DNA of 64,000 nucleotides from Pomacea canaliculata (lineage: Eukaryota; Mollusca; Gastropoda; Architaenioglossa; Ampullariidae), in NCBI RefSeq assembly GCF_003073045.1, contig NC_037600.1, positions 14,713,188-14,777,187 on the forward strand, in the 5' to 3' direction. Within the stretch, counting starts at the first letter, position 1; each line of letters opens with the position of its first letter. The position numbers were made by a program, and so were the translations under genes. Shown in pieces: positions 1-64,000 of this stretch. The notes below the pieces were generated by a model. That model was given only the letters and a program-made list of their open reading frames with translations. It had not been told where the DNA came from and did not search any database.

Positions 1-2250
1 TTGATAGGCACATTTACGACATTGATGAGTGTCCGAATTTTGTTCCAAAGATTCTGGACTGAAGTATGGCAAAAATGTGTGATGTACAATGCACCCTAGC
101 TTACTTTAATGAGACTGACAATGGACACAACAGGATACAAATTCAAAAGGGTCAATAAGGCTTATAAGCTATTATCATGGAAGAACCAGTTTTTAAGGGC
201 ATTTACATTGTTCCATTCTAATAGCCTGAAATAAAAATGTGCAAAAAGATGGGCAAATCACAAATGAAGAAGAAAAGAAAATCTCATCAGGCCTCTGAAT
301 GGAAAACAAACAGTACAATGTTTGGAAACACAATATGGCGTTTTATCATCTGTTGTTGACAAATTATCACACATGGGGAAACACATCGAAATCAAAAGCT
401 CCTTTTCGGTTAAAACATGATTAATGCAACAAAATTTAAGATTTATTACACCATGTGTTTTAACTACAAAATTCAAAAAACAAGAAATGTGGTTGAAAAT
501 ATTACAACTACTCTCTTGTGTAAAAGGTCTTATGCTTCTGACAACTGGAGACATAAAACATATTTACTGTTTAAGGGTCATTACTTTCCCCTACAATCCT
601 TCAGCCTTTGCGATATTCCATATCAAATGTACAAAGCAACATCTTTCAACAAACTGAAAAGCAAAGGAAAAAGAAAGAAAACAAATCCAATAAAGCTTGC
701 TCTGACAACTTGTAATACAAGCAACTAGTATAGCAAGCTCTTTTGCTACATAAGCAGAGGCATATATGAAAAATGAAATTTTTTTCTCTCTGCATCTCTT
801 GCTCTTTCTTCTTTTTTCCCCCAGTGTCAAAGTTGTGCCAAAACAGTAACCAACGATGGATTCTGACCACCAAAAGAAATACCCACATTCAAAATACTAC
901 AAGCAGAAAAAATTGCCTCCTACAAAAAAAACCAAAACAATCAAGAACATAAGCCAGACATTTTAGTCTCAACTTCAACAACTGAAGACTTAAAAAGCAG
1001 TCAGGAACCTAAGGTGTTTCAGCTTCATATCAGACACCTAAAAAGCAGTCAGGAGGGGGAAGGGATTGATGTTTTATGCTGAGATAGCAACTAAGGCTAT
1101 ATCACGGCAAGGCAGCCAGGCCTGTAAACACATGCCACATAGAGAAAGAACAGCGTGCCCCAGACAAGAGCTGATCCCAGGACTGCCAACCTTCACTGTA
1201 TTGGTGATAGGCACAGCTTCACATCAGACACCTAAAGACCTGAAGAGTAGTCAGGAATGTCACCCATGATTCACTGGATTTTACCAGAGATACGAAGAAG
1301 ACCTAAGGGGGACATGTCGACAAGCTTCAGTTTACCAGCCAGTTTAACCCACAAGTCTGGATTTCCACCACCCAGGAAGTACATAAAAGAGGGGGACCTA
1401 TCATTAACAGGGAAACAGATCAAAACACATCTTATTCAATCTTCCATGGATCTCCCAGAAGTACATAACAAAGCTACCTCTGCTCGTGGCCCAAATGATG
1501 TTGTGTGACTATTTGGAGGAAAGAAGTCATCATCAAACAAACAGCCATGATTTATTGCAGACAACCTATTCGTAGAAACTTGCCCTGCTCAAGTGATATC
1601 TTTGCACAACAGTGTCATTTCTATACTGCGTATCTTGTTTCAAGAAGGTTCTCTGCATGTGACACCTGTGCACAGGCCTGGGTATTAGGTTTTTTTCATG
1701 GCACTTGATTTTTTTTTTTGTTGTAAACACCTCTTACCCCATAGTTAATTAATTAACTTCTTTCATTCTTCCTTTCCCCCCAGAAAATCATGATTCTGAA
1801 GTTTCACAAAATTGTAAAAGGTCTTAATATTTGCAATGGAGACGAAAAAAATTTATAAACAAGCCTTTTTGGTTATGAGTTGGTATCAAAAATAAGTTTC
1901 AATTTACTGGGCAAAAGACCTCTGGATCTTTTTCGTTCTTTACAGCTTTGCATTATATTCTCAAGTATGAAAATACACAATATTCATGGTTGTCTCATGG
2001 AAGTAGATGAACATTTCCACCAATAGATTAAATAAAACTGTTGACAACTCCCCTCTTTGAGGAAGTAGGCGAGTGACTATCTTGGCAAAAGTGGCAGACA
2101 TTGTCATCAAATGGCAGACTTCTCAAATCTTACAACTAGAAATTAACCAAATTAAATGCCAGTTCCCATAGTCACATCTTTATACCAATTCTTATTTCAA
2201 AGTGCACAAAAGGTAATATTTAAAACATACCTAAACCTTGACTTCCACAA
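1..2250. other. 3' flank of the DDAH gene, no gene seen
   Basis: No open frame here looks like protein. The stretch is AT-rich and holds only scattered short ORFs. A minus-strand AATAAA at 2277-2272, about 64 bases after the DDAH stop, suggests the DDAH transcript ends near 2250, which would make this intergenic. A longer 3' UTR cannot be excluded. Confidence 0.5.
985..1262. repeat. short imperfect local repeats
   Basis: The phrase CAGCTTCATATCAGACACCT followed by AAAAAGCAGTCAGGA is present at about 1020-1055. Close variants lie at 989-1005 (AAAAAGCAGTCAGGAACCT) and 1213-1258 (CAGCTTCACATCAGACACCT, then GAGTAGTCAGGAATG). They look like a small local duplication rather than a known element. 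Confidence 0.5.
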
Positions 2251-2340
2251 TACCTTTCTAGAAACTGAAATTTTATTTGGTCAATTGCCTGCCATTTTAC
2301 ATTGGGTTTTTTCCAGCAGGCAAAAATAAATCTTATAGTA

Positions 2341-5300
2341 TTAATGAAGAACTGTCCAGGTAGTGTAGGCTCCCAGATCAGCATTTGTTATGTCTGAAGA
2401 GAACATCTTTGGTGCACGCTGAATGTTTATGGGGATGAACAAAGAGCTTAGCGTACCCCCAACCTTTCTCAGTTCACTCATCTGCACATGGTGGCGTGTG
2501 TAAGGAATCTTCTCATCCAATTTCTGGAAAGTAAACAATTGTATTAACATAAACTGTAAGTAAGAAGTTAAATGTCAGGTTATAATGAAAAGAAAGTAAT
2601 TACAGACTTACTTTTCCAAGTGTCACAAAAGCACTCTTTAACACAATACCAGCAGCCTGCAGCATGTAAGGAATCTTCTCATCCAATTTCTTTAACTTAA
2701 CCTTAAGTATAATTAAGGATTAACATCTCTGGTGACTGTAAAATGAAACTGATTAAGCTGCATACCTTTTGAGGAGCACAACAAACTCCACCCACAGATA
2801 ACTCACTTCCATAAACACAACACAGCACATAACAGAATCCTATTTCAGAAAAAAAAATGCTAACAGCTAAGTAAATTGATGGAAGTTTCAACACACACAT
2901 CATCTGACTTTCAGATTTCCCAAAATGAGCTCTAAAACTTTTCTTCGTTATAATTTCAGCATAGAAAACTTTTTAGTCACGGTAATCAAAGCAGCTAATT
3001 ATTTTTTAAGCAAATTGCAAGAATGAATAATATAAAATCAGACATGCTTCTCGTGGCATTCCTTGGGAGAAAATGACCGTCACAATACCTAAGGAAGGGA
3101 GGAGATGATATGCTTGTAGTACTTCAGCTTCAGTATAGGCACAAGGAGACGAGACAGGACTCTTTGACCGGCACTTAGATTGCCAATTTTCATTTCATGC
3201 CGCTCCAAGTCTGGATCTGCCAGCTTCATCAACTCCTGTGTATTAATGTGTGCTGAGATGTACCAGTTGTTAAAAAAGTTTTGGACATCATTCCCAGAAA
3301 ACAGATCATGCCCGAGAAGCAAGGAATCATTTCAGTTCCATTTTTCTTTTTCATGCCAAAAAATCTCTTCCAACATGCCAGCAGCCAATTCAGAGAATTT
3401 CACTCAGGTTAGGGAAGTTTCCAGAAACAGGCCTCCTGGCAAAAAGTGATCCATGCACCTTCTATTTATTTCCACCAAGCTTTCTGTTGAAAGTCTTGGT
3501 AAGCCGAGGCTAAGACTGCAGGCGTCATGCCATGACAAAGCTTGCTTACTCTTAAGTGAAGCTTGGTTAATAGAAGTGTGACAGAAGTGCTAAAAGATTT
3601 TCATGCAAAAGATAAAAAACTCAAAAGTTCTTTTTAAAATACAAAGTTGCTCTCACACATAAATATATATATTTACACGACGTGCTCAAATGCTTGATTT
3701 CTTATATTTAAATAGATTTTAGAACTTAAGATGCCACCCATCTCTTCATCACTAGTTTTTCTCCTTCAGCAGGATATAATGCTACAGAAACTGTAACACT
3801 TGTATTTAAGATTAATTGTCAGAAATTTCTTAAATAGTAAAGGGCAAACTTTTATTTGACATGTTTACATAGTCTTTTATTGTTCATAAATATATTACTC
3901 TTGTTCTTGACCAAAAAATTTCACATAATAATAGTTTAATATTATAAGATTATTACTGACACAAGGCACTTCATCCAAAACTATTATTATAATTCAACAA
4001 AACTCTTGTCACTTACAACAGCATTTACAAATATACAAAATTATATTTGTATTAAGACAACAGAGGTAATATACACATATCCAGCACCAAAATTGCTCAG
4101 GATTTTTGGATGCTGGTTCTCTAACTAACTAGCTTTATGCTTCTCCACGAGAAAACTATCCAGGTAATTCATGCAGCCAAAGTGTGAGAAGCACAAAGAG
4201 AACTATCAGTGGGAAAAAATCTTGGAATGCAGTTGCATGTGCTCACGCCAGAAACGAATTGATAATTCGCAAGGTAGTTTGTTCTCTATGATTATTTTGA
4301 ATCACAAAATGTTCCCACCATAAAGTTACAAAAAAACAAGTTTCACACTCCAAAGTAGCATGTGTTATAGCTTCTTTGTCATCACATCCAATTCATAGAC
4401 CTTGTATTTTGTTTTCCACAAACCAGAAGTTCTTGTTGAGTTAATTCTTGATGTTATATATTTCAATTACCATGAAAGCACTTCCAATACATTAACATAA
4501 CAATAACAATAACAACAGACTTTATTAATCCCAATGGGCAATTTAAACATGGGAGCTGTGCCCTGCATCCAAAATATATGTATATGGAAAAAACAAAACA
4601 ACATGACAGTGCTATGTTGACATCTCTACTGATATTGTGCATGCAGATGCAAATGAAGAAAAGCAGCTGTTTGTATTTACTACTGCTGTCTTTATGAGGA
4701 AAATATGATTACCCCCTTTAATTCATATTTACTACTGCCTCTTTATAAAGAAACCATGGTTAACTCCCTCTAATTCATTATTTAGAACTGCCTTCTTTGT
4801 AAAGAATTAATATTTAGTTTTAATCTTTTTTTACCCTTTTTATTTTTGTCTCATGTTATTTATTTAATGGCTTGAAAACTGAAGAATGAAGTGTTGTTCT
4901 TTTGGAAAGAGTTAAGAACAACCCTGCTATGTCAGTGTGGCTATTAGCATGCAGAACATCAGTTTAAGGTACTAGTGGAAACACCAAATATTAGCTACTT
5001 CTACAAAGTCATTGCTGTCCGGATACATTTTTGAGAGTTTAATTTCTTGGGAGTCTCTAATAACTCTTGAGTTAGGGGGGTTTATTGCCACACTCTTTTC
5101 ACCCACTATACAAATTTCTCATCCAAACCTCTGGACAAAAAAAAGAGCATCAGCTAACAACACAAAACATTTTTTTCAAAGACACCATACAAATGAAAAA
5201 TTCTCATAAACTAAACTATGAGAACCTTATTAATAAATATGCCTGCATTCTAAGTGATTTCAGTCATGGACATAAAACTACAAGCTACACTGAATGAGAA

Positions 5301-8300
5301 AAGAAAGCCATGGAAGAAGTAAGACCAGGTACAAGGTGAATAGTCACCCTTTGTTGGATGCTAACGCCTTGCGGTCAACTAACATGCTTAAATATTAATT
5401 TAGGATTAATAATTTAGCCGACTGCTTACAGTTAGCATCCAGTTAGTAAAACTACACACTTGGCCCCTGAAAGTTCTCAACTAAGAGGCAGGATGGTTCA
5501 ACATAGTTTTTTTCTTTTAACTATAAATTAAAATCAAAAGTTTGAAATGTCTTATGTATGTGTTAGTGTAGCATGTTCTCTCTCTTCCCCTACACACACA
5601 CCAACATAAGTTCTCTTTTAATAAAAATTCCCTGACTTATTTGCTGGGAATGGTGATATAATTTGAAGTTTATATGCAGGAATTTGCTTGTATATATATA
5701 TACACCCACACAGTGTTTCAAACACTTGTGCCTATGTGCAAAGAATCAAAAAGACATTTAGTTAAAAATAATATTTTACAATGATGGAGCAGTCAACTAT
5801 GTGCTGATATGATTTTATCATGTGCAATATATGTTTTTCCATATGCTACCTTCTTTAAATAGTTAACAAAAACAATATAATTCAAACCATTAAAATAAAA
5901 ATGAGAGCTATCAAAAGGAAAAAAATATTGTTTTCTTTCTTAACCCAGATTCCATACAAAATTTGATAAAGGTTTCTGAAGGGTATCACCTTTACTTAAC
6001 TCAGTAGTCAAGAAAGTCAACATGATTTCTGGAGGAAAAAAATTATTTTTACATTTATCTGTGGTCTAAACAGGCATAACAAGTATGCAAATATTTGACA
6101 CACCAAATGTGTGCACACACACACATATCAAATCCAAATGTTATTGGTTAGTCCCTCCTGGCTTAGTCAATATATAGACATTAGAGATTGTTTTTCCACT
6201 TCTTCTTCACTTTTTAAAAATAAATTTATTTAAGGTTTTTAAATGGCTAACCTGAGTGCAAACTTATGAGTGGGTTAATTACTTAAAAGATACTACAATT
6301 CCTAAAATCTGGGCAAGTTACAAGCTTTTGAACGCGGCAGTTCTCACATGGTCTTTGTTTTCTTGCAACAACAAAGTAGGTGTACTGACTGGACAATGCC
6401 TCACGAACACACAATGCCTCATTAGCACATGCTCAGAGTGCTCATATTGATAGTCCAGTTCCACACTTTCAATGTTTAAAATTCAGGTTGAAACATGTGC
6501 TTTTCTCAACAAAATAAATAAAATAATCAATAACTATAACAAATGATAGCACCATGTTTTGATAACCTCAGTAACTTTCATTTTGAACTCAGGTTACCAT
6601 TTAAAAACCGTACACGAAGACCCCACTATGCTGATTAATCTTGAAGAAAAAAAATCTGACTGTTATTATGCCAAAAACTCAAGATCAACCAAACCATCAT
6701 TATGTTATAAACTCACCCCATAGCTGGTGTCTCCCATTTCAGTACGAACATGATGAATCAAACGTCCATTGATGTACAACATATCTGCTGCCTCCCTTGA
6801 GTCCAACTGCATCACTTTGTATGGGTAGCTTGCAACATCTTGCATTTTCTGATAAAGGCATAAAATATGACAATATGAAACTAAAACAGAAAATGATACA
6901 CAGCAATAATTTTTATTCTGCAAATGTGACTGACAGCAAACTGAAATGTAAAAAGAAGAAAGTGCAGTCTACCATAGATTCCCCAGCTGTAACCCATTGA
7001 TAACTGTTTATTACACAACAATAGGTTTAGTATCCTGGTCTGTAAATAATGGAAATTGAAATTGAGCTAGCTAAGGTTGACTATGGGCTGATAAGCCCGT
7101 GAGAAATAGTTTTTGAATATTTATAACTATTAACCTACAAAAAAGACAATCATCTGTGATGCACTGTTGTAAAGAGCACTTTTTAAACATATATGTAGCG
7201 TGACTTTTAAGAAATATAAGTTTTGTTTGTACTAAATTCAAATGGAAGATTGTAACTGTATGGGACAGACAGAAGACCAGGAAAGCAGGTCAAAATTTTC
7301 ACAAAATATTTACACATTATATACAAACATATAGTGTCAAACAAATTTTATTAGAAAATATACTAGAATTGAAATATTACTATTTGCTAATAATTTTTGG
7401 TTGTTGGAGTACAAATCTATGTTTAACTGAGTAAACAGCAAATGCCACGAACACGGCGCTTGACCAACAGAAACTGTGCCTACTTTTAAACAAGACAAAA
7501 TACCCAATTCATTGACTTTTTCAGCTTTAAGGGAAGTAACAAATACTAGAACAAGTCCTGAAGGTAACAGTAGTATTCATTCACAGTGCGATGTGATGTA
7601 CGAAGCTAACCTAGCTGAGAAGCGTTCACCCTAAGAAGGAGTAAATTGTTTTACACCTTGCAACCAGCTAAAGAATTGTTTTGGAAAAGTCGTTGGAAAT
7701 ACCAGATGATACTTGGGATTTATTTGAAGCAACTGTGTATGTGTGCTAAGAAGCCTATAATACGTAATCTCTATACTGAAAGGAATCTTTTTTTAACTTA
7801 ATTAAAAATGAAGAAAATCCCCATCAAACTATCCTATCAAAAAAGAGCTGCATATGATTTTTATTTCACGCAAAACATAAGTCTTAGTTACATACATGTT
7901 CTTTTAACAGGATGCTGATAAGAATATTACCTCTTAACATTCAAGGTACATCCCTTATTATATGGTCCACAAACTTGTATGCAAAATGTTGATTTAATAT
8001 ATATATATGTAAAAGATACTAATGTACCACACAGCCAAAAACATGTGTTTGACTTTGATATAGATATTTTAAAAGGTATTTTATAGTATTTAAATGAGGA
8101 TCGAAAAGAAAAGTGTCAAATAGATGAAATACCTGAGTTCTTGAGTCAGAATAAAAAAAGAAAAAAATAACACACCTTTAGAATGACTGCCACGTCAATG
8201 CCTGGTGATACTGCCATAATTTCACGACCAGCCATTGCAAATCCATCCTTCAAGTGAAGCAGATCAGACTTGCCTATCTCCACCATGGACACAGTGTGGT

Positions 8301-10332
8301 CTTGAAAAGCCTCAGCCACTGCCTTTGCTCCCAGTGCATTAGTACGTTTCCCAACGCCAACAAAGATCTCTTTCCCTGCAATCAAATTAAAATCATTAGT
8401 CTTTGCTACATGGATATTACACGTCTCTGGCAGCATATCCCCTTTTAAATTTACATTTAAATATACTAATATTTTATTTTATTAAATCTATTATGGATCG
8501 AATTTGCATTTTCTTATGATGATTATTAGTGTTATTATTGACAATATTTAACAAGGCTGGTTTAAAACTTGTATAGCTAAAAGGTCAGTGAGAAGGCTAT
8601 ATTTGATAATGAGATCTTTATGTTCACTTAATTTTCCCATTGGCAAGTGAACACAAAGATCTCTTCAACTTCAAATGTAATCTTCTTTTTGGTCATTTAG
8701 CTAAATTTCAGAGTAGTCTTATCAAAAATAGTCAATCACAATCTCACATGTGTGATGTGTGTTGCCCATAGAGGTGATGTGTGCATAAGTTAATGTATGA
8801 ATATGTTCGTGACACAAAAGAATGAAATATGTTGGACTCTATTAAAAGCTTTAGTGTAATGCTGAACATCCAGTCACCTGTGAACAAGACATCACCACCA
8901 TCTAGTGTAGCTTTGGCATCTCCCACTTCCTTCACTACCAATCGCATATCCTGTTTCAACACTCTTCGTATTTCCCCTACCTGAAATAAGAAATAAAAGA
9001 ATATTCAGTTCCATAAACAAATAAACAAAAGAATTTAAAAAATACTCACAATTAACAAACCATTTATAAATTAAGACTAAATATAAGAAACCACTAACAG
9101 AATGTACCTCCTAGTTTGTAACTAAATACAGTTGCAATTGAAAAGATTTATTAGTCAACTGACAATTCATATTTCAGATATTTTTTCTTTTAAAATTCAA
9201 AAAGTAATGGTTCCATAGCTTGTGGTCATAAAGGTAGTAACTTATGAAGTAGTTCATATTTGTCTCTATAGCTTGTCATTTGAAGGGTGATGTTTATGCC
9301 TCTCCAGCCTCTGCTTTTCTACCTTTCCTTCTTATAAGTCACTGCTGCTGGGTGTGCAATGGGTGGGGTTGAGTCACAGGCCCTCAGACCTGCCCCCTTC
9401 TAACAACAGCAAACCAACCCCAAGATAGCAGCTTTCTACTAATAAATAATATAAGTACTAGTAATAATTATATTTTAGATCCTTTATAAAATAAACATTA
9501 ACTGTTTTCAATTAACTTCAGCACACATGAATTAAAAGTAGTTCATTCATTTGATTCACAAAAAAAATTGGTAAGACAAAAAAAAAACAACCCCAAAATA
9601 AATGCTCAACGTTTTTGTTTCAAACATTAGACATGAAACCTTGAGACAGGAATGCTCAGAAAATGCTGTAATGTCATCCTCTGTCTAATATGAAACAGAA
9701 AGGCTGTAACAGAAATAACTGGAAAAAACTATTTTCCACTTCCTCGATACTGAAATATTTTATTTTCATTTCTATGAACAATGTAGAATTACTAATATAA
9801 AAAAAAAAAAACGGAAACAAATGACCTGTCAGTAACTCGATTTTCTCTAGGGCCGTCTACTCGTAAATGTCATCTATTTACTGTGCCGCGGCGGGTCGCA
9901 TAATAGCGTGCAGTGACTGTATGTGTGTCAATGACTCTGTTCCTGCATTTGCTATAGGTATGGAAACAGGAAATTAAGTTTCATATAGTTTCTCACAAGT
10001 TTTAAGTTTACTGAATGCTATTATCCCTAAATAATAAAATAACATACCTCTCCTGTTCGTGATGGGTGTCCGGGACGAGTAACAAGTGCTGTACCCCCGA
10101 TCACAACAGCGCAGTCCTCAACGAAACAGCAGTCAGGATAGTTTTCGTCTTCCTGTAGTTCGATTAAATTTACGTCACAGTTTTTCAGGACCTCTCGAAT
10201 CGTATCATACTCTTCTCTTGCTTTCTGCAAGTTCAGACCTCCAGGAATATTTTCAGCTCCGACTGACCGCTGAGCAAAAGAGTCCGGAATACGGCAAATA
10301 ATCGCATAGTTGCACTGGAAGGGATTCGCCAT
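2341..10332 (-). CDS. DDAH: DDAH-family protein (dimethylarginine dimethylaminohydrolase), five exons, catalytic Cys position is Ser
   Basis: Coding exons (minus): 10332-10048, 8980-8878, 8375-8176, 6848-6717, 2523-2341; all junctions are GT-AG and in frame, giving 300 residues (human DDAH1 has 285). DDAH is a cytosolic pentein-fold enzyme that hydrolyses methylated arginines, which inhibit nitric oxide synthase, to citrulline and methylamines. Visible family motifs are PDCCFVEDCAVV, ALVTRPGHPSR, TLDGGDVLFTG, FVGVGKRTN and the catalytic-His segment LLHLKDGFAMAG. The start ATG at 10332 has a strong context (GCAAAATGG). In exon 5, MSELRKVGGTLSSLFIPIN aligns with human MSELEKVDGLLTCCSVLIN, placing Ser267 at the nucleophile Cys274, with no Cys nearby. 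Family assignment is firm; activity is doubtful. A polyA signal lies at 2277-2272. Confidence 0.93.
2612..2689 (-). other. candidate cassette exon copying the start of DDAH exon 5
   Basis: The first 24 bases are identical to the start of DDAH exon 5 (KLDEKIPY); with flanking bases the identity is 27 bases (2665-2691 against 2499-2525). The copy then diverges into a hydrophobic peptide, MLQAAGIVLKSAFVTLGK. It is bounded by an AAAG acceptor and a perfect GTAAGT donor. It is 78 bases, phase 0 at both ends, so it could be inserted in frame between exons 4 and 5. The divergent part does not resemble DDAH. It may be an alternative exon or only a partial duplication. Confidence 0.4.
3089..3450 (-). 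pseudogene. unidentified protein-like segment inside DDAH intron 4
   Basis: One minus-strand frame from an ATG near 3450 to a TAG at 3089 reads like protein: MDHFLPGGLFLETSLT, then ELAAGMLEEIFWHEKEKW, HDLFSGNDVQNFFNNWYIS, ELMKLADPDLERHEMKIG and SAGQRVLSRLLVPILKLKYY. The frame contains two TGA codons and no TAA or TAG before the end. I do not recognise the family. No introns are apparent, so a processed pseudogene is the simplest reading. Unlisted exons, or TGA decoded as selenocysteine, are less likely. It lies on the same strand as DDAH. Confidence 0.4.
4496..4570 (-). mobile_element. retroposon 3' end (LINE/SINE tail)
   Basis: Read on the minus strand, the stretch contains AAATTGCCCATTGGGATTAA followed by TAAAGTCTGTTGTTATTGTT, a 3' end shared by many animal LINE/SINE pairs, ending in a (TTG/TTA)-rich tail at 4496-4512. 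The upstream extent is not clear. Confidence 0.5.
8611..8663. repeat. 19-bp inverted repeat with 15-base loop
   Basis: GAGATCTTTATGTTCACTT at 8611-8629 is matched by AAGTGAACACAAAGATCTC at 8645-8663, with one mismatch. The transcript of either strand would fold into a compact hairpin. It lies in DDAH intron 2. The arms are short for a pre-miRNA. Confidence 0.6.
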
Positions 10333-10440
10333 TTTGCAAACACTAACCTGTCGGTGACTTCGCTTCGGCGCTCTTTTCACAAGTACGACTTATCTCCCTT
10401 GAAGCACTCTTCCGGTTGGGCCTACGATAACCTCTGTTTT
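10318..10440 (-). promoter_or_regulatory. probable DDAH promoter / 5' UTR
   Basis: An ETS-type CCGGAAG is at 10415-10409, and a YY1-like AAAATGGCG overlaps the start codon at 10333-10326. This combination is common at TATA-less housekeeping promoters. No TATA box is seen just upstream. Confidence 0.4.
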
Positions 10441-10890
10441 AAAATGCAGACACGCCCAAACCATAAAAGTTGTTTGCTTCTCTTTTTCTTATTGTAAATT
10501 GTTTATTTTTCATAGAAACTTATAAACAACTCATGAAAAAGTAAATAAGAAATAGAACAAAGGCTAAAATCTTACCAAAAGCAAATAAACAAATGACCGC
10601 AAACCGGTTTTCCGTTGAGTCATCAGAAACCAACCTGACACCCGCGCAATGGCATATTTTAAAAGTGACAATATAAAGGGGGTTGTTGTTAACTGGCAGC
10701 CACTCCTTCGGTTTCCGTCAGAGGGGCAGTAAATAGCCGATTTATGAGTGTAAAGTCGGCTTACTGTGGTCGGTCTTACTAATAGCTATACAGTTTAAAA
10801 TTCTGTTTACAAAAGTAACTTCACTTAGCAGACGACCGAAAACTGTTAGCGTCGAATCACACCTTTTTCGGTAAGTCGTCCAACACGGTA

Positions 10891-11383
10891 CAGGTAGTCC
10901 TCGGGTTACGACGGTCTCGAGTTACGTCGTTTCGTGGTTACGACGCTCATTCCGACTTACGAGGTCAGTGCATCAAAGAAAAGGAAGGCCATCACCATGG
11001 AGGTGAAAGTGGATAAAATAAGGCAATTTAGAAGGGGAAACAGCAACAGAAATTAGCAGGTCATTAGGACTTTGTCGTTCGACTGTCGCTACGATTATCA
11101 AGGATAAAGATCGCATCCTTGAACACGTGACAGGATCTTCTCATACGAAGGCGACAGTGATAACAAAGCGTACTGTACTGCACAATATTTTACTGTACTG
11201 ATGTTTATTGATAATGATGTAAGGTACTGTGTTAGGATACGTGTTTGGATAGACTAAGTGTTTGCAGTACTGTACTGTTATTATGGTACAGCACTGTATG
11301 AACGTATGATCCGACTTACGTCGAAATTCGGTTTACGACGCCGCGTTAAGAACGGATCCCCGTCGTAAGTCGAGGACTACCTG
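10891..11383 (+). mobile_element. pogo/Tigger-like DNA transposon, internally deleted (493 bp)
   Basis: The termini are inverted repeats: CAGGTAGTCCTCGGGTTACGAC at the left and the reverse complement of CAGGTAGTCCTCGACTTACG... at the right, with two differences over 22 bases. The element is flanked by TA target duplications at 10889-10890 and 11384-11385. From about 10978 to 11170 it keeps the start of a CENP-B/Tigger transposase: KRKAITMEVKVDKIRQFRRG, then after a one-base frame slip ETATEISRSLGLCRSTVATI and KDKDRILEHV. The catalytic DDE region is missing, so it is a non-autonomous derivative. Confidence 0.85.
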
Positions 11384-11385
11384 TA

Positions 11386-12589
11386 TAGTTGTGTAAACAA
11401 CGACACCCCTACATGCACAAATAGGACATATTTATGTTATTAGTAACACAGGAAGTTTACCAGTCATTTCTCCCAATAAAATAAAAGTATCTTTCAATAA
11501 TTTTGTCTGTAATTAAGTTAGCAGACAATAAAAAAGTTCCGAATAAGATCTTATAACCGTAAGATACTCAAGTGCACCCGGTAGGATAGGCAGCTTATAC
11601 GTATACTCGGTATGATGCAAACCACGGGTGTTTGCTCTTCGCCTATAAGCAGCACGGGATACCCACCATGCGTCACCCAGAGCGTACCGCGGAATCGTTT
11701 TTATCGTGCGCTAGTTGTATTCAAGGAATCTGTCACATATATGCTGCTGTATATAGTTTTGTGATTGCTACGACATTTATTTTTCGAATAATCACATACT
11801 TATATTTGAATGTCGTTTTTAAGGAGCTTACATGTAATGTTATTTCCTTCATGATGAAGAAAAGAGGAGGAAGGAAAGTTTATAGACGAGTTATGACACA
11901 AATGTTAACTTAATTAGTTTGTCTAGGTTTTATTATTATTAAACTGCTCCTTTTCTAGACTGGCACAGGCAGATTGTGTGGCCCTGTTTTGGTTTAGAGG
12001 TCAGTGACTGTGATGACAGCAACTTCCACCCATGGCAGAATGCATTGCATTGTTGTTGCCCACCTGACAAGAGCGTAAGGGAGGTGATGCTTTCTGAAAG
12101 TTTCGCCGGGATGGGATTTTCCCTGTACTGTATATACTGCCAACAGCTACCTTTTATCACACCTGCAATAGGCTGTTGGAAATGAACATTGTACTGCCTG
12201 TTGCACTCTAGCCGTTTCTCTTATCTGTCGAGGTTTTGACATCGCTGTTGACCTAACATTCCTCACTTTGGGATTTTTCCTATAGAGCGGGTACTACAAC
12301 TTTGATCATTTAACGTCATTCTAGTGCACTTGCCTTAATGTTTACAGTCTATATTACGTTACTGAATGAATTGTAGATATTGATAATTGAAATGTAAACA
12401 GGGCAAATAATTTACAATTACAAGGGGCCCGGGGCTCGTGCTGGCTCTCGGCGGGCCTGTTCACAGTAAGACAAGCCGTTGGCCCAGAGGTCGTTATATA
12501 TTTTTATATTCTCTTTCTCTCTCGTTCGATTTGTGTGCATCTTACGATTGTGAATCACTTTTAAAAATATAACTTTTCTTTTTCAGAAA
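11386..12589. other. intergenic, no supported gene
   Basis: The longest plus-strand ATG frame, 11668-11913 (81 codons), has one hydrophobic stretch and a basic C-terminus (KKRGGRKVYRR) but no recognised family. A (TTA) run at 11932-11942 may be a retroposon tail. Nothing else is supported. Confidence 0.4.
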
Positions 12590-12745
12590 ATGGCGCATTG
12601 TCTGAAGGTCGGGCAGAATGAAATGGTCGTCCATGACTTCACTTGTGATTCATGTTCTGCTCTCGGCCATAATTATAAACTGTCTGCAAGACTGCACGAC
12701 TTCGTGCCACTGATGTGCGCTGACGAGGCCTCCAAGCATATATAA
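12590..12745 (+). CDS. candidate 51-residue small ORF after a splice acceptor
   Basis: The pyrimidine-rich acceptor CTTTTCTTTTTCAG sits directly before AAAATGGCG, an optimal start context. The frame runs 51 codons to TAA at 12743-12745. The peptide begins MAHCLKVGQNEMVVHDFTCD and contains CDSC and a later MCADEAS. It has no signal peptide or membrane segment. I do not recognise it. The acceptor plus Kozak context is the only evidence, so it may be a real short protein, the first coding exon of something longer, or chance. Confidence 0.3.
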   Translation: MAHCLKVGQNEMVVHDFTCDSCSALGHNYKLSARLHDFVPLMCADEASKHI

Positions 12746-12924
12746 GGAAGAAAAACTCGCTTTGCCTGCTTGCAACCAAAACGAAAGCACAGGTTGAATG
12801 CACTCCTATCGGCTGGACGCCCGACCAATTGCATGCTTGGAGTTGCTTCAGTTTCTATGTACTGATGGCAGCAGTTTCCTTATTTTTGAAGGGGATGAGT
12901 ATGGTGTGTAGAAAATATCTTTCA

Positions 12925-12985
12925 CCGCCGCGGAAGTTCCTAACGTCATCATAAAAATGGCGTCCACAGTAACTTCCGCAATGGT
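12925..12985. promoter_or_regulatory. promoter-like cluster: two ETS sites and a YY1-like site
   Basis: CGGAAGT at 12931-12937 and its inverse ACTTCCG at 12972-12978 flank an AACGTCATC half-CRE and AAAAATGGCGTCC at 12954-12966. The ATG there opens only 21 codons. The cluster lies between the 51-codon ORF and the 3' end of the Cys-rich gene; its target gene is unknown. Confidence 0.35.
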
Positions 12986-13091
12986 GGTGGACATGCTCGA
13001 TTATGGTTCTCGCTCCTTTTAGATTACAAGGAAAATCTCACCGAGATATCGTTCAAAAACAAAGAAGCAAGGCATAAATATTGTCAAAATA

Positions 13092-13097
13092 TTTATT
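13092..13097 (-). terminator. polyA signal of the Cys-rich repeat gene
   Basis: AATAAA on the minus strand lies only about 13 bases after the TAG stop at 13112-13110, implying a very short 3' UTR. Confidence 0.55.
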
Positions 13098-13109
13098 TCT
13101 TTCTAGTAT

Positions 13110-13978
13110 CTAAACCTTTGGATCAAAAACCTGAAAGAAAACTCCTCGGCATCTGATAGGCTCCTCCTGGCCGTTGCTTACAGTGTAGTACTCGAGTCGA
13201 CATGCGTTGCCACACCCACGAATTCTGTTGACGAATGGTGGAAACAAATTATTGTTAGTAATCACCAGTTCTACTAATTATTGTTATACGATAGTTCTTA
13301 TGATACAAACATATTAAGGTTAGGATTAAGACTAGTCTGATCACGACCATCTCAAACTAATTGTTAACATTGTAATGTCGTATTCCATCTTCTTTCGTAT
13401 TTTTTGCTAGAAAATTCTTCATTTTATTTGCAAAAGCAAAACCCACAAAAAACAAAAACAAACTGGGCAAAGGTGCTGCTTCAACATGCACTTTAACTGA
13501 TTAGATGGACTTGCGAGGCTGATAGAGCTCTGATAAAGTAATACTTGTTTCGTAACAGTGCATCTGTGTGTGCCTGCATGCGACAAAAAGAGAGGGAAAT
13601 AGCGAGGTGACTGATCAAATGAAAGACAAATTGCAGGTTTCCGTGCCTCGCAAATATTGAAACTAGCGATCGTAGTCAGATCCTTTGTCTCATTTTTTAC
13701 CCTCGCCCCACCATCCCCCGCGTGTGTTAATATATTTGGGTGACCGAGAAGATGTGTGTGTGTGTGTGCGAGATAGAGAAAGAGAGAGAGAGACTTTTTA
13801 TGAGATTGACAATTTAGGAATGAGATGTGAACAAACTGGAAAGATGATAATGCAGGTAAAGATGATAATGCATCGGATACCTTCACCCGATGATTTCATA
13901 CGGCTCACCTGCACGAAGCAGCTGACTGGGATGGACACCTGTCACACCTGCAGGTGGGTTCCTGGCCACCAGGACACT
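13110..13978 (-). other. Cys module 5 (exons 11-12)
   Basis: Exon 11 encodes CPGGQEPTCRCDRCPSQSAA then SCR; exon 12 encodes IRGCGNACRLEYYTVSNGQ then EEPIRC and a short C-terminal tail (GVFFQVFDPKV) before TAG. The module is the most divergent of the set in its second half. Confidence 0.82.
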
Positions 13979-16900
13979 CTGCAATTAATTAAAGTGAGAA
14001 GTCACAATGCGTATTCAGGAAAGTAACTATCGCACGCGAGCGGGTATACCACAAACACGCACCCCACGATGAAAATTTTTTTTTCTAGAAAGTTTTTTGA
14101 CGTGTCGATCAATACTCCAATATATATGCATGCAGACAGGTATGTATACGTGCTGGGGGAGGTGTTTACCATCAACTGAACGAGCAGGTAAGCATTGGTG
14201 CGTGACTCTTTGTCCTCCGACCAACCATTCCGCCCGGCACGCGCCACACGTCATAACTCTGCAACAAATAAACATCAACATTAAAAATAATGATATACAT
14301 CGATACCAGAATATTAGTAATGAATTTCCTCTATTCTTTTTTAAAAATCAACGATGATATTCAAAGAAGTGCCTTCCGCTGATAGGTCTTTACGTGCTGC
14401 CAGGCACCGACGTATGAAGATGGTATGACCTTCTGTACCTACATGCCTCGTGGAGATAATAACATTGCAGGCTAGTTTATGATCCTGAAATTGTTCTCCC
14501 TTTTTTTCAGACCGAATTATTCTTCCTTTTACGGTCAATATAAAAGTTTGCGTAACTGGAGCTGTGTAACGGATATCAACTAAACCGCTAAGAGAGGGGA
14601 AAATGATGTCAATATTAAAGGAAAATGCGTTACACGTATGCAGTTGAAGAAATAATAATAATAACAATAACAAAAAATTTGTATAGCGCATACTCACACT
14701 CTTAGCACTTCAAAACAAGAACGAGACGTGAGCAACATACGAGGGACAGAAGAACAAACAACAGATAAACAGTACCGGTGATGAATAAAAACAAATACAG
14801 AAAAAGCAAAGATGACAGAGTCCCACTAGTCCCATAATACCTGCACACAGCCTCTGGAAATGCCTCGCAAGACTGAATAGCGCAGGGGTTGATGGGACAT
14901 CTGGCAGTCATCATTCTTAAGGAACAGGCTGCAACACAAAACAACTAGAAATTGAAAGTTTCTACTTCGAAAAGTTTACGTAACTGAACCTTTGTCAGGA
15001 ATATTAATTAACCCTCTACACGAGAAGATAAAAGACCTCAATATTAAAGGCAAATTCTGTCACCAAAAAGATTGGTTGGTTGGTTTCGATTAAGCGAAAG
15101 ATATAAAAGGCAGTTTATAATCATTAACGATCACTGTAGGTGAGCCACGTTTACTTTGGCAAGTCATTGTGGACTGAGAATAAAAAAAAAGAAATTTGAG
15201 ATAGTGAGAATTTCTGTTTAAAGAAGCAGGAATAACGAGACATTAAAAAGTATAATACTGCACCTTGTTGGCACTGAACAATGTTGTCTCCTATGTACCA
15301 TTCTGCGTGACAGCTGCCACAGGTGCCAGCTCTGGAATCAGTATCAAGACATCTTTATTTATTTGTGTGTGTGTGTGTGTGTTTTCTGCAAACTATGCAT
15401 TATGCGTTGTTTAAAATTCAGTCTAGAAACGGAATCTCGAGCGACGACGATTGATGATTGAAAGTGGACGTTATGGATGAAGAAATTAATTACATGTACG
15501 TAGTTGTGTTGACATTTTTAATAAGTACCTGCACCAGATGAAGGAGCTACGTTTCCGCCACGTACCTGCATTGAGCGCCAGCTACGTCACATGTTTGTCC
15601 TGCGCAGGGGTCCACTGCACATGTCACTCGTCTCACACCCGCGCCGCAGGTTGTAGCTGCTGCAACGTGCGACAAACAGGTTGTGACCTCGTGTGACATT
15701 GATTATCAGCCCCAAAGTGTGCTAACCACGTGCACGGGTTTTGTTAACGAGATGCTTAAAGAAAGAAAATAACTCGAAGACATTTAATTAACAAAGGTTA
15801 AAGGTAAGGATCCACAATGACAACATAACGATCTTAAACAAGCACAATTCTATCTGACAAAATCAACAATCAGTAAATACACAATGATTAAATGTTGTAT
15901 AAAATATATGTGCTACATTTTTTTAAATAAATGTGTTTCCTTCTTTATTAATTTTCAGTGAAATTAGCAAATGAGAAAATACGGTTATGAATCTACACAA
16001 CTGGGAAAAAGCGTACTCCGATATCCAAATTTAAAAATCAAACCAATGTTGAGGGATCAAAGGGAGAAAATCGAACAAGAAAATGTCATTCCTGAGTCAT
16101 CTTTCCCTGCTTTCCTTGTTGCAGCCTATGTACCCTCCGTCCGCATCCCCACCCATTCCCATTATATCCATCGTCAGTATGACAGGGGAGGATAATACTA
16201 GCTTATCGACGCATTGGAAATGCTGTGAAAATATTGAATTACGAATATCATACCAGAAAAAGTATCACATGCTGATGTAAGTACGATATAATAAGAAAAA
16301 ATTTAAAAATTTCGTTGTTTCCGAAATACTGCATCGTAAATTATCTCTAGACTGAAGTTATCTTGACTCCAACCTGATGTAACTGGAGGCGAAGTGCTGG
16401 TCAGGCTGATGTTGGAATTCGCGTTTGTCACCGGAAGTGACGTTTGCCGCACGCTGGAGCTTGCAGGTGTTGGTGTAGTGAAATTTGTTGTGCGAGGTGA
16501 TGCCTCCTGGCCGCCGCTGGAAGTAGGAGACGCCAGCGTGGTGACATTCTGCTGAGGCTGCTGAAGGTCCTTCTGTCCTGCTTCCGGCTGCTCCACGACG
16601 GAAGCGGAAGCAGGAATCTCGAATGTGCCTCTGGCCTGTACTTCCCCCGAGACTGACTGAAGCGTACCGCCCTGGAGGAATCTGTTTCGAGAAAGGAATC
16701 GTCTTGTGGGAACTCTTGTAGGGGTAGTTGTTTCAAGTGAAGATCCTTCAAGGCTGCCATTTGGCGTGGCTGGCGTCACAACGAACGGTATAGTGGTAAG
16801 TCGGTTGGGTGACTCCGTGGTAACGTTTGTGACGTCATGACCGAGGGGCATGCTGCAGTTTACACGGCGCTCATCCAGAAAAAACTCCGCGTAGCATCCA

Positions 16901-17056
16901 CCGCAGTAATTTGGTCTTTAAACAAACAAAAAGAAGACAAAAATGAAAAGAAAAAAAAAAGAAAAGAGCCGCGAATGTTGATAATTTATTTGATAGGAAA
17001 TTTTTTGTGTTGCTTTTTCTGTAAGGAGAAGCGTGGGTGTAGAAGAAAACAGGAAT

Positions 17057-17104
<48 letters not shown>

Positions 17105-19689
17105 TCACTTTATAGTCCTAATTTTCAAGCTCGTGATGTTTTTTTTAAAAAAAGTACTGAAATGAAGCTGCAAATGCTTTAAACACCACTGTTCCAATTA
17201 TAAATGGATTACACAGGTGCGAATCATATTTACTGCTCTAATGTAGTCTGCAGAATGTCTCTTTAAAAAAAGTAATGGGTTCACAAACCAAACCATAAAA
17301 AGGAAAGCAGTGCATCTCCACCAATATAATACTTTCGACACAAGTGCGACTTGTCATGATCCTTCGTGCATTGCGGATCCATTTGCGTACGTATCATTAT
17401 TGCTTTGGTCTAGTGCTTTATGAAGCTCCAGACCTTTACCAACCGATGCCTGCGCCATGTTCTGGGAATAAGATGGCCTGAAAAGATCTCGAACAGCAGC
17501 CTGTGGAAAAGAACTAACCCTAACCCTATAGCCAAGACATCAAAAAGCGCAAATGGGGCTGGGTAGGACAAACCCTTCGCAAACCAGCTGACACCATTGC
17601 CAGGCAGGCACTTGACTGGAATCCTCAGGGGAAGAGGAGAGTTGGGAGACCAAAGCAGACTTGGAAAAGAACAGTAGAGAGCGAGGAACCACAAGGGCTC
17701 AACTGCCTAAAACCCAAGACCTGTCACAATATTTTACTCCAATATCATCTAAGTACTCATCTTACCTACAGGCGGCAGCAGGAAACCTTTGACAGGAAGT
17801 GACGTCACATGGATTCACAAGACACTGCACGCGGCTTACTCCAGGAGGACACTCGCCATTGGGCTGAGGGGCTGGCGTGGGCGACGTGTTGTTTCCTGCA
17901 CATCAGCTTCATTATTTACATTATGTTTACATAATACGGAATAAAAACATGTTGTCAAGCTAATATCAGATATTGAAAGCAATATGTGTGTTTCACGTAC
18001 GTATGTAAAGTAGTCAACTCAAATATGACTATTTTGTGTGTGTGTGTCTGAGAGAGAGAGAGAGAGGGAGAGAGAGAGAGAAATAATTTTTGGGGTGTAT
18101 AATATAGAGCAAATAGTGTTTGCCAGTGAGGGCAGTTGTCCAGTATGTGGCAGCCATCATAAAGTCTAATTCCTAATGTAACATAATTTGGCAAACAAAC
18201 GAATCCTCTAACCCTGAAACTAATCAAGGTCTGACGAACAGTCAACACTTACGCTGCTCCGTTGGCTCGCATGAGACCCGTTGGCCATTTTCAAACCACG
18301 CCTTCTCGCACCCGCAACCTACTTGCACGTGCCTTGGAACAAACAAAAACAACATTTTGTTTTAAAAAGTATAAATTATAATCCCGAAAGCTGTCTTTGA
18401 TGTGCGTTCCACTTAAACGACAAAGATGCCTTCCCCCACCGACCTACCCACTCCCGCGAATTTTATTTACAAGCTACCGAAAACAAGCTTACAAAACCCA
18501 GAATGATCAGCTAGCATGCTCTTGTTTTGGTCTGATGCTTGAACTGTCAAAACACTGCTATAATCATCTGTAGAAAATTATACCACGAAAGACAGACTTC
18601 TGTTTATTTTCTTTCCCAACTTTCTTTTCCCTTTAAGCATGAATTAAACAAACTAAAGACAGAAATACAAAACCCATATATATCCAAACTGACTGAGCAG
18701 TGATAATAAAATATCCAATGGTAGAGACCACGATGAAATGCAAAGCTAAGTCAATAAATTTTGACAAGCAAACATAAAAGGTTAAAAATTTCAAATAGGA
18801 CGTGCAGCACAGTGGTCTTCGTGAAATATCTAAGGATGTGAGAAGGGCTTGAGGACTACCTGCACTGTGCGTGAGGTCTGTGAGGACAGGGCAGACATGG
18901 CAACCAGCAAGAAATGCGGTCTCCGATGTTACAGTCTGTAACGGAAAACACGACAGGTTTTTTTTAACGTCCTAACATAATGACAAACCGTTATGCGAGC
19001 GTATGCTTATTATAGAGATCAGTCCTTGTGGTAGCTGAAGGAAACGAGCTTCTTAATGAAGAAAATACATCTTTATCTTATTACATTTAACCTTGTATAG
19101 CTCTCTCTCTCACACACACACACAGTGGTACTGAAACTCCTAGAATAAAACGGAACTCACCTAAGAAAAAGTTTTGTGCCTGTGCAGCCTGCTGTACAAC
19201 TGAAAAATCAACAGATCATTATAATATGTATTTTTGGTTACTCTCTCTCTCTTCTCTCTTCTCTCTTCTCTCTTCTCTCTCCTCTCTCTCTCTCTGTGTG
19301 AGAGAGAGAAAACAACCATAAAATTTATTGCTTTTCGCGACTTTAGAAAAACTCGCTATGTGCTCGGGGCTGAAGGTACATCTTAACCGGGACCAAAAAG
19401 CCGACAAACTTCAACAAAGTTGAGTAGACTTTTTGTATATGGCTGTCATTTAAAAACTTTTCCAAGATTTGTCATATTTCTCCATTTATATTTGTCCTGT
19501 TAAAAATGGTCTTAAGCTGCTATTATAAATACATACCGAGTTACTCTAAAGTAGCTTTATCTCTGGTGTACAAGACTAAGACTAGTGGCATTTATTGCCA
19601 TGATGATGATGATGATGCTCACCTGAAAGGAAGATAACAAGGAGAGAGCACTTCACCAAAAGAGAAGTTTTTGGCTGGGAACGTTCCAT
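13110..19689 (-). CDS. secreted protein with five repeats of a two-exon Cys-rich module and a mucin-like linker (485 aa)
   Basis: Coding exons (minus): 19689-19623, 19199-19161, 18935-18860, 18332-18253, 17895-17766, 16915-16374, 15659-15566, 15331-15264, 14928-14841, 14258-14170, 13978-13909, 13224-13110. All phases agree over 1458 bases. The product starts with a signal peptide (hydrophobic LLVKCSLLVIFLSVVQQAAQ; cleavage likely near AQA). Five modules follow the pattern C-x5-8-C-x3-PC-x4-C-x7-CR then CG-x-C-x-AE-W/F-x-V-x-C. A Ser/Thr/Pro-rich stretch (about residues 153-311) with several N-glycosylation sites separates modules 2 and 3. No membrane anchor is seen. The function is unknown; it is presumably extracellular. 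I cannot match it to a named domain family. Confidence 0.88.
14170..14928 (-). other. Cys module 4 (exons 9-10)
   Basis: Exon 9 encodes CSLRMMTARCPINPCAIQSC and EAVCR; exon 10 encodes VMTCGACRAEWLVGGQRV then HQC and a short spacer ending at GTAAAC. The intron between them (14259-14840) carries a retroposon tail. Confidence 0.85.
14651..14740 (-). mobile_element. retroposon 3' tail in intron 9 of the Cys-rich gene
   Basis: Read on the minus strand, GTATGCGCTATACAAAT is followed by a (TTA/TTG)n tail at about 14651-14672. This type of ending (a CGCTATA motif then a trinucleotide run) is common to invertebrate LINE/SINE 3' ends. The 5' extent is unclear. Confidence 0.45.
15264..15659 (-). other. 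Cys module 3 (exons 7-8)
   Basis: Exon 7 encodes CGAGVRRVTCAVDPCAGQTC and AQCR; exon 8 encodes AGTCGSCHAEWYIGDNIVQC. The same phase-1 / phase-2 / phase-1 border pattern applies. Confidence 0.85.
16374..16849 (-). other. Ser/Thr/Pro-rich mucin-like linker (rest of exon 6)
   Basis: About 158 residues dominated by Thr, Ser and Pro (for example TTTPTRVPT, TSSGGQEASPRTTNFTTPTP) with N-x-S/T sites NVT, NGS, NVT, NFT and NIS. It contains no cysteine. It is likely heavily O-glycosylated and acts as a stalk between modules 2 and 3. The exon end at 16374 uses CAG|GTTGGA, a weak donor, chosen because it alone joins in frame to module 3. Confidence 0.75.
17056..17102. repeat. (CAA)n microsatellite
   Basis: About 15 perfect CAA/AAC units. 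It lies in intron 5 of the Cys-rich gene, close to the LINE fragment. It makes a false poly-Leu frame on the minus strand. Confidence 0.95.
17400..17710 (+). mobile_element. LINE fragment, C-terminal end of reverse transcriptase ORF
   Basis: In two overlapping frames, plus strand: KLQTFTNRCLRHVLGIRWP, then KKRKWGWVGQTLRKPADTIA, ALDWNPQGKRRVGRPKQTWK. The sequence 'LDWNP-x-G-KRR-x-GRPK-x-TW' is the typical tail of non-LTR endonuclease/reverse transcriptase polyproteins. The fragment is old, with at least one frame break, and lies in intron 5 of the Cys-rich gene. Confidence 0.8.
18045..18082. repeat. (GA)n microsatellite
   Basis: A GTGTGTG run followed by a near-perfect GA repeat, in intron 4 of the Cys-rich gene. 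Confidence 0.9.
18253..18935 (-). other. Cys module 1 (exons 3-4)
   Basis: Exon 3 (18935-18860) encodes CNIGDRISCWLPCLPC through HAQCR; exon 4 (18332-18253) encodes HVQVGCGCEKAWFENGQRVSC. The split falls right after Cys-Arg in phase 2. This module has the divergent CGC instead of CG-x-C. Confidence 0.85.
19239..19312. repeat. CT-rich tract, partly tandem TTCTCTC
   Basis: CTCTCTCT then several TTCTCTC units and a GAGAGAGA end, so the ends can pair as a hairpin. It is just upstream of exon 2 of the Cys-rich gene (minus strand). Confidence 0.9.
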
Positions 19690-20062
19690 GACAATTTGAT
19701 GAGGCGTTGCAGAAATGTTACTAAGTGTGTCTCCAAAACCAAAAATAGTTGTTCTTCAGCTCCGATGTAGCATCTGGATCCGACTAAATTAGTAATTAAT
19801 AATCCGCTTCTGGAAAAAGTCCGATTGTATTTTGTTGGTTTTGTGGTTAATCACACCTGACTAGCCTCATTGTGCGATTTATAATATTCTTATTGGCGAA
19901 ACTTTGACATGTTGCTAATTCTAACACAATTGTTTGGCTTTGTTTACAATGGCTACAATATTTACAGTGAGAGATCACCTACGAATAAGCCAAAGATCTT
20001 TTACAAGGCAACGAAAACGCTTTGCATTCCACCCCGGACTCTTTGACAGTTGCAGTGTATTG

Positions 20063-20070
20063 CTTATATA
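20063..20070 (-). promoter_or_regulatory. TATA box candidate for the Cys-rich gene
   Basis: TATATAAG on the minus strand, in the context GGCTATATAAGCAATAC, about 375 bases before the ATG at 19689. It would place transcription start near 20035. Confidence 0.45.
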
Positions 20071-20099
20071 GCCTTCGCCTCTCGTAAAACTAACAGTGT

Positions 20100-21886
20100 C
20101 CTCCCACAACTACACTTCTAAGGGGAAATTTATGAGAAAGGAGTTGCTTTTCGTTTCATACGTCATAGGTCCCCTTCCTGCTTCCATCAATAACCGCCGC
20201 ATCGCGCAAAGTCTGCGCTTGGTGTGTTCAGCAAGCACAGTGCCCGGCTAAAAAGAAAGAAAAAAAAGAAAAAGAAAAAAAAAGCTTCTTTAAAACAAAA
20301 AGTCACGAGAAGCATAATTTGATTGTAATTATAACAGACTTATTCTTTTCACGAGCGCACACACACACGCACGCACACACAGGCACATGCGCGTGCTCGC
20401 ACTCAATTTCTTTTTCTTTTTCTGAAGAATAAACATTCTTGAAGTCTCCGCATTTCCACGCTCTACACAACACGAAATGTTTCGGTATTTTATTTACTCA
20501 TTACGGTAAAGTTCCCGATTGGTTGAACATCAGGAGTCCTGGGTAGGGCAGTTTTCTTTATTAGCATCAACAGGTGAATTTCCGCTTTGTGCTCCATTTT
20601 GTGTTTGCATGCGTGCGTGCGTGCGTGAAAAAGGTAAATTATTTTTACTTTTATTACTTCGATATTTTTCGTAGGAACAGGTGAAGTGTTTGTTGCATTT
20701 TTATTTTTATTTTTTATTTTTTACCGTTTTGTTATATGATAAGGTAAGTTCATCTACATAGCTAAAATGGTGCATGATACAGCAGTTACTGTTCTAAACA
20801 TCGCTATTTTTATTCTAGAATATGTAAGTCCACCAAATAGCTTTCTACTCGCTAAGAAAACAGAACGTAGGACCGAGGATGGAGGGCGGCATGTTGGACT
20901 GGACGCAGCCCCCACGTGACGGTGCAGAAAAAGGTAGGAACATCAACAGCAGGTGGGAGAGGCTCATCGTTTCTTTGATGTCATCAAGTGTAGCGAGTTC
21001 ACCCGTGTGTGTCACGTTGTCAGGGATGAGGAAAAGATTGTGGAAACGGGATTGGGGGTTGAGGGTAACTACATGCCACAACGTCAATGTGAGAGAGAGA
21101 GAGAGAAAGAGAGAAAGAGCGAGAAATTATGTAACCGATGGCTATATATATATAAGACAACAGAAAACAAATCCTTGAATGTTGTTATGCGATGACTAAG
21201 TAAAGGCGCTGTTGACACAAACTCTAATATTTCATGTGCTACTTGATGGACAATAAATAAGTAAATAAATAACAATACAGCATTGCGAATCGTCAAGGAG
21301 ACAGTGTCGTGCATCTCAAAGTGCGTTCGAGCTACTCCCTCGACGAAATTAACCGACATCCTTGTGTGGAGGGAATGGTAAGCTACGGGGAGGGAGTTAA
21401 GGGGGTGGTGGATGGCTGCTGTCAGTAGCAAAGATGCTATAAAATGGGATGGATGAAATGGCATCCCTTACAAACACAGGCATCATCTTCCGCTGGCCTT
21501 TCTGTCAACACTTTCCTTTATTCTGTTTAACACAAGATCATTAACGACGGCTGCTGCACTCACTCACTCTCACTAACATGCACGCGCACGCGCATACACA
21601 CCTTTGTGCTGGCACTTATTGCACTAAAAACATTTCTGTTCCATGGGCATTACTCCTTACAACAATCCATATAGGATAGTTCCTTTTCTAACTCTTTTTT
21701 CACTTTTTTCGTCTCTTGACTAGTCCCTTCAGATTTCCGCAGCTCTCAATCCTTACTGTTTATTCTCTGAATCCTCTTTGCGTCTTCAATGTTTGCTTTT
21801 TATTACTTGTCTGCACGGAAGTTTCTCTTTTCATCTCAAGCGCTGAGAGCATGCTCCTTCATGAGTTTGATTATTATTATTATTAG

Positions 21887-21944
<58 letters not shown>

Positions 21945-22577
21945 GCCGCCGCCAACACCACGTCCCACACACACACACAAAACTAGCTAAACGTCCATTC
22001 GTTTAACCGTTTATTTGTTCGTATGTGTATTCGTCCATCTGATCGTTTTTTCGTTCATGTGTTTGTTTATCTAATCGTTTGTTCGTTCGTGTTAGTTGTA
22101 CTTAGGATGGTTTCCAAACAATGTGGTCAGAAAATAGGCCACTGTGTACAATGGGGGAAGGGGGGCACTGAGCACACGTTAGGATGAATTACACGTCAGG
22201 AAGAGATCCGGGAAGTTTGTTTTAACGTTTAAAAAAAATTCCTCCTGATAGTGTCGACATTCTGTAACTTAATTTGTCATTGTCAGCGATGCAGGCTTCA
22301 GACAAATTATTGTCTGCCTCACCAATGCACTCACCCTGCAAGTGCCCTTCGATCTTATTATTAGCTTAATTCTGTGGATGTATAATTCAGAGGGAAAATA
22401 AATTAATGCCGAGCACATAATCGCAAGTTGACAATCTGATTATTAATGCTTAAGACTGTCCTCTATAATTAATATATAATATTATAAATATTTATCGTCA
22501 GAATTACAGACCATAGAATAACTATCATCACAAGGCTTAAAGTACTTGGCAGTTTGTTTTGATAGATAAGCTGATAA
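20100..22577. other. intergenic between the Cys-rich gene and KIF14
   Basis: No coding sequence is supported. The stretch holds CA/GC-type dinucleotide runs (20358-20400, 21570-21600), a GA run (21090-21125) and a (TTG)n run. ORFs across it are low-complexity or lack homology that I can recognise. Confidence 0.5.
21888..21945. repeat. (TTG)n microsatellite
   Basis: About 19 TTG/GTT units preceded by (TTA)n at 21870-21884, followed by GCCGCC. It gives a false poly-Val ORF. It may be the tail of a retroposon. Confidence 0.95.
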
Positions 22578-22800
22578 TTTTACCTATCTAGGGAAGTGGA
22601 TAGAGCACTGCCGTCCGAACCGACAGGGTCGCGCCGCGGTTCGATACCCATATAGCGCAACAAACTTTTCGCTGTCGACCTTCTCCAACACTCTATGAAG
22701 GCAGCGAGGGAGAGCCATTACAAATCTGGTACCGAGAAAAACGAGGTCTGTAAACATCTCTCTCCCCCACCACCTTAAAAAGCGAAACAAAATGTCAGGG
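22578..22800 (+). mobile_element. tRNA-derived SINE
   Basis: An RNA polymerase III-type head: GGAAGTGGATAGAGCACTGC (A-box region) and GGTTCGATACC (B box, a close match to GGTTCGANNCC) about 40 bases later. An unrelated body follows to about 22800. Confidence 0.65.
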
Positions 22801-23523
22801 GACGACTTTTACCTTTTTATCTCTATATATAGTTCAGTGTGCTCGCATATTACATATCGTATAAGCTGAACTTTTTTCTCTCTCTGCGATTTACCCCCGA
22901 GGATGTGGCCTGTGAAGTACTTCACAGTAATGCTTGGTTATCTGCCTGGCGGCTGTTGTCCGTCTGCAGGATGTCCTCAAATCAAGTCATTAGCCCTGAC
23001 CTTTCACGAGGCCATTATTGACATTACCTTCTTGACCTTTTGCCTAGCCATTGATTGGCTTTTGACCTTGTGACTTTTTTCTAAACTAAAGCTGGCTGTT
23101 CTGGAATTGCTTGCCTGCTAAGTTCGAACATCTGCTGGTGGCAGCATTTGGTGTGGACCTGATCGACGTCATTCCTCCCTATCCCCCCCACCTCTCTCAT
23201 TCATGCGAGTCATATATTTAACAACTGAGAAAATACACTTGAAAAATAAACATTAACAATATTCCTACAGACGAAATTTTTTCTCCATGATCGATCTGGT
23301 GAAAATTGAAAAAAAAAACCCACCTAGATTTCCTTGGTTTGAAATACTAAGAGAGCCCCCCGCAACATACACACGTAACTTTATTTGTACGATTGTGGTG
23401 TAAAGATTATCAATAATTTATGAATAAATTGGTTTTAATTACACGATGACTTATGTAATGATTAGCCTTGTGTTAGTTCCTAAAATTGTACTGTATTTTT
23501 TTTTAAAGGATGATATACAACCC

Positions 23524-23610
23524 CTATCGCCGTTCTCAACCGGTGGTACTCGTAGCCCTAGAGGTAGGGCAAGGGTTATACAGGGGTACGCAGCGACATA
23601 AATAGAGCAC
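23524..23610 (+). mobile_element. partial hAT-like terminal region
   Basis: GCCGTTCTCAACCGGTGGTA followed by paired CCCTAGAGGTAGGGC and AGGGGTACGC resembles the ends of hAT (Charlie/Zaphod-type) elements, which typically start CAG-x-GGTTCTCAAC. No matching far end or target duplication was found. Confidence 0.4.
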
Positions 23611-23863
23611 CAACGCCATTCGTGACCCGTTTTCATATCTCTTGCGTATAATTCTGTAAACAAAAAATGTGCTTGTTTGAAAATTATTCAACACATAAAA
23701 TAAACAACAAATTTTTTCTTGTGATTATATTAAGTGCTGGGTTTTAATTATTTTCTTCCTGATTGAAACAAAGACGGTGAGTAGTTGATAATCTAGTTCG
23801 AATCAGTACCATGAAAACCCGGAAATATATTTTAAATCTGACGTGAAGTATAAAGCACTTGTT

Positions 23864-23917
23864 CGACCAATCGCGTTACAGCAAAGTGAAATGGCGGCTG
23901 TATAGAAAACATTCAAA
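23864..23917 (+). promoter_or_regulatory. probable KIF14 promoter: CCAAT, YY1-like and CHR-like sites
   Basis: CCAAT at 23867-23871, AAATGGCGGC at 23889-23898 and TTCAAA (inverse of CHR TTTGAA) at 23912-23917 lie about 390-440 bases before the start codon. A CCAAT box plus CHR is the known arrangement for G2/M genes controlled by NF-Y and DREAM/MMB. A CTGTTGCAG acceptor-like sequence at 24274-24282 suggests a spliced 5' UTR. Confidence 0.4.
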
Positions 23918-24307
23918 GGGCCAAGCTTGCTGTAAAACTATTGGATATCTTAGTACTTTTTTCCCAGAAAGAGAGAAACGTAAGAAGCCAATTGTAACAT
24001 ATTCAGCAGATATACTTTATTGTATCATTGATATTGTTGTCGCTTGTCTGTATTAAGTCTACAAAATTCATAGAAACTCAAGTACCCACCTTAGTCAAGT
24101 CGTCAATCGTCAAACATAAAGAAATTGTAATATAACATTCATGCGATAATTTCAATAAAATTTTATTATAAACAGGACGTTATTTAAAGCTGTTAATCAA
24201 AATCAGATGTCTTTATTTAGCTTATTGTTCGTGGTCCAAAACAGATAACGGTCTTTTAAAAGAAAGCATTGTTTGGACCTGTTGCAGACGATAAAGAAGG
24301 TGAGAGG

Positions 24308-27300
24308 ATGGCATTCACTTCGCCCAGGAAATTTCTGAGAGCTAAGAGACATCAACCAGAAATTCTAGAAGCAGACAGTCCAAGAGCGAGGGCAGTCACA
24401 TTCAACGACAATGTCGTTGAGACTTCAATTGGAGGCACTCAAACCCATACGAAAGTGAAAGTTGACCCTTTGCTTAAGATTGCCGGTGATAGAAATTTTG
24501 GTGAAACCAAATGTCAGAATCAGAGCCTGTATACTTCCACAAAGACTGTAATTTTAGATACGAAACAGCGCTGTGTTGAGGAACAAGATACAAACGCTGA
24601 AAATAAAGAAAATGTTCAGGAAATGAATGTTGCAGAAAAATCAAAACAAACTTCAGAGACAGGTAATGATGTTTCATCGCACTCTTCCAAACTCCAGATA
24701 AAAGAAAATGGATCATTCACTGCACTTTCTTTACTTCCCAAATCACCAAAACTTTGCTCCACAAAGACAGAGAATGTCCGAAGGGCCACACAAGACTGCT
24801 TGGATGAGTTACAGAATGGCAGTTATTCCACCCCTCCAAAGTACTTGCGGCGCCATACTTTGGAATCAAAACTGTTTGAGACACCAGACTGCTACAAGGT
24901 GGTACATATTGAAACTCCCAAATCTCTTCGCTTTGATCAAGGACTTGGTACAGATGATTCTGATTTGTCTGGCATGTATGAGGAAAATGGAGAAGACAGC
25001 TGTAGTGTAACTGTTGCAGTCCGTGTTCGGCCTTACAGTCAGAGGTCAGTAGAAACAAGTAGGTTTGTAATGCATAGTTTTCATTGATGAATTGCTTGAC
25101 AATATTTCATCGTGTAATGTTGAAACAGGAAAAGGTTCTTTGGTGAGTTCATTGTGCCTACTTGAAAGTAGCATTGCTTTTGTGAGTTAATATTATTAGC
25201 TGTCATAATATAATTACTTCATCTTTCATCACTGGCTTGAAGTACTCTTGCACATTTCTAGCATTTAATTTTATTAATAATTTTTAATTTTCAGAGAGTT
25301 AGCAGACCCTAATGTCAAGCGTGTGGTTTCAATGAATGGTAATGAAACGGTTGTAACAACAGAGAGTGGGAATGTCAATCGCTTTGCTTTTGACTTCTCC
25401 TTTTGGTCATTCGACCGTGAAAATGGAGATTTTGCTGATCAGACATCTGTTTATACACATCTGGCAGTTCCACTTTTGGGAAAGGCTTTTGAAGGATACA
25501 ATACTTGTTTGTTTGCCTATGGCCAAACTGGCAGTGGAAAAAGTTACAGGTAAGTGCAGTAGACAGTTGTTGAGTACAAAATTTTCCAAGTAAGTCCAGT
25601 TGTTGGTTAGCAGCAAATACTCAGGCTCTCATGAAATATTTTTTAAGTTCAAAATTAAAACACAGTGTTGATTTTACCCCAATATAAATGGACATGGAAA
25701 ATTTGGAATAGTATTTGTTCCCAGTTTTTGTGAAACAACTACATGATCTTGTTTGCAGTATGATGGGCCATGGGTCTGAAGTTGGAATCATACCAAGGTT
25801 TTGTAAAGAGCTCTTCTGTCGAGCAGCTCGAGCCAGTGACCGAGAAAAAGTAATATACTATGTCTTTTTCTTTCGTCATAGTCTTGAATCGTTCTTGATA
25901 GGTTCTATTTTGATTCTTCTTGGGCTCTTTTTAAAATTCTTTTGTGACATGAGTGAGTTTCTTTCTGTATATAAGTATCATGATTACCCAAGGAGCAGAG
26001 TGTGAATATTTATGAATGTTTCTTCAGCTAATAATCAATTTTTGTCTCTCTAAATGACTATTAGACTATGTTAATAATAAAATGTTTAAGTGGCTTGCAT
26101 GCAACAAAATTCTTCGTGACAGAATAAGTCCCTGTGCTACAGCACTTGCATATTTGTGATTGGCAAGCACATTGATATATTTGAGTTGTGAAAAAAAATC
26201 TTTTAATAAAAATGATTGTGAAAAATGTTTGCAATTAAACTATCACTTTTTGTCTGTTTGTTTACAGGTGAAAATAACTGTGGAGATTAGCTTTTTTGAG
26301 ATCTACAATGAAAAGATTCATGACCTTCTAGCATCTTCCAAAGAAAAGAATGGCAAGAAGACAACAGTAAGCTGCCCAAAAAAGATTTTTTTCCATTGAT
26401 TTATTTATTTCTTCATTTATTTGCATTTGATATTTAGTACTTTGGCAAGTATTTTTTTCAATAAGATCTTTAAGATAACTTTTAGATTTGTATTTTATTT
26501 TCTTAGATGATTTTCATAAGAACATGCTTAATAATGTCTGTTCTCTGAGAATCACAGCACCACTTTATGACAAATAATTCTTACTTCAATTTTTGCAGTT
26601 GAAAGTTCGTGAGCATCCTGTTTTAGGTCCTTATGTTGAAGGTCTTTCAACTTTTGTGGTCAACTCCTTTGAGGATGTTGAGGTAAGAAAACTGATTTTG
26701 AAGACTCCTTGCCCAGAAAGCATATGCACATAGTTATTTTTCCAGATACCAAGTTTTCTGTATCCCTTGATAATTTAACCAAAAAAGTATTGGATTTTCT
26801 TGTTTTAAGGTTAGTGTTTTTGTTGACATTGAAAATTTTCTACAATTGTGATCATTTAGCCTCTACATGCTTAGCATTGTTTACAGTTCTGAAAGGGGAA
26901 CAAAAGGTGTTGTTGGTGTTATAATTGGTGATTATTGATGGTTTAAAGGGATGGATCACCCTTGGCAACAAAAACAGGGCCACAGCAGCCACTGGTATGA
27001 ACGACAAGAGCAGCAGATCACACTCTGTCTTCACCATTCTTCTTACTCAGACACGGGTGAGTGAAATAGCCAGTGCTTTGCTGACTGTTGCCTCTCTTTT
27101 TCTGTCCCGTAAATCCACTCCAATAATCTGTCTTCTAACCCAGATTGATCTGTGCTTGTGCTAGACTGGTTTATTTATGCTTGTGTAATGGATTTCATTT
27201 TCTGGTTTCACTCTGCAAGAAATTATAAATAAAAGAGCGCTTTACACTGTTTTTTGTCTTAGTAACAGGAGCCATCTTAATATTTAAAAAGTACTTTATT

Positions 27301-28535
27301 CTATATATGCTAGTCTTCAAACAATCGAAGGGATCTCAATCTGCTACAAATGTTGTGGGGTTTTCTTTTGTGAACAGATTGAACGTGTAGATGGAAAAGA
27401 CCATGACCATGCCATCAACAGCAAGATAAATCTTGTGGATCTGGCTGGGAGCGAGCGTCAGTCACAAGCTCAGACCTCTGGCGAGAGACTAAGAGTAAGA
27501 AAACTCATTTTCTTATTTTTTTCCATTTCTATTAAAAATATGTCAATAATATGTGACTATGTGGAGAGAGAAAACAACAAACATTTTTTATTAGGTGCAA
27601 AAATCAGTGAACACTAGCAAACAAGATTGTTTTCTGCCAATGTCAAATGGGTGTACAGTATTAGGTTGGGGTTTTTGTTTGTTTTGTTTTATTGCTTTTT
27701 TGTTTTTGTTCTTTTGCAATGTACAGGAAGGGGCCAACATCAACAAGTCCTTGCTTACCTTAGGCAAGGTTATCTCCCTACTGTCAGAACGGTCAACATC
27801 TGGCAAGAAGCGCAAGATTTTTATCCCATACAGAGATTCTGTACTCACGTGGTGAGGATCAAATTAAGCTCATTTCATCTTTTCAGTATGTATCACCAAG
27901 TTGAAAAGGCCCTTAGAATACAAAAAACCCCACTATAGTTACATTTGTGCTGAGATTAACAACTTGTTTATATTCTCATACCCATACACTGTTCTCTTCT
28001 TTTTACCCTCCAAGACATTCAAATATGCATTTAAACAGACAGCCATCCATGAGTATGTATCCAACCACTCTTGAACCATCTTAGATAATTTTGTTTGGTA
28101 TTAAAACAGATTTATTACTTGTCTTGTTCATTGTTTTTGCAGGCTTCTGAAGGAGAGCCTAGGAGGCAACTCAAAAACAGCCATGATAGCCACAGTCAGC
28201 CCTTCATATCACCACATTGATGAAACACTTAGCACACTCAGATATCCTCTTATGAGTTGTTTTTTTTTTTTAAACTACAGGGCTTTATAGGAATCCTGTG
28301 CAGAAGTTTTCCACAAACTTTGTCATAAAATGTAGTAAAAAAGCAGATATCTTAATTACTGTGTCATGCCTGCTCAAAAACAGTCTGTACTGTGTAACAT
28401 CCTACTAATGTGAAGGAAACGTGTCTTCTTGAGTTATAGTTAGACCTTGACTTAAATTCAGATATGCAAGACAGGCCAGATCCATCGTCAATGTTGTCCA
28501 TGTCAATGAAGACCCAAAAGCCAGAATAATCAGAG
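24308..28535 (+). other. KIF14: KIF14 exons 1-10: N-terminal extension and motor domain
   Basis: Exons: 24308-25044, 25295-25549, 25759-25849, 26268-26366, 26599-26682, 26949-27056, 27378-27494, 27727-27851, 28143-28241, 28462-28535. Motor motifs seen: P-loop GQTGSGKS, switch [13 protein letters not shown], switch [23 protein letters not shown], and [16 protein letters not shown] at the end. The N-terminal extension is charged and Ser/Thr-rich with TP and SP sites, expected of a Cdk-regulated, unstructured region. Confidence 0.93.
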
Positions 28536-31500
28536 GTAAGGACTGTCACACTGGATGGGGATGAGGTACTTTGGTTAACAAACTTATCCTTCATCATATT
28601 TTCCTTTCCAAAAAAAGTCATATTTTTGCACGTAAGGAGAAAGAAATGCCAACATTATATGTAGGTAATGATGAAGATATGTAAAAAATAGTATTACATT
28701 ATCACCTTATATCCAGCAATCATTTGAAGTAGATATGATTGTGGCACATACTAATGGCTGTTTAAGCACTAAATATTTTTATAAAGTATTGATTTCTTCA
28801 TTTCTGATTCCCATGGTTTATCTTTTCCTTGAGATTTTTCTATTACATGAACTATGACATCAAAAAAACTGCAGCCTCATTATTTTCTTGGACCTCACAA
28901 TGGTATGGGTAAAGAAAAATGTATGGCTATGTGATGAGCAATGCAGTAACTTAGATAAGTGACACAGGATACAGAGGGAAATTTTTTTTCAGAATTGCGA
29001 GCAGAGATAGAAAAACTGCGCAATCAGTCAGGACTGATGAATGGAGATTCACATCTGGCAAGCATGGCTGAGATAGCCATGCTACGAGAGAAGCTGGTCT
29101 CCAAAGAAAAAGAAATGGATGATCTTTCCAGGTCACTTAGCCTTGCTTTTAATCCCTCCCTCTCCACTCACACAGCCTAAAAGAAAAGAAAGAAAAAGAA
29201 ATGGGGAAAATGTAAGGTGTAAACACTGATCTGGGAAAAACTTGCATTTTGTAGTTCTGAAGTTTGAAAAATCTGTTTCGTGAAAAATATTTTAGCTGTA
29301 CACTTGCAAAATGTGCGAAGATGTTTCTTGTATTCTGCATTACAAGTGGGGATAAGGTGGCAGTGTAAAATGCAATGTTGTCGTTGCTGTGATATGTTCC
29401 TTCACATGATGTCATTTTCAAGGTTTTAAAACAATGTCTTTGTGGATTAGGTCCTGGCAAGAGAGGCTTCGGCAAGCAGAAGAAAGAAAAGAGGAAGAAT
29501 CTAAACAACTTGAGGTAATCTTTGACTTTGTCAATTAGAGCAGTGGTTCTCAAAGTGTGGTCCGTGGACCACTAGTGGTCCGCGGGCATAAGTCAGGTGG
29601 TCCGCGGCTGACAGTCGTCATGTGTCAGTAAAGTGATGTTTAAAGTGATGCATTCCTCGCATTAACATTTTAATTACAAAGAAGGAGGTACGTAATTTTA
29701 TGTCAACTTATAACAATATTACTTTTACAAAAGGACGTTTAGTTCTGAATTAAAATGAAACAAATGCGGCAATTTAAATTTGAAATTCATAGTACAGACT
29801 GATTTTTAGGCCTTGGTGGTCCGCCATATGTTTTACTTAGGCCTTGGTGGTCCGCCATAGCTTTTACTTAAGTAAAGTGGTCCGCGGTCCGAAAAACTTT
29901 GAGAACCACTGAATTAGAGATATATTGTGGACTTTACTCTTGCTTGCAGGCAGAGGGACTAGGTACTGAAATTTTAAGGAACAATACAACAATTGATCGG
30001 TAGAAAATGCAACAGGTGGAAAATGAATGAGAGTGAGCATGCATGTGAGCTGACCATGTGCCTTAGACAGCTTAATTGTGATTGGTTAAGTCAAGAGGAT
30101 TATTTTTCAGAACTATGGCTGAGTTTTCCCTTAACAAGTGACTGCTATCACTCTTGAACCAGAAGTACATCGTTATGTTAAGAGCTAGGCTGTTTTGTGT
30201 ACCTGTCCCCAGGCATGTTTCTGAGCACAGAAAACCTTCTCACATATCCTACTTAAGGATGAGGTTTTATGTTCAGATGCTGAGCTGTGTTTTGGTGGGT
30301 TTTTTTCTTTGCAGAGGTCAGGTGTGGCCATAAAAGTCGACAACCAGCTCCCCAATCTAGTGAATCTGAATGAAGACCCTCAACTCTCGGAGTTGCTTCT
30401 CTATGTCATCAAGACTGGCCAGACTCGCGTGGGTCGTAAGGGTGGCAACTCTATCCATGACATTCAGCTGAGTGGGGCGCTGATAGCTGACAATCACTGG
30501 TTTGTCATGTGTTTGACATTCCTGTATGTCTTATGCTTTTGTAACAGTAAAATTAGTTTTAGGTGAGCTTATTTTGTGTGTTTATTTTGTGGGGTGGATA
30601 CAAAGGAGGATTCAATTCAAAGTCATCAGTAAAGCTTATTATGGCCTTTTGCAAACAGTTGTTACATGCTTTTCTTCCACTGTTTTGTTTATTTTGCATC
30701 ATACATAGTGGTTTATGCTTGCAGCATCATTAACAATATGGAGGGCATTGTTAACATCACACCTATTGGTGATGCCCCTACCTACATCAATGGAAACCTT
30801 ATCACAGAGCCCACTATGCTGCACCATGTGAGTGGTATTTAACTGTTTTTAGGGCTCTTTACACTGTTGAAACAGAGGTAGAGCAAGGCAAATGGTTTCC
30901 AAACAGATTCACAGTGGAAGATTTTTTTAAAATTTCTTTTTCATCTTGCAGCTGTAGCTTCCTCTGATAGTACCTGTGTTACCCACAAAATTGATAAAAG
31001 ATACAAGTTTTGCATTCTATGTGGGTAAAAAGAAGTGATTGTGGATTGTTTTATTTCAGGCTGACAGAGTTATTCTTGGTGGAGATCACTACTTCAGGTA
31101 ATTGAATTTGTTTATGCCACCACATATGTGTTTGCTTATATGTGGGCGTGCATGCACGCACACGTGTCTTGTATATCGTATATATGTAACTGTACATGCA
31201 CTGTCATTCACTCTATCCATGCTCGCTCTCTCTAAATATGAATGATGACCTCTTGTTAGAGATAGTTCAGATGAACATCATGAAGCCATTAAACATTTCC
31301 TTTCGCATTTAAATTTTGTGGGGTATGTGAGTGATTGTTAAATACTTTTTTGATTTATCTTTCTGACTCAAGTTTCGTTTTGAATGGACGTCACCAAGAA
31401 AGGACATCATCTTTCTATTCATCAATCTCCTTGTACAGTTTTGTTTTAGGACGAATTGATCACTATTAATGTACATTCAAAGTTCATCTTGTGCTTCATT

Positions 31501-33329
31501 TTCATGCTCTTTTGGGATTGCTAAAGGTTCAACCATCCAATCGAAGTTAAGAAGCACAAAAAGAGCAAGGGATCTGTTTCAACAGATAAAAAGGACTTCG
31601 AATTTGCCAGGCAGGAACTGATGCAAATGCAGGAGGCTAGGTATGTCCCTTTAAGGCCTATTTTCTTTCATGGATCTTTCCCTGCTTTACAAAAATAGAT
31701 CTCCCAAACGTTCACTGTGCATACACAAATTGGATTTTGCAGAAGTAATTTATGTAATATAACTATTTAATCACTAATAGCCTAAGAGGAATTTTACTGA
31801 CAAGCTTTTTTGCAGAAGTCATTAGACAATCATTTTTTAATGGCATTAATAAGTTATTGGGTAATTATTATAATGGCATTAATAAGTTATTGGGTAATTA
31901 TTATAATGGCATTAATAAGTTATTGGGTAATTATTATAATGGCATTAATAAGTTATTGGGTAATTATTATAATGGCATTAATAAGTTATTGGGTAATTAT
32001 TATAATGGCATTAATAAGTTATTGGGTAATCATTTTAATGGCATTAATAAGCCATTAGACAACAATTTTTGTGATATTCATAAGAGATTCATGATAGCCA
32101 GTGCTTAAGATGCATTGACTGATTGATAGACTGCAAGCTGAGCTGAAGGAAGCTCAAGAAGCAGCCCAGATCAAAATGGAGGAAGAACTGAAGCGGGCCA
32201 GGCATGAAGCAGAGCTGGAATTGGATCAGCAGCGCACAGGCTATGAAGACAAACTGGCAAACCTAGAAAGAAACCTTGTAAGTTAGACTAGGTGATAGTA
32301 TTTCTTGTTTAAGAACATAAATCTGTGCATTCTTTACAGTTGTTTTTGCTGACAGAAACATGCAGTTTGATTCTGAAGGCCTAGGTTGTTTGTAGAACTG
32401 GAAGCAAAATGTTATTCAAGGCAATAAAATCTTAACATTCAATCATGTTAGGTATGACAAATTAGGACAGATTCAATGGAAAATTAAGCTGTCTAGCTTT
32501 TAGAGACATTTAGCTGTATAGTGCATACACATGTATGTCCCAGTTCCAGCATACAGAGTATTTTGAAGGTCTGAGTATGGATTGGAGATGGTCTCACACA
32601 AACCATGAAACATGGATTGTGTGAGCTTGCTTTCAGTGCCTCATCCTTCTTTATGAGGGAATGCATACAGCATATAATCTCATGCTGTCACTAGCTAAAA
32701 ACACTAACCTTTCTGTCTCAGAAATTACTGAAATCTGTCATATCAAAAACACACTTTTCTGCACCATGAGAATGCAGTATAGCATTCAGGTTTCTTTATA
32801 TGTACATCAGAGAGAGCAGACTTTGGAAGTGCAGAAAGCTGAACAGTCACGGCAGGAGGCCCATGATGTTATTCAAGATCTACGTAAACAGAAAATGGTA
32901 AGTATTTCATTTGTTCTTCATTACTTTAATGGGATTTTATTTCAAAGGAGGTTTTTATTCGTATTGATGGCTTTAAAAAATGTCCTCATGTTTTCTTGTC
33001 CATTCTTTATTTTTAAAACTACTGTCAATCTTGTTAACTAAAACAACAATCTTTTCTTACATCAGTCTTCCTTACTGGTTTTATATATATATATATAAAA
33101 CATTATGCTGTGAATATCTTGTTTCATGCCTATGCCCATGGACTTTTAGAGATCTGTTATGGTCAGTTTAATATGAGTGTATTTTGGATTGTGCTACAGA
33201 TGTTGGAACAGGAAGTGCTGGCAGGGAAAAAGAGGCGTGAACTGGAAGAAGAGGCAGCCAAGAAGGTATGCAAACAACAGTTTTTGTTGTTGTTTTTTTT
33301 GTGGGTTTTTTGTTTTTGTTTTTGGGGTT

Positions 33330-33372
<43 letters not shown>

Positions 33373-36300
33373 GCATAATAAAAGTCACCTTTGAGTTGCC
33401 TGGATGTTCATTTCCTGTGATAGACTTCAATGCTTTAGTTTGTGTGAATAATTGTGATGTCTGCCAAGCTTAATAAAGTCTGAAGTAAAATAACTGAAGA
33501 TGGCAATAATTTTATAGTCTTTGTGAGAATCTTATCGGAATTTTCGTGTAGTATCTTGTGGGTTTGTATTTTCAATATTGATCAATCATTTTTGGCTTGA
33601 TTATGCATTACTGCCAAAAATAAACAATTTTTTTTCATGGGAATAAAAAAGAAGTCACCATTACCAAACAAAAGGGCTGAAACTTTCTGGTAAATGAAAC
33701 TTGGATTGCCATACATATTTTTACAAAATATGATTAAAATATGACCATAAGACAGTGGAGAGTTCTCTTTTTCAATCCATTTTCACAGCCTTCTGAATTG
33801 CAGGTTAATGCCAACTTGGTGTCCAGCAAGTCTCGTATTCTTGAGCTGCTTGAGGAAGAGCTGTTGAAATCTAAGCAACGTTTGAATGAGGTTCGTCAGC
33901 GTCGTGCTGAGATGACGCCTTCAAAACGGAAACGGATGGCAGGGGAGGGAACCCCGATCAGTGGGGTTAGAAAGGACCTGTACAAGGTGGCTCTGTTGTT
34001 GAGGGAAGCCAACAAGATAAGCCAGTTCCTTAAGAAAAGCTTGGTAATTTATCATTTTATGCTTTTGCATGCACTATAATGTTCACATGTTATTGTGTAA
34101 GGATCACATATTGTAAAGCTATTACACATACAGATAAAGCAAAGTTTTCTCAGATGAGGTTGTATCAGGAGGACATTACCTATGAGTGGAAGAAGCAGTC
34201 CTGTTACAAAATGAATATGAATAATAATAATAATGTTCATTTATACCAATTAACCTGGGCTCAAACCATTTTTTATGCATGACATTGCACCATCACACAC
34301 TTATCACTAGGTATTGAATGTGTCCTATAGATTCATTCATCATCATTCAAATCATAACTCTCTAGCTTATTCTCTCTCACAAATACATACAGAAAGGTAA
34401 TACTCACTATAGAAGTAATACGTTGGACGGTGTCTTGTTTTGATAGATGCTGACAGTTTCAGTGAGTGCTACTTTTTCCTTGAATGTGTTGGTTTTTTAG
34501 ATATCCAGGTTTGTTTAGTTTTTTGTTTTTTGTTTTTTTTTTTTTTTGGTGTGTGTGACTAACATTTTCTAAAGAGTTCAATCAGTCACAATGGATGAAT
34601 AGTGATTTACAAGTCAGAATGAAAGTTAGTGCATCAACTAAAAATAATGCTTCACTAAATAATAGAAGTACCAACCAAAAACCTGCCAGCCAAGACATCA
34701 AGCTCTGGACTGGAACCCACATGGGAGACCCAGACAGACATGGAGGAGATTGGTCCCCAGCGAGGAGGAGGCATCTGGCATGACATGGTCCCAACTGGAA
34801 AGGGACACCCGGAACTGGAAATGATGGCATGGTGTAGTTGCGGCCCTATGCTCCGGGATGAAAAGGAATAAGAAGATAATAGAAGTAAACAACAGTAGGA
34901 CAAGGACTGTTTTTCCTTTTTTTCAGGTGTTCAGCCGAGAAGATTTAGACGAAGAGTTAGAAGAAGGGGAACTTGGTCAGACACAGGCAATCATTAAGGT
35001 TTCAAACACACGTCATGGCATCTTCACTCGCTGGTCTGTGGCCAAACTTGAAGACAAAGTTGTGCAGATGAGAGACCTCTTCCAGGTATTCTTTCAGTTG
35101 TTGGTTTCTTTGATTTTTATTTGATTTATTTATTTATTTTATTTATTTTTTTTTTTGGTGGCAGTTCCTCCCAACTATTGTTAAAGGTCACATGCTTCTT
35201 AAGCACATTAAAGTCTTGCATCTAGGCGTTGGTTCAGTGACATCCCTGTTAATAAAGTCTCCATAGTTCAACTGATTTCTTCATGTTGTGCCAGGCAGTC
35301 TAGTGGCACAACGGTTAGCACCTGTCACCAGTGTAGTGAGGGTTGGCTGCCCTGGATTCAGATCTCATCTGAGACACGATGGTTTTTTTTCTCTCTGCAT
35401 GTTGCATCTGTTTACAGGGCTCAGCATAAAACACCAATTCCCCCCACCCCACCTTCTTACTGTACCAGATGATATGACTGCATAGATCACCCCATTAGGA
35501 AGGTCAAGGTTGCTCATGCATGAGGGATGATGTAACTGGCAACTGTTTTTTTCTGTTTTTTGTAACTAAACACACTTCCCAAGCTATAACTGGTCACTGA
35601 GAATTAAAAAACTGGTCATTTGTCATTTGTTAGTTACCCAATTCCAGATGACTGCTCCCAGTTGGTACAAATTTTGAGTTATTGATGGACAAATTTCTTT
35701 TTCTTCTTCCTTCTTAACAGGGGAGACATGATGGAGAAATGAACATTCACTAACTGGTTTGCCATTACATTATTGCTACGTACATGCCATTTTGTTTTCA
35801 TTCAATCATTTATTGATTGCTACTAATACTGAATTTCAAATGCTTTTGACATCAGAGCAATGGGGAAAGTATTGCTGAGGATGATGAGGTCTTCAATGAT
35901 CCCAGTGACACCTGGACAAAAGAGAACCCTTCTCCATTTGCCTCCCCCATGGCGTAAGTGTTATTTTCTTGTGCATCAAGCAAGACGAAGTGACCATTGT
36001 TAATCTATTGTTTGATTGTCCCAAGTTACATGATTTAACTGCATCTTTTCTAGATGTATAGTTTTCTCAGAAAAAAAAATTGTTAAAAATCATTAAACGA
36101 TTTTTTTAACCTTTTATTTTACATTACTATGTATCTCATACTTGTGAAAATACCCCACATTTGGGATAACTTCAAACTTTTCTGCATGCACGGCTAGTCT
36201 TTACAGGAGTCCCATTTCCAGCAGTAGCACCACATCCTCACAGCCTGTCTTCTCTTCCTTATCTTCAGTCAGCTCTAAACGAGGTGAGCCTCTTTGATGT

Positions 36301-36725
36301 CAGTTGACACAGGAAGCTTGTCTAGAAACAAGTTTTAGTTTGGTTACTTGAAATGCTCTGAAAATGGAGAAAATAATATTTTTGTTTTGCATAACATGTC
36401 ATGAGGCACCTGATGTCTGTCAAAAGCTCCTACCATTTTTTTTTTTAAAAACCCACCTAACCTTAAATATTTGTCAAGATACCCCATAAAACATTAATGA
36501 AGCAGAAAAGTACAAATTTGTTAATCTTACCAAGGTGTTCCATTTATGACGAGAAGCCTGTGAATAAAATTATACAGACGTGCACATTAACAGGGGCAAG
36601 TTTTTGTTTTGTCTGTTTGCTTGTTGGTTTATTGAGCATGGTTTGTTCAAGAAAATCAGAATAATATATTATGATATGTGTTCAGCAGAATGTTTCATTT
36701 CTTGTTCTCTGTGTGTGTGTGTGCA

Positions 36726-36757
<32 letters not shown>

Positions 36758-39700
36758 CATGGTTAAAGTATCTTTTGGTTTGCCTACTGCTCAAGAGACT
36801 GATAAGAGTCTGCTCAAAGCCTGTCGAAAACTCATAACCCTGACCACAAATCAGCTGAATGGTAAGGAGAAGGATTTATGTCTCCATGTTTAGTATTCTT
36901 CCAGAAACTATTTCAAAATGCTGTTCTTTAAAATGGGCTTTTTTCTGTCAGCTAACTATATCCACTCTAACACTTGCTTTTTGCAAGCTGTCTTTCTTCC
37001 CTGGATGTTTATCTTTTTTCCTTCTTTTTTAGTTTAGTTTATTGTGCTAATGAAGTACTGACTTAAAATCAACCACATCTTCGTCATATTTTAGTTGCAT
37101 GTATCTTTGTATTTTGTTTGTGTTGATCACTGTTATCATCCTACACAGTGTCAATGAGTACGGAACAAACAATAGTGGACAAGATCTTGATGGACTGTGA
37201 GCATTTGAGAACATCCCTGGTTGGAATAGTGGATGGTGAACACATCAGACATTTTTCAGGTGAGCTGTCAATGGCTATCTCTATAGAGAGCACTTACGAT
37301 GGGACACAACCCACTTCCACTTGCGGAATAACAGACTAGTTTTTAATCAATCTGAGTCGGGTGTTTCTCTCTGTATCCCCTAAATAAGGGATAATATTCT
37401 AAAGACCACTTGCATAGACAATAGAATAGACAATAAGTTGTGCTGCATCTTGCTCATCAGCTGTGTTCAGTTGCTGAAACTGTTGTGCAAACATGTGCCT
37501 TCTTTGATCAAAAAGAAGGTCTGTTGTGGTGATTCATGATCTTTGATATTTGCACATTATGTTTGCTGTTGTATATAAAAATTGTTTGTATTTATAACAA
37601 ATTTCTGTATGCATTGTTTAGTGATGTTTTGTCAAACTTTGCCATTTACAAATGATCAGTTTTTATCCTGACGGTACTGACTACTTGACATTTTCCTTGC
37701 TGATGGTAGAGACATCTTGACATTTTCTTTATGTCATCTCGCCTGGAAGTTCTTCAGTTTTTGGTTACAAAATCAAAATCTTAATCTCCCGTAAGTACAT
37801 TATTTTCCAGTGTCACTTTCTTACCACATTCCAGGCAGCCTTGAAGGGCCTGATATGGCTTGTGCTGCTGTGCAGCTGGTAAGTGGATTGCAGCTGCTTG
37901 CTTCTCACTGCTCTCTCTGGGCCTCCACTTTGGACCACAACACTCCAACACTACAGGATCTTATTGGTCGCCTTACAGAGCATATCCGTATTATTGGCGT
38001 TCATGTGTCACATTTTCTGCAGGTGAGGTGCAATCTGTTTTACAGGTGGTGTAAGAGAGACCTCTAAGCAACTTGCTAACAATTAAAGTCCTCAGGAGAA
38101 TGAGTGTTGGTAAAAGTGGATCGTTCTTGTTTCTAAGTGTATCTATAAATCTTTGTACTTGGAAATAGCTGATGTAAGGTCTTGTTATCATAATTTGCTG
38201 GATTTCTGTTCATAGGCTTCCGTTTCCTTCATTTTAGAGAGTTAGTTCAAATTACATGTGTTAAGAATACTTAACTGGCTTTCTTATGCAAGCATTTTTT
38301 GGGTTTTCTTTTTACCCTTAGCATATTTATTTAATAATAACCAGAATACATATTAAATGCAGTATTCCAGCAAGACCCATACAAAACAACATGACTAAAT
38401 AATGAAATGAATGTGCAACACACACATTCACACTCACACACTTACCCCAAACCCACCCCACACACTCACCCACTCCATAATCGTAATCTGTTTTGAAGAT
38501 TTTTACATTTGCTTTTTATGGAAAATAGCTTCTTACCATGCCTAACCCTGTCTGTAGGGCTGTGAGACCGACCTGACCAGCCTGATTCATGAATCAGCAG
38601 CTAAGATCACAGATGAAATTATCCGTCTTTGCCACACATGTGGGGAGCTAGCATTAGCTACAAAAGCCAAAGTTCTGTGTCTTGAGCATACTTTGGATGG
38701 AAGTGTTGCTTGCACAGCTTCAGGGCAGGTTAGACTGTCTCTAGATTTAAACATAGTGTGCATGTAAAAGATATGATAGCAGGAACAATGGATGGGTAAA
38801 GGATCTTAATGATTTTTAGGGTTCTGAAACCTGCTACTTGTTTTGAGACTTGATCTTTATCTCTTTGGTGTATGGTCTGCCATTGTCATTGTTAAAACTA
38901 GATATGATGCTCATCTAATTTTTAAAAAAAATCTGGTTAGTGATGAAAAGCTCTTTTTTTAAGTAATTTCAATCAACTTGTGAGTGCATACACATGTGTG
39001 TGTGTGATTTTGTTGCCATTCTGTAACCCTTGGATACTTAGAAGTTTCTGCATGCATGGCAGAAAGACAAAATTTGAACTCCTGCCCCTTTCCTTTTTTT
39101 TAAAGCTGAGTACTGAGGTATGTCAGGCATTCCTGAAAGGCTGTGACAATTTGCTGGATCGGACGCTTCAAGGAGGCCTGAAGACACTTGAAGATTGTGA
39201 GAACAAAGCTCAGTACCTAACTAGTGCCTCCTCAGTCAAGGTAAACACTGCCAATTGCTTATACAGAAATATTCTGATTAAGAGCTGCTTCCTGCCATTT
39301 TCCTTTATAAGGCTAGTAAATACAATCACTTGATTTTGTTTTCCTTGATCTCCAACCTTTCAAAGTCTAGTGTGTGTGTTGCATTGCAGCTGCCTTCCAT
39401 TTTGGCAAATGTGTTCCATTGTTAATGGTTGTGGTAACTGATCAATTTTTGTGTAGGACCTGGCTTCGGTTGCTCAGCATGTTGAACAGACTTTGGCCAG
39501 TACCAAGACCCTACTTCAAACTTGTCAGGAGGTACAGGTTAGTGGACACATTCTTATGCAACTCTTTTTTCTATAGTGCTTATTGTAGTTCTTTATGTGC
39601 TTTCACTAGTTTTAGCTTTAGAAAAAAATGCTTTACAGTGCATTCCAAAGTAGCATATATGTAAATGGGCATCCACAAACCCAGAAAAATTGCATTAAAT

Positions 39701-41561
39701 AATATTTATTTAAAAAGCTTTATTCATTTTTTTCTCTCTTGTATCTTGCAAAACTCACGCTTAAATATTAAACTTGCTGACAAACCATAATCAAGATTCT
39801 TTCACCTTTGAGCTCTGCTGATCTGTAACTGCTTGTCAGTTCTTGCCATAACATCGCATTGCTTTGTAGGTGGAGGTGGGGATAAGCTTTCATGATGGAA
39901 GTATCTGCTTGGACGTTGAAGTAGCTGAAAAGCCTGTGAGCAATCCCTTTTATCACCAAAGCTACCAGCGTCTACAGTCCCTGCTGACACAGGTGTCAAA
40001 CCTAGCAGAGACAGCCAGTTTGCTAGTGCAGTATACAAAACCAGCTTTGAAAGGTATGGTATGTGCACCAGATGTCAGGCCTAGCACAAACAGCCTTGTG
40101 CCTAGTGCATGGTGTGCAGTCATCGAAATTTCTATCCTATATTATAAACGTTTTAGCCAACCATTCTAATCCCAGTTTGCTAGTGAATAATGTAGAAATG
40201 GTTGTGAAGGGTAGAGTACCTGCTACATAGAAATGATAAAATATTACTGCCACTCAAAGGTCTTTTGACAGAAAAGAAATTTCTGGATGCTTGTATACAG
40301 GTACCTTCGTAGCTTGTAACAATTTTGTAATCTTTTACTGACAGAAAATGTCCAAAGTAGTGTGTTTGTGCTTGCTTGCGTGTGTGAGTGTATCACAGTG
40401 AAAACGATCTATTAGCATTTATGTATAAACTTACTGTTATTATGGTTAAGTGTTCAAAAATCTGAAGATTGCTAACAATGATACAAGATGTGTGGCCCTA
40501 CATTCTTAGCCCCAAAAATACAAGAACAAGGGGACAGTTATTTCAAATGCTTCAAAGGGATTTACAATAAATACTCATTTTGATCACACCACTCCTTACT
40601 GCCCCTTCCTGATACAAAGCTTCTAAACACATTAAAATAAAGACGCTGTCCTCTGTTTTAAGTGTCTCAGTGTTTTTGTCCCCTCCTACCTATCGAAAAC
40701 ACACTACCTTGTTTTCTCTGACAGTCTTAGACTTTGCAATTTTCTGGTCCACATTTTATTTCTCTAGTCCTCTCACCTGGAATAAACTCCATATTCACCA
40801 AAAACCTACTCTTCCTTAACAATTACCTTCTCCTTCCCCACTCCCTAAGAGTTTATGTTCATGTGCATGCATGTGTGTTCACAAATTCTTTTCTGTGTGT
40901 GCCATGTGTGTAGTAAGAACGGGTGCTCTATAAATATCTTTTCATCATCATCATCTGAAATAAAGACTAGTTTTATTCTGCTTCCAGATGCATTTTTTTC
41001 AAGCGTGTTTAAATAATTTTTCAACTAAGAATCTAACATCTGATATTTTTAGATTTTGAACTTATATCCACTTTTGTTGGTTTGGTCACATTTTCTTAGA
41101 AAGTAAATTATTATATATGTTGATACCTAGCAATACCAACATACTTATGCATTTATTTGTCCCTGCCTTTCCCTGATTCTATTTCAGGAGACAGGTGCAA
41201 CCTTCAGCAAGTCCAACGCTGTGCAGAACTAATTCAGAAAGTAGTCTTGCAGCTTATGAACACTTCCAGATCTGACTCCTCTTCAGCCTTTTCAGACAGT
41301 CTCTTAGGATCTTCTGTCTCACCTCAAAAAGTAAGAACCACAGTCCTTCACAGCTGGCAGTCATCTTTTTCAGACTCTGCCTCCATTTTTTCCGAATCCC
41401 AGGCAGAGAGACTGAATGATGCCACAGAAGAAGTGCTATTAGCCAGCAGGTTGCTAGCAGAACATGTGCAGAAAGTTGAACACTGCAGAAATGGTCTCCC
41501 CAATCCCCTACACCAGACAATTTCTGCTAAAGCTCACGGCTCAGTTTTAAGTGCGTCATGA
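24308..41561 (+). CDS. KIF14: KIF14-type kinesin (mitotic / cytokinesis motor), 31 coding exons, 1550 aa
   Basis: KIF14 is a microtubule motor of the kinesin-3 group acting at the central spindle and midbody in cytokinesis, where the vertebrate protein binds PRC1 and citron kinase. The spliced product (4653 bases, every junction in phase) has a 232-residue N-terminal extension, a motor domain (about 233-580), a coiled neck, an FHA domain (about 690-790), coiled coils and a helical C-terminal tail, the same order as human KIF14 (1648 residues). Alignment with the human protein is continuous from VTVAVRVRP to the C-terminal region. The ATG at 24308 (GAGAGGATGG) is the first in frame. Exon coordinates are listed in the three sub-entries. 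Weak acceptors: exon 6 (TTTAAAG) and exon 24. Confidence 0.95.
28242..28461 (+). other. probable U12-type (minor spliceosome) AT-AG intron in KIF14
   Basis: The exon ends ACTCAG and the intron opens ATATCCTCT, 8 of 9 bases to the U12 donor RTATCCTTT. Near the end lies GACCTTGAC, 7 of 9 to the U12 branch site TTCCTTRAC, with its A 11 bases from the 3' end, within the usual U12 distance. No GT donor gives the required reading LSTLRYARQAR. The intron ends in AG instead of AC, a known U12 variant. Confidence 0.8.
29541..29911. mobile_element. hAT MITE, 371 bp, in KIF14 intron 12
   Basis: The termini are CAGTGGTTCTCAAAGTGTGG and the inverse of CAGTGGTTCTCAAAGTTTTT. A perfect 8-bp target duplication AATTAGAG flanks it (29533-29540 and 29912-29919). 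No transposase is present. Inside, AGGCCTTGGTGGTCCGCCAT occurs twice in tandem (about 29808-29860). The exact duplication suggests fairly recent insertion. Confidence 0.92.
31815..32069. repeat. 33-bp minisatellite in KIF14 intron 16
   Basis: The unit AATGGCATTAATAAGTTATT then GGGTAATTATTAT repeats at 31839, 31872, 31905, 31938, 31971 and 32004, with diverged copies at each end (CATTAGACAATCATTTTTT, CCATTAGACAACAATTTT). The six central units are almost identical. It ends about 60 bases before exon 17. Confidence 0.95.
33331..33371. repeat. poly(T) run of about 41 bases in KIF14 intron 19
   Basis: An uninterrupted T tract preceded by T-rich sequence from about 33285. It could be the A-tail of a minus-strand retroposon, but no body is recognisable beside it. 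Confidence 0.9.
34640..34885 (+). mobile_element. LINE 3' fragment in KIF14 intron 20
   Basis: The plus-strand frame gives [40 protein letters not shown], then after a stop [13 protein letters not shown] and an A-rich tail. This is the usual C-terminal end of non-LTR reverse transcriptase ORFs (GRPR-x-TWRR then VAALC). It is the same protein region as the fragment at 17.4-17.7 kb. Confidence 0.8.
35289..35545 (+). mobile_element. tRNA-derived SINE in KIF14 intron 21
   Basis: TCTAGTGGCACAACGGTTAG resembles a tRNA 5' half with A box, and GGATTCAGATCTC a degenerate B box about 45 bases on. The body runs to about 35540 and ends at a T-rich stretch. Confidence 0.55.
36711..36758. repeat. (GT)n microsatellite next to the KIF14 exon 24 acceptor
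   Basis: Two GT runs interrupted by GCACGCAC end 10 bases before the acceptor GGTTAAAG at 36768, taking the place of a normal pyrimidine tract. Confidence 0.92.
40600..40965 (+). mobile_element. degenerate LINE 3' end in KIF14 intron 30
   Basis: Frames read [12 protein letters not shown] and [17 protein letters not shown], like the 'sFs-P-x-x-WN-x-LP' C-terminal region of non-LTR reverse transcriptases. It ends with GGGTGCTCTATAAATATC then TTTTCATCATCATCATC, a CTATA-trinucleotide tail as at 14.65 kb. It is old and disrupted. Confidence 0.5.
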
Positions 41562-42209
41562 TGCTGATGTACCCAGCAACAGCTTTCTTCATAATCATTT
41601 TAATGCAGTCTTCTCGATGTATGCTGTTGCTAGGAGGCATTGATGTTTGATGGAGTAGAGCTCTAAACACTTCTAAGATGTTCTAAAATCTAAAGAATAT
41701 CCATTTCCAACATTTCTCACCAGTGAAGTTTAGAGAAAGAATGTGATATAAAGAGGCTATCAACAAACAACATTATTTAAAATTAGCTTGTATTGTATTG
41801 ACTCTCTGTCATCTTAATGTGAAAATGTTAAAAATATGAATACCAGAAATTTTACATTATGACTACACCCTTATCAATTCATTTGAATTTATGCACAAAA
41901 ATACTTATGTTTATTGCATCATTGCTATTTGATATTTATTTTCTGGGCTTTATTTGCAAAGTTAAATTTCAGCTTCAGTGCCAATAGAACAGATGATGTA
42001 CTGTTTGTGCAATGGTGTTGGCTCACTATAGCTTGTGATGCTTATGCTGTAAGATTTTAGAGCTGATTGTGTGTGTACACATTTGTAGACATTGTTTTTG
42101 TTTTTTTGGTTTTTTTGAACCATCACAACCTGAACAAACCTTTTCATATTGTTGTAAGCAAAGTTACTTCGTGTATAATGTACAATATAATGATACTGAA
42201 CTACTGAGC

Positions 42210-42523
42210 AATAAACTTGTGACTGTTATGGACATGACGAATGCACTCACATTCTGTTTATATAAATTTGATGTTGATAATACTTATTTTGATGCTACTG
42301 TCTTCAGAAAAAGGAAAAGAAAAAATGCAATAAGTGCACCTATTTTTTACTTTTATCTCTTTTAGATCTGACAACAGTTTTAGTTACGCTGATATGAACT
42401 TTGTGTATTCTACTGCACATTGCTTCTCTCTTTTGGCAAATCATCATTGCTGTGTTTCTCTGTCCATTTGACTGTTGTTGCTCTCACACCTTTTCCCTAG
42501 CGGACATGAAAGTTAAGAATAAA
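42210..42523 (+). terminator. KIF14 polyA signals
   Basis: AATAAA at 42210-42215 and again at 42518-42523, 650 and 960 bases after the stop codon, so the 3' UTR probably ends near 42235 or 42545. Confidence 0.5.
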
Positions 42524-42549
42524 GGTGTTCTATATGCTATTCAGTGAAA

Positions 42550-45500
42550 ATAATCTTTGAATTTAAAGATATGCATATTTATATTTGAAACCAATGAGAT
42601 AATTTATGTACATAAACAGTTACCTAGATTTCATGAAAAGTACCATAATTCAAAACATTTCATCTCCTTTCACATGTATATACATATATTTATCAAGCTT
42701 CTTGTCTTAAAGGAGATAATTGATAATCATCACTTTCGGTCAGCATTGTTCATGATGAGGCCCTTTAATCCTCGTTTTAAATACTTTCCTGCTTTCCCAC
42801 AAAGAGACAAACTTTTTTCTACCTTTCTTTCCATTCGCAGATAAGATAAATTGCTGAACAAGATTTCACATGCTGGGGTAGGACATTGCTTGGGCCTATG
42901 ATTTTCCATTCTTTCCCTATCTTAATTGCAACCTTTTGTCTTTATTGCGCCATCCCAGTGATCCTATCGGCTTTTGATGCCCTGCCGTCCAAGTCAATTT
43001 CTTCAAATTGCTTCATCTCACCTCTCTTTGCACTTGATTTCTGTTTGCCACAGCATCATTCATTTGCTGTTTTTTTTTTTTTTGTTTTTTTTTTATTTCT
43101 TCATTGTGTGGCTAACTGTCAGCTCATTTTTGCACAGTCTTGTGTGCTCTACATATTGGTTTGCCTCCACACAGGAGAATGCGCTCTGCAAATTCAGTTA
43201 TTTTTAGTTTCAGGCAGCAATAACCCTTAGACACCTTTAGAACTATATCCTAATGCTACATGGAACAAACAAACAAAAATCCTGGAACTGTTTTTGATGT
43301 GTTTCAATAAAATATTTATCATAGATCTTTAAAGATTTTGTGGAGAAAAGTTTGGTCTCAGACCTCTAATCAACTTGGTCAGAAAAAAATTGCTTCCTTG
43401 GTATGTTTGTATTCTCAGTGGGGTTGGTAGGGGGAAGAAATTAATAGGAAAGTTTGCAGGAACTAGAACACCTAAGGGAAAACTCAAAGACCAGAGAGAT
43501 GTTCCCTCAAGACAAGATTTAAACTACTTAAGATGCTCATTGTAGCTCAGAAAAGAAAAAGTAGGTTGTCTTCAGCCACACAAATTTGTGTACGTTGAAT
43601 ACCAAAGAACTTGAAAACTTGCCTAAGTTAGTTTTTTTTTTGGTTTTGTTTTGCTAGTAGTTTCTGAATGTTGCATAACATATCAAGCTAGAGACTGGTT
43701 TATCCCATAAACCACTTATCTTTTTACTAAAAAAAAAAAAAAACGTTCTGCTAAAAGAAAAAAAAAATTGAGGAAAAGAAATGAGCCACATCTGATTTTC
43801 CAATCTAGATTTCTGATTTCCCACACAAATTTCAGCAACCTGTTTAAGAGAAGGGGGGAAACACTGTTGTTAAGTGGCCATACAGAATATGATTGAATGT
43901 GACAGTCATAGCTGGGCACTCCTTTCGGACTCTTTGAGCCATGGGTACCTTTGCAGCCCCCTGCTACCACACAGAACTGAGACAGAGTTGCATTTATGTT
44001 AAATAGCTGTTTACAATGACTGCAAACGAAATTTTGACTTTTTAACCTCTAAAAACTCGCGAATCCACCAAAATGAGATAACTGAGAGGGGACGTAGCTG
44101 AGAGATTAACCAGTCTGCTTTCATTCTAGGAACCATGACTTCAAACGTCTATAAATTCAATTCATTTATTTATATGTTGAAATAAAGCTCTTAAATTCAA
44201 TATGATAATGCTTTTCTTTGTGGTTTTTGCTTTTACTTGGTCATGCTAATTCTGCTATTGTTGCGCTTAACCAAAGATTTATAGGAAACCAATTCTCCAG
44301 TTAAAAGCAATCAATAGGCATTTTGGACAAAGACGCTTGGGAGTATTTATATTTTTGAACGTGATTTCTGCAAAATGTAGCCACAAAGTGCAACCAGTCG
44401 GTCACAATAATATAAACACGTGATTTCTGCAAAGGTTAATGAAGCACAATCCACTGATGTTCGCTAAAAAGCGACAATAAAAGTGGGCGGTCATTTCACC
44501 ATATTTTCTCCAGAAAATCGTAATATAGGGTAAACGCCCGGCCATTTTAACATGCACTTCATTTTATTTTTTCAACATGCAGCTTCTGTGAAAAGTAATA
44601 GAGCTTGAACTGTCTGTTGAGGGGATTTAATAGGGAAGGAGGTTTCACGTTGTACTTATATATAAAAGTACATCTATCGATGCTGATAAGCAAACATTAA
44701 GAGAATGGGCTGCAGCAGCTTTTGGGTACTTAAATGTATTTGGCGTAGCAAATTGACCACTTATTTGATGGGAATGGTCATGGGCAATGATGTGACATGA
44801 TGAATATTCAAACCACTATAACCAAAGCAATAGTGTGACAAACATTCAAACCATTTTGTGATGTCTTCTGTTTAGCAGTCTTCAGTCTCTTGCATTTGCT
44901 GATATTTAGCTGCTGTAAATATTGGTTGACTTGGAGAAGGGGTGTGCATGCATGCATCACAAGAGTTGCTACTCCTAAAATCCAATTCACAACACAATCA
45001 TATTTCTACAGGAAAAACTGTTTCTACTAATACAGTAGTCCATTTCTTCACAGCTATCCTCTGTGAGAATACTAGAAGGAAGCCTGTATAAAGGGTAGAT
45101 ATGCCGGACGCAGTTTATTTCTCCTGTCTTTTCGATGTAAACAAAAAGAGCATCAAATTGAAAAATTTGGGGAACATAATTACTTTTTCATAAAAAATTA
45201 CCATGATATTTCTATTTAGACTGAGGAAAAGAGTGAGTTTTGAAGATTTCTACACAGTATTTTAAATCACATCAAAACACAGCAATATACAATGACCTGG
45301 TCTTATTTCATTTGGTTTATTCTGAGCTATTTAAAAGCTTGAAAGACTTAAGTAAAGATGGCTAGAAAAACATATCGGGAAATTATGTATTCCATAAAAT
45401 ACTGCTTAATCTGCTTTTTATTTTGCCTTCTACTGGCTCAACATCTTGCTACGTTCTGACATTTTGTCACATCTGTAGTGTTTGTGCAAGCCCCCAGGAT

Positions 45501-46300
45501 CTAAGCATCCAATTCTTATTTGCCAGAGGTCCATGAAACCCTTGTACAGATACCAGGCAATTTACAAAGACTATCCCAATGTTCCCGTCACCTGGTACAC
45601 ACAACACACCTGTAGCCATATATTTTGCCACTTCTGGTCCTCTTTGGTTCACACACTGTGCATGTGCAGTTTGGTTCACACACTGTGTACATAAGTGTTT
45701 TATTGGAGTATCTGGAGGACCTTTTCCATAATCTATGCAAGTTGCTGATTACACTCCAGAGGAGGCGAGCGACTATAATGTTCATGAGGATATAAAAGAA
45801 AAAAAGGAGAGTAAAAAGTAGGTTATCCCCACCACGATGAGGCTTTAGACGAAGCATATAGCTGGTGACGCACACCTATTGACAAAGAAATGACAAAGAC
45901 TGAGTATGAATAATCACAGAAACTAGGAAGAATATGAAAAAAAACCCACAAACAATAGAATTAAGTCATTCTCTTATAATCATTATATTCTTCAAGAAAA
46001 ATAGGTTGAACCTTTCATAAAAAAAGGTTACTGGTATGAAAAAAAGAATGCACTCACATGCTATAGTTATCAGTAACATGCATGTAGCACTGTTTGTTGA
46101 ACATTTAAACTATTGTTTTTTAATGCAGGAAAACAAAATAATGAAGAACAGCATTAACTTCCAGCATGAACACCTGCTAGATCGAGATGTGTGTTACCTC
46201 AACATTCAATGTTGGGACCCACATTCTAACAGTCTTTTGTTTAAAATATTTTATCCTTCAGTTTGTCATGGAATCTTTTACTGGCAATTTTTATGATGAG
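42550..46300. other. intergenic, no supported gene
   Basis: AT-rich sequence with poly(T) near 43070-43094 and poly(A) near 43729-43770. Protein-like scraps on the minus strand (45875-45588, and GFMDLWQIRIGCLDPGG near 45510) could not be joined into a convincing gene. Confidence 0.45.
44088..44165 (+). mobile_element. SINE-like tRNA head
   Basis: GACGTAGCTGAGAGATTAAC and, about 40 bases on, GACTTCAAACGTC resemble the A and B boxes of tRNA-derived SINEs. An ATTCATTTATTTAT tail follows. Confidence 0.4.
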
Positions 46301-46319
46301 TCATTATATCGGATAAATT

Positions 46320-46448
46320 TCATTTATAAATTTGAAAAAGTGATTGTACCTGCTGAGTGGTTAAAATTAGTAGTGGTCCTGTTAGCAGGGCAGCTAGTAC
46401 ACCATATAAAACTTTGCAGCGCTTTGATGATGTCTTGCGCCGAACCAT
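46320..46448 (-). CDS. candidate first coding exon with N-terminal membrane anchor
   Basis: The minus-strand ATG at 46448 opens MVRRKTSSKRCKVLYGVLAA then LLTGPLLILTTQQ: a basic head and one hydrophobic segment, as in type II membrane proteins or the first helix of a multi-pass protein. CAG|GTACAA at 46350 could be a phase-0 donor; otherwise the frame stops at 42 residues. A promoter-like CRE pair lies 1 kb upstream. No following exon could be confirmed and no family is recognised. Confidence 0.3.
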   Translation of the reverse strand: MVRRKTSSKRCKVLYGVLAALLTGPLLILTTQQVQSLFQIYK

Positions 46449-47479
46449 TTTGAGCAAGCGGCCTTCTGGTATCTAGAATCCCTGGAAAAAAAAACCCAAC
46501 AGTTTCCAGTTCTTTTGGCAGTGATTTAAAAGGTACTTTTCTCTTTCATCTTGTGCGGCATGCATGGATCATAAAAACTGTTCAAACATTACCATTGTCA
46601 AATTTCCGCAGGCCAGGTAATTCTGTCTAAAGCTTTGAGTTCTAATGCGTTGTTTTCTTGAAAGAGAAAAGATTTTGCTGATTTTCCCTCTCTTTTGCTG
46701 TGGGTGTTCTGGTGTGGCGATGACCCTCATTGAAGTCACAGCTTTTAAGAGATGTGTGGAATTTCGGCAGCCATTTCTTGATCTCATGCACATCTACGAA
46801 GGGACCACCTCTGAGCTGAATCTGGACCAAATTCAAGTTGTGATTATGGCCAAAAAACGCAAATTAGTGCCTCATCAAATTTAATCATCTTTTTGACACA
46901 GAACATTGCTGATGGAGTATATTCCAGTGTCCCTCGTTATTTGGACTTACTTGGTATTCATGTAGACTGACCATTATTCATGTTTGTCTGGAATGAAGTC
47001 TCTGCTATGGTAAGCAAGCACACATGAGGAGACAATAAATTATAAGGCAGAATTTTGCACGTGAGTTTTACAGACTTTTCTAGATACTCTGTGTGTGTGT
47101 ATAAAATTTCACCATCTTGCTAAATAGACAGACAGAGGCGTGTATGCCCAATGAGAGCTTCATTGGACAAGAAATACAGCTCTGAATTTCATTATCTTGA
47201 CTCACTTATCCTTTTCTCCCTAAAGAAGTTTCATATTCTTTCACTCTTCTTTTTGGGAACGGCGTGTCCTACAGACGCCAATTTCAGTTTCACGCTAACC
47301 ACCCACCCCAATCTTTAAACCAAACCAAAACATTCAAAACGAACCTTCTCCTTCCATTCTACATGCGGAAATGGCTCTGACCTGTTAGCAAGCCAGACTG
47401 TACTCCCAGACTGTATGTCCTTGTTGACAAGAGGCCTATAATGACGACACTCACAACAACACGCGTGCGTAAAATGAAA

Positions 47480-47530
47480 TGACGTCACGATGCTGTGACG
47501 TCACCTTGTCGCCAGCCTGCGGAAGTGGGG
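47480..47530. promoter_or_regulatory. tandem CRE palindromes with an ETS site
   Basis: TGACGTCA occurs twice, at 47480-47487 and 47496-47503, 16 bases apart, followed by CGGAAGT at about 47520. This is a strong CREB/ATF-type promoter or enhancer signature. The nearest candidate transcript is the minus-strand exon at 46448. Confidence 0.5.
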
Positions 47531-47681
47531 TTGGGGTGGGGAGAGGAATGGTCGTCCAACCAGAGAGGATCAACTACTTACAATGCATGCTGCGTGCACT
47601 GGATATACTTCAGTTTTACTGACCGGTTGGTGCAAGTCCGTCCCAAGCCCAAATATCAGCTGGTGTGTATATAGTCTAGAC

Positions 47682-47869
47682 CAGACCTGGGCAAAGGCCG
47701 GCCCGCGGGCCGGATCCGGCCCGCCTCCTGTCTCTGACCGGCCCGCCCGCCAGTATATATCTTATATAGACAGTATTGGGTAAAACTGAGTTAACTATAT
47801 AAGTCCGGCCCTCTAAAACAATCCCAATTTCTCATGCGGCCCCTTGGGAAAATTAATTGCCCACCCCTG
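47682..47869. mobile_element. hAT MITE, 188 bp
   Basis: Starts CAGACCTGGGCAAAGGCCGG and ends with the inverse of CAGGGGTGGGCAATTAATTT, both hAT-type ends. The 8-bp target duplication GTCTAGAC is perfect (47674-47681 and 47870-47877). There is no coding capacity; the left half is very GC-rich (GGCCCGCGGGCC palindrome). Confidence 0.9.
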
Positions 47870-47877
47870 GTCTAGAC

Positions 47878-49611
47878 TATGTGGGTGTGAAGGACAGAGA
47901 GACACTTGTCATATCTCATGATGGTGCATAAATGCGATTTTCTTGAAAAGCAATGTTCAGCTACAGGTGCGGCATGTTCTTTGGGTGTTGAATGCAGTCC
48001 TGGATCTGCGCACCTGCACAGGATCAGGAGCTTGAGTCAAGTGTTAGTTCCTCCCAACCAGTATTTTGGGGCCTGGAATTATTCTGTTTTCGGTGTTGGG
48101 ATGACGCGGTCTTACTTGGTGTGATATGGTCATAGTTGGGACGACTTGACTCAGGCGATATAGTCATGGTGCAAAATGACCGCTAACCTTTTTTTACTAC
48201 TGTTGAAACTATCAACAGAAAGGACCAATTACATATTAAATCTCAGGAAACTGTGATTATTTGGTGTTGGTACAAATTAAAGCCCTGAAACAATTATACC
48301 CCGCTTCCAATCACTTTTTCTTCCTTGAGTGGTTTGGTAATTAGAGTGGAGAGGAAAGGGGTCAGACCCATCAAGATGGCCACTGTACTCAGCTGGTCAT
48401 GACTCTTCGAGCTTTGCCTACTCCCAAAGAATGAAAATGAGAGTTGGAAGTCCACCAACTTCTTATCTTAAATCTTGTTGTGACTTGCATTAGGTTATAG
48501 ACGCCAGAAGTCTAGATCTCAGAGGTAACTCTAGAGGTTTGGACCTTAAATACCACACATACAAACACAAACCCTGTGGTTCATTTTGAAAGAGAACTTT
48601 GAAGGTAGGCTAGGGTTCCAAATACACATCCAGTCTACAGCTTTTTAAGAAATTAATAGTAAATTTTTATAGATGGGTCAAGCCAAGGACTTTACCATCA
48701 GGTGGTGTCATCTTATTCAAGATTTACACTTGCTTGAAAGGTACCTGGACCTTAATATGAATACCATGCTTATGCCACAGAAGTAACATTTTTGACAAAG
48801 GGTGTAACAGAAAAGTCAACAAATAATATGCATGAGTCAAATAATTTACTTCATAACAATACAACAATTAATGATACATTGCTCTTTAACACTGAGCTCT
48901 AACTTCTATGTCATTTGATCTCCATGGCAAAGAAAACTGCATTTCATAACGCATCAGGTCACTGTTATGATATCTCACAAATATTCAGTTATGAATAGCA
49001 ACAAAGCAAAATGTCATACTTCAAATATATTATGCTACAGCTGCAATGCACTGTTGCTTCTGTTAAAAACAATTATCAGTTTGGAACATTTTGACATATT
49101 TTGAAGGGAAATATATCTCTATATATATATAGGTGACAAAAATTAGCTGCACATTTAACAGAACTACAAGTCCTCTTGTTAACCACTCTATAACCATTTA
49201 TACAGAACGAACCACACACCTTTCACAAAAATAATCTTTACCGTCAGATTCTGCGTCCTCATGTATGACAGTAAACTGCCCAAGTGATTCACCTATGTAC
49301 ATCTAAATGTATTCCATTTCTAAAAGTTTCCTTTTTCTGATCTCTCGTGCTTCTTAGAAAGAAATATAAAAAATATTTAATACTATTCTAAAACATGCCA
49401 TTATGTGAAAGCTGATAAAGGTCATCTATGTATAATACATTAATTTTACTTTTTTCCAAGTCTTTGTTATTAAAGAAATCAAACCCTACAAGTGTATTGT
49501 GTCATACTTCACTTACGGCTCAGTTTCATCATCTCAAAACAGTTTTTGAAACATAGCTACAAACAGCAGTGTTTTTTTGATTTTTGTTTTGAATACATGA
49601 TAATCAAAGTG
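47878..49611. other. 3' flank of ZDHHC12, nothing else seen
   Basis: No coding sequence or recognised repeat is supported. The part nearest 49611 is presumably the ZDHHC12 3' UTR. A (TA) run lies at 49119-49131. Confidence 0.5.
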
Positions 49612-52600
49612 TCAAGCAACAGAGCTGTTGATCTGAGCATGTTTAGTGTATACACCCTCCCACTTGCGACTATGGAATGAACACAAAAAGTAAAAAGTGT
49701 TCTTGCAGAGACCCTCATTAAAAGGGTTGTAATTCTCATCTAGGTATTTCAGGTAGGTGATCCGTTCTCGAGAGGCTGCTTCCCATGTTGTCAGCCCCCG
49801 CAGCATTAGGAAGGTGTGGAAGCTCAAGAGACCCACCACAATGAAGCCGCCTGCCACTTCAATCAAAATATTTATCATGAGTAGAATATTTGTCTTGATC
49901 CAGTCTCCCCACTGTGGTTGGTATTCAATCCCGTTCCTGTACAGAACAAAAAGCAAACAAGTGTAGATCAGGATAAAGTTTTCCTGAAGACTGGATGCAA
50001 ATGTAAGGGTTTAACTGAAATAAACACTGATATTTAACCAAACCGATCTATTCTGGCCTTGTGGTTAGTGCACTTGACTGTGGAGCAGAAGGACACTGAT
50101 TCAAAGCATGCAGGCGCTTATGGCTGGAAAACATGCTCTGCCCACTCAGCAGCTGTCCAGTAGGAAGTGAAGAGGGAATGTACAGGCAGATACTAAATAT
50201 GGATAGCCTAGTGCTTAAATCAATGGTGTTTGAACCTGTAGGTGTGCACACCAGCTGATACCCATATGACACAGCAGTCTTCCCACGGTTAACTCATGGC
50301 TATGTGATAGTTATCTGACCCTTGTGAAGGTTGGGGAATGTAAGGCAATGATGGAGAGGAGAAAATATTGGTCATAGGATACGTGAGGTTTCTAACACCC
50401 TCCAATAACCATGAAGTCCCTGGATTACCTTCATTTATTTTGCAATTAGACATAGTGAGCCACTGCCATTTACTGACCTTATAACCCCTTGCTGTGGAAC
50501 TCTTTTCTCTGATAGAAAATCTTCAAGTGCAAAACACAAAAAGATACTTTGTGCATCATCAAACCAAATACTTTGAAGAATTCCATGACATCAATGCTCA
50601 AAATTTACTTTCTTCAAAGGAAAGGACTAAAAAACTTTCACCACTACTGTTAAGTCACGGGGCAACTCACCAAGTCATGTATAATGTCCATGGTGTAAGT
50701 GCAGAGGTAGCCAAGAGGAAAAGCCAAAAGAACTTGTGGTTGCGCTCCCCTATGCACGCCTCCAGCCAAGGGCAATGATGGTCATATTTGCGGACACATT
50801 TTCCACAATCCTCACAGTGCTTGGTCCGCATTGGTTGCTGAGGAGACCAAAATCATTGCTCATTGCGTGAAGCAATAAAGATCTTAACTGATGGGCTAGT
50901 GGCAGTTTCAGTAGGGCCTTATTGTTTGCTGCTAACAGCTGAACTATTTCCAAATTTTTTCAAGACTCCAGAACTAGTGCTGTAGGGAGGGAACAGTTGC
51001 ATTCAAAAGCAGGGTAAATTCTCTATGGGGCTACGTATCTTGAAGTTAATTACTTCTTCACTGTCATCATCATTGAATTGAATCTGTACACCAGCACTCT
51101 AAAAAATATCAAAATAGAGGGGAAAATAACATAGGCCCCCACCAAATAATGGGATTATGGGATTAATCTATCATATAATCTGGAGATAAGCTACTACTAT
51201 AAATTTAGAAAAGTCATTTGTTTGCAAGTAGTTTATATTCTAGCACCATATATTTTTAGTGATTTTTCTTGTTATTGAGCCTATCCTTTCTTCATCAGGC
51301 ACTTTTATACAGATGCATGTGTGAAGGTTAGACATTTTGATTTCAAATTCACACCATACCTGAATTTCACAAAAGTCACACTGACGGTACTTAAAGTCTC
51401 CTTCAGATGTCTGAAACTTCAGCATAGTTGACCCTTCCTCATCTGAGTCTGCTGCCTCAGTACTGCTGGTGGCTGTGAGTTTGACAGGTCTCTGAAATCA
51501 TCAAAATTGACCCAGTTTTCATAATAAAAATAACCACTAGGTCTTTAGAATTGACCAAAAAGTAAAACTGGTATGACATATATGTACACAGATCAAACAA
51601 CTCCTTCTCCATCACTGTTTTTGTCACTGGAACTCCATGGACTTTTATTTATAGCTGATGGTATGCATTATTATTTCTGCGTTGTTTTGAGAATCCTGCA
51701 ACACGACCAACTTCAAGAGAGAGAGAGAAAGTGAAAAGTGAGAGAAAGTGTTTGTGTACCTGTGTGTGCTCATGTACATTAGTCTGTGTGCCTGTACATG
51801 GATTTGAAGGGGATAAATATGGATGCATATGAATTAAAATTAAGGCATATGATTATTTCCATTCAAGAAGACTATGAATGATTATTTTGTTGTTAAAAAA
51901 AGACTTAATTTATTGTCAGAATTAAAGAGTGCTGGAAGACTTAAGACCCTTATCCCGTAAGAAAAAAAAACTCAATTCATCATCTTCACCTGCATGGACT
52001 ACACTTTTACAGATCTCTTTACCCATACAAACCTGTAAACTCATATGTAATCCCAAAAAAATTGTGTAAATCTTTATCCAATGTTTAATAGCCAAAGACC
52101 AAACCCATGTAACATTTAGGCCTTAGCCACAATTCCTGTTAGTCTGGTGATTTCCTATGATTATTACAGGAAATCTGTAAAGGTAAACAGATCAAGTTTT
52201 AGGCTGTTAAAAAATCTTTGACCACCACCACCATGCCATCTTTGACTATGTGCTTAAATTACAACAAAAAAACAGATTACAGACATCCTGGGGATTTCTA
52301 TTGTTCTTACCTTCTTCACCACTGGCAGGTAACCTGGGTCAACAAAACAAGCTGCATAGTACATGCTGAGAGAAAAGGCCAGCAGTGCTACATACAGTAT
52401 GCCCACAACCAGGTTTTCTCCATGCAGCAATGCATGTGCCAGAACTGCACAAAAAAAACAACCCAAAGACGATCATGCGGCACACAATATGAGTGCATCT
52501 ACATGCTTCTTGCTAACCTAAAGCTGTTCTGTTAAACGTCTAGTGGGATTGGTAAAGCTCAGTGCAAGACACCATTTTCACAAATCTGGGGATTACCTCC

Positions 52601-54017
52601 CTTCTCTTCTACAAACATCACCACAGACAAAGACATCATTCATGGCTACATTTACACTGTATTCAGCCTGTAGGAGAAGTGAGATACATTAATTAATAAG
52701 GCATGTCAGTGTCAGTGTACAAATATGACAAACTTATTTATGTGCATGGTGATATGTTTGTAGGTGTGAATCAAGAATGGAGGTGGAGTATTCACAGGTT
52801 TTGAGAAATAATAACTTGTGATAAGCTTTACCCAGCCAGAAGAACACAAATCTGGCATTTTGTACCCCACAGATCATCAAAATTCCACTGACTTAAAGGT
52901 CTACATGGCAGAGAAATATAGGCTGAATACAGTTCTAGATATGTTTTACCAAAATAAGAAACGCCATTCCTTCTTGAAATATAACCTACAAACATCATGC
53001 TCAAGAAGTAAAATGTGGTATAAACATGATATCTGGAAAGTATGGAGATACACTATAATTAGCATATGGTCTTAAGTCTCTCAATCACTGGTTAGTCTTG
53101 ACAACATCTTGCACACTCCTGTTTTTCAGGATTTTTTATCTCATTCTTTGCAAGATGATGTTTGAAGGTCTGTGACTCAAGAACAGATCGAAAGGGTTTA
53201 TTCACTGCAATTTGGGAAAATTGTTACAGTTAATTCAGTGAAGAACATCTGAAAAATGTGCAATCTGGTAGACCTTTAAGCTTTAACATGCACAGCAGCT
53301 GTTGTCACTCATTTTAGTAAACAGTCAAACATAACAACAAACCTACATGATATATGGCAAAGTCGTCTGGTCCTCCAAAGCCTCTTAGTGAAAATTAAGT
53401 ATATCTAGTACATGCGCAAACCTATCAACAACATATGGCTCTGTTGAGTATCAGATTATCAGGTCTAACCCCTTGATGTGCTGTTATCAAGAAAACATAA
53501 TTAGCAACACTAGGGTATCAAATAATAGACGACTTAAGTACTTACAAGTGTGCATTTGTGAGAAAGTGTGTGTGTTGCAAAAAGAGCGGTAAGAAAATAT
53601 ATATTAATCTTCAAAACTTCATTCATTAAAATGCTTTTTATTTTCAAGTGTGCCTAAAAAACGAATGCTACCATAATTTGTTAACAATAATGCAAAGCAT
53701 TGTCACAACTATATATTTTAAATAAGTACGTGTTGCTTCGATCCGTCTGCATAAAGGAACTATATATACGCATATAGCATGACAATGGGTATAGTGCACA
53801 AGCACTCGATCGAGCGATCCTGAGAATTAAAGAAAGACAAGGGTAGAAAAGAGAGTATGGGAAGACAAAATGAACAAAGCTAGCTAGGGATAGTCTTTGT
53901 TGTAGTCTTACTTGTATCCTTAGATAAAAGCGACGCTGGAACGCCTAAGCACAGCACAGTGTGCGTAAGACGAACAAAGAGCTTCGCCCCACACCGATGA
54001 TACGGTGGACACTTCAT
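49612..54017 (-). CDS. ZDHHC12: palmitoyltransferase ZDHHC12, five exons, 287 aa
   Basis: Coding exons (minus): 54017-53912, 52444-52311, 51491-51360, 50837-50671, 49936-49612; all in phase. DHHC enzymes attach palmitate to cytosolic cysteines of membrane proteins, with ZDHHC12 placed at Golgi/ER membranes. Four membrane segments are expected; the second is clear (LVVGILYVALLAFSLSMYYA), followed by CFVDPGYLP. The Cys-rich domain ends MRTKHCEDCGKCVRKYDHHC with the catalytic DHHC at 143-146 and PW after it. TTWE at 229-232 and NPFNEG at 250-255 are the TTxE and PaCCT motifs. Exon 1 (VRLTHTVLCLGVPASLLSKD) matches human VRTGHTVLTWG through LHDTE, which fixes the start. Length is close to human (267); an acidic insert TEAADSDEEGS lies before the Cys-rich domain. 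Confidence 0.92.
50045..50345 (+). mobile_element. tRNA-derived SINE in ZDHHC12 intron 4 / downstream part
   Basis: TGGCCTTGTGGTTAGTGCAC is a typical SINE A-box region and GATTCAAAGC a degenerate B box. The body ends near 50345. It lies between exons 5 and 4, antisense to the gene. Confidence 0.55.
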
Positions 54018-54314
54018 GCTTCGTGTCCTGTCGATGTAACTTAGTGTTAGTAAACTACCACTGACCAATTATGAATCAATATCAACAAAACTGATTAGTA
54101 TCGCTTTCTTAGCATGAAATCCTCAGGAGTTGAAAGTCACATTACTTGCTCACACATAATGTTCAAATAGTCATAAATAATTACATTCAAAGAATAAGTG
54201 ACAGTCAAATATGGAAAAAAAGTAAAAAAAAATTCTGATACAGCAATTTAACTGCCAGAGACTCACTTGCTTTACAGACACGGCTGGCAAACCAGGCTGG
54301 TCTGTGGGCAAAGA

Positions 54315-54330
54315 CGGGCGGCCATTTTGT
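54315..54330 (-). promoter_or_regulatory. YY1-like site, probable ZDHHC12 promoter
   Basis: ACAAAATGGCCGCC on the minus strand, about 300 bases before the start codon, in the only locally GC-rich patch upstream of exon 1. Confidence 0.35.
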
Positions 54331-55414
54331 ATTTGTGAGGGCGTTAAGAAGGAATAGCAGACGACTTTTTCATTATAATACTATAGTTGTTTCCCTTGGC
54401 ACGAGTGATTGCATAGACGTGGAGCTTCACCCCACCTCTGCTACCCCATTCATCTCTTTTCCCCCATTGTCAGCAACTGCTACAACGTTGATCAAACACA
54501 AAATAGGTATACTAAGTTGTGTTGATATTTTTCAATTACCTGCAATAAATCAAACACGTTGTGTGTTTTGTTTTTTTTTTAATTTGTGAAGTACACCATT
54601 GTGTCTGGGGGAAAAGGGGTGTGGTCGTTTGTTTGCCAAGTGTAACCGAATTTAAGTCCCCAGTTTTTCGAAGTTTAAGCTTGAATTGCCTTATTCTATT
54701 AATAAGTCATGTCCAAAGTATACTTTGTGATTAAAAAGTTACCTTTATGTAATATGTCGATAAAAGTAATCCTTAATTATATTGCGTTGCTGACAGTTTT
54801 GCTGTTGTAAAGCATCAAAGACAACAGAAAGAACTCAAAAATTAGAAATACGAGAGGCAAACGGGGTTATTTAACAGGGTCTAGATAAATTTACCAATGA
54901 ATGAGAAATCTACCATCACACCTTCCCCGTTTCCGCTCCGATCGTAAAAAGACTATATATTGTTGTCACCTATAGGAGTGCAGCACTCCGCACTTTATTA
55001 TCATTTCAGATTGAATTAATTCGTTCTGAAAGTAAACCAGTAATAAAGATGTGCAGTGTCAAAGAGCCGAAACTGCCGATGGCAATGCCATTTTAATTCT
55101 AAGAGCAGACGAACAATGTTAACATATGGTTCAGGGAAACACCACGTGATGCCGAGGGCTTAATAAGTCACGATCGCCGTCCATTTTAAAGGACCAGTGA
55201 TGTGCAATGTTTCCTTCTAATGATTGTCTACATCTCAGTGCAAGACATATTTTCCCAAGCTTGGTAAATATCTCTCCACCCTTCGAGGTACACGTCTACA
55301 AACACATGATTCAACATCACAGATGCCATGATATATATATATTGCATGGATATCTAAATATTGTGAATCAAGTCGGTCTTTCATCACTTGACCGGCACCT
55401 GTCGTTGGAGCGGG
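54331..55414. other. intergenic between ZDHHC12 and ABL, nothing supported
   Basis: AT-rich, with no protein-like frame or recognised repeat before the LINE relic. Confidence 0.45.
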
Positions 55415-56260
55415 TGGGAGGGGGGGACGGGGGTACATGGACAGACAGGGCAGCTAAGAAGGCCCGCCATTCTTGCCTGTTTTGGTGACAGTCAGCAGGT
55501 CCTATAAAGGACTTAGAGTCCAGTCTTTGACGTTCGTAAGCCAGGTCTTCGATCTTCTGACCACCGCGTGGCGTCGACCACATATATATATACCTCCAAC
55601 GTACGAAGAACATTCTTCGACAAGGGTGTCGTGCTGTGTTCCATGCCCATTCTAGACCAGCTTACGTCGCTTGACTGTTGCAAGTAGAGGTTCCTGGTGT
55701 CCTACGAGTGTAGCAACCGAGATCCGATCGAGCAGTTTCCTCAGGCACTTAATTGTTCTCGAGTGCCTGGGTTCTCCTTATCGGCAAGCAGAGTCCATGT
55801 TTCACATATGTAAAACAGGATCGGTACTTCAGGGGACTTGTTTATATTATACTTTGCAGTAAACCTTATTGGATATTATACTTATGGCAGCGCAGGACCA
55901 TGTCCAACCTAGCCATTGCCTCTGTTGCTGTTGCGATCCTGTCGGATATCTGTCGTGAGCTGCACAGCCTGCACTTCTTGGAGAAGGTGACTCCCAAATA
56001 CTTTAAGCTGCTTACCTCTTTGAGTGCACCCCATTAAAGTAGATTTCCGCCTTGCCATTGTTAATGGTCATGACTTTGCTGTTATCAGTGCTGGCCTTAG
56101 ATTCCATATGCGTTCGAACTGTCTGTCGGCCTGCCAGTAAGATCTTGCAGTTTGTCAGTACTTGCGAACATATATGTATGTCGTCTGCAAAGTGTATAGG
56201 TTGCATATCGGTTACGCAGATGGAGGGGACTCAGCCAATATGAGAGCTAGGAACTTATGT
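55415..56260 (-). mobile_element. decayed LINE, reverse transcriptase region
   Basis: Minus-strand frames include the RT active-site block QPIHFADDIHICSQVL, then NSKVMTINNGKAEIYFNG, and downstream WRAFLAALSVHVPPSP. FADD is the catalytic motif of non-LTR reverse transcriptase. Several frame breaks show long decay. The 3' end faces ZDHHC12. Confidence 0.75.
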
Positions 56261-56285
56261 TTATAAGGCCTATCCCAGGACCAGC

Positions 56286-56612
56286 ATGAGCGCAGATGTG
56301 TACAAACGTGACGCCACAATTTTGTCGTCGTCAGTCCTATATGTGTACATGATCGCCGGGGGTAACCGAACACCCTTTACAAAATCCCTGTGTGAAAGAG
56401 GGAGCCCTAAGGGTCTGTCGACAATTATCTTTAGTCGAGATCTGTTAAAAAGTGCAGAGGAAATTATTTCTCAAAGTTTAAAAGGAAAACCCAATCGCGA
56501 TGTGTTTGTTCGACATTTCGTAATATCTTCCGTTGTATCGCGCTGTACCCTACAGAATGTTATAGGTGCATTGGAACTGGATCCACAACTTCGTAGATGG
56601 GACAACATTTAG
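56286..56612 (+). CDS. unrecognised 108-residue ORF upstream of ABL
   Basis: ATG to TAG frame with balanced composition and helix-like pattern: YMIAGGNRTPFTKSLCERGS, STIIFSRDLLKSAEEIISQS, RDVFVRHFVISSVVSRCTLQ, and ending ELDPQLRRWDNI. It has no signal peptide or membrane segment. It begins 26 bases beyond the LINE relic on the opposite strand. I cannot name a family; it may be a real short gene, an exon, or a remnant. Confidence 0.3.
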   Translation: MSADVYKRDATILSSSVLYVYMIAGGNRTPFTKSLCERGSPKGLSTIIFSRDLLKSAEEIISQSLKGKPNRDVFVRHFVISSVVSRCTLQNVIGALELDPQLRRWDNI

Positions 56613-56864
56613 TAATCGTCTTGTGAGCATTAATAACGTGTAACCACCCATGCATCTACCCGCCTGCCCCGCCCCCACCTCCAAACATATACACTGAACC
56701 CAAGAGCGCTCTACATAGCATGACAAAGAATATAATAAATCGGCCTTAAAATAATTCTGTAATAGTAGGTAAACTATCCCAACTAGTATATATAATATTT
56801 ATAGAATGATGTAATGTAAATTACTAATCTCAGATTGAACGAGTAAGAATTGTAAAAATATTAG

Positions 56865-56960
56865 TGACGTCACACATGTAAGGCGAGGTGAAAGGTCAGC
56901 CAGTGTGGTCCCTGCCTCATTTTCACTTCGCTATTTCTAAGCAAGATGGCGGCGGCCGAT
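56865..56960 (+). promoter_or_regulatory. probable ABL promoter: CRE and YY1 sites
   Basis: GTGACGTCAC (full CRE) at 56864-56873 and AAGATGGCGGCGGCC at 56943-56957, 190-290 bases before the ABL start codon. A YY1 site of this form usually sits just downstream of transcription start. Confidence 0.5.
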
Positions 56961-57149
56961 TGATGAAGGAAGTTGGACGTACTGACATAATTTGATTCTC
57001 AAATCTGCTTTATGTTTGACACTGGATGGATTATTTAGTGGACTGAGATACAAATAACAATGTTAGGGATGTAGGACGATGGTTTCATCTTTAGTTTACA
57101 CGGCAGTTAGGTAGTTGTTAATGTTTGTTCGGAGGTGTCGGGAAAAGCA

Positions 57150-57255
57150 ATGGGTGCACAGCAGGCCAAGGAGCCTCGGCCAAGTTCCAGCAAAAGCAAG
57201 GGAAAAACAAAAGAACCACGGGTGTCACAAGGAAATATATTCACAGAGCATTCAG
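57150..57255 (+). CDS. ABL1: ABL tyrosine kinase, first coding exon (myristoylated form)
   Basis: The exon encodes 35 residues: MGAQQAKEPRPSSSKSKGK, then TKEPRVSQGNIFTEHS, and ends in phase 1 at G|GTAAGT. Gly2 with the following residues forms an N-myristoylation signal, which in ABL docks into the kinase domain and holds it inactive. MGAQQ-K and NIFTEH match insect Abl (MGAQQGK ... NIFTEHNEALLQ), and NVFVEHEA is the vertebrate exon 1b equivalent. The SH3-SH2-kinase exons lie beyond the window. The Lys/Ser-rich cap is short compared with insects. It is a single invertebrate ABL, pro-orthologue of ABL1 and ABL2. Confidence 0.88.
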
Positions 57256-60200
57256 GTAAGTTTCTTGTACAACTCACTGAGATCCTTCGTTGGCGTGAGT
57301 CTTTGCCTTTTGTCAGTGTGCACGATTTTACCTACGTTTTCGAAGAGAGAGCATTTCGTCGATACTTGTGCATGCTGCCTTTGGTCACCGATTCCCTTTA
57401 GAGAGCATGTCATTGTCACCTTCTTTAGAATGATTCACCCGAGGTCGAGAGATGGAGAAGGATGGATGAGAAAGGGGAGAGAAGGGTAAGGGTTTAGTCT
57501 CAAGCATATCGTCGTCTGGAGACATTCGAAATCCAGCGGAGGAGGGTTGAGTCTAGCCTTCTATTCAGACGAGCGAACATAACCGAACTGACAGATGAGC
57601 CATGGCATGATGGATTTGTAATAATTGAGGATGGTTAGTCACTCCCTGGGCTCAGCCCGTGCCACTGCAGGAATGAGCAGATTATGCAAAAAAGCCAATA
57701 TTTATTGTGCAGTTTGTGTAGGTTTTTACACAAAAAATGTATAAGCCCAAACAGTATTTGTTCACAGACATTTTTCATTGTTGAAAAACTTTATTGTAAT
57801 ATAGTCTCTTTAGTGTAAAATCCATGAAACATTAGCTGTCAATGAAGATGTTAGTTATAGATTTAATTGTTATATTTTACATAATATTGATCAATGATTA
57901 AAAGATTTTTTTGCTACAGTGCATACATTACTGCTATGTTATGAGAAATAGCACTTCATAATTTTTACTATATTGGATACAAAGTAGCTATTTAAAACAG
58001 CACTACAGTGGCTAGTGTAGGCAGGTACAAAGTTTATCCATGCAGACAACTTCCTTGTTGAGAGGTTAAACTTACTGGTTGGACAAATTACACTTATCTG
58101 ACATTGTCACAGAAAGTGGAAGTCGAAATGGCATCTAGACGGATGTATTGAAAAATGTGATGGAAATTGTGTGAGATGAAGAGAGTAGCTAGCTATTTTC
58201 AAAAGTTGATGAAGAGTCAAAACTTGAATATTACTTGCAAAGTCAGAAAGTATCATCTACTATCATCATATTTTAGGTATAAAATTACTCATCTCACAGA
58301 AAGTTGGACACCAAATGTCATCTAGGCAGTTATCAAAACAGCATTAAAAATACTTGAGAGAATAGCAAACACTTAGCAATTTGAATACTTGATGCAAAAT
58401 CAGAACTTTATAAATTGCTTACATAGAAAGTTATAAAGATTTAACATCTAGATCCAACTGTGGTAATAAGTGGTTCCAAATATGTTTACCCATAAAAACA
58501 TTTTTTAGCTCAAGTATTAACAGGAAAGTTTAAAAACAGAACTAGTAACCTTGGCAAGCAAACTGTTCTCTACAATGATTCAAATTTGTTCTTATCATCA
58601 TTATCATCATTATCAGAACTAGATGAAGCTTAATAATAATGTTTTAATCATTTTGAGTTCTTATTTGTGATTTTAAACATACATTTTTAATTGTACAGGT
58701 AAAGACTACAGTAATCTATGACTGTCCTCCCTTTCTATATGTACACTAAACACACAGTCCTGAATGCCTGAGATAAGGAACAGAGCAACAACACACACAT
58801 CCATCTGTCATGTACACATGTATATTAATTTACACTTAATAGTATTATGGCCTGTAAGTATAAATGGACAGTCCAAAATGTGGAATTAGTGTGCAAAATC
58901 TTATAATGATATTATGGGGCAGAAAATGCAGCAGGATAGAGTTGGTCAGAGTTGTTAACTTGGCAGATCTTAGCAACAGAAAAGGTGGGGGGATTCCCAT
59001 CATGCTGTTTATAGTCACATAGTTAAATGTTTTTTGGAAGTCATCGTCTACAATTCTTATGTGGAGTGCAAGTCAGCATTAACATCCGATTTTGTGTATT
59101 CGATGGTCATATGGTCCAAGCTATTTGTGGTTAAAATTAATGGTGGGTGTGATGGGGTTATGAGCATTGAAACAGTGGGTGCATATTTTTTTTGGGGGGG
59201 GGGGTTGCCCCATTCTGTATGTCTTCACAGTTGTGATCAGAAGACTGTTGACTTTTATGAGTTTTACTATGTCTGCCATATTATCTATGTTTTATCCAGT
59301 TTTATACAATGACTGAAATGTTTTTAGCTGACTTATTTCGAAGGCTGCAAATCATATTTTATACAACACGACATTGAACTACAGTACACCTGATAGGGCC
59401 ACTGCTAAGTTATATGTCCTCCACTCAGATGGCGAGGGCTTGTTCACTGTTGCCCAGTTTTGTTGATGCTTTTTCAGGTGATTAGGTGTAGGTTTGTTCC
59501 TCCCACTGAATGCCTAGCCTGTCTCACATTTGAGCCCATTAATCTGACATTTCCATCTGCAAACCGGCTATCCATAAATAGGGTACACAACTGCTATGTG
59601 CCTAATTTGCTGACATTATCTGTAAACTCAAGCACTGCCATTTTACAGACAAGGTTGTTGAAAAATAGAAGTTTGGAGTTTTGGTTGCTGTCTTTGTAGA
59701 TAAATAACTGCACAGAATGAGTTGATTTATCTGTCTTGAATCACCAACAGCAGAGTAGACAGAATAGACTTAGACCGTAATCTCTGAAACCAGAAAGTTT
59801 CAAAGTGCAAATTAATAAAACTGTGAGGCAATTAAACCCTGCTTTTATTGTTAGAGAGAAGTATATATTTGCTCTCTAATCTTGTAAATTTCATCATATT
59901 TTGATAACCTTTTAGATTTACAGTGTCTGTGTGAAACACAGATTTTAGCTGGCAATAAAAGCAATATTAAATGGAAATTTTAGGACATGCGTTATCTTGG
60001 GTCAGCAGTCTTTTCATACTTTTTAATACTCTTGTCATGGTTATTACATTGATGAAGTACTAAAATGAAAAAGTAATGTATTTATTATCTTTGTGAAGTT
60101 TTTATTTGCCTTTTCTGTACTTTGGACATATGGTATTTTTATTCTTTCTTTTCTCTCTCTCATTATTCTAGCATGATTCTCCTTGCCCACATCCATATTG

Positions 60201-63200
60201 TGTATGTGTGAGAGAGAGTTAAGGGGTATGTTGGAAAGGGGTTTAGTTTATGGCATAATGAAAAGTCTTAACCTCTTTCAGTGTTGAGCCCACTCTTTTC
60301 ATTTTTAGTGGTATTTAATTTAATGGTGGTTTAATATAAATTAAATGAATTTATTAGTAGAGAAAGATAAGAGAAAAAGTAACAGAAAGACTAAAAAAGG
60401 GGAAATGACACATGTACCTGAAGGCAAACACAAACAAAATACAGAATTAGTGTGTAGAATTAAGGTCTGAAGAGGTCTCCTCATGATTGAACAACATAGC
60501 AAAGAAAGGTTTTTTTGCAGAGATCAAGTAGGACAGAATTTTTTTCCAGATCCTCATGATAAATATTTTAGCTGACATTCTTAAATTTCTGTGCAAAAGG
60601 TGGCAAACTGGTTAGCATAGTGTTGAGCAGGTTGTCGGCCTATTTTTCCTCTGACTTGCATAGGAAAGCAACTTTGCACATTCTACCCATCCTTTTCAAA
60701 ATTTCTGCTTGTGAATTATTATTAAAAATACTAGCAGGTGGAAGCTACAAGCACAACGAACTGCAATAAAGGGAACAATAGAAAACAGGCTAACATGTGA
60801 ACAACCACCACCACAACCATACTTTAATTGATTTATATGAAGTACTTAACTGGCTAATTGTTACTCAGAAACTTTATCATAAACATGTATTACTTTACCA
60901 ACTCTAAAATTGTCAAACATAAAAAATGAATTAGCTGTGAAAGATCAAGATAAAGGTAAATACAGTCATCACTTCATGTCAGTTTTGAAGTAGCTTCAAA
61001 TGGAGAGGAAAGTGTTCATAAATTATTGGCAGCATGTTGGTAGCACTTGTTTTTAAATGTTAGTAAAGGGCGTGGGTTTTTTTTCACTACTTAAAAAAGA
61101 CTGGAGAACATTGCAGACAGTGTTTTATGTTTTATTGTCCACTTGTGCAATTTGGGGCGAGGTGTGTCAGCAGGCCCGTAACCTCATTCAGCGAGTGACG
61201 TGGACCTGGGTTACTGGGCATAATCAACGGTCTGTGTGGTTCCAGCCATGGCAGAGCTTATTGCAGAAACCTTTTTGCAGGCGGCAGTGACCCGTGCTCA
61301 CAAGACAGGCTGTTGTTTGAGCACTGCGGGCGGCGCCCCATTGCCAAGACTACGGTAGCCGCTCGCCGCGCTGGCTTGTCTGGAAATACACACACAAAGG
61401 ATACGGCTCAGCAGCAGCCTTGAGTTTTCGAGAGATCCAGTGATGTTACTGCAAGCACTAACACTATGGCGAGTGCCCGAAGGGAGAAGGGTGGGGGGTT
61501 GGAGAGACTGGGTGGGTGGCGAGAGAAGGGAGAATGACACAGCATTCTGTGTACTTTAACAGGGGAGATGGACGAAAGGAATCTGGCCGAGTCGGTGGGA
61601 CTTGTAGGCTTTGCAGTCACTTTTCGTGGAGAGATTGAGATTCCCTCCCCCACCCACCGGGTACAGGGAACGTGAAGAGAGTGTGCTTAGAAACGAGGTG
61701 AGGGTGTGTGGCTAGAGATGAGCAGAGGATAAGGCAGCGCTGCCTGCTGCGCTCCAGAATATGTAGGCCTGCCCTGGGTAGGTAGGTGGATGGGTGAGTG
61801 GGGGATGTTGGCATCGCTCTCAGCCACGCTGTATGTGTGTGTGTGAGAGAGTACGCATGTGTGAGAGAGTATGCATATGTGTGTGAGATAGTACGCATGT
61901 ATGAGAGAGTATGCGTGTGTGTGTGAGAGAGTATGCATGTGTGTGAGAGCACGCATGTGTGTGTGTCGGGGGGAAACCCCAACTGAACCAGACTTTGATG
62001 AAGGTATGCGAACGAAAGTAGCCTGTGGGGATGCGACTTTCAGAGTTCTGGAAGAGGAACGAACATTTTCTCGCTGACGGCTGCAAGAGTCTGAGGGGAG
62101 TTTGCGAAGAGAGGGAGTGGGGGAACTCTCATCCAGTCCCCCACTCCCCATCATGCAACCATCCTTCCCACCTGTCCCAGCCTGGTGCTGTTACATTTTA
62201 GAGGCATTAGAAGGGAGGTGGTGTGGAGGGGATACGAGTGGGAAAACCTCTCGTTTCGTAACAGCGTGCGCCTGCAGAATTTGAAGGATCCAGGGGGGAG
62301 GGAAGTTAAAAGAGAGGGGAAAGAGGAAGGGAGAAAGAAAAAAAAAACTTCCTTACTTTCTTTAGATGCGAAACTGTGAGAAAGTAAAAGGCTCGCGCAG
62401 GATGAATAAAAAAAGGGCGAGTCACTCTACCCATACACGTTAGTAAAGAGTGTCCCTGCTCCACCCTGCCTTTCGTGTGGGGTGAGCTGGGGTGGGGGTT
62501 GGGGAGAGGCTTGAGCAGCTGTGAGCCATTACGGTAGCAAAGCTGCCTCCCACCCCCTCCATCGTCTGTCTTCTGCTGCTGTTGCTGCCGGCCGTGGTCT
62601 TATCACCGTCGTCGATTGGCGCGCCAGACATCTTTGTCTTCGTGATGAGGCTTCAGACCTGCCCTCGCCTGCCGCCTACGCCGTGAGCAGGGCGCCGCGA
62701 ACGACGATGTCCAGTCCCGGGCATGTATTGCCGAGTTGGAATCAGTTCGCTCATGCGGAAAAATAGTCTGTCTTGACTATTAATTAAGCTGACAAGAGCC
62801 CCTCCCCCTTTTACCAGTCATCTCTCCGCTTACAAAGACCTACGTTTCCAGGTATTATTATTGTTATCGCATCTCATCTTCTGAAAGGATCGACAGATCT
62901 TACAATCAACAGAAAGAGATGGCATTTAACATCATTGTTCGTTCTCGTAAATTTCAACTGGGTTAATCGTTCGGTTATATATCAGGTTAAGAAGGGCATT
63001 GTAACACGGTCCTACACCTGAGTAGGAGAGGAAGCCATTCGATATCACGAAAAGATGTAGTTTGAAACCCTTCAGCAAAAGCGGAGAGTTTGGTGCAGGT
63101 GACGGAGGTGCGCACGAAGACATACACTGAGAGCTAACTGGAGGGTTAACGAAAAAGCAGGTAAACTGCTCATAAGACCTGAAGCCCTAACCATTCAGGT

Positions 63201-64000
63201 AGCTCCTGTGGACGTTCTGAACACCTGGGCCTAGAAACGTCTCGTCCACGTCAGCCTTGTTCGTGTCTTTCATTCCTCCGTTTCATAGGGTGGAGAGGGG
63301 TAGCTTAGTTCTTGTGTTTTTTTGTTGTTGTTTTTTTTAATATTCATAAAAGTGGTCGTAAGAACCGATCATTTGAAACATACTGGCTTTGTAGGCGTGC
63401 GAAGAATATTACTAGCCAGCACGCAACATACTGCAGTTTTCCCAAAACCAGTAAATGGAAGGTGCGTGGAAGGCATGTTTCGCGGAAGCATCGTCGGGCA
63501 CTGAGAGAGCGTAGATGCTTTTGGCTCTGATGCAATGGGCTGTGTCCCTGCCCTATCGTGCCTGCGTGTGTGTGTGTGTTTCAAGGCATCAATTCCTCAG
63601 AAAGCTGTTAACCCGACATCCAAGAACCCAAACCGACAGTCATGCTCAGTTTCCTTGTGCCACACAATCGCTTGGCAGGCAAGGCCGTATCATGCACCAG
63701 TAGGCAGAGGGGCGGGGTGAGGGCTGTTGGTGGAGGAGTAGCCTCATTAGTGGCAGCAAGTCAGAAAGAGCAGAGTGTTAATGAGACCGTGGAAGCTCCA
63801 GCGGCGCCTGGAAGCCTCTTCTTGTGTCAGTCGGTACTCTGCTGCATTCTTCTCCTCCACTCTATCTCCGCTATCGCGCTGGCTGCTCACTGTGGGCCAG
63901 GTGGGCCAGGATGACCACTCAGTGTGCAGAGAGAAGAGGTGGGGGAGAGTGGACTTCGATGCAAGACAGACGAAACCAAGCAGCCAGTGCTGTATTTGAG
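57256..64000 (+). other. first intron of ABL (at least 6.7 kb), with a GC-richer part at 61.1-62.8 kb
   Basis: No further ABL exon is seen. 57.6-61.0 kb is AT-rich without features. At 61.1-62.8 kb base composition rises in GC and CpG, with purine-rich tracts, and could hold an alternative first exon, as vertebrate ABL genes have (exons 1a and 1b). No frame with a convincing start and donor was identified there. Confidence 0.5.
61831..61970. repeat. minisatellite of GTGTGAGAGAGTACGCAT-type units
   Basis: About six imperfect units of 18-28 bases alternating TGTGTG, GAGAGAGTA and CGCATG/TGCATG. They generate long false ORFs (SHTHAYSLTH) on the minus strand. Confidence 0.9.

Follow-up and report, generated by a model that had tools for sequence, protein, structure and literature searches.

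What is the cysteine-rich unit that occurs five times over in one gene of this snail, where else is it found, and what might the protein that carries it do? We approached these questions from a window of 64,000 nucleotides (C11:14713188-14777187), the whole stretch of DNA analysed here, and from the surrounding genome (440,159,624 bases in 24 contigs).

A gene of two-exon cysteine modules

Rebuilt from its sequence, the minus-strand gene comprises 12 exons, running from 19689 to 13110, that join in phase to encode 485 residues. All 11 introns are of the GT..AG type, with phases in the order 1,1,2,1,2,1,2,1,2,1,2, and in all five modules (M1 to M5) a phase-2 intron cuts the Arg codon that follows Cys5. 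A signal-peptide-like start, whose hydrophobicity peaks at 3.0, leads into modules 1-2, then a Thr/Ser/Pro-rich linker, then modules 3-5. In the linker (residues 154-311), Thr, Ser and Pro together make up 42%; eight N-glycosylation sequons are found in the whole protein. The features are as follows:

19623..19689, minus strand: exon 1, start codon and signal-peptide-like stretch (MERSQPKTSLLVKCSLLVIFLS), phase-1 exit
19161..19199, minus strand: exon 2, 13 residues that close the pre-sequence
18860..18935, minus strand: exon 3, half A of module 1 (C1-C5)
18253..18332, minus strand: exon 4, half B of module 1 (C6-C8)
17766..17895, minus strand: exon 5, short Pro/Thr linker and half A of module 2
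16849..16915, minus strand: first part of exon 6, half B of module 2 (CGGC core)
16374..16848, minus strand: remainder of exon 6, mucin-like Thr/Ser/Pro-rich linker of 158 residues
15566..15659, minus strand: exon 7, half A of module 3
15264..15331, minus strand: exon 8, half B of module 3
14841..14928, minus strand: exon 9, half A of module 4
14170..14258, minus strand: exon 10, half B of module 4
13909..13978, minus strand: exon 11, half A of module 5
13110..13224, minus strand: exon 12, half B of module 5, with a 12-residue C-terminal tail after Cys8 and the stop included
13092..13097, minus strand: AATAAA in the printed sequence, a possible poly(A) signal that starts 13 bases beyond the stop

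The donor of exon 6 (GTTGGA) and the acceptor of exon 7 each have in-phase alternatives, which move the edge of the linker by 1-2 residues.

Each module contains exactly eight cysteines (40 in total, with one more in the signal peptide). From C1 to C8, the spacings in M2 are 8,4,4,7,4,2,12. The family pattern, which includes CxxxPC before Cys4 and CGxC-x3-[FWY] after Cys5, is matched fully by M2, M3 and M4; M1 and M5 retain all eight cysteines with altered spacing. The leave-one-out profile scores of M1 to M5 were reached by 0, 0, 0, 0 and 1 of 2000 cysteine-fixed shuffles, and thus the repeat exceeds a mere cysteine pattern. When a module profile was run against the 2899 open pieces found in six frames across the window, the ten half-exons, and nothing else, scored at 9e-5 or better; the next piece stood at 0.67 and no other scored clearly. 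This profile was made from the five modules and one paralogue, so the scan is not an independent test.

A faulty gene model or a dead gene, its exons not joined or never transcribed, is very improbable. The splice donor of exon 6 is weak and the model was drawn from sequence alone, but the 12 exons give a single open frame with matching phases and without a stop, and the intron position is the same in the tandem and dispersed paralogues that we examined. As a sequence-level prediction, the five-module gene and its module repeat, reported in the first-pass annotation, are confirmed. The secreted five-module protein is borne out by the 12-exon frame, the signal-peptide-like start and the five eight-cysteine modules, the two-exon 1-2-1 cassette by the intron phases and the split Arg codon, and the 2+3 division of the modules by the mucin-like linker.

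The same annotation knew of no named domain with this pattern, and for Pfam this holds: no cut-off was reached by the 485-residue protein or by the five modules taken one at a time. VWC and TIL, which it had suggested checking, match neither the protein nor the five modules at the Pfam gathering score. These domains resemble the module, as do Kunitz and WAP, in being small, secreted, disulfide-rich and often tandem; neither they nor similar named extracellular domains gave a Pfam match above cut-off in the tested modules. No cut-off was reached by three further snail module pieces, and two tandem-paralogue modules and a 43-residue fragment of the gastropod inhibitor NvCI were likewise without a Pfam match. 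Pfam also found no TIMP/NTR domain (PF00965, the N-terminal NTR domain with Cys1) in the 485-residue protein. Three modules scanned against NCBIfam gave nothing but a spurious match at 0.048. Sub-threshold matches to CCHC_BCL-11A (20 bits against a cut-off of 27), CPL1-like (16.1 against 27.4) and E_raikovi_mat (13.8 against 25) were put down to chance cysteine spacing. Among the matches listed in open-licence PubMed Central, no title or opening of an abstract describes the module or ties NvCI to a wider family. The snail protein defines an extracellular domain for which a Pfam-A model was not found.

Relatives in the snail genome and in bacteria

A genome search with module 2 returned nine places, three of them within the window gene. 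The other six comprise a single-exon module on C6, two members of a tandem group on C11 (L013 and L014), two places on C2 and one on C7. A match at C11:7793573 (E 0.6) was judged to be noise. The intron position is common to the copies examined on C11, C2 and C7: TGCAG before GT ends five exon-A halves (one each in L013, L014 and L017, two in L015), and in L013 and L014 the B half is preceded by TTTCAG. On C6 the modules depart from this position, one being intronless and the other seemingly split between C4 and C5. There, the single-exon module and a second module on the same strand lie among open reading frames that match Kunitz (E 5e-17), EGF (9e-9), VWC (1e-10) and tyrosinase (3e-24). From order and strand we infer that these frames and modules form one gene. 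Within the tandem group, L014 has an upstream signal-peptide-like exon and so looks like a secreted single-module gene. The exon search found no such exon for L013, which may therefore be incomplete; it ends in LCYS, followed by a stop.

With a C2-type query the count rose to 29 places, 28 outside the window, and the dispersed copies number more than 20. Among the matches listed in a comparison of five dispersed loci with 21, common stretches 0.5-2.2 kb long, most of them with a DNA identity of about 80-94%, extend past the exons, and there are further pieces near 70% identity. Because the shared DNA reaches beyond the exons, we conclude that many module copies sit in a dispersed repeat. An open-reading-frame family was found at 27 places with a 79-residue query, and 19 of these are open for 420-574 residues; three copies scanned against Pfam gave no match. 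Of the 21 dispersed B-exon copies, 16 have a member of this family 2.1-5.4 kb upstream on their own strand. Across the six loci compared, the window gene and the dispersed repeat have only a 29-base match in common, so the window gene is not a copy of the repeat.

The module is not confined to animals. When a collection of prokaryote genomes was scanned once with two short patterns, 38 matches to these were obtained, and 18 of them are loci that encode relatives of the module. Their hosts are Myxococcota and other Deltaproteobacteria, Neomarinimicrobiota, the cyanobacterium Symploca, a Nitrospirae MAG and further MAGs. Since the module lies in an open frame at all 18 loci, one of which is on a 3.67-Mb chromosome, animal contamination is unlikely. 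A profile built only from bacteria (17 modules representing 16 of these 18 loci, the near-copies L055 and L068 being left out, and no row from the snail) recovers the snail protein at E 3.6e-18 with Z = 500,000 (M2 3.4e-12, M3 1.3e-5, M4 0.85) and at that setting fails to find M1 and M5. Cysteine-fixed shuffles reached the bacterial-profile scores of M1 to M5 in 6, 0, 0, 1 and 143 of 2000 cases, so that M2 and M3 carry the link, M4 adds less, M1 contributes weakly and M5 gives no support.

These comparisons of sequence show a module family that spans this snail and scattered bacteria, widespread yet uncatalogued in Pfam-A. Hits restricted to lophotrochozoans had been proposed as a sign of novelty; that restriction fails, given the bacterial open frames. 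The distribution is sparse: the module occurs in three of the 140 genomes surveyed from one host's phylum and in five of 100 from another's, the centre genome included in each. One of the three, G028 (E 6e-4), has a short frame containing a stop and is probably a chance match. As for viruses, tblastn against phages returned only four records, all at E of at least 1; 86 stretches of viral contigs fitted a pattern and none was confirmed; and the best Foldseek match among viral models had E 2.8. The link between snail and bacteria makes the origin of the module, by vertical descent or by transfer, directly testable.

Resemblance to NvCI and to TIMP

Published work describes NvCI, from Nerita versicolor, as a single domain with six cysteines and a free two-residue C-terminal tail (PMC6780499, PMC9966942, PMC5511257). 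It is a picomolar metallocarboxypeptidase inhibitor of solved structure (PDB 4a94, 5mrv), whose active site is the short tail after the last cysteine and which inhibits through this free C-terminus. Like the module, it comes from a gastropod, is secreted, has about 50 residues and forms a short antiparallel beta sheet. Its C-x7-C and C-x12-C spacings recur in M1 and M2, an aromatic residue stands four positions after C7 in NvCI and in all five modules, and its GQRVxC-like ending is present in M1 and nearly so in M2 and M4. The LCYS ending of L013 is also NvCI-like.

A shuffle-tested alignment places NvCI cysteines 9, 15, 23, 38 and 51 on C2, C4, C5, C7 and C8; Cys27 is paired with C6 by order only, and C1 and C3 have no partner in NvCI. 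Together with the known NvCI disulfides, this alignment predicts the bonds C2-C5, C4-C8 and C6-C7 and, by exclusion, C1-C3. The last is tentative because the ten-module-profile alignment leaves the first part unaligned.

Could the resemblance be convergent, small disulfide-rich hairpins being alike and the module an unrelated binding domain? Every NvCI score is sub-threshold: E 0.29 by Foldseek, 0.093 with the ten-module profile and 3.4 in another sequence comparison. The bacteria-only profile misses NvCI, BLASTP with the nearest paralogues found no link to it, phmmer searches of the PDB with M2 or M1 alone reached a best E of 1.8, and the NvCI fragment as a query found nothing in this snail genome. 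Yet NvCI ranks first by two different methods, Foldseek and the ten-module profile, with different input rows, none of 2000 cysteine-fixed shuffles attained its alignment score, both animals are gastropods, and L013 shares its type of ending. We consider convergence the less likely reading, and kinship of fold with NvCI probable. The differences are nonetheless plain: NvCI has one domain with six cysteines in three disulfides, whereas the snail protein has five domains of eight cysteines and a mucin-like linker; M1-M4 are internal, and the tail of M5 has 12 residues rather than two. Because the protein lacks the six-cysteine plan and the free tail of two residues, we do not file it as an NvCI member; it is best described as a variant of the NvCI kind with several modules of eight cysteines each. 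No Pfam-A model was found for the family to which it belongs, and this family is a possible home for NvCI itself, whose own fragment had no Pfam match.

A second comparison arises from the bacterial proteins, from Myxococcota and others, whose module is the same as that of the snail in that the bacterial profile finds M2. In eight of the 12 examined (L054, L057, L060, L061, L062, L064, L065 and L067), a TIMP-like NTR domain directly precedes the module. This N-TIMP-like domain, which animal TIMP has in common with the bacterial proteins, is absent from the snail protein, as are the pacifastin repeats that L054 additionally carries. The module might accordingly be regarded as a minimal relative of the TIMP C-terminal domain: it occupies the place of that domain, profile alignments over the NTR domain carry on into the first cysteines of the TIMP C-domain, L064 and L067 have Pfam TIMP matches that likewise run into the module, and TIMP has a C-x3-P-C stretch at the corresponding place. 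However, these profile alignments break off after the third cysteine, the VIA ranges stop at model residue 147 or before, and the modelled structure is poor over the module. The disulfide pattern of the TIMP C-domain also differs from the pattern predicted here for the snail module. We judge such a relationship improbable. Bacterial TIMP-like proteins as such have been published: PMC8235301 describes one in Listeria, a lipoprotein that is paired with a metzincin.

Possible function

The roles first suggested for the protein, in mucus, shell matrix, defence or ligand binding, can be narrowed, in that the nearest solved structure, NvCI, is a protease inhibitor and the module follows a TIMP-like domain in most of the bacterial proteins examined. 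By analogy the snail protein may inhibit proteases, and we put at about even the chance that it is a secreted five-module protein of NvCI-type fold and protease-inhibitor type. It could act outside the cell, on the body surface or in mucus or fluid, as a multi-headed inhibitor or protease-binding protein, with the mucin-like linker keeping it extended. Module 5, the only one with a free tail, would be the only candidate for the NvCI mechanism; modules 1-4 have no such tail, which makes that mechanism impossible for them and requires another binding surface.

Alternatively, the modules may cross-link or space a mucin-like scaffold of mucus, shell, periostracum or egg coat without inhibitor activity. 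The long Thr/Ser/Pro linker with its N-glycosylation sequons would suit such a role, as would the lack in the inner modules of the free tail that NvCI uses and the paralogous modules at the C6 locus, where the mix of tyrosinase, VWC, EGF and Kunitz frames fits a secreted matrix. Set against this, both NvCI, as the nearest solved structure, and the TIMP-like domain, as the most frequent partner in bacteria, are of protease-inhibitor type, and the apparently single-module secreted paralogues lack a scaffold architecture. We see the structural role as a minority prospect. The action of the module on proteases is directly testable with one expressed module.

More tentatively, and with somewhat less than even confidence, we suggest that the one module common to bacteria and animals may be an old metalloprotease-inhibitor part, fused to TIMP-like domains in bacteria, five-headed in snails and trimmed in NvCI through loss of the C1-C3 disulfide. 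If so, NvCI would be a branch of a large family and not an isolated fold.

Other module genes in the snail genome

Beyond the window, the eight-cysteine module is encoded at further loci in Pomacea canaliculata, among them:

C6:4661000-4680999, minus strand: L011 and L012, two modules amid tyrosinase, VWC, EGF and Kunitz ORFs
C11:12958000-12977999: L013 and L014, tandem pair of genes, apparently single-module

On C6, the two modules and the surrounding ORFs possibly form a single large secreted multi-domain gene. The C11 pair, in their apparently single-module form, resemble NvCI, the metallocarboxypeptidase inhibitor of Nerita versicolor. L013 ends in LCYS followed by a stop, and a signal-peptide-like exon is present in L014.

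Module exons in a dispersed repeat

C2, C3, C4, C5, C6, C7, C9, C11, C12, C14: L015-L017, L021-L045, L085-L087, module exons within a dispersed repeat

The repeat is multi-kilobase, with DNA identity mostly about 80-94% between copies, and in several of these exon B alone was detected within 1.5 kb. A same-strand ORF family lies 2.1-5.4 kb upstream of exon B in 16 of 21 dispersed copies; it occurs at 27 places, is open over 420-574 residues at 19 of them, and gave no Pfam match in the three copies scanned. The repeat may be a mobile element bearing a captured module.

Bacterial relatives and an open frame in the window

Bacteria: L054, L057, L060, L061, L062, L064, L065, L067, TIMP-like secreted proteins
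Window 24260-25087, + strand: 275-residue open frame

In the eight bacterial proteins a signal-like stretch precedes a Cys-x-Cys start, and the NTR (TIMP-like) domain is followed by the module. The window frame had no Pfam match at E 0.1; its end (13 residues) looks like the start of a kinesin motor.
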